Shown here one piece after another: positions 1 to 37,500 of a stretch of DNA of 37,500 nucleotides; position 1 is the stretch's first letter, and each line of letters begins with the position of its first letter. Source of the stretch: Rhizobium sp. Q54 (GTDB lineage Bacteria > Pseudomonadota > Alphaproteobacteria > UBA2966 > CAIVPW01); assembly GCA_945889645.1 (NCBI GenBank), contig CAMDCA010000012.1, positions 1 to 37,500 on the forward strand, read 5' to 3'. Position numbers and translations under genes: made by a program. The notes beneath the pieces were generated by a model. The model did not search any database. It saw only the letters and a program-made list of their open reading frames with translations, and was not told the origin of the DNA.

Positions 1-824
1 ACCCGCGGCTGGATGCTATCGGTGGTGACCAGCATCTCCAGCGCCGAAGCGCGGATGCGAGCCATGGCACCGTTCGACAGCACGCCGTGGCTGGCGTACG
101 CCACAACCGATGTGGCCCCCGCCTCTTTCAGGGCGTTGGCCGCATTGGCCAGGGTTCCCGCCGAATCGACAATATCATCGACGATCAGGCAGTTACGCCC
201 GCGAACCTCGCCGATGATGTTGACGACCTCGGAAACGCCTGCGCGTTCGCGCCGCTTATCGATGATCGCAAGGTCGGCGTCAAGGCGCTTGGCCAGGGCC
301 CGGGCGCGGTAAACGCCGCCGATATCGGGCGAAACGAAGATGAAATCCCGGCCGGAATAGCGCTTTTCGATGTCGCGGGCGAAAACCGGGGCGGCGAACA
401 GGTTGTCGGTCGGAATGTCGAAAAAGCCCTGAATCTGGCCGGCATGCAGGTCCAGGGTCAGCACCCGGTCGGCCCCCGCCTCGGTGATCAGGTTGGCCAC
501 CAGCTTGGCCGAAATGGGGGTCCGGGGGCCTGGCTTACGGTCCTGGCGGGCATAGCCGAAATAGGGGACCACCGCCGTGATGCGCCGGGCCGAGGCCCGT
601 TTTAGGGCGTCGCAGGTAATCAGCAGCTCCATCAGATTGTCGTTAGCCGGGAACGACGTCGACTGGACGATGAAGCAGTCCTCGCCGCGCACGTTCTCGT
701 GGATCTCGACCCACACCTCCATGTCCTTGAAGCGGCTGATTTCGGCCCGCGTCACAGGCAGGTTCAGGTGGTCGGAGATCGCCTTGACCAGCGGCGGATT
801 GCTGTTGCCGGCAAGGATCTTCAT
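1..824 (-). CDS. prs: Ribose-phosphate pyrophosphokinase (PRPP synthetase), 3' end cut by window edge
   Basis: Makes PRPP from ribose 5-phosphate and ATP for purine, pyrimidine, NAD, His and Trp synthesis in the cytoplasm. The reverse strand from the ATG at 824-822 reads [16 protein letters not shown] and continues open to base 1, about 274 of the usual ~310 residues. Visible family marks are the ATP-binding segment [18 protein letters not shown], the [18 protein letters not shown] segment with the catalytic His, and the PRPP-binding loop [10 protein letters not shown] near residue 220. The stop codon lies outside the window. It faces the same way as pgeF, midA and lgt, but 137 bp and a possible terminator separate it from pgeF, so it may have its own promoter. 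Identification is firm. Confidence 0.96.
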
Positions 825-932
825 AGCCAGCGAACTCCGGGAAAGAACGGCGGGGTGGGATGGGCTGGAAAAGTGGCCGGACCATACTCCGGCCCGCCCG
901 CGCCTGGCAACGCGACGGCTTGTCTGCAAATC

Positions 933-949
933 CCGCCCGTTGGGGGCGG
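933..949 (-). terminator. Possible terminator after pgeF
   Basis: On the reverse strand CCGCCC and GGGCGG can pair around a 5-nt loop just after the pgeF stop and are followed by GATTTG. The T-tract is poor, so this may instead be a Rho-dependent end or only a GC-rich hairpin. Confidence 0.3.
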
Positions 950-961
950 TGGACGCTGGAC

Positions 962-1741
962 CTACTGTCCCTCGCTTGCCAGCACGATGGCCGATATCTG
1001 GCGGCCGCACGCAGCATCCGCGGCCAAGGTCGAGCGGCGGTGGCTGAAGAAGCGATGGGGGTCGGCGAGGGTATCGATTTCCAGGACTTCGATGCGCCGC
1101 AGGCCGGCCCGGATCAGACGGGCGCCGCAGTACTCGGCCAAGTCGAACAGGAAGCGGGTCTCGTCGCGCGGCGAGACGGTAAAGAACGGCGCGCTGGCCT
1201 GGTCGGTGGTGACGAACGTCTCGTGGAACTCAGGGCCCACTTCATACGACGGCTGCGCAATGGTCGGGCCGACGACCGCAACGGTCCGGTCTGGCCGCGC
1301 CCGCAAGCGTTCCATGGTCGCGACGGTGGCTTCGATCACGCCCGCCAGCGCGCCGCGCCACCCGGCATGGGCAACCGCAACGACGCCGGCAGCCAGGTCG
1401 GCCAGCACAATGGGGGCGCAGTCGGCGGTGAGTACACCGATGGCGACGCCCGGAAGATTGGTCACCAGCGCGTCGTGCTCCGGCAGAGTGCCCTCGGTCC
1501 ACGGTCCGGTCACGAGGCCGACCGAGATACCGTGCACTTGCTTTGCCGTGACGAGATTCGTGGCCATGACACCCAGGTTGCCGGCCACCCTGGCCCGATT
1601 CTCCCGCACCGCATCGGCTTGGTCGCCGGTCGAGGCGCCGCAGTTTAGGGAAGAATACGGTCCGAGCGAAACGCCGCCCTGCCGCGTGAAAAAGCCGTGC
1701 CGCATGCCCCTGTAGCCGCGCAGGGACTCGGCCTGGATCAC
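962..1741 (-). CDS. pgeF: PgeF/YfiH/LACC1-family protein (peptidoglycan editing factor, 'polyphenol oxidase')
   Basis: A 259-residue protein of the Cu-oxidase_4 (DUF152) family. E. coli PgeF hydrolyses wrongly made UDP-MurNAc-L-Ser; other members act as purine nucleoside phosphorylase/adenosine deaminase enzymes. The metal ligands are visible: His70 (TAKQVHG), Cys108 (LTADCAP) and His125 (VAHAGWRG). The GTG start at 1741 is chosen because it overlaps the TGA of the upstream methyltransferase (GTGA), giving translational coupling, and because the family N-terminus ([12 protein letters not shown]) follows directly. The frame stays open far upstream, but that part is only the shadow of the methyltransferase. 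The family is sure; the substrate cannot be read from sequence. Confidence 0.92.
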
Positions 1742-2841
1742 AGCGAGAACCCGCCTGGCTCGGAGTGTTCGGCGTCGGCGATCGCCACCACCTTGAATAG
1801 GCCACCCATGGCGGACGGCCCGACCAGACGATCGAGTGCCGCGGCGATCTCGTCGCGCTGTTCCGGTGTCGCCACGCGCGACAGCACCGTGGCGCGTTCG
1901 GTGATGCCCAGGCGCTTCAGGAATTCGCCTTGCGTGGTTGGCCCCCAGACGCGGGCGCCGGCCTGGCTCGCGGCCCGTGCCACAACGGCGAAGTCTACGT
2001 GTGCGCACACGTCGGCGGTGCCCGGGTTGTCGAGCACATCGTGAGTCTTGTGGCGCGAGACCGCCTGCAGCGTGTCGCGCGCGCCAAAGGCCGTCGCGCC
2101 GTAGTCGATGACCAGGGCCGCCCCGCCAGCCGCCTGGACCCGCGAAGCGATCGCGGCGGTCAGCGCAATCGCCGCCGGCGCAACTTCGGCCACGCTGCCA
2201 AGCGGTGCCGTGTCGCGCACCTCCGGCGGAATGAGCGCCGCCGCGGGCGACGGGCCGGGGCTCAGGACGAAGCGGAAGCCGCCGCGCGGATTGATGTCCA
2301 CCAGGCGCTCGCACCAGCCGACGGCGACGCGCACGAACTGACGGATCGGCAGGGCGTCGAACAACTCGTTGGCGATCATCAGCAGCGGTCCATCGGGAAC
2401 GTCGGCGAAGCGCCTGTGCCAGGAGATGCCCCAGCCTTTGCCCGCCAGCGCCTCGCGCTGCACGTCGGCCAGGGTCGCGCTGACCTCGATCAGATGGACG
2501 CTGGCGGTTTCGCGTAAGCCCGGCACGGTGGCGGCGGCGCGCAACAAGTCGCGCATCAGCACGCCGCGGCCCGGTCCGATCTCGACGATGCGGGCCCCGG
2601 CGGGACGGCCCATGCGCACCCACAAGTCGGCCAGCCACGCGCCGACCAGCTCGCCGAACATCTGGCTGACTTCCGGTGCCGTGATGAAGTCGCCGGATTG
2701 TCCGAACGGCTGTCGCGCGACGTAGTAACCGAACTTCGGGTGCGTCAGCACTTCGCTCATGTACGTCTCGACGGTCATGGGACCGAACGCGCGGATACGG
2801 CGCGTCAGCGCGTCGGACAGAGTCGCGTCTTCGCCGTCCAT
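1738..2841 (-). CDS. Class I SAM-dependent methyltransferase, MidA/NDUFAF7 family
   Basis: A 367-residue protein. NDUFAF7, the mitochondrial relative, dimethylates an arginine of complex I subunit NDUFS2, so a role in NADH dehydrogenase assembly is inferred. The N-terminus carries the family segment MSEVLTHPKFGYY at 28-40 and GDFITAPEVSQMFGELVG at 50-67. SAM-binding motif I is IVEIGPGRGVLMRDLL from residue 85, and NELFDALPIRQFV is the typical post-motif. The ATG at 2841 is the first start after the lgt stop, 25 bp away; the longer open frame upstream overlaps lgt and is rejected. It sits in the order lgt, midA, pgeF known in Rhodospirillales-type genomes and overlaps pgeF by 4 bp. Confidence 0.92.
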   Translation of the reverse strand: MDGEDATLSDALTRRIRAFGPMTVETYMSEVLTHPKFGYYVARQPFGQSGDFITAPEVSQMFGELVGAWLADLWVRMGRPAGARIVEIGPGRGVLMRDLLRAAATVPGLRETASVHLIEVSATLADVQREALAGKGWGISWHRRFADVPDGPLLMIANELFDALPIRQFVRVAVGWCERLVDINPRGGFRFVLSPGPSPAAALIPPEVRDTAPLGSVAEVAPAAIALTAAIASRVQAAGGAALVIDYGATAFGARDTLQAVSRHKTHDVLDNPGTADVCAHVDFAVVARAASQAGARVWGPTTQGEFLKRLGITERATVLSRVATPEQRDEIAAALDRLVGPSAMGGLFKVVAIADAEHSEPGGFSL

Positions 2842-2866
2842 CGGCGCGTTCGCTAGAGGCGCGTGC

Positions 2867-3667
2867 CTAGGCTGCACGGCGCGCCCGCACGACCAACGCG
2901 ATTCCTGCCAGGACGAGGGGAACGCTGAGCCACTGGCCGAGTGTTGTTCCGGCGGGCAAGAATCCAATCTGTCCGTCCGGCTGGCGGAACAGCTCCACGG
3001 CGATGCGGATCGCTGCATAGGCAACGAGGAACACGCCGCCAACAAGCCCGGGCTGGCGCCGCACCGCTTCCTGCCGGTACAGCCACTGCAGCACGATCAG
3101 CAGGACGATGCCCTCCAGCGCTGCCTCGTACAGCTGGCTCGGGTGACGCGGCTGGGGTCCGGCGCCGGGAAACACCATGGCCCACGGCACGTCGCTGACG
3201 CGGCCCCACAGCTCGGCGTTGATGAAGTTGGCGACGCGGCCGAAGAACAGGCCGACTGGGGCCACTGACGCGATCAGGTCGCCGGCCGGCAGCAACGCCA
3301 GCTTGCGCTTGCGGCAGAATAGTGCGAGCGCGACGATGACGCCGATCAGGCCGCCGTGGAACGACATGCCGCCGCGCCACAGGTACAGCATCTCGATCGG
3401 GTTCTGCAGGTAGAAGCCCGGGTTGTAGAACACGATGTAGCCGAGCCGCCCGCCAAGGATCACGGCGACGATCGCCCACACCAGGAAGTCGTCGGCATCG
3501 ACGCGCTGCATCGGTGGTTTGGCGATCCGGCCGATGTGCCACAGCACCACGCGCCAGCCGATCAAGAGTCCGACGATGTACGCCAAGGCGTACCAGCGGA
3601 TGGCGAACGGCCCGAGTTGGATCGCCACGGGGTCGATCATCGGGAATGTGAGAGCGAGCAATGACAT
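2867..3667 (-). CDS. lgt: Prolipoprotein diacylglyceryl transferase
   Basis: Inner-membrane enzyme that transfers diacylglycerol from phosphatidylglycerol to the lipobox cysteine of prelipoproteins, the first step of lipoprotein maturation. The 266-residue product has about seven membrane segments and the Lgt landmarks WRGGMSFHGGLIG, the signature GRVANFINAELWGR, and the RHPSQLYEAALEG segment. The ATG at 3667 is chosen because AGGTAGG lies just upstream and the N-terminus (MSLLALTFPMIDPVAIQLGP) matches the family. A longer open frame back to 3775 runs through a palindromic repeat and is unlikely to be translated. First gene of the lgt-midA-pgeF operon, divergent from ubiK. Confidence 0.96.
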   Translation of the reverse strand: MSLLALTFPMIDPVAIQLGPFAIRWYALAYIVGLLIGWRVVLWHIGRIAKPPMQRVDADDFLVWAIVAVILGGRLGYIVFYNPGFYLQNPIEMLYLWRGGMSFHGGLIGVIVALALFCRKRKLALLPAGDLIASVAPVGLFFGRVANFINAELWGRVSDVPWAMVFPGAGPQPRHPSQLYEAALEGIVLLIVLQWLYRQEAVRRQPGLVGGVFLVAYAAIRIAVELFRQPDGQIGFLPAGTTLGQWLSVPLVLAGIALVVRARRAA

Positions 3668-3685
3668 TGCGCCTACCTTTGCACA

Positions 3686-3706
3686 CCTCTCCCGGGAGGG
3701 GGAGGG
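3686..3706. repeat. Weak member of the dispersed CCTCCCC/GGGGAGG palindrome family
   Basis: CCTCTCCCGGGAGGGGGAGG lies in the divergent lgt-ubiK gap. It resembles the stem of the better copies at 18690, 25486 and 35552 but lacks their GGGTGGGGG tail. Confidence 0.45.
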
Positions 3707-3784
3707 CGCAGCGCCGCCACAGTGGCGCGCGCATGTGCCCGCGGCTAGGCTGCGGACTCGCTGCCCTTCGCGCACGGAGCCGCT

Positions 3785-4093
3785 ATGCAGTCCGAAAAGA
3801 CACTCCTCGACGACCTCGCCCGCCTTGCCACCGGTGCCTTTGGCGCCCTCGGCGACGTCAAGGAAGAGGTTGAGGCGCGGGTGCGGGCACAGTTGGAGCG
3901 CATCCTGTCCCGCATGAACATTCCTACGCGCGACGAACTCGACGCGGTGAAGGAACTCGCCGCCGCTGCCCGTGCCGAAGCCGACGACTTGCGCAAACGG
4001 CTCGACGCCATCGAGGGCAAAAAGGGCTCGTCCGCCCGCTCCGAGTCAGAATCGAAACCCGCTCCGACTCGCCGCCGGCCCGCCGCGCGCTAA
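3785..4093 (+). CDS. ubiK: UbiK-type accessory factor (BMFP domain)
   Basis: A 102-residue protein of the BMFP/YqiC family. In E. coli, UbiK is an accessory factor for ubiquinone synthesis that binds the UbiJ lipid-carrier. The N-terminal part (LLDDLARLATGAFGALGDVKEEV) is the amphipathic BMFP helix. Residues about 55-85 (ELDAVKELAAAARAEADDLRKRL) form the predicted coiled coil that trimerises, and the tail is basic and Ser/Pro-rich. It precedes ybjN and proC on the same strand, though 142 bp separate it from ybjN, so co-transcription is uncertain. Confidence 0.88.
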   Translation: MQSEKTLLDDLARLATGAFGALGDVKEEVEARVRAQLERILSRMNIPTRDELDAVKELAAAARAEADDLRKRLDAIEGKKGSSARSESESKPAPTRRRPAAR

Positions 4094-4235
4094 ATCTTGG
4101 GGACAACTGCGATCTCGGCGCAGGCAGTGCTTGCGCCGCTCCGCTTCTTTTGGCACGGTACATTCAGTTGTAGTCGCGGCCGCCTGGGACACAACCTATT
4201 GCGGGCCCTAGTGCGGCCCTCGTACGGAGGGCACC

Positions 4236-4676
4236 ATGGCTTGGCTTGCCGAATCCTCGTCGAGCGCCCCGCACAATCCGGTTGATGCCCTGGAGCAGCT
4301 CGTTTCGGCCAACGAGTGGCCGTTCGAGCGCATCGGCGAGGACGAGATCGCCTTTGGGGTGGGCGGCTCGCACGTCCAGTACCAGCTGTGGTTCGGCTGG
4401 CATGAGGACGCTGGTGCCCTGGAGTTTCGCTGTGCCTTTGACCTCGGCGTGCCGGATCGCCGCTACGCCGAGATCTGCGAAGTCATGGCGCGGGTCAACG
4501 AGCAACTGTGGATCGGCCACTTCGAGGCCACGCCGACGGAGTCCCAGATAACGTTCCGCCACACCATGTTGCTGGGGTCCGGTTCCCCGGCCGCGCATCC
4601 CAAGCTCGAAACGCTGGTCGAGGTCGCTTTGGCGGCCTGCGAGCGCTGCTACCCGGCGTTCATGCTGCTCTTGTGA
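4236..4676 (+). CDS. YbjN-domain protein, truncated by an in-frame TGA where the family has Trp
   Basis: A 146-residue YbjN-type protein (type III secretion chaperone-like fold), starting at ATG 4236 after a good CGGAGGG site. Recognisable parts are NPVDALEQLVSANEWPFER, the W-rich LWFGWHED region and ERCYPAF near the end. After FMLLL there is TGA (4674-4676). The same frame then continues GGKKPEDAVAAAMLETVGEA to a second TGA at 4737-4739, which is the usual C-terminus of alphaproteobacterial YbjN proteins (from memory: WGGKSxEEA...). The second TGA overlaps the proC GTG, which marks it as the ancestral stop (full length 167 residues). The change is therefore TGG to TGA, removing about 21 residues. 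Whether the short protein still works is unknown; a sequencing error is possible. Confidence 0.85.
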   Translation: MAWLAESSSSAPHNPVDALEQLVSANEWPFERIGEDEIAFGVGGSHVQYQLWFGWHEDAGALEFRCAFDLGVPDRRYAEICEVMARVNEQLWIGHFEATPTESQITFRHTMLLGSGSPAAHPKLETLVEVALAACERCYPAFMLLL

Positions 4677-4735
4677 GGCGGCAAGAAGCCGGAAGATGCT
4701 GTCGCCGCCGCCATGCTCGAGACCGTCGGCGAGGC

Positions 4736-5554
4736 GTGACACCCGCTAAGCGCCGCGTCCTGCTGGTCGGGTGCGGCAAGATGGGCCAGGCCCTCGGGCG
4801 CGGCTGGCTTGCGCGTGGCCAAAAGGCCGCCGGACTTGTCGCCATCGAACCCAATGATGTGACCGCGCGCGCCGCACGCGACGCCGGCATTCCGACCGTG
4901 CGCGGCCTGGAAGAAGTGGACGCCGCGTTCCAGCCCGACTGGGTGGTGCTGGCGGTAAAACCGCAAGCCGCGGCGGGTTCGCTCACCAGCTTCGCCCGTT
5001 TCGCCCAGCCGGCGACGTTCGTCTCGATCATCGCTGGCACGCGTATCTCCGCGTTGCGCACCTATCTCGGTCCAAAGGCGGCCATCATCCGCGCCATGCC
5101 GAACACCGCCGCGGCGGTCGGCCGCGGCATGACCGTTGCGGTCGCCGGCCCCGGCGTCAGCACCGGCGCGAAATCGGAATGCACCGTGTTGCTTGAGGCC
5201 GTCGGTGACGTTGCCTGGATTGACGACGAAGCCTTGATGGATGCCGTCACGGCGGTCTCCGGCTCGGGCCCGGCCTACGTCTTTCTGCTGATCGAATGCA
5301 TGGCGGAGGCCGGCGTGCGCGCCGGCCTGGCGCCGGGGTTGGCGCAACGCATCGCCCGCCAGACCATCGTCGGCGCCGGCGAACTCGCGCGCGTCTCGCC
5401 GGAAACGGCGACTCAGTTGCGCCAGAACGTCACCAGCCCGGGCGGCACCACCGAGGCTGCCCTGAAGGTCCTGATGGGTTCGGACGGCCTTCAGCGCCTG
5501 ATGACCGAAGCCATCGCCGCCGCCACCGCCCGCTCGCGCGACCTCGCGGGCTAA
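4736..5554 (+). CDS. proC: Pyrroline-5-carboxylate reductase
   Basis: Last step of proline synthesis: NAD(P)H-dependent reduction of pyrroline-5-carboxylate to L-proline in the cytoplasm. The 272-residue product begins MTPAKRRVLLVGCGKMGQ with the Rossmann glycine motif GCGKMG. It continues with VLAVKPQ and RAMPNTAAAVGRGMT, and carries the dimerisation-domain signature (LRQNVTSPGGTTEAAL) near residues 225-240. The GTG start at 4736 overlaps the ancestral ybjN stop (GTGA), so translation was coupled to ybjN; the new premature ybjN stop 60 bp upstream may weaken that coupling. An in-frame ATG is not available near the true N-terminus. Confidence 0.96.
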   Translation: MTPAKRRVLLVGCGKMGQALGRGWLARGQKAAGLVAIEPNDVTARAARDAGIPTVRGLEEVDAAFQPDWVVLAVKPQAAAGSLTSFARFAQPATFVSIIAGTRISALRTYLGPKAAIIRAMPNTAAAVGRGMTVAVAGPGVSTGAKSECTVLLEAVGDVAWIDDEALMDAVTAVSGSGPAYVFLLIECMAEAGVRAGLAPGLAQRIARQTIVGAGELARVSPETATQLRQNVTSPGGTTEAALKVLMGSDGLQRLMTEAIAAATARSRDLAG

Positions 5555-5566
5555 GTGCTTGGAGTT

Positions 5567-5589
5567 CCTCCCCTTCCGGGGGGAGGCCG
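5567..5589. repeat. Weak member of the dispersed GC-rich palindrome family
   Basis: CCTCCCCTTCCGGGGGGAGG directly after proC forms a stem of about 8 bp and is followed by CGAGGCGGGCGTG, a degenerate form of the GGGTGGGGGTG tail seen in the clear copies. It may also act as a terminator-like hairpin between proC and the TetR gene. Confidence 0.5.
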
Positions 5590-5632
5590 AGGCGGGCGTG
5601 CCGCGGCGCGGTACCTGCGCTACGCTTGGCAC

Positions 5633-6271
5633 ATGCCAACCGCTCGCAAGCGCTCCCGACGCCAGTCAGCCCTACCGCGCGACGACCGCACCCGCGCCGT
5701 CGCCGCTGCTCTGCGCATCGCCGCCGATGAGGGGTGGAATGCCGCCACGCTTGATCGCATCGCTGCCGAAGCGGAACTGAGTCTTGAAGCGCTGCAGGCG
5801 ATGTTTCCGTCGCGCGCCGCTCTGCTGGTCGCGTTCGTCGGCGATATCGACCGCGACATGCTGGCGCGTGCCGCTGGCGTCGATGGCGGCGACTCGCCGC
5901 GCGATCGTCTGTTCGGTGTGCTGATGGCGCGCCTCGACGCGCTGCGGCCGTACCGCAACGCCGTGACGTCGATCGCCCGCGCCGCGCCTCTTGAGCCGGC
6001 GACGGCGTGCGCGCTGGTTGTGGCGACGCGCCGCTCGCTGGCATGGATGCTGGCGGCGGCCGGAATCTCGCACACCGGAATTGATGGCGCGCTGCGCATG
6101 AAGGGCCTCGGCGTCATCTTCGCGTCCACCCTGTGGGCATGGTCGCGCGACGACAGCGCAGACTTGTCCGCCACCATGGCGCACCTCGATCGCCAGCTGC
6201 TCCGGGTCGAGAAGTTTCTCGGCATTCTGCAAGGCATCGCCACGCCGCGCGCGCGGAGCGCGCGCGCCTGA
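5633..6271 (+). CDS. TetR-family regulator with COQ9-like C-terminal half
   Basis: A 212-residue protein. After a basic N-terminus (MPTARKRSRRQ) comes a TetR helix-turn-helix: TRAVAAALRIAADEGWNAATLDRIAAEAELSLEALQ... with the recognition region at about residues 38-55. The C-terminal half is helical (RRSLAWMLAAAGI, TLWAWSRDDSADLSATMAHLDRQL) and recalls the COQ9/RpsU-divergent lipid-binding family. That would fit the nearby ubiK, but this is inference. The ATG at 5633 is preferred over the in-frame ATG at 5555, whose extension runs through the palindromic repeat. The stop is one base before the DUF1295 start, so the two are probably co-transcribed. Confidence 0.8.
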   Translation: MPTARKRSRRQSALPRDDRTRAVAAALRIAADEGWNAATLDRIAAEAELSLEALQAMFPSRAALLVAFVGDIDRDMLARAAGVDGGDSPRDRLFGVLMARLDALRPYRNAVTSIARAAPLEPATACALVVATRRSLAWMLAAAGISHTGIDGALRMKGLGVIFASTLWAWSRDDSADLSATMAHLDRQLLRVEKFLGILQGIATPRARSARA

Positions 6272-6272
6272 A

Positions 6273-7073
6273 ATGTCCGTTCTGACGGCTGTTGCCGGCA
6301 CTGCGGTCATCGCGGTGGCGCTCTCGCTCGCCATGGTGCGCGCCTGGACGATGTGGCGGCGCACGCGCAACGGCGGCTGGATCGACGTCACCTGGACGCA
6401 CGCGGTTGGAATCTGTGGCGGCCTAGCGGCGATTGCGCCGCTACCGGGTACGCCGTCGTCCCTGCGCGATGGCGTCGTGGCGGCGGCGGCCCTGTCGTGG
6501 GCGCTGCGCCTTGGCGGCCATCTGGACGGGCGCACCCGCGCACGTCCTAACGATCCGCGCTATGCCGCGCTCGTCGCCGGGTGGGGCGCGCAAGCCGAGG
6601 CGCGCATGTTCCGCTTCTGCCAGCTGCAGGCGCTGTTCGCGTTGCCGCTGGTCGCGTCGATTGCCCTGGCGGCGCACAACCGCGCAGGCCCAATCGGCTT
6701 GCAAGACATCGTCGCGCTTGCGGTGCTGGCCGTGGGCATCGCCGGCGCGTCCGCCGCCGATCGGCAGCTGGAGCGCTACGTCGTCGGCCGCCGTGGCGGC
6801 ATTTGCGACACCGGGCTGTGGCGCCATTCGCGCCACCCCAACTACTTCTTCGAATGGCTGGGCTGGTGTGCCTGGCCGATCTTCGCCATCGAGGTCACCG
6901 GCGCCGCGCCGCTCGGTTGGCTGGCGTTGACGGCGCCGGCGGTCATGTACGTGCTGCTGGTCTACGTCTCCGGCATTCCACCGCTGGAGGCGCACATGCT
7001 GCGCACGCGGGGCGAAGCGTGGCGCGCCTACGCGGCACGCACACGGGCCTTCTGGCCGCTGCCGATCAGGTGA
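6273..7073 (+). CDS. DUF1295 membrane protein (steroid 5-alpha-reductase-like)
   Basis: A 266-residue integral membrane protein with about six hydrophobic segments. The DUF1295 marks are the early NGGWIDVTW stretch, RLGGHLDGRTRARPNDPRY, the diagnostic HSRHPNYFFEWLGW near residue 190, and the C-terminal GEAWRAYAARTRAFWPLP. The family resembles steroid 5-alpha-reductases and isoprenylcysteine methyltransferases, so it probably acts on a lipid; the substrate is unknown. It follows the TetR/COQ9-like gene with one base between them and overlaps the convergent DUF2177 gene by 8 bp. Confidence 0.88.
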   Translation: MSVLTAVAGTAVIAVALSLAMVRAWTMWRRTRNGGWIDVTWTHAVGICGGLAAIAPLPGTPSSLRDGVVAAAALSWALRLGGHLDGRTRARPNDPRYAALVAGWGAQAEARMFRFCQLQALFALPLVASIALAAHNRAGPIGLQDIVALAVLAVGIAGASAADRQLERYVVGRRGGICDTGLWRHSRHPNYFFEWLGWCAWPIFAIEVTGAAPLGWLALTAPAVMYVLLVYVSGIPPLEAHMLRTRGEAWRAYAARTRAFWPLPIR

Positions 7074-7470
7074 CGGCGCGCGTCACGGCGGCGCTCACCG
7101 CCGCCGCGATTGCCGAGGCCACTGCACCCCACGCCATGTCGGCCAGCGTCAACGTCAGCGTCCAGTTGCGCAGCGTCGCGTAGTTGGTGAGGTCGTAGGT
7201 CGCATAGGCGATCACGCCGAACAGCGCGCCCATCGTCGCCGCGTGGGCGACGGAGTCGCGCGCCAACGCGCCGTTGATCGCGAACACCACCAGACCCGCG
7301 GCGTAGACCAGATAGAAGAGTACGGCCGGTAGCCAATTCACGGCGGGCAGCACGATGTCGCCCAGGGTAGGCCGGTAGAGGCGAGGCCCCATCGAGGTCA
7401 GCCACACCGCGTCGAGCGCCCCAAAAGCGACGAGTGCAACGGCATACGAGATGACGGTCGGCACGGCCAC
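7066..7470 (-). CDS. DUF2177 small membrane protein
   Basis: A 134-residue protein with four predicted membrane helices and the DUF2177 features FGALDAVWLTSMGPRLYRP, a conserved central AINGALARDS and YATYDLTNYATLRNW. No biochemical role is established. The start is GTG at 7470; a second in-frame GTG lies two codons later. DUF1295 and DUF2177 proteins are often found close together, which suggests a shared lipid- or envelope-related task, but here they are convergent. Its last codons overlap the end of the DUF1295 gene. Confidence 0.85.
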   Translation of the reverse strand: MAVPTVISYAVALVAFGALDAVWLTSMGPRLYRPTLGDIVLPAVNWLPAVLFYLVYAAGLVVFAINGALARDSVAHAATMGALFGVIAYATYDLTNYATLRNWTLTLTLADMAWGAVASAIAAAVSAAVTRAVT

Positions 7471-7606
7471 ACCCTAGCACGCGGGCGAATTCCCCGTCCT
7501 CCGCTGGTCAAATCGCGGTGATGGCGCGGCGATGGGCCTGGGCTCGCTTGCTCCGTTGGGGGCCACAGCCTAGCCTCCGGCCAGGACCACGAGGGAGGTT
7601 CCACCA

Positions 7607-8704
7607 ATGTTTGGACGTCGCTCATTTCTTGCCGGCGTTGCCGGATCGATCGCGCTTGCGGGCGTAGCACGCGCGCAGCAGGCACCCGCACCGGCCGCCG
7701 GTGCCGCGCCTGCAGCACCCGCCGCTCCGGCAGTTGCGCCGGTACCCGGGCCTGTGCGTCGCGTCGCCATCGCCAGCGGCACCGTCGCTGCCGAGAACAT
7801 GCTTGAGGGCAACGGCGGCGATGCTGGCTGGCTCGCATTCTTTAATGAATTGAAGGCGCAGGGTTTCGTCACCGGCACCAACATCGCGTTCGAGCGCTAT
7901 TCCGGCGCCCGCTTCAACGGTGTGCGCCGCCTGCAGGGCAACAGCTGGAACGCTCTCGGCACTGCCGTCGGCACCGCCAAGCCCGACCTCATCGTCACGA
8001 CGTCGAGCTACATCGCGCGCGGCGCCAATGCCGCCAACGCCGATCTGCCGATCGTCTTCATCCTTGGTGACGCCCAGGCCTCCGGCCTGGTGCAGAACCT
8101 CGCCGCACCGGGCGGCACCATGACCGGCGTCACCGCCGGCGCGGGCGCCACCCGCGAGGCGATGCGCGTCGCCCTGCTCAAGGAAGCCGTGCCGGCCACC
8201 AGCAAGATCGCCTACCTGATCAAGAGCCAGGCCGAGTCACCCACCGCGTGGGGCGCGGCCATGCTCGCCGCCGCGACCGGCACGACGCCGGCGTTCTTCG
8301 ATGACGTGAAGGACGACGTCGGTCTCGACGCCACCGCCTACCTGCGCGCCCTGATGGACGCCAAGGCCGGCGGCGCCAACGGCCTCGTCGTCGCCGAAGG
8401 CATCGACCTGTCGGAGTTCTCGGCGCTGCTCGGCAACTACTCGTTGGCGATGAAGATGCCCGGCATCGCGCCGTACCGCGACTACGTCGTCGGCGGCGGC
8501 CTGATGAGCTTCGGTCCCAACTACAACGACATGTTCAAGACGGCCGCCACCGTGGCGGCGCGCGTCATGAAGGGCGAAAAGCCGGCCACCATCGCCGTCG
8601 CCCAGCCGGCGCCGGAACTGGTGATCAGCCAGCGCAACGCCCGGAACCTTGGCGTCACCATCCCGCCGAGCGTGGTGATGAAGGCCAAAGAAGTCCTGAT
8701 GTAA
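7607..8704 (+). CDS. ABC transporter substrate-binding protein (PF04392 type), orphan
   Basis: A 365-residue exported protein. The N-terminus MFGRRSFLAGVAGSIALAGVARAQ is a signal peptide with a twin-arginine RRSFLAG motif, followed by an Ala/Pro-rich linker (about residues 24-50). The body begins RRVAIASGT and matches the ABC_sub_bind family: GWLAFFNELKAQGFVTGTNI, DLIVTTSS, LPIVFILGDAQASGLVQNLA, and near the end RNARNLGVTIPPSVVMKAKEVL. GAGGGAGG lies 9-16 bases before the ATG. No permease or ATPase is next to it, so its transporter partner, if any, is elsewhere and the ligand is unknown. A strong terminator follows. Confidence 0.9.
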   Translation: MFGRRSFLAGVAGSIALAGVARAQQAPAPAAGAAPAAPAAPAVAPVPGPVRRVAIASGTVAAENMLEGNGGDAGWLAFFNELKAQGFVTGTNIAFERYSGARFNGVRRLQGNSWNALGTAVGTAKPDLIVTTSSYIARGANAANADLPIVFILGDAQASGLVQNLAAPGGTMTGVTAGAGATREAMRVALLKEAVPATSKIAYLIKSQAESPTAWGAAMLAAATGTTPAFFDDVKDDVGLDATAYLRALMDAKAGGANGLVVAEGIDLSEFSALLGNYSLAMKMPGIAPYRDYVVGGGLMSFGPNYNDMFKTAATVAARVMKGEKPATIAVAQPAPELVISQRNARNLGVTIPPSVVMKAKEVLM

Positions 8705-8730
8705 CGCCCGGCGACGCTCGCAACGAAAAA

Positions 8731-8755
8731 GGGGACCGGCTCACTGCCGGTCCCC
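8731..8755. terminator. Bidirectional Rho-independent terminator
   Basis: GGGGACCGGC and GCCGGTCCCC form a perfect 10-bp stem around the 5-nt loop tcact. An A-run (gaaaaa) precedes it and TTCGCATTTG follows. It lies between convergent genes, the ABC binding protein (plus) and ccdA (minus), and can serve both. Confidence 0.85.
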
Positions 8756-8793
8756 TTCGCATTTGTATTGGCGCATTTGGTTCGGCTGCTTGC

Positions 8794-9516
8794 CTAGAAC
8801 CGCGTCGTCAGGTTGGTGAGCCACTCGGGTGAAACCTGTACCAGCCAGGTCTGCAGGATCTTGTCGGCGCCGGTCAGGATGGCGAGGCCGATGATCAGGA
8901 CCAGCCCGCCGAACACCATCTTGCCGACATGGCCGGTGGTGTTGATCTTGCCGCGCCAGCGCTTCATCGCTTCGCGCGACAGGCTGCCGATGATCATCAG
9001 CGGTGCTGCGGCGCCGATGCCGAACGCGGTCATCACGAGCGCGACCTGGCCCAGGTTCTCGCCGCGCGACGCCATCAGTGACGCGGCGCCGAGGGTCGGG
9101 CCGATGCACGGCACCCACACGACCCCGAGCAACAGGCCGATGATCAGCTGGCCCTGCCAGCCTTCGGGCGTGATCTTTTGCATCCAGCCTTCGGCCATGC
9201 TGCCGACGCCGGCGCCGGCCAGCGCCAGGCGCTGCTGCAGCGGGCTGGAGAGCAGGACCAAGCCGAGCACCACCATGATGCCGCCGGCGATGTATTGGAA
9301 TACCTGGGCATCGAGGCCGATGCCGAAGCCGATGGTGGCCACGAACAGGCCGACCCCGACGAACGTGATGATGAGGCCGCCGCCAAGCGCGACCGGTCCC
9401 CAGCGGTGTGCAGCTGCCGCGCTGGCGATCACGATCGGCAGCAGCGGCAGCACACACGGCGATAGGGTAGTGAGTACGCCCGCGAGGAACCCGAGGACGT
9501 ACGAACTGGCCGACAT
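8794..9516 (-). CDS. ccdA: CcdA/DsbD-type thiol-disulfide transmembrane protein
   Basis: A 240-residue inner-membrane protein with six helices that carries electrons from cytoplasmic thioredoxin to periplasmic thiol proteins, for example in cytochrome c maturation. The paired redox cysteines of the family are seen in TTLSPCVLPLLPIVIASAA (first helix) and GVVWVPCIGPTLGAAS (fourth helix). GPVALGGGLIITFVGVGLF is the usual second helix. It lies 23 bp downstream of a periplasmic thioredoxin gene on the same strand, so the two form a thiol-reducing pair. The start is ATG at 9516. Confidence 0.93.
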   Translation of the reverse strand: MSASSYVLGFLAGVLTTLSPCVLPLLPIVIASAAAAHRWGPVALGGGLIITFVGVGLFVATIGFGIGLDAQVFQYIAGGIMVVLGLVLLSSPLQQRLALAGAGVGSMAEGWMQKITPEGWQGQLIIGLLLGVVWVPCIGPTLGAASLMASRGENLGQVALVMTAFGIGAAAPLMIIGSLSREAMKRWRGKINTTGHVGKMVFGGLVLIIGLAILTGADKILQTWLVQVSPEWLTNLTTRF

Positions 9517-9539
9517 AAGTCCTAGGCTAGGGTCTTATG

Positions 9540-9929
9540 TTACAGGCCCTTCGCCAACGACTCGGTGATCGGAGCGGCCTGAGTCGCGCCGACCGTGCGG
9601 TCGATCTCGTTGGCGCCCTTGAACACGATCATCGTGCTCTGACGCATCACGTTGAACTTCTTCACCAGGTCCTTCTGGGTGTCGAAGTCGATGTTGAAGA
9701 TCACCATGTCCTTGAAGCGCGGTTCCTTCATCAGGTTGGTGACGATCGGACGCTGCGCGGCGCACTGCGGGCACCAGTCGGCGTGGATCTGCACCAGGAT
9801 GGACTTGCCCGCGGCCTGGGCGGCCGCGAATGCGGCGTTGTCGAACGGCACCGGCGCGAGCGCCAAGGCCGCCCCGATGGGCGTCATCAAAACAGCAGCA
9901 ATGAAAGCGAAAAACGTGCGGCGAAGCAT
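9540..9929 (-). CDS. Exported thioredoxin-like protein (WCPQC)
   Basis: A 129-residue protein with an N-terminal signal peptide (MLRRTFFAFIAAVLMTPIGAALA) and a thioredoxin fold. The redox centre is HADWCPQCAAQRP (Cys53 and Cys56 approximately), followed by FNIDFDTQKDLVKKFNVMRQSTMIVFKG, where the cis-Pro is replaced by Ser-Thr (QSTMIVFKG). Most thioredoxins have a Pro at this place, so substrate handling may differ. GGGAGA lies before the ATG. It is upstream of ccdA in the same operon and is probably reduced by CcdA in the periplasm. Confidence 0.9.
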   Translation of the reverse strand: MLRRTFFAFIAAVLMTPIGAALALAPVPFDNAAFAAAQAAGKSILVQIHADWCPQCAAQRPIVTNLMKEPRFKDMVIFNIDFDTQKDLVKKFNVMRQSTMIVFKGANEIDRTVGATQAAPITESLAKGL

Positions 9930-10026
9930 GATCGATCTCCCTTCGAAAAATCGGCCTGGGCCGGACTTTATCAGGGCTTTCGACGGCGCCCAAACTCACT
10001 AGGTCGTGTAGGGCTGGCCGGACGCC

Positions 10027-11487
10027 CTAGCGCGCCAATGCCCGGAAAAGGCCAGCCTGCGCCGTGAATGCCGGCCGGCGCACCGCCCCCAGGGCGTCGT
10101 CCACATAGGCCGGCCGCCGCATGCCGTTCAGCACGCAAGTGACCCCCGGCGTGTTGACCAGCACCGCGATCGCCTTGCGCGACAGCGATTCGGTCCGCCA
10201 CTCCGGCGGCAAGTGCGGATCGAGGGCCGCATGGATCGCCTGGGTCGCCTTGCGGCCGCGCTCGCCGATCTCAACACGTTGGGCGGCCAGCAACGAATCC
10301 AGCGCCGGCAGGTAGCGCGCCATCCATTGGTCGAATCCGACCACGGCATCGCCGCTCAGGCCGCCACCGACATCGCCGATGCGGCCGGCGATTTGGGCGC
10401 GGATCTGGCCCTCGATGCGGATCCAGTCGGCCACCGTCGTCACGCTCCTGGCTGCCGCCACGACCTCCTTGCCCCAGGCGACGCGCTTGCCCGGCGACTC
10501 CGCCTCAAGCTTGGCGATCGCTGCCGCCTGGGCTGCGACGCTCGGCGCCGGCGCCGCGACCGGTCCTGCATCCGCGAGCCGGACCAGGCGACCCTGGCGG
10601 TAGGCGTTCAGCGGGCGATTGACCAGCACCGCGAGGTCGTTGGCCGCGGCGAATTCGATGGCGCTTTGCGTCTCTCGCGCGTTGTTCCGCGTCAGGATCG
10701 GTCCGGTCTCGTACAGGTTGGTAGGCAATTGCACGGCCGCGAAATGATGCGGGGTCGCGGCCTGCTTGGCGATCTCCAGCACGCGCTCAACCGACGTTGC
10801 CTCTGGATCCTCGGGTCCATCGCCGAACGAGTTGGACGATACGCCGTACCAGCCGATGCGGCCGCGCGCGACCTCCGTCTCCAGGTGCGCGAAGGCGCGC
10901 GCGACGCGCTCGTAGAACTCGTCGCGCAGCGTCTCGATCGGCACGCCCTTGCGCCGCTTGATTGCATCCGAGAAGAAGTATTCGGGATTGTGCAGAAGGT
11001 AGACGTCGATGCGCGGCACGCCCAACCGGTCGAGCGAGCGCGTCAGCTGGTCGGCGAGGAACTCCGGATGGATGCAATGCCAGCATCCATCCATGTACTT
11101 CACCATGTCGGGAAATGGCTTGCCCTCGGCTTCGCGCTTGCGCGACAGCGCCAACGCCTGTCCCTGCACGTAGCCGACCTTGGACACCACGATGATCTCG
11201 TCGCGCGCCCTGCCGCGCAGCACGCTACCGATCGTCCGCTCGCTCGACCCGTCGGTGTAGTTGGTCGAGGTGTCGATCAAGTTGACGCCGGCATCCAGCG
11301 CTCGCCGCAGCGCCACGGCGTGGTCCAGCGTGCTCTCATCCACGCGGTAGGTGCCGAAGCCGAGCGCCGAGGTCGTCAAGCCCGTGCGCCCCAACGGACG
11401 GAACGCGGCCACGGGCAGGCCGGCGCCGGTCGCCCGCTCGGCGTATCGGCGCGTGCCCTCGGCTGTAGCGGCGGCGGTGCCGGTCAC
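10027..11487 (-). CDS. Aldo/keto reductase with long C-terminal extension
   Basis: A 486-residue protein; most AKRs have about 320. The AKR core starts at residue 30 (RPLGRTGLTTSALGFGTYRV). The catalytic tetrad can be placed at Asp72 and Tyr77 (IDTSTNYTDGSSE), Lys103 (VVSKVG) and His166 (DVYLLHNPE). The middle has VSSNSFGDGPEDPEA and AVQLPTNLYETG. About 120 residues rich in Ala/Arg (about 320-440) separate this from a final ETESLSRKAIAVL-type region with NTPGVTCVLNGMRRPAYVDDAL, the NADPH-site end of AKRs, so the extra piece is an insertion rather than a tail. The start ATG overlaps the stop of the upstream propeller gene (ATGA). Substrate unknown. Confidence 0.88.
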   Translation of the reverse strand: MTGTAAATAEGTRRYAERATGAGLPVAAFRPLGRTGLTTSALGFGTYRVDESTLDHAVALRRALDAGVNLIDTSTNYTDGSSERTIGSVLRGRARDEIIVVSKVGYVQGQALALSRKREAEGKPFPDMVKYMDGCWHCIHPEFLADQLTRSLDRLGVPRIDVYLLHNPEYFFSDAIKRRKGVPIETLRDEFYERVARAFAHLETEVARGRIGWYGVSSNSFGDGPEDPEATSVERVLEIAKQAATPHHFAAVQLPTNLYETGPILTRNNARETQSAIEFAAANDLAVLVNRPLNAYRQGRLVRLADAGPVAAPAPSVAAQAAAIAKLEAESPGKRVAWGKEVVAAARSVTTVADWIRIEGQIRAQIAGRIGDVGGGLSGDAVVGFDQWMARYLPALDSLLAAQRVEIGERGRKATQAIHAALDPHLPPEWRTESLSRKAIAVLVNTPGVTCVLNGMRRPAYVDDALGAVRRPAFTAQAGLFRALAR

Positions 11488-12743
11488 CGGGGCAACCGTT
11501 CGGCGGACAGAATCTGAGTCCAGGTCATTCCGCCATCGCGCGATTCATGCACTGCGGCGTACGGCCCCGAAAGGAAGACGTGGTTGGCGTCTTGCAGACT
11601 CCACACAATCTGGGTGGGCTGACCGCGCTCGCGGGACACGTAGCCGGGCGTGCGCGAGCGCACAGTCCATGTGCGCCCGCCATCGCGGCTCTCGACGATG
11701 TCGCCCTCGTTGGCGCCCAAGAGGCGAAGCCCCGCCGCGTCGTGCGGGTCGAATGCCGCAATATCGACTCGCCGGGTCGCCTGAAACGTGCGGCCGCCGT
11801 CGTCCGACCAGTAGGACCGGTTGCTGGACGCCGTGACGAACATGCGGGCGCCGTTCTGCGGCGCGATGGCGAGATCGAGCAACGCCTGCTCGCGCGGGTC
11901 GGCGGACATGCCCGCGGTGGACGCCACCCAGGTGCGTCCGGCGTCCGTCGAGCGCAGCACGCCAAGCTGGGGAGCCGCAGCAAAATTGCCGGCGCCTCCG
12001 CTGGGGAGCTTGGCGAACGTCGATGCTACGACGACGTCGGGAGTGCGTGGGTCCACGCGTACGATCGGTACGCGCAAATCCGGGACATAGAGCGCGTCGA
12101 GTTCCAGCCAAGTGACCCCGCCGTCCGTCGTCTTGTAGAGCGCCCCGCGGGTATTGAAGTAGGTCCCCGGTGCACAGACCGGCGGCGGATTGGAGCACGG
12201 ACCGCCGTTGACCCCGAGGTACATGACCTGGAAGTCCCGCGGATCGGCGGCCAGGGACAGCGCGGCGACATTTGTCGTCGGCCCAACGCGCTGCGTCCAC
12301 GTCGCCGCGGCGTCGGTCGAGCAATAGACCCCGTTGTTGCCGGCACTCGATGGCGTTGCCAGGGTGCCGGGCCCGCCCGCGCGCGCGATGCACAACTGGT
12401 CCGGATCGCGCGGGTTGATGATCGTTTCGTAGAACTCTTCGAAGCACAGCCCAGGACCGCCTTCGCGCGGCCAGGCCTTCAGTCCCGCACTGGCCTTGGT
12501 CCAAGTCGCGCCGCCGTCGATCGATTTAAAGAACCCGTCCTGTTCGACGCCGACGTAGAGCCGGCGGTCATCGGTCGGGTCCACGGCGAACGACCGCTGT
12601 GTCCGCTGCGGAAACGAATGGGGGGTGCAGGCCATCGCCGGTGGCGGCCGACCGGCTGCGGTTCCACCCGGCGCAGCTTGGGGCGCCGCCGCTCGCGGCA
12701 CGGCGGCCAGGGCGACCGCCAACGCAAGAACGACCGCGCGCAC
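11484..12743 (-). CDS. Secreted Asp-box (BNR/sialidase-like) beta-propeller protein
   Basis: A 419-residue exported protein. The signal peptide is MRAVVLALAVALAAVPRAAA. Seven Asp-box-like motifs recur: SIDGGATW, STDAAATW, TTDGGVTW, STDAGRTW, SDDGGRTF, SRDGGRTW and SRDGGMTW, the pattern of a VPS10/BNR-type propeller. Cysteines at ACTPHSF, GGPCSNPPPVCAPG and elsewhere fit an oxidising compartment. No sialidase catalytic residues can be claimed, so it may be a binding scaffold. The start is GTG at 12743, which shares a base with the TAG of the M48 gene; the stop overlaps the aldo/keto reductase start. Confidence 0.85.
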   Translation of the reverse strand: MRAVVLALAVALAAVPRAAAPQAAPGGTAAGRPPPAMACTPHSFPQRTQRSFAVDPTDDRRLYVGVEQDGFFKSIDGGATWTKASAGLKAWPREGGPGLCFEEFYETIINPRDPDQLCIARAGGPGTLATPSSAGNNGVYCSTDAAATWTQRVGPTTNVAALSLAADPRDFQVMYLGVNGGPCSNPPPVCAPGTYFNTRGALYKTTDGGVTWLELDALYVPDLRVPIVRVDPRTPDVVVASTFAKLPSGGAGNFAAAPQLGVLRSTDAGRTWVASTAGMSADPREQALLDLAIAPQNGARMFVTASSNRSYWSDDGGRTFQATRRVDIAAFDPHDAAGLRLLGANEGDIVESRDGGRTWTVRSRTPGYVSRERGQPTQIVWSLQDANHVFLSGPYAAVHESRDGGMTWTQILSAERLPR

Positions 12744-14125
12744 TATTCCTGCACGAACTTAATAAGGTCGCCCGCATGCAGGCGCGCACCGGGGGCCAGC
12801 CGGTTGAGGTGCATGAGCCAATCGACGCCGCGCGGTGTATCCATCTGCGGCGCCAGCGTTTCGGGAGTCGCGTCCGCCCCGAGCGTCAGCACGTGCAGGC
12901 GCATCGGCTGCCACGCCGCCGCTTCCTGGACCGTGAGGCGGCGGAAGGTCGCCAGCGTCCCTTTGATCTGCTCGACCTCGGCGGCCGTGAAGGCCTCTTC
13001 CTGGGCGAAGTGGAAGCGCATGACACGATCCGTCCCCAGCCGCACCGCCGCCAGGACATACGATTCCGGCCGCGCCGCCGAGGTGGTGGCCTCGGCGAAC
13101 GCCGCTTTGAAGCCGCCGATGGTGATCGACTCGATGGTCTGGAATGTTGTGCTGGGCGACACGACCGCGCGCAGGTAGTCGGTCATCTCCGTCTCGGCGC
13201 GCGCGCGCTGCACGTCAACGCGTAGCGTCGCGCCAATCTGGTTCTTCGCCACCAGGTTGGCGATGTTGCGGAACCGGTAGCCGGGCGGCGCGTCGAACGA
13301 GATGCGCGTGATGGTGTCAACGTACCGCGTGTCGGTGATCATGCCCTGGCTCGGCCGGTAGCCGAACACCATGCCTTCGATGACGGCGAGGTGGTCGGAG
13401 CGGCCCTCGCGCCACGCGTCACGCGTGCCGTCGGTGCCCAAGGCGGCCACCGCCTGGCGCACCCGCGCCACACGTTCGGCGATGGCGGGTTGTTCGGGGA
13501 TGATGCCGTCGCGCGGCCCCCGCATGCCGACCTCGATCTCGAATGCGATCTGCGCCTCGACAGTCAACAGGAATCGCTCCTGGGTGTTCGGGTCGTAGCC
13601 GGCGGCGGCGAGCAGCGCGACGCTGCGCTCATCTGCCTGCAGCTCCTGGGCGCGGGTGAGGCGATTGGTGGCGCCGGCGATCTCGCCCGGTGTCCGCCCC
13701 GCCATCGAGCGCTGCAGCTGCTGGCGATAAGCACCATGGCGCAGCAGGACGTGCGCCATCTCGTGCGCCACCACGGCCGCGATCTCGGCTTCGTTGCTCG
13801 CCAGGGCCAGCAGGCCGCGGCTCAGGTAGATGTACCCGCCGGGCTGCGCGAACGCGATGACGCCAGGCGAGTCGAGGATGGTGAAGGTGAACTGGAATTT
13901 GTCGGCGTCGGGGCCGGCGACCGCGCGGATACGCTCGCCGATTGCGGCGATGTAGCTGCCGATGCGCGGATCGCCGTAGGGACCGCCGGACTGGGTGACG
14001 ACGCCGGCGTGCGCCAACGCCGAGTCGCGCGCCTCGGTCGCCGGCGTGACGCCATCGATCGAATCCTGTGCCGCCGCGGCGCTGGCCCAGCCAAGGGCGA
14101 GCAGAACGAGCACGATCCGGATCAC
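12743..14125 (-). CDS. Exported M48-family metalloprotease with C-terminal LysM-like end
   Basis: A 460-residue periplasmic Zn protease of the BepA/LoiP type. The signal peptide is MIRIVLVLLALGWASAAAAQ. The zinc site is HEMAH at 121-125, with ELQADE as third ligand (ExxAD). PGGYIYLSRGLLALASNEAE precedes the active site as usual in the family. The last residues (NRLAPGARLHAGDLIKFV) look like a LysM-type end. GTG at 14125 is chosen over the ATG at 14155 because GGAGGG sits 5 bases before the GTG and would otherwise be inside the coding region, and because the signal peptide then starts properly. First gene of a coupled M48, propeller, AKR cluster, which suggests envelope quality control. Confidence 0.88.
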   Translation of the reverse strand: MIRIVLVLLALGWASAAAAQDSIDGVTPATEARDSALAHAGVVTQSGGPYGDPRIGSYIAAIGERIRAVAGPDADKFQFTFTILDSPGVIAFAQPGGYIYLSRGLLALASNEAEIAAVVAHEMAHVLLRHGAYRQQLQRSMAGRTPGEIAGATNRLTRAQELQADERSVALLAAAGYDPNTQERFLLTVEAQIAFEIEVGMRGPRDGIIPEQPAIAERVARVRQAVAALGTDGTRDAWREGRSDHLAVIEGMVFGYRPSQGMITDTRYVDTITRISFDAPPGYRFRNIANLVAKNQIGATLRVDVQRARAETEMTDYLRAVVSPSTTFQTIESITIGGFKAAFAEATTSAARPESYVLAAVRLGTDRVMRFHFAQEEAFTAAEVEQIKGTLATFRRLTVQEAAAWQPMRLHVLTLGADATPETLAPQMDTPRGVDWLMHLNRLAPGARLHAGDLIKFVQE

Positions 14126-14203
14126 GCCATCCCTCCGAGGCTGACCGCGGCTCAACCCATTGCAGGCTTGACCGCGGTACAGGATAGCGTCACGACAGCA
14201 GGA

Positions 14204-14698
14204 ATGGCAGTCCGCGTACTGTTACCGGCGCTCGCGCTCGCACCTTTGTTCGTGCTGGCCGCCGCGTTGCCCGCCGCCGCCCCAGCCGCCGCCAAGGACA
14301 TCACCGCCCAGGTAACCGCCGATACCGACCTCGGCCAGCGCCTGACCGCTGTTTGCCGCATGTATTGCCTTGGCAACCGCGCCCGCTCGACCCTCAATCA
14401 GGTCACGGTGGTGCGTGCCGGACCCACGGCCTTCCACGTCTCCGGCCGCGCCACGTTGATCAACCACCAGACCGTCGAGCCGACCATCCTGTTCGGCGCC
14501 GAGATCGGCGGGTTCGACCTGTTCCTCTATACGGTGACCATCGACGCCACCGGCACCCTCGACACGCCGACCTGCAACCTCAATGTCGACTCTGTCCGCG
14601 TCCTCGACGACCGCCTAGGGCTCACCGACGTCGCGCGCCGCGAGGAGGGCAAGGTGTACCTCGTCCCCAACTGCCAACGGTTGCTGGTCGGGCTCTAG
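14204..14698 (+). CDS. Conserved-looking exported protein of unknown function
   Basis: A 164-residue protein with a signal peptide (MAVRVLLPALALAPLFVLAAALPAAAPAAA). The mature part has four cysteines (AVCRMYCLGNR, TPTCNLNVDS, VPNCQRLLVG), probably two disulfides, and beta-rich stretches (NQVTVVRAGPTAFHVSGRATL, LFLYTVTIDATGTLDTPT). I do not recognise a family. The start is inferred from the signal peptide; the frame is open much further upstream, but that part lies antisense to the M48 gene. It is 8 bp from the next gene on the same strand and probably in one operon with it. Confidence 0.65.
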   Translation: MAVRVLLPALALAPLFVLAAALPAAAPAAAKDITAQVTADTDLGQRLTAVCRMYCLGNRARSTLNQVTVVRAGPTAFHVSGRATLINHQTVEPTILFGAEIGGFDLFLYTVTIDATGTLDTPTCNLNVDSVRVLDDRLGLTDVARREEGKVYLVPNCQRLLVGL

Positions 14699-14706
14699 GA
14701 GGAGAC

Positions 14707-15054
14707 ATGCGCAAAGACCTTCTCACCTGGCAGTGGTCGCTATATCCGGACGGCCATCGCAATCGCCTGAACCTTATCCTGCACATCCTGTCGGCGCCGT
14801 TCTTCCTGGCCGGTACGATCGGACTGGTCGTCGGCGCCGTCACCCTCAACGCTTGGCTGGGCGGGGCATCGGTCGTCGTGCTGGCGCTGGTCGTTGTCGT
14901 CCAGGGTCGCGGCCACGCGCTCGAAGAAATGCCGTCGGTGCCGTTCCTCGGCCCGATGGACTTCGTCATCCGATTCTTCTTCGAGCAGTGGGTGACGTTC
15001 CCGCGCTACGTCCTGTCCGGCACGTGGGCGCGGACGCTGCGCGACCGGCGCTAG
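14707..15054 (+). CDS. Small membrane protein, DUF962/Mpo1-like
   Basis: A 115-residue protein with a strong GGAGGAGAC ribosome site. WQWSLYPDGHRNRLNLILHI resembles the start of the DUF962/Mpo1 family (yeast Mpo1 is a dioxygenase in fatty-acid alpha-oxidation). Two hydrophobic helices follow (SAPFFLAGTIGLVVGAVTL, ASVVVLALVVVVQG), then GHALEEMPSVPFLGP and FFFEQWVTFPRYVLSG. The His residues of the first and last segments could be Fe ligands, as in Mpo1. Its stop overlaps the convergent kinase gene by 4 bp. Family assignment is moderate. Confidence 0.65.
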   Translation: MRKDLLTWQWSLYPDGHRNRLNLILHILSAPFFLAGTIGLVVGAVTLNAWLGGASVVVLALVVVVQGRGHALEEMPSVPFLGPMDFVIRFFFEQWVTFPRYVLSGTWARTLRDRR

Positions 15055-16379
15055 ACCGGCAGCCGCAGCATGGCCCTAAGCCCGCCCATCGGTGCGGAGC
15101 CGAGGGAGATTTCGCCGCCGTGGCTGCGCACCACATCGCGGGCAATGGCAAGGCCCAGGCCCAAACCGCTGGCGGAACGCGGCCGCGTGTCGTCGAGGCG
15201 GCGGAACGGTTGGAACACCAGTTCGCGCTTCTCGGGCGGAATGCCCGGCCCGTCGTCATCGACCAGAATTTCGATGTTGTTGCCGACCCGCGCCGCACTG
15301 ATGGCGATGTTGCTGGCGTACTGGCGCGCGTTGTCCACCAGGTTGGTCATGCAGCGCAGGAAGGCGTTGGGGTGGAGCGGCACTGTCAGGTCGCCGGTCG
15401 TCGTCAGCGCCACGTTGGCGCCCTGGCGCCGCGCATTGACCGCCACTTGCTGCAACAGGCGCGGCAGGTCCGTCTCGACGGCCGTTTCGGTGTCCTGGTT
15501 GCGGGCAAACGCGAGGTAGCCGTTCACCATCGCCTCCATCTCGTCCACGTCGGACTTGAGGTTCGCGGTGGCGGCCGATTCGCCCAGCATGGCGAGCTGG
15601 AGGCGCATGCGCGTCAGCGGCGTGCGCAGGTCGTGCGAGACGCCCGCCAGCATCTCGGTGCGCTGGGCGACGAAGCGACGCAGGCGGTTGCGCATGGTGT
15701 TGAACGCGGCCGCCGCCTGGCGCACCTCGATGGCGCCCCACACCTTGAAGTCCTGCACGTCGCGGCCTTTGCCGAACGCGTCGGCCGCGTCGGCGAGGCG
15801 CCGGATGGGGCGGATCTGGTTGCGCAGGAACAGGATGGCGATGGCGAGCAGGATGCTGCCCGCGCCCACCATCGCCAACACGAACCACGTCGTCGTCGCG
15901 CTGGTCAGGCGATCCTTGTGCACCCGTGCCGAGGCGACGCCGTTGTCGAGCTGCACGCGGATTTCGAGGTAGTCGCCGGGGATCGTCGTGTCGATCTGGA
16001 ACGGCCGCCGCAGCCGTTCGATCAGCGCTTGGGTCAGGTTGACGTCCAGAATGCGGTTCTGCACCGTGCGCGCCGGCGTTGCCGGCAGCGTCGCGTAATC
16101 CTCAAAGGTGAACGCAATGAGCAACTGCTCGCGGGCCGACTGCAGGTAGCTGGTGAGCAGTCCGGCGCGCGTCAGGTTGTCGAGATTGTCGACGATCAGC
16201 GCCACGTCGCCGGCGACGCCGAGTGATAGGCGCCGGGTCACCGCGTCCCAGTGGCGCTCGTAGAACACCGTCGTGGCGATCACCAGCAGCAGCGCCATCG
16301 GCGCGACGATGATGACGATCGCGCGCCCCATCAGGGTGCGCGGCGACAGCTGTTTCAGGAATGCGCTGATCGGGTCCAT
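15051..16379 (-). CDS. EnvZ-like sensor histidine kinase
   Basis: A 442-residue inner-membrane kinase. TM1 is at about 19-39 (IVIIVAPMALLLVIATTVF) and TM2 at about 163-185; a roughly 120-residue periplasmic sensor lies between them. HAMP follows (QIRPIRRLADAADAF), then HisKA with phospho-acceptor His249 in GVSHDLRTPLTRMRLQL. The HATPase domain has the N box (NLVDNARQYA), G1 (DDDGPGIP) and G2 (GLGLGLAIARDVVRSHGG). The HDLRTPLTRMRL pattern is typical of EnvZ/OmpR-type partners. It lies 10 bp after the OmpR-type regulator, its likely partner. Signal unknown. Confidence 0.92.
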   Translation of the reverse strand: MDPISAFLKQLSPRTLMGRAIVIIVAPMALLLVIATTVFYERHWDAVTRRLSLGVAGDVALIVDNLDNLTRAGLLTSYLQSAREQLLIAFTFEDYATLPATPARTVQNRILDVNLTQALIERLRRPFQIDTTIPGDYLEIRVQLDNGVASARVHKDRLTSATTTWFVLAMVGAGSILLAIAILFLRNQIRPIRRLADAADAFGKGRDVQDFKVWGAIEVRQAAAAFNTMRNRLRRFVAQRTEMLAGVSHDLRTPLTRMRLQLAMLGESAATANLKSDVDEMEAMVNGYLAFARNQDTETAVETDLPRLLQQVAVNARRQGANVALTTTGDLTVPLHPNAFLRCMTNLVDNARQYASNIAISAARVGNNIEILVDDDGPGIPPEKRELVFQPFRRLDDTRPRSASGLGLGLAIARDVVRSHGGEISLGSAPMGGLRAMLRLPV

Positions 16380-16389
16380 GCGCCTGCGT

Positions 16390-17088
16390 TCAATCGGGCC
16401 ACAGCACGTAGCCCTCGCCCCATACCGTCTTCAGGTAGCGCGGATTGCGCGGGTCGGGCTCGATCTTACGGCGCAGCCGGGCGATGTGCACATCGACCGA
16501 CCGCTCGGCCACCGAAGCGCCCGCCTCGGTCAATCCCTGCACGATGCCGGTGCGCGACAGCAGCGTGCGCACATTGCTGCCCAGGAGCTTGAGGAGCGCC
16601 GTCTCGGTGCCGGTCAGCCGCACCGGCGCCCCGTTCTTCGATAGCTCGCCGCGGCCGACGTCGAAGGCAAACTCCCCGAGTTGCAGCGCTTCCAGCGCCT
16701 CGGCCGGCTTCTGCACGCGGCGCAGGACCGCCGCCGCCCGCAGCAACAGCTCGCGCGGCTCGAACGGTTTCGCCAAATAGTCATCGGCACCGGCCTCAAG
16801 CCCGGCGATACGGTCGTCGGCTTCGCCGCGGGCGGTCAGCAGCAGGATCGGCACGGTCATCGAGCCGCGCAGGGAGCGCGTGAAGGAGATTCCATCCTCG
16901 CCCGGCATGGTCACGTCCAGCACCACCAGGTCGAACGCCAGCGCGGCCATGTGCTCGCGCGCCTCGGCGGCGTTCGCGACGGTGGTGACGCGATAGCCGT
17001 TCTTGGCCAGGTACTGGCGCAGCAGATCGCGCAACCGCGTGTCGTCGTCGACGACCAGGACATGCGGCTGGATGTCCGCCGCAGTCAC
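16390..17088 (-). CDS. petR: OmpR-family response regulator, PetR-like
   Basis: A 232-residue two-domain regulator. The receiver has acidic Asp14-Asp15-Asp16 (VLVVDDDTRLRD), phospho-acceptor Asp58 (DLVVLDVTMPGEDG) and the KPFEPREL lysine near residue 108. The C-terminal winged helix ends with LRRKIEPDPRNPRYLKTVWGEGYVL. GTG at 17088 overlaps the marR stop (GTGA). The MarR-OmpR pair in this order matches petP-petR of Rhodobacter capsulatus, where PetR is needed for respiratory and photosynthetic growth; the gene name rests on that arrangement and is moderate. Confidence 0.9.
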   Translation of the reverse strand: MTAADIQPHVLVVDDDTRLRDLLRQYLAKNGYRVTTVANAAEAREHMAALAFDLVVLDVTMPGEDGISFTRSLRGSMTVPILLLTARGEADDRIAGLEAGADDYLAKPFEPRELLLRAAAVLRRVQKPAEALEALQLGEFAFDVGRGELSKNGAPVRLTGTETALLKLLGSNVRTLLSRTGIVQGLTEAGASVAERSVDVHIARLRRKIEPDPRNPRYLKTVWGEGYVLWPD

Positions 17089-17708
17089 TGCTGCTGGAGC
17101 GTCTTGGTGCGCGCCGCCACCGCGACCTCGACATCGCCGGCGCCGCGGGCAAACGTGGTACGGCGCTCCGCGGCATGCGCCAGCCGCCCGCGGTCAGCGG
17201 GATCGACGAGGGTCTCCAGCATCGCGCGCCAGCCCTCGACCGCCGCCGGTCCGGCAACGGCGAATGCCTTGGCAAGGCGCTCCTGCTGCACCGCGGACAG
17301 GTCCGTTTCCAGCGTGATGCCCTGTTCGGTCAGGTACAGCGGGCGCCTGCGCTGGTCGCCCTCGTCGCGGATCTGGCGCACCAGTTCGCGCTCCACCACG
17401 TCCTTCAAGACACGCGCCAGGCTTTGCTTGGAGATGCGCAAGATGACGAGCAGGTCGGCGACGGTGAGGCCGGGATTGCGGCCGATGAAGTGGATGGCGC
17501 GGTGGTGCGCGCGGCCCAGTCCAATGCCGGCCAGCATTTCGTCCGGCCCGGCGGTCATGTCGCGATAGGCGAAGAACAAAAGCTCGATCGCCTGGCGCAG
17601 GTCTTCCTCGGCGAAGCCGTGGCGCGAGGCGATGCGCGACGGCCGCTTGTTGTCCGGCAGGGACTTTTCGGCCCGGGGCGAGGAACGCAAGAGTTTTATG
17701 TCAACCAT
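17085..17708 (-). CDS. petP: MarR-family regulator, PetP-like
   Basis: A 207-residue winged-helix regulator. The MarR core is LGRAHHRAIHFIGRNPGLTVADLLVILRISKQSLARVLKDVVERELV, with wing residues RDEGDQRRRPLYLTEQG. The ATG at 17708 sits exactly in the centre of a 9+9-bp palindrome (17697-17717), the likely operator, so the protein probably represses itself. The ribosome site is weak. The next gene is an OmpR regulator overlapping by 4 bp, then a kinase, so a one-component and a two-component regulator are translated together. Divergent from ilvE. Confidence 0.88.
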   Translation of the reverse strand: MVDIKLLRSSPRAEKSLPDNKRPSRIASRHGFAEEDLRQAIELLFFAYRDMTAGPDEMLAGIGLGRAHHRAIHFIGRNPGLTVADLLVILRISKQSLARVLKDVVERELVRQIRDEGDQRRRPLYLTEQGITLETDLSAVQQERLAKAFAVAGPAAVEGWRAMLETLVDPADRGRLAHAAERRTTFARGAGDVEVAVAARTKTLQQQ

Positions 17709-17717
17709 GTTGACATA
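17697..17717. promoter_or_regulatory. Palindromic operator over the petP start codon
   Basis: Arms TATGTCAAC and GTTGACATA are perfect inverted repeats around the trinucleotide cat. The centre is the petP start codon on the reverse strand. The right arm contains TTGACA, a consensus -35 box for ilvE on the forward strand. Size and symmetry are those of a MarR-type operator; binding by PetP is inferred. Confidence 0.7.
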
Positions 17718-17738
17718 TCTTATGCGGTTCGGTACGAC
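17710..17738 (+). promoter_or_regulatory. Candidate sigma-70 promoter for ilvE
   Basis: TTGACA (17710-17715), a 17-bp spacer and TACGAC (17733-17738). The -35 is perfect and the -10 weak (3 of 6). It would give a leader of about 30 nt before the ilvE ATG. The -35 lies in the palindrome, so a bound repressor would block it. Confidence 0.5.
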
Positions 17739-17775
17739 TGGCAACAGAAATCGTTCCGGAAATTGCGAGGCGCAC

Positions 17776-18663
17776 ATGGCGACCACCGCTCCTTATGACG
17801 ACCGCGACGGGGTGATCTGGCACGATGGGCACATGGTGCCGTGGCGCGACGCACGCCTACACGTCCTCACCCACGGCCTGCACTACGCCTCCAGCGTGTT
17901 CGAGGGCGAGCGCGCCTACAACGGCAAGATCTTCAAGCTCGCCGAGCACACCGACCGCTTGTTCGGGTCGGCGAAGATCATGGGCTTCGCGCTGCCCTAC
18001 GACGCCAAGACCATCAGCGACGCGTGCTACGCGGTGATGAAGGCCAACAACATCATCGACGGCTACGTACGCCCGGTGGCGTGGCGCGGCTCCGAAATGA
18101 TGGCGGTGTCCGCCCAGCAGACGCGCATCCACATGGCGATCGCCGCGTGGAGTTGGCCGTCCTACTTCGGCCAGGAAGCGCGCCAGAAGGGCATTCGTCT
18201 CAAGACCGGCCCGTGGCGCCGTCCCGCGCCCGACACCGCACCGGTGCACGCCAAGGCCGCCGGCCTCTACATGATCTGCACCATGTCCAAGCACGCGGTG
18301 GAGAAAGAGGGCTACACCGACGCGATGATGCTCGACTATCGCGGCCAGGTGGCCGAGGCCACCGGCGCCAACATCTTCTTCGCCATGGACGGCAAGCTGC
18401 ACACGCCGACGCCGGACTGCTTCCTCAACGGCATCACCCGCCAGACGGTGATCGAGCTCGCCAGGAAGCGCGGCATGACGGTGGTCGAACGCGCCATCCT
18501 GCCGAGCGAACTCGGCAAGGCGCAGGAAGCATTGCTCACCGGCACCGCCGCCGAAGTGACGCCGATCGGCAGCATCGACGAGCACACCTTCACCGTCGGC
18601 CCGATGACCAAGAAGCTGATCGAGGACTACGACGCCCTGGTGCGCGAAAAGGTCCCGGCCTAG
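17776..18663 (+). CDS. ilvE: Branched-chain amino acid aminotransferase
   Basis: PLP enzyme that interconverts Leu, Ile and Val with their 2-oxo acids, the last step of branched-chain synthesis. The 295-residue product has the class IV fold: LTHGLHYASSVFEGERAYNG at 31-50, the Schiff-base lysine Lys160 in PVHAKAAGLY, then MMLDYRGQVAEATGANIFF with the cofactor-binding Glu, and LLTGTAAEVTPIGSID near the end. ATG 17776 follows GCGAGGCGCAC, a modest ribosome site. Divergent from the petP regulator operon and probably controlled by the palindrome in the gap. Confidence 0.95.
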   Translation: MATTAPYDDRDGVIWHDGHMVPWRDARLHVLTHGLHYASSVFEGERAYNGKIFKLAEHTDRLFGSAKIMGFALPYDAKTISDACYAVMKANNIIDGYVRPVAWRGSEMMAVSAQQTRIHMAIAAWSWPSYFGQEARQKGIRLKTGPWRRPAPDTAPVHAKAAGLYMICTMSKHAVEKEGYTDAMMLDYRGQVAEATGANIFFAMDGKLHTPTPDCFLNGITRQTVIELARKRGMTVVERAILPSELGKAQEALLTGTAAEVTPIGSIDEHTFTVGPMTKKLIEDYDALVREKVPA

Positions 18664-18689
18664 CCAAGGCCAACGCGCCTTCGAACGCT

Positions 18690-18729
18690 AACCCTCCCCC
18701 CTTTGCGGGGGAGGTAGGGTGGGGGGTGC
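18690..18729. repeat. Dispersed GC-rich palindromic repeat, clear copy
   Basis: An ACCCTCCCCC arm, loop ctttgc and arm GGGGGAGG, then tail TAGGGTGGGGGGTG. The same arms and tail recur at 25486-25527, 35552-35588 and, split by the IS element, at 33594-33627 plus 35501-35507. It is intergenic, just after ilvE. Confidence 0.8.
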
Positions 18730-18763
18730 AACCGACTCCGCCCTCGCAGTGAAACTCCCCACG

Positions 18764-19387
18764 ATGCAACCCGCGGCCAAACCGGAGCGCCAGACCAAGA
18801 CCTTCAAAGCCCAGGCTGCGTTCGACGCGTGGATGGCCAAGAACCACGCCAAGACCGACGGGCTGTGGCTGCGCTTCTACAAGAAGGCATCCGGCGTGCC
18901 GACCGTCACCTACGCCGAAGCCGTCGAGGTCGCGCTGATCTGGGGATGGATCGACGGCCAACGCAAATCGTTGGACGCCCAGTCGTTCCTGCAGCTCTAC
19001 ACGCCGCGCCGCAAGCGCAGCCTGTGGTCCAAGATCAACAAGCAGCACATCGCCCGCCTGACCGGGGCCGGACGCATGCAACCGGCCGGTCTGGCCGAGG
19101 TCGAGCGCGCCAAGGCCGACGGCCGCTGGGACCAGGCCTACGGCAACGCCCGCGACATCGAGATGCCCAAGGACTTCCTGCGCGCGCTGGCCAAGGACAA
19201 GCAGGCCAAGGCGTTCTTCGCCGGTCTCAACAAGGCCAACCACTATGCGATCGCCTGGCGCCTGGCGACGGCGGCGAATCCGGAAACCCGCGCCCGGCGC
19301 TTGGCGGCTCTGCTCGCCATGATGGCGGAAGGCAAGGCCGCGCACCCGAGTCCAGCACCGCGCAAGAAGGCGGCGAAAGAGAGTTGA
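18764..19387 (+). CDS. YdeI/OmpD-associated family protein
   Basis: A 207-residue cytoplasmic protein. It contains the family pattern AFDAWMAKNHAKTDGLWLRFYKK, YAEAVEVALIWGWIDGQRK, FLQLYTPRRKRSLWSKINK and AKDKQAKAFFAGLNKANHYAIAWRL, and ends in a basic Lys/Pro tail. Members are loosely linked to peptide/bacteriocin resistance, but no reaction is known. ATG 18764 is chosen because the upstream in-frame region lies in the palindromic repeat. An 83-bp gap separates it from the DGPF/ECF42 pair, with which such genes are often grouped. Confidence 0.85.
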   Translation: MQPAAKPERQTKTFKAQAAFDAWMAKNHAKTDGLWLRFYKKASGVPTVTYAEAVEVALIWGWIDGQRKSLDAQSFLQLYTPRRKRSLWSKINKQHIARLTGAGRMQPAGLAEVERAKADGRWDQAYGNARDIEMPKDFLRALAKDKQAKAFFAGLNKANHYAIAWRLATAANPETRARRLAALLAMMAEGKAAHPSPAPRKKAAKES

Positions 19388-19470
19388 GGCGGGATGTCGA
19401 ATCCAGGCCGGCTCGAACGACTACTTGGTGATCGCGCGCTCTGGGCGTGCGGCATTCAGGAGGAAACCCC

Positions 19471-19821
19471 ATGCGCTACCTGTGCCTGATCTATGACGAG
19501 GAGAAGAAGGCCGCCGGCATGTCCAAGTCGGACGGCGAGGCCATGATGGCCGAGTACGGCGTCTTCACCGACTCGATCAAGAAGAGCGGCCACCTCGTCG
19601 GCGGCGAGGCGTTGCAGCCGTCCACCACGGCAACCACCGTGCGCGTGCGCAACGGCAAGATGTCGTCCACCGACGGGCCGTTCGCCGAAACCAAAGAGCA
19701 GCTGGGCGGCTACTACCTGATCAGCGCCAAGGACCTCAACGACGCGATGAAGGTCGCGGCGCGCATTCCCGCCGCCAAGCACGGCAGCGTCGAAGTGCGG
19801 CCAGTCCTCGAGTTCATGTAA
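19471..19821 (+). CDS. YciI-family DGPF protein
   Basis: A 116-residue ferredoxin-like dimeric protein: MRYLCLIYDEEKK, then the name-giving motif in SSTDGPFAETKEQLGGYYL, then DLNDAMKVAARIPAAKHGSVEVRPV. CAGGAGGAAA before the ATG is a strong ribosome site. DGPF proteins are the conserved neighbours of ECF42 sigma factors, and here the sigma gene starts 7 bp downstream. Their biochemical role is not settled. Confidence 0.92.
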   Translation: MRYLCLIYDEEKKAAGMSKSDGEAMMAEYGVFTDSIKKSGHLVGGEALQPSTTATTVRVRNGKMSSTDGPFAETKEQLGGYYLISAKDLNDAMKVAARIPAAKHGSVEVRPVLEFM

Positions 19822-19828
19822 CGGCTGC

Positions 19829-21067
19829 ATGGCGGACGACGCGGCGCCGCTCGGGCCAGCGGTCGAGGCCGTCTACCGGGCCGAATCGCGCCGCGTCCTC
19901 GCCACGCTCATCCGCCTGCTCGGCGACTTCGATCTGGCCGAGGAGGCGATGCACGACGCCTTCATTGCCGCCGTCGAACAATGGGCCGGCGGAATTCCGG
20001 CCAGTCCGCGCGCCTGGCTGGTGTCGGCGGGGCGCTTCAAGGCCATCGACCGGCTGCGCCGCGATGCGCGCTTCGACAAGTCCGCGGTGGAACTCGCCGA
20101 TCGTCTCGCCCAGGAGGCGGCGGCGATGCCCGAGCCTGACGTCGATATCGAGGACGACCGGCTGCGGCTGATCTTCACCTGCTGCCACCCGGCGCTGGTG
20201 CCGGATGCGCAGGTCGCGCTCACTTTGCGCGAGGTGTGCGGACTGACCACCGAGGAGATCGCGCGCGCGTTTCTGACGCGGCCGCCGACGTTGGCGCAGC
20301 GCATCGTGCGCGCCAAGTCGAAAATCCGCGATGCGCGAATTCCCTACCAGGTGCCGGAACACGCGGAACTGGCGACGCGGCTCGAGGCCGTGCTGCACGT
20401 CGTCTACCTCGTGTTCAACGAAGGCTACGCGGCATCGTCCGGTGCGTCGTTGACGCGCCACGACCTGTCGGCCGAAGCGATCCGCCTCGGGCGCTTGCTG
20501 TGTGAGCTGTTGCCCGACGCCGAGGCCCTGGGACTGCTGGCCCTCATGCTGCTGACCGAATCACGCCGTCCGGCGCGTGCCGCCAACGGCGAGATCGTGC
20601 TGCTCGACGAGCAGGATCGGACGCTGTGGGACCGCGCGTTGATCGCCGAGGGTTCGGCGCTGCTCGATCGCGCCTTGGGGCAGCCCAATGTCGGACCGTA
20701 CGCCCTGCAGGCAGCCATCGCCGCCGTGCACGCCGAGGCGGCATCGGCCGCGGTCACCGGCTGGCCGCAGATCGTCGCGCTGTATGACGTGCTGGTGCGT
20801 GCCGTCCCGTCGCCCGTGGTCGAACTCAACCGCGCCGCGGCGGTCGCCATGCGCGACGGTCCCGCCGCCGAGATGGCCCTGGTCGACGCGCTATTGGAGC
20901 GCGGCGATCTCGACGACTACTGTCCGGCCCACGCAACGCGCGCCGACCTGTGCCGCCGCCTCGGCCGTATGGCCGAGGCGCGCCAATCCTACGACCGCGC
21001 TCTGGCCCTTACGCAGCAAGAGCCGGAGCGTCGCTTCTTTGTGCGCCGTCTCGCCGAGCTCGGCTGA
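19829..21067 (+). CDS. ECF42-type RNA polymerase sigma factor with C-terminal TPR-like domain
   Basis: A 412-residue sigma factor. Region 2 is near 15-80 (VLATLIRLLGDFDLAEEAMHDAFIAAVEQW, SPRAWLVSAGRFKAIDRLRRDARF). Region 4 is near 108-170 (LIFTCCHPALVPDAQVALTLREVCGLTTEEIARAFL, PTLAQRIVRAKSKI). The remaining ~240 residues (YLVFNEGYAASSGASLTRHDLSAEAIRL... AEARQSYDRAL) are the long helical C-terminus of the ECF42 group, which is needed for activity in studied members. No anti-sigma gene is adjacent, as expected for this group. Gene order DGPF then ECF42 is the conserved pair. Confidence 0.92.
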   Translation: MADDAAPLGPAVEAVYRAESRRVLATLIRLLGDFDLAEEAMHDAFIAAVEQWAGGIPASPRAWLVSAGRFKAIDRLRRDARFDKSAVELADRLAQEAAAMPEPDVDIEDDRLRLIFTCCHPALVPDAQVALTLREVCGLTTEEIARAFLTRPPTLAQRIVRAKSKIRDARIPYQVPEHAELATRLEAVLHVVYLVFNEGYAASSGASLTRHDLSAEAIRLGRLLCELLPDAEALGLLALMLLTESRRPARAANGEIVLLDEQDRTLWDRALIAEGSALLDRALGQPNVGPYALQAAIAAVHAEAASAAVTGWPQIVALYDVLVRAVPSPVVELNRAAAVAMRDGPAAEMALVDALLERGDLDDYCPAHATRADLCRRLGRMAEARQSYDRALALTQQEPERRFFVRRLAELG

Positions 21068-21088
21068 CGGTTACTTAGCCAAAGGGTT

Positions 21089-21916
21089 CTATCGGCGGCG
21101 GTAGAGCCGGATGGTGAGCGGCGCCAGCACCGCGGTCAGCACGGCGGGGGCGAGCAGGGCGAGACCGGTCTGCGCCCAGGTCACGCCGCCGCCCATCAGG
21201 CCGCGCATCGCCGTGGTCATCAACGACACCGGGTTGGCCTCGACGAACAGGCGCAGCCAGCCCGGCATGGTGGCGGGGTCAACCATGATGTTGGAGGCGA
21301 ACACCAGCGGCATGATGCCGGTGAAGCCCATTGTCATCACGGTGGACGGCGTGCGCATGACCAGGCCCAGCACCAGAAAGATCCAGCCGATGCCGAAGCC
21401 AATCACCAGCAAGAGCGCGAAGCCGCCGACGACGCCGAGCACCCCGGCCTCCGGCCGGTAGCCGAGCAGGACGCCGACGGTCAGGATGATCAACGAGGCG
21501 ATCGTATGGCGCAGCACGTCGCCCACCATCAGGCCGGCGAACGGCGACAGCGACCAGATCGGCAGCGATCGGAAGCGGTCGAACAATCCCTTGCCAAGGT
21601 CGGTCGAAAGCCCGATGCCCGAGTACATGGCGTTGAACACCACGGTCTGCACCAGGATGCCGGGCAGGAAGACCTGCACGTAGGCCTTGGTCGATCCCGC
21701 CAGCGCGCCGCCGAACACGAACGTGAACAGCAGCGTGAACATGATCGGCGTCATCACCAGGTCGAACAGTTGTTCCGGCACGTGGCGGAACTTGAGGACG
21801 GCGCGCCAGCCGAACGCCATCGCGTTAGACACCGCGCCGGGTGCCGGTGGACGCTGCGCATGCAATACGCCGGACGCGGTGCCGAGCGCCGGGGCTGGAA
21901 TGGTGGTCGTGTTCAT
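21089..21916 (-). CDS. ABC-2 type transporter permease, DrrB-like
   Basis: A 275-residue membrane protein with six hydrophobic segments. The amphipathic start has GWRAVLKFRHVPEQLFDLVMTPIMFTLLFTFVFGGAL, and the family DRFRSLPIWSLSPFAG loop and MPLVFASNIMVDPATMPGWLRLFVEANPVSLM segment follow. These match daunorubicin-type (DrrB) exporters. ATG 21916 overlaps the stop of the ATPase gene (ATGA), so the two are made together. Likely substrate is a hydrophobic drug or lipid; unknown. Confidence 0.92.
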   Translation of the reverse strand: MNTTTIPAPALGTASGVLHAQRPPAPGAVSNAMAFGWRAVLKFRHVPEQLFDLVMTPIMFTLLFTFVFGGALAGSTKAYVQVFLPGILVQTVVFNAMYSGIGLSTDLGKGLFDRFRSLPIWSLSPFAGLMVGDVLRHTIASLIILTVGVLLGYRPEAGVLGVVGGFALLLVIGFGIGWIFLVLGLVMRTPSTVMTMGFTGIMPLVFASNIMVDPATMPGWLRLFVEANPVSLMTTAMRGLMGGGVTWAQTGLALLAPAVLTAVLAPLTIRLYRRR

Positions 21917-22890
21917 CGCTGTGCTCCGTCCGCGGGCGCGCCCTTGCCGGTCAGGGCAAAGAACACTTCGTCCAGGCTGGGCGCCGCCATCGAGAATCCT
22001 TCCAGCAGGATGCCGGCACTGGCTAGCCCTTCGATCGCCGCGCTGGCGGCGGTGGCGGAGGACGCCTTGATCGCCAGTTCGCCGCCCTCGGCGCTGCGCT
22101 GTGCGTGGCCGCCGAGCACGCGCTCAAGCAAGCGCGCGGCCTCATCCACGCGCGCCCGGTCAGCCGGCGTCACATGCAGGAAGCTCGACCCCGTCTGGGC
22201 CTTCAGCTCGCGGCTGGTGCCCTCGGCGATCTTCTTGCCGTGGTCGATGACGGCGATGCGCGCCGCCAGCTGGTCGGCTTCCTCCAGGTACTGCGTCGTC
22301 AGCAGCACCGTGACGCCCTGTCCCGCCAGTTCGCGGATCATCGCCCACACGCTCTTGCGCGCGCCGGGATCGAGGCCGGTGGTCGGCTCGTCGAGGAACA
22401 GCACGTCCGGCGTCACCACCAGCGATGCCGCGACGTCGAGCTTGCGGCGCATGCCGCCCGAATATTCTTTCACCTGGCGCTTCGCCGCGTCGGTCAGCGC
22501 AAACGCGGTCAGCAACTGGTCGGCGCGTGTGCGTGCTGCCGCACCTTTGAATCCCCAAAGCTTGGCGAGCAGGATCAGGTTCCCGCGGCCGGTGAGGTCC
22601 TCATCCAGCGAGGCGAACTGTCCGGTCATGGCGATGGAGCGGCGCACCTCCTGCGGCGCGCGCGTCACATCAAAGCCCATCACCTGCGCAGTCCCGCCGT
22701 CGGGCGTCAGCAGCGTCGCCAGCATGCGCAACAGCGTAGTCTTGCCGGCGCCGTTGGGGCCCAGGACTCCAAAGATCATGCCGCGCGGGACTTCGAGGTC
22801 GATACCATCGACGGCGCGCGTGGCGCCGAATGTCTTCACCAACCCGCGCGCGTTGATCGCGAGGGCAGTGGGGGGCGGGGCTGGCTGCAT
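21913..22890 (-). CDS. ABC transporter ATPase, DrrA-like
   Basis: A 325-residue ATPase with Walker A GPNGAGKTT, Q-loop region (AMTGQFASLDEDLTG), signature YSGGMRRKLD and Walker B VLFLDEPTTGLD. The C-terminal domain (FLHVTPADRARVDEAARLLERV...) is the extra part of the DrrA group. ATG 22890 is chosen because GGAGAG lies 5 bases upstream; a longer frame to 22941 lacks a ribosome site. Operon with the DrrB-like permease; divergent from the cupin gene. Confidence 0.94.
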   Translation of the reverse strand: MQPAPPPTALAINARGLVKTFGATRAVDGIDLEVPRGMIFGVLGPNGAGKTTLLRMLATLLTPDGGTAQVMGFDVTRAPQEVRRSIAMTGQFASLDEDLTGRGNLILLAKLWGFKGAAARTRADQLLTAFALTDAAKRQVKEYSGGMRRKLDVAASLVVTPDVLFLDEPTTGLDPGARKSVWAMIRELAGQGVTVLLTTQYLEEADQLAARIAVIDHGKKIAEGTSRELKAQTGSSFLHVTPADRARVDEAARLLERVLGGHAQRSAEGGELAIKASSATAASAAIEGLASAGILLEGFSMAAPSLDEVFFALTGKGAPADGAQR

Positions 22891-22981
22891 CGGGCTCTCC
22901 TTGCAGTGCGTGCTCGTAGAACAAAAGCGGAACTCGGTCAAGGCGGGGTATGCTCGGTGGCCCGATCAGAAGGTGGGAACC

Positions 22982-23311
22982 ATGGCCGCAATTACCACGG
23001 GAACGATGAGCGCGAACCTCGCTGCCGGCGCGGACGAGCGGATCGACGAATTGGTCCGTGCGCCGGGAGCGCGCATCGAGCGCATCGTTTCGCACGGCCA
23101 CTTCACCAGCCCGGGTGAATGGTACGAGCAGGACCGCAATGAATTTGTGCTGCTAGTTGCCGGTGCGGCGCGCCTGCGCTTCGAGGGAGAATCCAACGAC
23201 CGCATGCTTGACGCCGGGGACTACCTCGACATCCCCGCGCACTGCCGCCACCGCGTCGAATGGACCGATCCTACGCGCCACACCGTGTGGCTGGCGGTGC
23301 ACTACGAATAG
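22982..23311 (+). CDS. Small cupin protein
   Basis: A 109-residue single-domain cupin. It has the metal-site pattern GEWYEQDRNEFVLLVAGAARLRFEG (cupin motif 1, with Glu in place of the usual first His pair) and DYLDIPAHCRHRVEWTD (motif 2, His). Similar proteins start near MSANL, so ATG 23006 is an alternative; 22982 is preferred because AAGGTGGG precedes it. Function unknown, perhaps sugar or small-molecule binding. Convergent with the DUF2892 gene. Confidence 0.8.
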   Translation: MAAITTGTMSANLAAGADERIDELVRAPGARIERIVSHGHFTSPGEWYEQDRNEFVLLVAGAARLRFEGESNDRMLDAGDYLDIPAHCRHRVEWTDPTRHTVWLAVHYE

Positions 23312-23340
23312 TGGGCCAAGCCGGCAAGCGTTGGCGCGCT

Positions 23341-23547
23341 CTAGGGCGCGTTGCGGCGCGTTGAGAGGCCGAGAATGCGGTAGGTCGGGCACCAGCCGAT
23401 CAGGCTGGTCACCAGGAACGCCAGCGCAATGATGCCGAGGATGATGGCCAGCGTGCCCGAAATGGTTCCCATGAAGTAGAGCGCCGCAATGACGACGACG
23501 ATCGCCAGCCGGATCGCCCGGTCGGCGTTGCCCATGTTCTTTTGCAT
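23341..23547 (-). CDS. DUF2892 (YgaP-like) small membrane protein
   Basis: A 68-residue protein: MQKNMGNADRAIRL, then two hydrophobic helices (AIVVVIAALYFMGTISG, LAIILGIIALAFLVTSLIGWC) and CPTYRILGLSTRR. This is the DUF2892 pattern, the membrane part of YgaP without its rhodanese domain; the GWCPTY cysteine is conserved. GTGGGAG lies about 11 bases before the ATG. Role unknown. Confidence 0.85.
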   Translation of the reverse strand: MQKNMGNADRAIRLAIVVVIAALYFMGTISGTLAIILGIIALAFLVTSLIGWCPTYRILGLSTRRNAP

Positions 23548-23602
23548 TGGTCGAACTCCCACTTGGCGGAACCGCTTCGCCGGTTCGCGCACGGATGCCG
23601 CG

Positions 23603-23704
23603 TTAGACGATCGCTTCGACCACCAGGACTACAATCGCAATCGTACCAGCGCACAGGACGCAAGCGAGCACGATCCTGAGCGCCTTTGACCGCGGCAGGC
23701 CCAT
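23603..23704 (-). CDS. Possible 33-residue single-span membrane protein
   Basis: Starting 6 bp after the MFS stop, ATG 23704 opens a frame reading MGLPRSKALRIV, then a hydrophobic span of about 20 residues (LACVLCAGTIAIVVLVV) and EAIV, ending at TAA. The positive N-end and single span are those of small membrane proteins, and the spacing suits translational re-initiation after the exporter. There is no own ribosome site and no family is known to me, so it may be fortuitous. Confidence 0.4.
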   Translation of the reverse strand: MGLPRSKALRIVLACVLCAGTIAIVVLVVEAIV

Positions 23705-23710
23705 GCGGCG

Positions 23711-25375
23711 CTAGGCCCGCGGCGGCGCTGCGGTTGCTGCTGCGGGCGCGGTGCCATCGGCTGGACGGCCCGGCGCGTTGCCGGCGCGCAGCGCCAGTTG
23801 GGGCAGGGCGAGGGTCGCCACCGCCCCGACCGCGGCGGCGATCATCGCGGCGAAGAACACGTCGTCCACCGCGGCGGTGAACCCCGCCTTGATGGCGCCC
23901 AAGAAATGCTCGACCTGCGCGGCGACTTCGGCGCGCTGCGCCTCCGGCACGCGCGTCACCAGTCCGCGGATCACCGCCTGCCCGTTCACCGACAAGATGT
24001 TCTGCACGGCGTTGACGCTCAGGGTGGCGAACTGCGCCGCCTGGCCGCCGGCCCGCGCCAATTGCTGCAGCACCGGGTCGTTGCCCATGCCGGATAGGCT
24101 GTTGGTCAGGCTGTGATTCATCATGCCGCCGAACAGCGCGGTGCCCAGCGTGCCGCCAATGGTGCGGAACATCTGCACCGACGCCGTGACCGTGCCGAGC
24201 TTGGAGTGGTCGAACGCGTTCTGCACGGCGATCAGGAACACCGGGAAGGTCACGCCCAGGCCGACGCCGGTGATCACCATGCGGCCGATCAAGCCGCTGT
24301 GCGACACCTCGGGGGTCATGGTCGAAAGCAGGTACAGGCCGGCGGCCAGCACCGCCATGCCCACGATGCCGAAGATTCGGTACTGGTGCGTGCGGGCGAT
24401 GCCCTGGCCGGTGAGGGCCGCGGCGGCGACCATGCCGAGCATCATCGGTGTCAGCACCAGGCCGGAACTCGTCGCCGAGAATCCGGCCACGCCCTGGCCG
24501 AACACCGGGATGAACAGGATCGCGGCAAACATGCCCATGCCGCTCAACAGCGTCGCCACCGCCATCACCGCGAACGTTCGGTTGGTGAACAGGCTCGGTG
24601 CCAGGATCGGCTCGGCGGCGCGGCTCTCGACAAACACGAACAACGCCAGTCCCACGACGCCGGTCGCCAGCAGGCCGAGGATCTGCGCCGACGCCCAAGG
24701 GTACTCGACGCCGCCCCACACGAAGGCGAGCAGCAGCGGCACCAGTCCGACTGTCAGCAACACGGCGCCGGCGTAGTCGATGGCCGGTTTGCGCGTCGGC
24801 GCCAGCGAGCGCGGGAAGGCGTACAGGATCATGCCGATGGCAACCGCGCCGACCGGCACGTTGACGTAGAAGATCCAGCGCCACGAAAACTGGTCGGTGA
24901 TCCATCCGCCCAGCAGCGGACCGGCGACCGACGCGATGCCGTAGACAGCACCCAGCAATCCCATCCAGCGTCCGCGCTCGGCCGGCGAGAACAAGTCACC
25001 GGGAATGGCGAACGTGTTGACCATCAGCGCGCCGGCGCCGATGCCCTGCAGGCCGCGATACAGAGTCAGCTGCGTCATGTCCTGCGCCGTGCCGGCTAGA
25101 ATCGACGCCGCGATGAACACCACCGCCGCGACGATGAACACGATGCGGCGCCCGAACAGGTCCGACATCTTGCCGGCAATCGGCCCCGACACCGTCGCCG
25201 CCAACATGTAGGCGGTGAACACCCACGACAGATGCGACAGACCCTGGAACTCGGCGACGATGTGCGGCAGCGCCGTGGCGACAATGGTCTGGTCGATCGC
25301 CGCCAGGAACAGCGCGGTCATCGCGCCCGCCATGATCAGCGGCTTGTTGGGTGCAGCGGGGGCGTGCTCAGCCAT
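23711..25375 (-). CDS. MFS multidrug exporter, DHA2 (EmrB/QacA) type
   Basis: A 554-residue inner-membrane drug:H+ antiporter with 14 predicted helices. Marks include the acidic FLAAIDQTIVATALPHIV (motif D1 in TM1), GKMSDLFGRR (motif A loop), LYRGLQGIGAGALM (motif B with the Arg) and GIASVAGPLLGGWITDQFSWRWIFYVNVPVG (motif C, antiporter motif). A long loop near 420-500 and an Ala/Pro-rich tail follow. ATG 25375 is preferred; an in-frame GTG lies four codons upstream. No regulator or membrane-fusion gene is adjacent. Substrates unknown. Confidence 0.94.
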   Translation of the reverse strand: MAEHAPAAPNKPLIMAGAMTALFLAAIDQTIVATALPHIVAEFQGLSHLSWVFTAYMLAATVSGPIAGKMSDLFGRRIVFIVAAVVFIAASILAGTAQDMTQLTLYRGLQGIGAGALMVNTFAIPGDLFSPAERGRWMGLLGAVYGIASVAGPLLGGWITDQFSWRWIFYVNVPVGAVAIGMILYAFPRSLAPTRKPAIDYAGAVLLTVGLVPLLLAFVWGGVEYPWASAQILGLLATGVVGLALFVFVESRAAEPILAPSLFTNRTFAVMAVATLLSGMGMFAAILFIPVFGQGVAGFSATSSGLVLTPMMLGMVAAAALTGQGIARTHQYRIFGIVGMAVLAAGLYLLSTMTPEVSHSGLIGRMVITGVGLGVTFPVFLIAVQNAFDHSKLGTVTASVQMFRTIGGTLGTALFGGMMNHSLTNSLSGMGNDPVLQQLARAGGQAAQFATLSVNAVQNILSVNGQAVIRGLVTRVPEAQRAEVAAQVEHFLGAIKAGFTAAVDDVFFAAMIAAAVGAVATLALPQLALRAGNAPGRPADGTAPAAATAAPPRA

Positions 25376-25485
25376 CGAGGGGGTCACCGATGATCGGTTG
25401 AATTCAAGGGTATGCGGGGCGGGAATATGCGCGGCGCCGAACCCACAGGCAAGCTGGTGGAAAACAGTCGGGGGCGGCGGACGAG

Positions 25486-25527
25486 CCCTCTCCCGCGTAC
25501 GGCGGGGGAGGGCAGGGCGGGGGTGCG
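25486..25527. repeat. Dispersed GC-rich palindromic repeat, clear copy
   Basis: CCCTCTCCCGC, short loop, GGCGGGGGAGGG, then tail CAGGGCGGGGGTGCGG. Same layout as the copies at 18690 and 35552. Confidence 0.75.
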
Positions 25528-25690
25528 GAACAAGACCCCCCTGCCTCTGCATAGGCGCCGCCGAACGCGACCAGCGGGGCGCACTGTGCCCGCGATCTGG
25601 TCGGCGCTTCGATCATCGCGCAGGCTTGGCGGACCGCTCCCGTACAAAACCGGCCAAGAAAACGGATAATTATGCGGCCAGAGTATGCCG

Positions 25691-25718
25691 TTGCTAGGGT
25701 CTAATTGGTTGATATATA
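25691..25718 (+). promoter_or_regulatory. Candidate promoter of fic, giving a near-leaderless message
   Basis: TTGCTA (25691-25696), 16-bp spacer, TATATA (25713-25718). Transcription would start at about 25725-25726, the A of the first ATG. No ribosome site is seen before that ATG. Confidence 0.5.
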
Positions 25719-25725
25719 GTGAGTT

Positions 25726-26961
25726 ATGAACGCTTCAAAAGCGGACATAGAACCGGACATTGAACCGGTCAAGGATCGCGGTGAGTCCACCGGACTTATG
25801 GAGCCGTTGCTGATTGGCGAAGGTTCGGGCCACCGCGCCTCCCTGGCCGACTTGGCGCTGGAACTCGCGCAAAAGAGCACCGGCTTTCGCCGCTCCTTAC
25901 CTGCGGGCCTGACTGGCTCGCTCGCCGATCTCGTGCGGGCGATGAACTGCTACTACAGCAATCTGATCGAAGGCCACCACACACACCCGATCGATATCGA
26001 ACGGGCCAGGAAGGGCGACTACAGCAACGCCGCTACCAAACGCGATCTGCAGCGCGAGGCCGAGGCCCATATCGCGGTGCAGGAATGGATCGATGCTGGC
26101 GGTTTGAGGGACAGAACCACAACCGCCGCCGCGATCCGCGAAATCCACCAACACTTTTGCGAGCAATTGCCCGACGATCTGCTGTGGGTCGAAGACCCCG
26201 CGACCAAGAAAAAGGCCAAAGTCGTTCCGGGCGAACTGCGCCGCAGGGACGTTGCGGTCAGCCGGCACATCCCCGTCAGTGCCCCAGCGGTGCCACGCTT
26301 CCTGCAACGCTTCGAGGAGGCCTACAGCAGGCTAGGAAAGGCCGAGATCATTCTCGCGGCCGCTGCTGCGCATCACAGGCTCGCGTGGATTCACCCGTTT
26401 CTAGACGGGAACGGGCGTGTCGCCAGACTGATGTCGCATGCCACCCTGCTGGAAGCACTCGACACCGGTGCCTTGTGGTCAATTGCGCGGGGCCTGGCCC
26501 GTAGCGTTGACGCCTACAAGGCCCATCTTGCCGCGTGCGACCAGCCACGCCGCAACGATCTCGACGGCCGGGGAAACCTGAGTGAAGAAAACCTGGTCGA
26601 GTTCACCAGGTACTTCCTGAGCACATGCCTCGATCAGGTCACCTTCATGGAAGGGCTCATGCAGCCCGATCGGCTGCGCGCACGCATTCTCCTCTGGGCG
26701 GAGGAAGAAATCCGCCTCGACAAGCTGCCGCCGAAAGCAGGCGCGATTCTCGAAGCGGTCTTGTATCGCGGCGAACTCCCGCGCGCCGATACAGCGGCAG
26801 TCGTCGGCACGGGGGAGCGTCAGGCGCGGCGCGTGGTGTCCGCGCTTGTCGATCGCGGAGTCCTTGTGGCCGAAAGTTCGCGCGCGCCCCTAAGGCTCGC
26901 TTTTCCCGCCACGCTAGCGTCACGCTGGATGCCGGGGCTATTTCCAGACAACGCATCTTAA
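25726..26961 (+). CDS. Fic-family (AMP-transferase) protein, class II
   Basis: A 411-residue protein. The Fic active site IHPFLDGNGRVARL carries the full HPFxxGNGR motif at 223-231, so it should transfer AMP (or another nucleotide part) to hydroxyl groups of target proteins. The N-terminal helix has SNLIEG at 78-83, the (S/T)xxxE(G/N) inhibitory motif of class II Fic proteins, so it is self-inhibited by Glu82. The C-terminus (GAILEAVLYRGELPRADTAAVVGTGERQARRVVSALVDRGVLV) is a winged helix. ATG 25726 is the first start; MEPLLIGEGSGHR from ATG 25798 is closer to the usual family start. No antitoxin gene is adjacent. Lower G+C at its start hints at transfer. Confidence 0.92.
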   Translation: MNASKADIEPDIEPVKDRGESTGLMEPLLIGEGSGHRASLADLALELAQKSTGFRRSLPAGLTGSLADLVRAMNCYYSNLIEGHHTHPIDIERARKGDYSNAATKRDLQREAEAHIAVQEWIDAGGLRDRTTTAAAIREIHQHFCEQLPDDLLWVEDPATKKKAKVVPGELRRRDVAVSRHIPVSAPAVPRFLQRFEEAYSRLGKAEIILAAAAAHHRLAWIHPFLDGNGRVARLMSHATLLEALDTGALWSIARGLARSVDAYKAHLAACDQPRRNDLDGRGNLSEENLVEFTRYFLSTCLDQVTFMEGLMQPDRLRARILLWAEEEIRLDKLPPKAGAILEAVLYRGELPRADTAAVVGTGERQARRVVSALVDRGVLVAESSRAPLRLAFPATLASRWMPGLFPDNAS

Positions 26962-27223
26962 GATCGTTGCGGTGCCTGGCCTGCGCTCCGTGGCCCGCCC
27001 GATTGGGCGCAGCGGGCGCGGCGGATGATCTCGCGCCACGCCGTCTCGTCTTCCCAGCCCTCTTCCGCGTGGCGAGAAGAGGCCAAGAACCTTCTCACAG
27101 GCGAGCTAAGGCGACGCACTGCACTCGCGCTATCTGACGAAGCGACAAACCAATGCGGAAATCTAGAATCAGGACCCAAAACGCAAGGAGCGACGGCAAT
27201 GGATCGGTGCTTCAACGGCCGCG
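26962..27223. other. Gap between convergent fic and ABC exporter genes
   Basis: 262 bp. The reverse strand can be read as a frame ending RRFLASSRHAEEGWEDETAWREII..., with a coding-like helix, but it has no good start or family match and is left unassigned. A gene remnant is possible. Confidence 0.3.
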
Positions 27224-29014
27224 CTACCGCTCCGCCGCGCCGCCCGTCTGTACCCGCCACTGCGCGGCATATGCACCGCCGCGCGCCACCAACTCTGCGT
27301 GCGTGCCGCGCTCAATGACGCGGCCCTGGTCCAGCACCGCGATCTGGTCGGCGTCCACGATGGTCGACAGCCGGTGCGCGATCATGATCACCGTGCGGCC
27401 GTGGGCGATCTTTTCCAGCGAGCGCTGGATGGCGGCTTCGGTCTCGTTGTCCACCGCGCTGGTCGCCTCATCCAGCACCAGGATCGCCGGGTCTTTCAGC
27501 AGGGCGCGCGCTAACGCCAGGCGCTGGCGCTGTCCGCCCGACAGTCGCACGCCGCGTTCGCCCACGGCGGTGTCGATCTTCTGCGGCAGGCGTTCGATGA
27601 ACTCCCACGCCTCCGCCGCTTGTGCGGCGGCGATCACCTCGGCCTCGCTGGCGTCCGGGCGGCCGTACTGGATGTTCTCGCGCACGCTGCCCTCGAACAG
27701 GAACACGTCCTGGCTCACCAGCGCGATGGCGCCGCGCAGGTCGGCGAGCTTGAGGTCGCGGATGTCGATGCCGTCCACCGTGATCCGTCCACCCATCGGC
27801 TGGTAGTAGCGCAGGATCAGCTTGATGAGCGTGGACTTGCCCGCGCCGGTCGCACCGACCAAAGCCAGCGTGCTGCCGGCCGGCACATCGAGCGAGACAT
27901 TCTCGACCGCGCCTTGGGTGTTGTTGCCGTAGCGGAACGACAAGTCTTCGATGCGCACCGCACCGCGAATCGGGCGGGGCAGGGTGCGCGTTCCCGAATC
28001 CTGCACACCGATCGGCATGGCGATCAGATCCAGGATGCGCTGCGTGCTCGCCATGGCGCGGGCGTACAGGTCGATGATCTGCGCCATGCCGGTCAGCGGC
28101 CACAGCAGGCGCTGGGTCAGGAACACCAGCACGCCGTAGGCGCCGACGTTCATCCTGCCGTCCAACGTCTGCAGTCCGCCCACCACCAGGGTGAACAGAA
28201 ATCCGGTCAGGATCGCCATGCGCACCACCGGAATGAACGCCGAGCTGACCGCGATGGCGCGCCGGTTGGCCTCGACGTACGCCTCGCTTTCGATGCGCAT
28301 GCGCTCGCTCTCGCGCGCCTCGGCCGTGAAGCTCTTGATGGTCGCCATGCCGGCGAGGTTGTTGGTCAGGCGGGTGGCGATGCCGCCGACCTGGGCGCGC
28401 ACGGTCATATAAAGCGGCGCCGCCTGGCGCTCGAACAGGAACGCCCCCCAGATCACCACCGGCACCGGCGTGAAGGCCAGGAATGCCACCAGCGGCGAGA
28501 TGACGAAGAACACGGCGCCGATGGCGACCACCGACACCAAGATCTGGATCATCCCGTTGGCGCCGCCGTCGAGGAACCGTTCGAGCTGATTCACGTCGTC
28601 GTTCATGATCGCCACCAATTCGCCGGACGAACGCGAGTCGAAGAACGCCATGTCGAGCTTCTGCACGTAGTCGTAAGAATCGGTGCGCAGGTTGGCTTGC
28701 AGCCGCTGCGCCAGGTTGCGCCACATCAGCTGGTAGCCGTACTCGGCCGCCGACTCGCCGACCCAGATGAAGAAGGTCAGAACCGCCAGGACATAGATCT
28801 GCGATTCCGGTGTGATGAATCCGAAGCGCGCGACAAAGCTCGCCTCGCGGTTCACCACCACATCGATGGCGATGCCGATCAAGATTTCCGGCGCGATGTC
28901 GAACAGCTTGTTGGCTACGGAAAGCGCCGTCGCCGCCCAGACGCGCCCGCGATAGGCGCGTGCGTAGGTCAACAGGCGCATCAAGGCGCCGAAGCTCGAA
29001 CTGGTTCCGGACAT
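27224..29014 (-). CDS. ABC exporter, fused membrane and ATPase domains
   Basis: A 596-residue half-transporter that should dimerise in the inner membrane. Residues ~1-310 hold six helices (YVLAVLTFFIWVGESAAEYGY; QLMWRNLAQRLQANLRTDSYDYVQKLDMAFFD is the first coupling region). The ATPase has Walker A GATGAGKSTLIK, Q-loop LVSQDVFLFEGSVRENI, signature LSGGQRQRLALARALL, Walker B ILVLDEATSAVD and His-loop IAHRLSTI, all intact. It is of the MsbA/lipid- or drug-exporter type; the substrate is unknown. It lies 90 bp downstream of chrR on the same strand, so read-through from the rpoE promoter is possible. Confidence 0.94.
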   Translation of the reverse strand: MSGTSSSFGALMRLLTYARAYRGRVWAATALSVANKLFDIAPEILIGIAIDVVVNREASFVARFGFITPESQIYVLAVLTFFIWVGESAAEYGYQLMWRNLAQRLQANLRTDSYDYVQKLDMAFFDSRSSGELVAIMNDDVNQLERFLDGGANGMIQILVSVVAIGAVFFVISPLVAFLAFTPVPVVIWGAFLFERQAAPLYMTVRAQVGGIATRLTNNLAGMATIKSFTAEARESERMRIESEAYVEANRRAIAVSSAFIPVVRMAILTGFLFTLVVGGLQTLDGRMNVGAYGVLVFLTQRLLWPLTGMAQIIDLYARAMASTQRILDLIAMPIGVQDSGTRTLPRPIRGAVRIEDLSFRYGNNTQGAVENVSLDVPAGSTLALVGATGAGKSTLIKLILRYYQPMGGRITVDGIDIRDLKLADLRGAIALVSQDVFLFEGSVRENIQYGRPDASEAEVIAAAQAAEAWEFIERLPQKIDTAVGERGVRLSGGQRQRLALARALLKDPAILVLDEATSAVDNETEAAIQRSLEKIAHGRTVIMIAHRLSTIVDADQIAVLDQGRVIERGTHAELVARGGAYAAQWRVQTGGAAER

Positions 29015-29104
29015 GGACGTCGCCTCTTCGGTCGCGGCCGCGGCGAGGGCGGCGTTTTAGCGCGTCACCGTCCGTTGCACCAGGGCCGGCGTTGAGGAGG
29101 GCGA

Positions 29105-29752
29105 CTAGATCCCCAGCAAGGGCTGGATCAGCCGTATCGCGGCATTGCGAAACCGCAGGGGCGCGCGTGTCACCGCCAGCGCCAGGCATTCGCCGTCCCG
29201 GCTGACCACCGGTTGGTGTGTGACCGAATCATCCAAGTTCGCCACGTCGCCGCGCGCGAATACTCCGCACTCGTCTCGATAAGAGCCCGTGAGCACCAGC
29301 GTCAGTTCCTGCCCTTGATGCGAATGCACCGGAACGCGCGTCCCCGGCGACAGGCGGAACAGTCGGGCCGTCGCCGCTTTGGACGTCGTCAGCACCACTT
29401 GGCGCAATCCCGGCGCAATCCAACGCCAGCCACCGCGCGCCAGTTGGTCGCTCACATAGCCGCGCAACGGCTGCGTCAGCGCGGTGTTGGCGCCTGCATC
29501 AGCCTTCGGCACGGAACTCTCATCGGCTTGCATGCCGATGCGATCGAGCACCTTGGCCAGGCTGCTGATCGACATCGCCTCCGGCTCGCCGCTCTCCAGC
29601 AGCGCGCCGCCCAGGTTCTCGGCCTCGGCCACCGTCGAGCGGCACGCCGGGCACAGGGCGATGTGGCTCGCGACCAGGATTGAGCTTGCCTCGTCGAGTC
29701 CGCCCGCGGCGTAATCGAGCAGCAGGTCTTGGCTGGTGTGATGCTGAATCAT
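29105..29752 (-). CDS. chrR: ChrR-type zinc anti-sigma factor with cupin domain
   Basis: A 215-residue anti-sigma factor. The N-terminal zinc-binding part has IQHHTSQDLLLDYAAGGLDEASSILVASHIALCPACRSTV with the His and CPAC ligands (residues about 4-38). The C-terminal cupin has RLSPGTRVPVHSHQGQELTLVLTGSYRDE and GDVANLDDSVTHQP, with His and Glu metal ligands. In Rhodobacter sphaeroides, ChrR holds RpoE until singlet oxygen or peroxide triggers release. Its ATG overlaps the sigma gene stop (ATGA). Confidence 0.95.
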   Translation of the reverse strand: MIQHHTSQDLLLDYAAGGLDEASSILVASHIALCPACRSTVAEAENLGGALLESGEPEAMSISSLAKVLDRIGMQADESSVPKADAGANTALTQPLRGYVSDQLARGGWRWIAPGLRQVVLTTSKAATARLFRLSPGTRVPVHSHQGQELTLVLTGSYRDECGVFARGDVANLDDSVTHQPVVSRDGECLALAVTRAPLRFRNAAIRLIQPLLGI

Positions 29753-30318
29753 TCCTTCACGCCGCGCAGCGCTTCGCGCAACCGGCCGAAGGCCAGGCGC
29801 AGGCGCGATTTGACGGTGCCGAGCGGCAGGCCGAGTTCGTGCGCGATATCTCCGTGCGCCTTGTGCAAGAAGAACGACATGCGCACCACCAAGGCTTGGT
29901 CCGCCGGAAGCGACGTCACTGCGTCCTGAACGCGCGCGGCGCGCGTGCCGACGTCAATCGATTCGTCCGGACCGGGTTCCGAATCGCGCACCAGGGCGGG
30001 GTCGTCGGGATCGAACTCCGGCCGGTTCTCGCGCCGGAACGCGTCGATCTGGGTGTTGCGGGCGATGGCGTAAATCCAGGTCGCCGCCGACGCCTTCGCC
30101 GCGTCGAAATGCGTCGCCTTGTTCCACACCTTGAGCATCACCTCTTGAGACAGGTCGTCGGCCGCCGCCGCGTCGGCCCCCTGGCGGCGCAGGTAGCCTT
30201 TGACCCGCGGCGCAAAGTGTCGGAACAGGGCAAGAAACGCGGCGCGGTCTTGCCGCTCGGCGACCGCGCGCAACAACGCCTCCGGTGAATCAACGCCCGC
30301 GGACGCGATTCTCGGCAT
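29749..30318 (-). CDS. rpoE: ECF11-type sigma factor, RpoE of the RpoE-ChrR pair
   Basis: A 189-residue sigma factor. Region 2 is ADDLSQEVMLKVWNKATHFDAAKASAATWIYAIARNTQIDAFRRENRPEFDPDDP. Region 4 is AVTSLPADQALVVRMSFFLHKAHGDIAHELGLPLGTVKSRLRLAFGRLREAL. The DPDDP linker stretch and the ChrR partner identify the ECF11 group, which answers singlet oxygen and organic peroxide. ATG 30318 fits the family N-terminus; the longer frame to 30402 reaches the promoter's predicted start site. The message should begin near 30402, from a promoter that matches the one facing cfa. Confidence 0.94.
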   Translation of the reverse strand: MPRIASAGVDSPEALLRAVAERQDRAAFLALFRHFAPRVKGYLRRQGADAAAADDLSQEVMLKVWNKATHFDAAKASAATWIYAIARNTQIDAFRRENRPEFDPDDPALVRDSEPGPDESIDVGTRAARVQDAVTSLPADQALVVRMSFFLHKAHGDIAHELGLPLGTVKSRLRLAFGRLREALRGVKE

Positions 30319-30408
30319 CACGGCAAAATGGGGGGCGCGCCGAGGCCTAGCGGGCCCCGGACGGGGGAGAAGGGAGCCGATCGGCAGGGCTTCATCGCGC
30401 ACACCCTG

Positions 30409-30436
30409 GATACGCGCGCTCCGCCGCCTTGGATCA
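30409..30436 (-). promoter_or_regulatory. Predicted RpoE (ECF11) promoter of rpoE-chrR
   Basis: Reverse strand TGATCC (30436-30431), 16 bp, CGTATC (30414-30409). TGATCC is the -35 known for R. sphaeroides RpoE; an identical pair with identical spacing faces cfa. Leader of about 85 nt. Confidence 0.8.
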
Positions 30437-30479
30437 CCAAGATGATTTTCGTGCTCACGGGCCGATCCTAGCGTGGCGG

Positions 30480-30507
30480 TGATCCAAGGTGTTGGCCGAG
30501 GCGTATC
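30480..30507 (+). promoter_or_regulatory. Predicted RpoE (ECF11) promoter of cfa
   Basis: TGATCC (30480-30485), 16 bp, CGTATC (30502-30507). The surrounding bases GGTGATCCAAGG and GCGTATC are shared with the opposite promoter. The start site would fall at about 30513-30515, on the cfa ATG itself. Confidence 0.8.
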
Positions 30508-30513
30508 TGGTGC

Positions 30514-31731
30514 ATGGCTCCCATCACTTTCCTATTTCCGCTCGCCCGCCTGTTCCTCCCCAGCGCCACGTCGCCGCGGGTGCCGGCGCTGCTGCAGAGC
30601 GAGTTGCGCCGCGGCAGCCTGACGCTGGAATGGCCCGACGGCGCGCAGATGCGGGTCGACACCGGCGAGCCCGGACCGGCCGCCCACGTCGCGGTGCGGC
30701 GCCTACGTGCGCTCGCCCGGCTGCTGACCGGCGGCGGCATCGGCTTCGCCGAGGCCTACGTGGACGGCGACTGGGACAGCGACGACCCCGCCGCCGTGGT
30801 CGAGCTCGCCGCCTGCAATCGCAAGGCGATGACCGGCGCGTTCGTCGGCAGCCTGCTGTCGCGCATCGCTACCCGCCTGCGCCACCTCCGCAACAGCAAC
30901 ACGCGGTCGGGCAGCCGGCGCAACATCGGCGCCCACTACGACCTCGGCAACGACTTCTACGCGCTGTGGCTCGACGCCGGCATGACGTACTCCGCTGCCG
31001 TCTACACCGACGCGGCCAGCACGCTGGAAGCGGCCCACGACGAGAAATGTCGCCGCATGTTCGAACTGCTCGACGCCCGCCCGGGCCAGCATGTGCTGGA
31101 GATCGGCTGCGGCTGGGGCGGCTTCGCCTGCTATGCGGCGCACCGCGGAGTGCGCGTCACCGGCGTCACGCTGTCGGCCGAGCAGTACGAGTTTGCCCAG
31201 GCCCGGGTCACCGCAGAGCGCCTGCGCGGCCGGGTCGAGATTCTACGTGCCGACTACCGCGATCTGACCGGCACGTTCGACCACATCGTGTCGATCGAGA
31301 TGATCGAAGCGGTCGGCGCCGCCTATTGGCCGGTCTATTTCCGCCGCCTGTCCGAGCTGCTGGCGCCGGGTGGCCGCGTCGCGCTGCAGGCCATCACCAT
31401 CGACGACGCCTTGTTCGACGAGTACTGCCGCGATCCCGACTTCATCCAGACCCACATCTTTCCCGGCGGCATGCTGCTGTCGCCATCCAAGCTCGCTGAG
31501 CACGCATCCAAGGCCGGCTTCCGCGTCGCCGCCAGCGCGCGCTACGGCGAGCACTACGCGCGCACCGTGTCGGCATGGCGCGAACGCTTCGCCGCCGCCT
31601 GGCCGCGCATCGAGCAGTTGGGGTTCGAAGAACGCTTCCGCCGCCTGTGGTCGTTCTACCTCGCCTACTGCGAGGGCGGCTTCCGCTCGGGCGCCATCGA
31701 CCTGCACCAGGTCGCGCTGACCAAGACCTAG
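30514..31731 (+). CDS. cfa: Cyclopropane-fatty-acyl-phospholipid synthase family protein
   Basis: A 405-residue SAM-dependent methyltransferase that adds methylene or methyl groups to unsaturated acyl chains of membrane lipids. Marks: the N-terminal GGIGFAEAYVDGDWDSDDPAAVVEL; SRRNIGAHYDLGNDFYALWLDAGMTYSAAVY (substrate loop); SAM motif VLEIGCGWGGFACYAAHRG; SIEMIEAVG; and FIQTHIFPGGMLLSP. It is divergent from rpoE-chrR with a matching RpoE promoter; CfaA is a known member of the RpoE response in R. sphaeroides. The ATG coincides with the predicted transcript start, so translation may be leaderless. Its stop is 4 bp from the convergent amine oxidase stop. Confidence 0.94.
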   Translation: MAPITFLFPLARLFLPSATSPRVPALLQSELRRGSLTLEWPDGAQMRVDTGEPGPAAHVAVRRLRALARLLTGGGIGFAEAYVDGDWDSDDPAAVVELAACNRKAMTGAFVGSLLSRIATRLRHLRNSNTRSGSRRNIGAHYDLGNDFYALWLDAGMTYSAAVYTDAASTLEAAHDEKCRRMFELLDARPGQHVLEIGCGWGGFACYAAHRGVRVTGVTLSAEQYEFAQARVTAERLRGRVEILRADYRDLTGTFDHIVSIEMIEAVGAAYWPVYFRRLSELLAPGGRVALQAITIDDALFDEYCRDPDFIQTHIFPGGMLLSPSKLAEHASKAGFRVAASARYGEHYARTVSAWRERFAAAWPRIEQLGFEERFRRLWSFYLAYCEGGFRSGAIDLHQVALTKT

Positions 31732-31735
31732 CGAC

Positions 31736-33652
31736 TCACTGCACCGCCGGATTGCGCGCGAAGAATCCGAACGGCACGAGGCTGAAGCGCACCTTGCGCG
31801 CGTTCAGCACCGGCCAGTCTTCCGGCGCCGGGATGTGGCGGAAGCCGACGGTGTACCACAGCACGACGTCGGTGCTGCGGATGGCCCGGTTGGCCGCCGT
31901 CCACTTGGGCAGCCCGTCGTTGGCGTTCTGGTTCGGGTACGGCCCGGCGGCAAAGCGCTCGTCGGCGCGGTACGGTGTCACCCACAAATGCTGCGCCGCG
32001 AATGCGCCGCGCGCCAGGCCCGGATCGCCGGGCGGCGCCAGCGGCACGATGTTCTCCGCCGGCTGCAGCACGTACGCCGTGCCGCGCGCGGCATTCGTCA
32101 CTCGCCACTGCACGGGTGCTTCGAGCGATATGCGCTGCGCCGCGTCGCGCTCGCGCTCGGCGACCTGTTCCTGCACGACCCACAGCGCGCGGCCGCCGGC
32201 ACCGGGGAACACCTCGGGCACCAGGCGCGCATTGACGAAGTCGTTGACCGGCCCGTCCACATCCATGTCGAGGCGGAAAGCAAAGAAGTGATCGTGCGCC
32301 GGCGCCACCAATCCCGGCGCCACCGTGCCGCCGTGATGGTCGTCGCGTCCTGGTTGGCCCGCCTCCTGCGGGACGGCGCGCACCGCGTCGATGCCGTTGG
32401 CGATGACCTCGGCGCCGATCTCGCCGCCGGCGCCGAACACCCAGTCCACCGTGTACGAGTAGATGCCGAGCTCGGCGGTCAGCCGCAGCACCAAGTCGAA
32501 GCGCGAGCGCCCGGCCTGCGCGTTGGTCAGCGCCTCGGCGTGGCGCCACAGCGGCTCCTGCGCGTCGCGCTCAAAGATGCACACGGCGTCGTCCAGCGTA
32601 GCCGGCGTGCCGTCGTCCGGCCACGCCACGATGGCATCGAGGAACCGCGCGCCGTCGGGACAGTCGAGCCCGCGCTGCAGCTTGGTGGCCAGGCGGCCAA
32701 AGCCGTATTCGCCCGCATCGAGGAACGTGCGCCAGTGCCACTCGGGGTCGGGGTCCATGTAGGGCACGAAGATCTCCGACAGCGCGCCGTCGTACAGCAC
32801 CAGCCGGTCGTTGAACTTCACCAGCGACACGATCGGCCCGACGCGCGGATCGAGCCGCCAGTGGAACGACCAGTCGCCCCAGCGCACCGTCTGGTCGGTG
32901 ATGTCGGCCTGGAACGTCCGGCTCTGCGAGCGCCGCGCCGCGTTGTCGTCGAACTCCGCCGGCGGCGGCACCGCGACCGCGCCGGCGTCGATGACGTTGA
33001 GCACGGTGGGCCCATCCAGGTCCACCAGCGCAGTGAGCCCAGTGATCGGGCGCGCGTACGGATTCACCACCGTGCCCGCCGGCTGAGTGCACTGCACCTG
33101 CACGACGCGGCGCGCTTCGTCGTTGAAGAACGTCCCGGCCGTGGAGGTCCAGCAGAACAGCCGCGTCCGATCGCGGATGCCGCGCGCCGTCAGCCCTTGG
33201 ATGAAGCGCGCGTCAGCCAGCACCGCGTCGCGCGCCTTGGTGTACTCCTCCGGCAGCAGCCCTGGCTGCACGCCCGGCACCTCGGTGCGCCGCGCGGCGC
33301 CGGTGGCCAACTCGATCGTCACCTCATATGTGCGCCGGTCCTCGCGCACCACCGCGAACGCACGGCGGGCGAGGGGCCCGGTGATCGGCTGCCCGGCGCG
33401 CCAGGCGAGGACGTCCGCCTTGGCGGGTTCGAGAACTTCGAGGCTGTGGATACGCGCCGCCGGAGTGAACCCGGCGCGCTGGATGGCGGCGACTGCGGCG
33501 CGGATCTCGGGCGCGCTCAGCGCGTCGAGCGGATGCGGCGCCGCGAATGAGGGCGCGGAGAAGAGCAGGAGAGCGGCGAGGGCCGCGAGTCGTACCCACC
33601 CCCACCCTAACCCTCCCCCATCAACGGGGGAGTTATCACTTTGACTCAGCAT
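31736..33652 (-). CDS. Copper amine oxidase homologue with altered cofactor-site context; 5' end disturbed by IS insertion
   Basis: 638 codons from the ATG at 33652. Copper amine oxidases convert primary amines to aldehydes, H2O2 and NH3 using a Tyr-derived TPQ cofactor. Copper ligands are present: HDH at 453-455 (PAHDHFFAFRLDMDVDG) and His606 (FRHIPAPEDWP). The catalytic base Asp312 (FLDAGEYGFG) follows IFVPYMDPD. The TPQ site, normally N-Y-D/E, reads LGIYSYTVDWVF (Ile397-Tyr398-Ser399): the Tyr remains but both neighbours differ. The signal peptide (WVRLAALAALLLFSAPSFA) has no start codon of its own; the first in-frame start is inside the IS inverted repeat, without a ribosome site. Expression after the insertion is doubtful. 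Confidence 0.85.
   Translation of the reverse strand: MLSQSDNSPVDGGGLGWGWVRLAALAALLLFSAPSFAAPHPLDALSAPEIRAAVAAIQRAGFTPAARIHSLEVLEPAKADVLAWRAGQPITGPLARRAFAVVREDRRTYEVTIELATGAARRTEVPGVQPGLLPEEYTKARDAVLADARFIQGLTARGIRDRTRLFCWTSTAGTFFNDEARRVVQVQCTQPAGTVVNPYARPITGLTALVDLDGPTVLNVIDAGAVAVPPPAEFDDNAARRSQSRTFQADITDQTVRWGDWSFHWRLDPRVGPIVSLVKFNDRLVLYDGALSEIFVPYMDPDPEWHWRTFLDAGEYGFGRLATKLQRGLDCPDGARFLDAIVAWPDDGTPATLDDAVCIFERDAQEPLWRHAEALTNAQAGRSRFDLVLRLTAELGIYSYTVDWVFGAGGEIGAEVIANGIDAVRAVPQEAGQPGRDDHHGGTVAPGLVAPAHDHFFAFRLDMDVDGPVNDFVNARLVPEVFPGAGGRALWVVQEQVAERERDAAQRISLEAPVQWRVTNAARGTAYVLQPAENIVPLAPPGDPGLARGAFAAQHLWVTPYRADERFAAGPYPNQNANDGLPKWTAANRAIRSTDVVLWYTVGFRHIPAPEDWPVLNARKVRFSLVPFGFFARNPAVQ
33594..33627. 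repeat. Dispersed palindromic repeat, left part, split by the IS element
   Basis: CCCACCCCCACCCTAACCCTCCCC and then the loop ATCAAC. The matching arm GGGGAGGGG continues at 35501 on the far side of the element. Joining the two sides restores a full repeat like the one at 35552. Confidence 0.75.
33619..33627. repeat. Target-site duplication, left copy
   Basis: CATCAACGG directly before the element, repeated at 35492-35500 directly after it. Because of flanking G runs the true duplication may be 8 or 9 bp; 8 is usual for the IS1595 family. Confidence 0.75.
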
Positions 33653-33653
33653 G
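33628..33653. repeat. Left terminal inverted repeat
   Basis: Begins GGGAGTTATCACTTTGAC and ends CAGCATG. Read outward on the reverse strand it contains ATG CTG AGT CAA, the start codon now used by the amine oxidase frame. Confidence 0.9.
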
Positions 33654-33787
33654 AGGATGGGGGTAAGGATGCCCCCGTTGCGAACGTCGCGTCCGAAGAG
33701 GGTGCGCTTACTGCCATAGCCACTGACGTAAGCGCGCTACTTCTCGCCTGGGAGGACAGCGCCATGCTTGCCCTAGAGGCGAGCTGC

Positions 33788-34321
33788 CTAATTGTTGGCT
33801 TTGTTCTGAGCCACGAACGCTTGGTCGATGCGCGCGCTGATCTTGATCATGGAAGTGGTCATGCGAACGCACTGGTTGCCCTGCTCAATCAAATCCGTGA
33901 GCGGCAGGCGTAGGAACTCGTGCTGGTGGTCCGTCTGATCTTTCGTGTTGTCTACCTTGGCAAAGACCAAGACGTCATTCACGGGCTCGTAGTTGTGGAT
34001 CGTGCCGTGAGCCAAGTAGTCCCGCGTCTTGACGATGATGGCGGCAGCATCAAGGTACGGGACGCACTCCGCCGCGAACGGGCGCGCGAAGTCCACTTCT
34101 CGAAACGCCTTCCGCAGAAAGCCGACCTTCTTCTTGAAGTTTCGGGGCAGCCCCTTAGGCTCAAATCTCGCGCCACCCCGATGGTAGGCGGCGTAGGACC
34201 AGTACGTCAGGTTCTGCTCAACGAACGTCCAATTTACGATTACCCAGCCCACGGCTCGGCACAACGGCTCGATAATGTCCTGAGGCACCTCGCGAAGCTT
34301 TTCAACCGAAGGCTCTTCCAT
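33788..34321 (-). CDS. Passenger protein of unknown function with HEPN-like R-x4-H motif
   Basis: 177 residues from ATG 34321 (TTG 34327 is also in frame). It is mostly helical: VGWVIVNWTFVEQNLTYWSYAAYH, NFKKKVGFLRKAFREV, then TRDYLAHGTIHNYEP with Arg100 and His105 in R-x4-H spacing, followed by ARIDQAF near the end. The WxxVExxL helix and RDYxAHG motif recall HEPN-type and related helical-bundle proteins, some of which are RNases in abortive infection or toxin systems. That link is inference from one motif. It lies inside the element, transcribed in the same direction as the transposase, with a start codon sharing CATG with the 59-codon ORF. Confidence 0.75.
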   Translation of the reverse strand: MEEPSVEKLREVPQDIIEPLCRAVGWVIVNWTFVEQNLTYWSYAAYHRGGARFEPKGLPRNFKKKVGFLRKAFREVDFARPFAAECVPYLDAAAIIVKTRDYLAHGTIHNYEPVNDVLVFAKVDNTKDQTDHQHEFLRLPLTDLIEQGNQCVRMTTSMIKISARIDQAFVAQNKANN

Positions 34322-34499
34322 GCCCAAATCCCCGAAGCCAATCGAGATCGAACCGGGCGCGTGGCAGCGTTTCGAGCGGCTGGTATCTGCCGCCGGGAAA
34401 ACGCCGCCACAACCAAAGGCCGCTACTTCTTCCGCCTCAAAGCGTGCGCCAGCAACGAAACCAAAAGCGCCGCGTACTCGCGCCCGTACGCCTTCTTAA
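34320..34499 (+). CDS. 59-residue basic protein nested between transposase and passenger
   Basis: ATG 34320 opens MPKSPKPIEIEPGAWQRFER, followed by LVSAAGKTPPQPKAATSSASK and an Ala/Pro/Lys/Arg-rich tail, ending at TAA 34497-34499. The start overlaps the passenger ATG on the other strand (CATG), and its stop overlaps the transposase stop (TTAA), so it fills the gap exactly. I recall similar short proteins (IEMxPxAWxRFExAV) beside transposases in other proteobacteria, but cannot check. It may bind DNA or the transposase through the basic tail. Confidence 0.6.
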   Translation: MPKSPKPIEIEPGAWQRFERLVSAAGKTPPQPKAATSSASKRAPATKPKAPRTRARTPS

Positions 34500-35443
34500 G
34501 CGGCGGAACCTTCGCGGTTAGTCCGCCGATACGTGAGGCGCTTCCCCACGATGCCCGCGAGCGCCTTGCTCGTGCGGGCCGCGTCCGTCACGCCAAGGCC
34601 GGAACGCTCGTTGTAGCGAAAATCGAACTCGCCCAAGTAGCGCTTCAGGTGCTGGCTAGAAACGTGGTGGTACGTGCCAACGATGCCGCGCTTCAGGATC
34701 GAAAAGTAACCCTCCACCGTGTTTGTGTGCGCCGGGCCGCGAACGTACTCGTCAATCGAGTGGTTCACCGTCTCGTGCTTCGCGAAGTGCGAACCGTGCA
34801 AGCGGTACTGGCCCGCCTCGTCCGTCATGAGCGTGGACGCCTGATGGATTTGCTCGGTCAGGATCGGGCGCAGCGTCTTGGCGCTCACGTCTGCGATATG
34901 GCGCGACTGGACGCGGCCCTTGCGCTCTACCAGCGAGAACACGATTTCCTTGTCAACCGCACCCGTGCCGCCAGTGCGCTTGCTCTTGTGTTTGTTCTTC
35001 GCCTTGCCGCCAACATACGTCTCGTCCGCTTCGACGTAGATGCCCGCACCGCCGATGGGCGCGGGGGCCAGTTCGCGCATGGCCTCGCGCAAGCGATGGC
35101 ACATGAACCAAGTGGACTTGTACGACACGCCAATCATGCGGTGGATTTGGTGCGCGCTCATGCCCTTCTTGGAAGCGCACATCAGGAACGCCGCCATGAG
35201 CCACTTGTTCAGCGGGATGTGGGAGCGCTCGAAAAGGGTGCCGACCGTAACGGTGAACTGCCCACGGCATTCAGCGCTGTTGCACTGGTACCAGCCCTCA
35301 CGGGTGGTCAGGGGGGTAGCCGCGCCGACCGTGCCGCACTTCGGGCAGACCGGGCCAGCGGGCCACAGGTGGGTTTCCAGCCAGGCGCGCGCCTTGGTTT
35401 CGTCTTGGAAAATCGCGTTGCTCAGTTCGTTCGTCTTGGCCAT
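34496..35443 (-). CDS. IS1595-family (ISXO2-like) transposase
   Basis: 315 residues from ATG 35443. The N-terminal zinc ribbon has Cys33-Cys36 (VCPKCG) and Cys54/Cys59 (YQCNSAECRGQF). A helix-turn-helix follows (KKGMSAHQIHRMIGVSYKSTWFMCHRLREAM). The catalytic domain has Asp140 (VEADETYVGG), Asp208 (LMTDEAGQY) and Glu244 (NTVEGYFSILKRG), a complete DDE triad. TTG 35449 is in frame but lies upstream of the predicted transcript start, so ATG 35443 is used. No frameshift or stop is seen. Confidence 0.93.
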   Translation of the reverse strand: MAKTNELSNAIFQDETKARAWLETHLWPAGPVCPKCGTVGAATPLTTREGWYQCNSAECRGQFTVTVGTLFERSHIPLNKWLMAAFLMCASKKGMSAHQIHRMIGVSYKSTWFMCHRLREAMRELAPAPIGGAGIYVEADETYVGGKAKNKHKSKRTGGTGAVDKEIVFSLVERKGRVQSRHIADVSAKTLRPILTEQIHQASTLMTDEAGQYRLHGSHFAKHETVNHSIDEYVRGPAHTNTVEGYFSILKRGIVGTYHHVSSQHLKRYLGEFDFRYNERSGLGVTDAARTSKALAGIVGKRLTYRRTNREGSAA

Positions 35444-35449
35444 AGCCAA

Positions 35450-35478
35450 GATATAGGTTACCTACCATGCTGAGTCAA
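35450..35478 (-). promoter_or_regulatory. Transposase promoter using the right inverted repeat
   Basis: Reverse strand TTGACT (35478-35473, inside the inverted repeat), 17-bp spacer, TATATC (35455-35450). Transcription should begin near 35443, the transposase ATG, so the message would be leaderless and transposase binding to its end could repress the promoter. Confidence 0.6.
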
Positions 35479-35491
35479 GGTGATAATTCCC
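35466..35491. repeat. Right terminal inverted repeat
   Basis: Ends GTGATAATTCCC and is the inverted partner of the left repeat at 33628 with two mismatches. It also carries the -35 box of the transposase promoter. Confidence 0.9.
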
Positions 35492-35500
35492 CATCAACGG
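35492..35500. repeat. Target-site duplication, right copy
   Basis: CATCAACGG after the right end of the element, identical to 33619-33627. Confidence 0.75.
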
Positions 35501-35551
35501 GGAGGGGACGTGGCGTTGTGGCCGAGGGCGATGGCGCGAGCACCATGATTG

Positions 35552-35588
35552 CTCCCTCGCCCCTGCGGGGGAGGGATGGGGTGGGGGA
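35552..35588. repeat. Dispersed GC-rich palindromic repeat, clear copy
   Basis: CTCCCTCGCCCC, loop tgc, GGGGGAGGG, then tail ATGGGGTGGGGG. It lies just after the Nfu gene and 45 bp from the repeat that the element entered, so two copies stood side by side before the insertion. Confidence 0.75.
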
Positions 35589-35595
35589 TCGCGCG

Positions 35596-36450
35596 CTAGT
35601 GTGCGTGGGGCTGGTAGTACGGGTTCTTCCCCTCGGCGTGATCCGTCGTGTCGAGCACCGCGACAATGGTCGGCACGCCGTCCATGATCGCCACCTCGAC
35701 GCCCTGCTTGAGCGTCACGTCGGCCGCGCCGCAGCCGTGGCAGCCGCCTTCCAGGCGGATGAACGCCGTGTGGTCGGCGACGTCGATGAGGCGGATCTTG
35801 CCGCCATGCGTCGCGACGCCCGGATTGATCTCGTTGTCCAACACCGCCTGCACGGCGCGCCCTTCGGCCGAGTCGAGCCCGGGCTTCGGCGTCCAGTCGT
35901 TGTGGTTCACCACTTCCTGCACTTCCGGCACGTAATGGCGCAGCATCGTCTGGATGCCGCCCAGCAAGTTGGCCGCGCCGCCCGTCAGGTCCAGGTGCAC
36001 GCGCCCGGTGGCGGGATTGAATCCGATCAGCACCGCGTCGCCGTCCTGGTCCTTGGCCACCGGCCGAATGCGCGTCTCCAGCAGCTCCGCAATCTGCTCG
36101 GCCACTTCGCCTTCCTTGGTCAGGCCGGGCGCCGCGTCGCCGCTCGCCTCGGCCTTCTTGGCCGGCGCGCTGGTAACCGCGGGCTGGTCGCTGGTGAAGT
36201 GATCCATGATGGCGCCCAGGATGGCGGGCTTCAGCGTCTTCCACTGCGCCGCCTTGGCCTTGGTCAGGGTGATGTGGTCATGCCCCAGCGCCACCTTCAC
36301 CGCGCCGACCTCGAACAGCCGCTGCGCCAGCGGCGAGTTGCGCGCGTCTTCCGGCGCGTTGAAGTTCATCGAACCTTCGGGCAGCACTTCGCGCCCCGGC
36401 AGGAACCTCAGGACGGCAGGATCGCGGGTCTCTTCGGTCTGAATGAACAT
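35596..36450 (-). CDS. nfuA: Nfu-type iron-sulfur carrier with two NifU-like domains, one lacking its cysteines
   Basis: A 284-residue protein; usual alphaproteobacterial Nfu proteins have about 185. The Nfu_N domain (MFIQTEETRDPAVLRFLPGREV to LGAIMDHFTS) is at 1-88. A second domain at ~112-182 (EVAEQIAELLETRIRPVAKDQDGDAVLIGF, then LRHYVPEVQEVV) matches the standard NifU domain, but the CxxC stretch is replaced by LTGGAANLLGG. A third domain at ~195-270 carries EGGCHGCGAADVTLKQGVEVAI with CHGC at 237-240, which would hold the [4Fe-4S] cluster. It delivers Fe-S clusters to client enzymes. Same strand as moaDE, whose pathway (MoaA) needs Fe-S clusters. Confidence 0.9.
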   Translation of the reverse strand: MFIQTEETRDPAVLRFLPGREVLPEGSMNFNAPEDARNSPLAQRLFEVGAVKVALGHDHITLTKAKAAQWKTLKPAILGAIMDHFTSDQPAVTSAPAKKAEASGDAAPGLTKEGEVAEQIAELLETRIRPVAKDQDGDAVLIGFNPATGRVHLDLTGGAANLLGGIQTMLRHYVPEVQEVVNHNDWTPKPGLDSAEGRAVQAVLDNEINPGVATHGGKIRLIDVADHTAFIRLEGGCHGCGAADVTLKQGVEVAIMDGVPTIVAVLDTTDHAEGKNPYYQPHAH

Positions 36451-36476
36451 CGTTGGGTCCTCGGAAACGCGGTTGT

Positions 36477-36992
36477 CTAAGAATCTGCCTCGAAAACGTC
36501 AAATTTCAAGGTGCGCCGCTGGGCCCTGCGCTTGGCCGCCGGCTTGACGGCCCATTTCTCCGCCGCCGCATCATCGCTGGCCTTGGCCGCCACCCAAGAA
36601 TCGCCCCCCGGCCCGGCTTCCAGCTTCCAGAACGGCGCCTTGGTCTTCAACCAATCCACCAGGAATTCGTTCGCCTCGAACGCCGCCTTGCGGTGCGCCG
36701 ACGCCGTGATGCACAGGACGATATTCGCCCCCGGCTCCAACCGCCCATAGCGGTGGATAACAAGACACGCCTCGATCGGCCAGCGCTCCAGCGCCTGCGC
36801 CTCGATCTCCGCCAACAGCCGCTCCGTCATCCCCGGGTAATGCTCCAGCGTCATCGCCGCCAGCTGCTGCTCCCCCGACCACTCCCGCACAATCCCCGTA
36901 AACGCAACAATCCCGCCCACGCCCTTGGCGCGCGCCATCACCGCCTTCAGCTCGACGCCGACGTCGAAGTCTTCCTTCTGGACCTTGATCAT
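36477..36992 (-). CDS. moaE: Molybdopterin synthase catalytic subunit
   Basis: 171 residues. MoaE turns precursor Z (cPMP) into molybdopterin with sulfur from MoaD thiocarboxylate. Marks: GGIVAFTGIVREWSG, LEHYPGMTERLL, VIHRYGRLEPGANIVLCITASAHRKAAFEANEFLVDWLKTKAPFWKLE, including the catalytic Lys in KTKAPFWK. About 45 residues beyond the usual end form a basic tail (EKWAVKPAAKRRAQRR), which is unusual. ATG overlaps the moaD stop. Confidence 0.95.
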   Translation of the reverse strand: MIKVQKEDFDVGVELKAVMARAKGVGGIVAFTGIVREWSGEQQLAAMTLEHYPGMTERLLAEIEAQALERWPIEACLVIHRYGRLEPGANIVLCITASAHRKAAFEANEFLVDWLKTKAPFWKLEAGPGGDSWVAAKASDDAAAEKWAVKPAAKRRAQRRTLKFDVFEADS

Positions 36993-37240
36993 CCGCCGGT
37001 CACCGGAGGGAACAGCGCGACTTCATCGTTGGCGCTGATCTTGGCCTCGGGCCCGGAATATTCCTGGTTCACCGCGACGCGTACGGCGGACAGGTCTTTC
37101 AGCGCCTCGGCATAGCCGCCGCCCTGGCCCTTCAGCCACTCCAGCAGCGCCCCAACGGTAGTGACGGACGCCGGCGGCGACACCGTCTCGCCAGCCTTGC
37201 CAACCCGCTCCCGCAGCCACGCGAAATACACCAGCTTCAT
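36989..37240 (-). CDS. moaD: Molybdopterin synthase sulfur carrier subunit
   Basis: 83 residues with a ubiquitin-like fold: MKLVYFAWLRERVGKAGE at the start, VRVAVNQEYSGPEAKISANDEVALFPPVTGG at the end. The C-terminal Gly-Gly is the site adenylated and thiocarboxylated. ATG 37240 fits the family; longer frames upstream are unlikely. Overlaps moaE by 4 bp (ATGA), so the subunits are made together. Confidence 0.95.
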   Translation of the reverse strand: MKLVYFAWLRERVGKAGETVSPPASVTTVGALLEWLKGQGGGYAEALKDLSAVRVAVNQEYSGPEAKISANDEVALFPPVTGG

Positions 37241-37500
37241 AGCCCTGATCGTACCACAAGCCGCACCCATCGCCGGGTGCCGGACCCACCCCGCACCGCC
37301 CGCCCTCATCCCCCTCCCCCCTCCGCATCATGCTCCGGCGCCTGACCAGGCCAATCCCTTGCCGCTGAATCTCAACTTCTTGGATCGGCTCTTAGAGGCG
37401 CTGGGACCTACTCCGCCAGTCGCGCCCGGCAGCGCCCGACGGGTTTTCCCCAGCCATCTTTGTCGCACCGCGCAAATGCCCCTTGCCACCGGGGGCCGAG
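37241..37500. other. Right-end region upstream of moaD, no gene assigned
   Basis: 260 bp. Near 37300-37326 a CCACCCC...CCCCCTCCCCCC stretch resembles half of the palindromic repeat. At 37379-37393 TTGGATCGGCTC followed by TTAG looks like an insertion-sequence end (GAGCCGATCC when read in reverse). No open frame shows family features. Confidence 0.35.

Follow-up and report, generated by a model that had tools for sequence, protein, structure and literature searches.

We propose that a stretch of 99 bp in the genome of Rhizobium sp. Q54 is a bidirectional sigmaE (ECF11) control point, probably one from which both mRNAs are leaderless and rpoE is translated with an N-terminal extension. The stretch separates rpoE-chrR from a divergent methyltransferase gene and lies within the window analysed here, that is, positions 1 to 37,500 (37,500 nucleotides) of contig CAMDCA010000012.1 in assembly GCA_945889645.1. 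The features concerned are listed in Table 1.

Table 1. Promoter elements, genes and start codons of the divergent rpoE-chrR and cfa/ufaM region (window coordinates)
Feature	Position	Strand	Basis
-35 TGATCC, rpoE-chrR promoter	30431..30436	-	perfect motif match
-10 CGTATC, rpoE-chrR promoter	30409..30414; core CGTA 30411-30414	-	perfect motif match
rpoE GTG start codon and predicted transcription start, 8 nt after CGTA	30400..30402	-	inferred
rpoE (ECF11 sigma factor), 217 aa from GTG	29749..30402	-	homology, domains
chrR, zinc-binding anti-sigma factor with cupin domain	29105..29752	-	homology, domains
-35 TGATCC, cfa/ufaM promoter	30480..30485	+	perfect motif match
-10 CGTATC, cfa/ufaM promoter	30502..30507; core CGTA 30502-30505	+	perfect motif match
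cfa/ufaM ATG start codon and predicted transcription start, 8 nt after CGTA	30514..30516	+	inferred
SAM-dependent fatty-acyl methyltransferase, Cfa/UfaM family, 405 aa	30514..31731	+	homology

TGATCC-N16-CGTATC occurs between the two genes on both strands without a mismatch, at 30436..30409 (-) and 30480..30507 (+). The extended identity of the two sites described in an earlier note on this DNA is exact: GGTGATCCAAGG (12 nt) and GCGTATC are common to both. The -35 boxes are 43 nt apart and the -35 regions constitute an inverted repeat of 12 nt. Judged by sequence, the pair consists of standard sigmaE/ChrR (ECF11) promoters, a type that is already known. The same TGATCC-N16-CGTA is found in the ECF11 sigmaE-ChrR systems of Rhodobacter sphaeroides, Pseudomonas syringae (PSPTO_1043) and Shewanella oneidensis (RpoE2). 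For P. syringae the published ECF11 consensus is TGATCC-n16-CGTA (PMC5507510), and in Shewanella TGATCC is combined with CGTATT or CGTAAT (PMC4336711). The R. sphaeroides RpoE promoter is given as TGATCC(N15)GCGTA, which equals N16-CGTA (PMC5036791); the earlier note, too, had likened the -35 element to that of R. sphaeroides RpoE. The accompanying idea, that CGTATC departs from a TAAGA type and reflects a -10 preference of this lineage alone, has to be abandoned because CGTA is the published ECF11 consensus (PMC5507510, PMC4336711, PMC5036791). As a prediction, the proposal that RpoE drives both itself and cfa agrees with the published core regulon, where rpoE-chrR and a cfa homologue are reported (PMC5507510, PMC6852236). 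Targets of known ECF11 sigmaE-ChrR systems include rpoE-chrR, cfa/ufaM, ufaD and SDR genes, as predicted here. The window differs from those systems in that the methyltransferase gene, rather than ufaD, faces rpoE, and in that both start codons abut the predicted +1.

The control point might operate as follows. ChrR would hold RpoE inactive until singlet oxygen or peroxide frees it, and RpoE holoenzyme would then bind TGATCC-N16-CGTA on each strand. Leftward transcription of rpoE-chrR would provide positive feedback together with new anti-sigma factor, and rightward transcription would yield the UfaM/Cfa-type methyltransferase, by which membrane acyl chains might be modified. With GTG (rpoE) and ATG (cfa) positioned at the expected +1, translation would start from the 5´ end without a Shine-Dalgarno site. 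In the case of rpoE, the leaderless start would lengthen the protein at its N-terminus, in front of the sigma2 domain.

The assignment of rpoE and chrR, which overlap by ATGA, is straightforward. The window RpoE matches Pfam Sigma70_r2 and r4, with R. sphaeroides RpoE as its best solved relative (E 9.6e-43). ChrR scores 191.7 bits against TIGR02451 (cut-off 124.5), matches Cupin_7 and contains HIALCPAC, an instance of the zinc-binding HxxxCxxC. Its residues H143, H145, E149 and H179, which we take to be the cupin metal site, are invariant in 16 sequences. When RpoE is read from GTG, its first ~38 residues constitute the extension. In a structural model of the extended protein (9 sequences), pLDDT stays below 50 for the first 35 residues and the core is of high confidence from residue 40; the extension is predicted to be disordered, and it is variable.

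The divergent gene deserves a closer look with respect to its label. Its product (METHYLTRANSFERASE) is a member of the Cfa/CMAS family. Among solved structures it matches the cyclopropane synthase 6bqc best (E 1.3e-55), and NCBIfam Cfa models match as well, all of them below their cut-offs; these matches would suit an ordinary cyclopropane fatty acid synthase as opposed to a UfaM-type furan-fatty-acid methylase, a possible but rather doubtful identity in view of the gene's homologues elsewhere. According to tblastn, three genus relatives carry a homologue with 67-70% identity downstream of ufaD; outside the genus, homologues with 44-51% identity follow ufaD homologues in 7 loci, 5 of them rhizobial. 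This synteny resembles that in R. palustris, where ufaM, ufaO and ufaD are neighbours with consecutive numbers (PMC7380195). Because syntenic homologues sit downstream of ufaD homologues, UfaM-type function is the better guess, and plain cfa gives way to a putative UfaM-type fatty-acyl methyltransferase as the more likely identity. UfaM (RSP2144 in R. sphaeroides) methylates cis-vaccenate en route to a furan fatty acid (PMC7380195). The UfaM/UfaD/UfaO pathway, as described there, is under ChrR-sigmaE control and its Cfa-superfamily methyltransferase is encoded near ufaD homologues, features that the present family would share. In this genome, in contrast, the ufaD beside an rpoE relic is truncated and fused with ufaM, and there are two full-length ufaM/cfa copies, one of which faces rpoE. 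In the window, ufaD is not adjacent to the methyltransferase gene, in front of which stands the ECF11 promoter. The N-terminus that results from the ATG in Table 1 aligns by eye with the proteins and starts of relatives.

In both directions the window's start codon stands exactly 8 nt after CGTA, and relatives are alike. Since this places the codons at the expected +1, both mRNAs are predicted to be leaderless; there is no room for a Shine-Dalgarno site. We compared rpoE-chrR loci from three sources: relatives (16 loci), a single-protein scan of named genomes (15) and a class-wide sample of 385 genomes. In that sample 119 gave a match at E <= 1e-40, from which 30 loci plus 87 further regions were taken, the few other matches being already in the set. 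The resulting 148 loci comprise 145 with an rpoE match, 129 with chrR downstream and 124 that are distinct. By the rule of TGATCC (at most one mismatch)-N16-CGTA within 350 nt upstream of rpoE, the promoter is present at 94 of the 124 distinct alphaproteobacterial loci, 82 of them with perfect TGATCC; the remaining 30 have no promoter by that rule.

An open in-frame ATG follows CGTA at 7-11 nt in 58 of the 94 promoter loci, GTG or TTG does so in 6 (window included), and neither is found in 30; the range of 7-11 nt was set after inspection of some loci that themselves belong to the 124-locus set. At 8-10 nt, ATG accounts for 53 of 94 in-frame codons; out-of-frame triplets at this distance give 1 of 188, and codons further downstream 65 of 1827 (naive binomial 3e-51, for loci that are related). 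All 53 are open to the sigma core. Stop codons are distributed as follows: from 8 nt after CGTA to the core, the 94 loci contain 10 among 4518 in-frame codons versus 208 and 144 in the other frames. With loci chosen regardless of frame, the stretch is stop-free in frame at 85 loci and in the other frames at 5 and 25. The absence of stops from 3069 codons of the leaderless group follows from the definition of that group and carries no evidential weight. From start to core, the 64 loci of the group span a median of 48 codons (range 26-96). On the RpoE tree the close-start trait needs 16 changes versus 25.4 in shuffles, with 0 of 500 shuffles as low, which indicates a trait that is inherited and was nevertheless lost or gained repeatedly; the loci are related and hence non-independent.

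A set from one family, Rhodobacteraceae, was collected later and comprises the 30 best among 112 genomes with a match, out of 198 (the best match to R. sphaeroides RpoE is 78% identical). The promoter is perfect in 30 of these 30, and an in-frame ATG stands exactly 8 nt after CGTA in 28. The two exceptions also possess a promoter-proximal ATG (at 8 and 10 nt), the frame of which closes after 23 and 30 codons. Their RpoE proteins are 78% and 76% identical to that of R. sphaeroides, and three others at 77% keep the frame. In these two loci (L201 and L204) the ORF of 23-30 codons ends before or near the rpoE start, as if a leaderless start had become an upstream ORF.

With an in-frame ATG held at 8-9 nt, the simplest reading is that +1 is its A. 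It is conceivable, and in our view unlikely, that the promoter-proximal start is used and +1 lies slightly upstream, which would give leaders of 1-5 nt in place of strictly leaderless mRNAs. The favoured distance is 8 or 9 nt with some loci at 10-11, and initiation positions of ECF sigma factors do differ: +1 was reported 6 bp downstream of the -10 box for B. japonicum ecfF (PMC3420878), whereas the -10 box of S. meliloti rpoE9 lies 9 nt upstream of the mapped +1 (PMC3616915). An exact distance from CGTA to +1 was found for no ECF11 promoter in the portions of the literature examined. Such short leaders are at odds with the narrowness of the peak, most of all with the Rhodobacteraceae, where nearly all starts share one distance; a peak at 8 nt is what one expects if +1 must be the A of ATG. 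In ecfF, +1 overlaps the annotated ATG, and its authors therefore preferred a later start (PMC3420878).

A later start also has to be considered for the rpoE of the window. The promoters would then be ordinary ECF11 promoters, translation would begin internally at ATG 30318 or TTG 30276/30273, and the stretch from 30402 would be a stop-free 5´ leader. In the solved R. sphaeroides RpoE, 14 residues precede the aligned core, as opposed to 41 in the window protein, which suits a shorter product. The codon next to the window's promoter is GTG; leaderless starts of S. meliloti are all AUG and non-AUG ones are inefficient in E. coli (PMC3616915), so GTG would make a weaker leaderless start and weakens the rpoE half of our case. 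A GGAGG string, perhaps by chance, precedes the TTG codons 30276/30273, and Shine-Dalgarno-like strings precede some internal in-frame start at 20 of the 64 leaderless-group loci, which makes internal rpoE starts possible. No Shine-Dalgarno-like sequence lies upstream of ATG 30318, however. The class-wide excess of in-frame ATG at 8-10 nt, every one open to the core, the depletion of stops in precisely this frame and the uniform distance in Rhodobacteraceae all speak against a mere leader, and we regard internal initiation as quite unlikely. As to the loci without a close start, an in-frame start within 60 nt of CGTA is preceded by a Shine-Dalgarno-like string in 18 of 30, a pattern to be expected of ordinary leaders.

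Internal starts do prevail in the ten public annotations checked. We inspected 12 named plasmid-borne alphaproteobacterial loci, picked from 101 matching records, and 10 of them have the promoter (8 with N16, 2 with N15) followed by an open in-frame ATG at 8 or 9 nt. Annotation places the rpoE start at that ATG in 2 of those 10, at an internal codon in 7, which would accord with internal initiation, and upstream of the promoter in 1. The last case is an Ensifer adhaerens plasmid (position 1285), where the annotated start could not be on the transcript because it precedes the rpoE promoter. Of the remaining two plasmid loci, one lacks an open frame from the promoter and the other lacks a promoter by the rule. 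Outside the class, a gammaproteobacterial Pseudoalteromonas locus has its promoter (TGATCT) 34 nt from the annotated ATG, and the scan found no promoter site at a Photobacterium locus. If leaderless initiation at the promoter-proximal codon is correct, the N-terminus of RpoE may be wrong in many records (8 of the 10 checked use another start), which is a class-wide and cheaply testable prediction.

Are leaderless starts a general rule of the regulon? The sample for other targets comprised 76 genomes and 120 listed matches in which the promoter is followed by ATG within 24 nt, rpoE being separated by hand. Among the matches listed, ATG lies at 8-10 nt in 10 of 16 rpoE rows. For other genes it does so in 15 of 57 listed matches (6.8 if flat) from genomes assigned RpoE or ChrR, and in 8 of 47 (5.6 if flat) from genomes assigned neither. 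We rejected the general rule because the excess outside rpoE is modest; predicted leaderless starts thus characterize mainly rpoE, together with a handful of other genes. By sequence, such putative leaderless genes include the window methyltransferase and, on contig C23, SDR and chalcone-isomerase-like genes, which start 8 and 9 nt after CGTA, respectively.

Leaderless transcripts as such are established in S. meliloti, where the start codon is 5´-terminal and a leader is missing, as predicted here (PMC3616915). What sets the present arrangement apart from that map is its link to a single promoter class and a single sigma gene throughout a class of bacteria. The word chrR has 0 occurrences in the main text of that paper (PMC3616915), and no description of a leaderless rpoE or chrR stands among the papers listed by our literature search, which covered mainly open-access journals. 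The promoters are known; the conserved start-codon arrangement at rpoE we did not find described among the papers listed.

The closest analogue is the SigR/SigR´-RsrA system of Streptomyces coelicolor, in which RsrA is a zinc-binding anti-sigma factor like ChrR (PMC4921905, PMC5472188). The autoregulated sigRp2 transcript encodes SigR´, which is longer by 55-58 residues at its N-terminus and reportedly unstable, being a Clp substrate (PMC4921905, PMC5472188). S. coelicolor has, in addition, a second promoter and a short stable isoform, SigR (PMC4921905, PMC5472188). The extension of the window RpoE would thus resemble SigR´ in design. As a tentative extrapolation, which we hold to be rather improbable as a whole, most alphaproteobacteria with a promoter-bearing sigmaE-ChrR operon might translate rpoE from a conserved leaderless start; the product would carry a disordered and fast-evolving tail that shortens the life of RpoE as in SigR´, and the outcome would be a self-limiting loop of separate origin. 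Were this true, stress-made RpoE would be translated by a route able to persist when ordinary initiation is impaired, and a stress regulon would use leaderless translation at its head. Much current annotation would lack the tail, as does the crystallised R. sphaeroides protein. The system would also be a natural one in which to ask why stress regulators use leaderless mRNAs and whether tails time the turnover of sigma factors.

Divergent pairs are not restricted to the window. A second, divergent site within 150 nt is present at 39 of the 94 promoter loci versus 2 of 94 control windows inside rpoE. The divergent partners, identified by eye, are FAD oxidoreductases (UfaD-like) in 35 of the 39 cases, a number favoured by our partner script, which listed frames with a glycine motif first. 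The remaining four are the window methyltransferase, one DUF1365-like protein, one SDR and one without clear identity. It is very improbable that the pair in the window is a single operator for another factor or a chance inverted repeat, with RpoE ignoring the cfa-side copy: the 12-nt repeat of the -35 regions would permit it, but the full N16 spacing and CGTA are present on both sides, divergent pairs recur at other rpoE-chrR loci, and published work counts a cfa/ufaM homologue among the members of the core regulon (PMC5507510, PMC7380195).

Within the window the pair comprises the only perfect sites. Near-matches are unenriched, as 4 matches with at most two mismatches stand against 2.54 expected and 33 of 100 shuffles reach 4. 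The genome is GC-rich (2.33 Mb, assembly 95% complete) and contains perfect TGATCC-Nx-CGTA 6, 10, 0 and 3 times for x = 15, 16, 17 and 18, so that chance alone would account for about three of the ten N16 sites. By eye, 6 of the ten lie at promoter positions (two on C12, three on C23, one on C61) and 4 within coding sequence (C11, C15, C25, C39); this division is approximate, since long open frames extend over most sites, the six included. The perfect motif is found 9 and 10 times on the forward and reverse strand, its backward control 0 and 1 times, a comparison that probably overstates the enrichment because the reversed pattern consists of other words. With one mismatch allowed, there are 101 motif matches versus 50 for the backward control (~2x). 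The earlier note had called for such a search upstream of stress genes, photolyase and peroxidase genes being its examples. The six sites placed by eye at promoter positions precede rpoE, the window methyltransferase gene, an SDR gene, a chalcone-isomerase-like gene, a truncated ufaD and a Rieske-protein gene. A photolyase gene was not found in the 95%-complete assembly (no PF00875 match). On C61 the Rieske-protein gene faces an ORF across a further divergent ECF11-like pair (2816-2903), one site of which is perfect and the other of which has a mismatch in TGATCC.

Some traces of the history of the locus are preserved. Four genus relatives have an ECF11 promoter that is directed at ufaD, away from rpoE, and one of these four has no rpoE-side promoter by the rule. 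On C23 of the present genome (7373-7698) we found a decayed rpoE promoter (N15) with N-terminal codons (MLACALQSGKP...) that faces the truncated ufaD and retains CGTA-8 nt-ATG. Next to it (7768-8208), the first ~81 codons of ufaD are joined to the last ~65 codons of ufaM, a fusion that apparently arose by deletion. A full ufaM occupies 5968-7194 (-) of the same contig; the other full copy is the one on C12 that faces rpoE-chrR. A distant horizontal origin of the window rpoE was considered and rejected, since it groups with three genus relatives with 100/100 support. Being of the same lineage, it more likely reached its position through a move or duplication within the genus than by distant transfer. 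Elsewhere in the genome, C2 (9255-10514) harbors a UfaD-like gene that is 46% identical to the UfaD of a genus relative and has one TAG inside the aligned stretch. Finally, the window contains at 34496-35449 (-) an ORF that by eye resembles a zinc-ribbon DDE transposase of the IS1595/ISXO2 kind.
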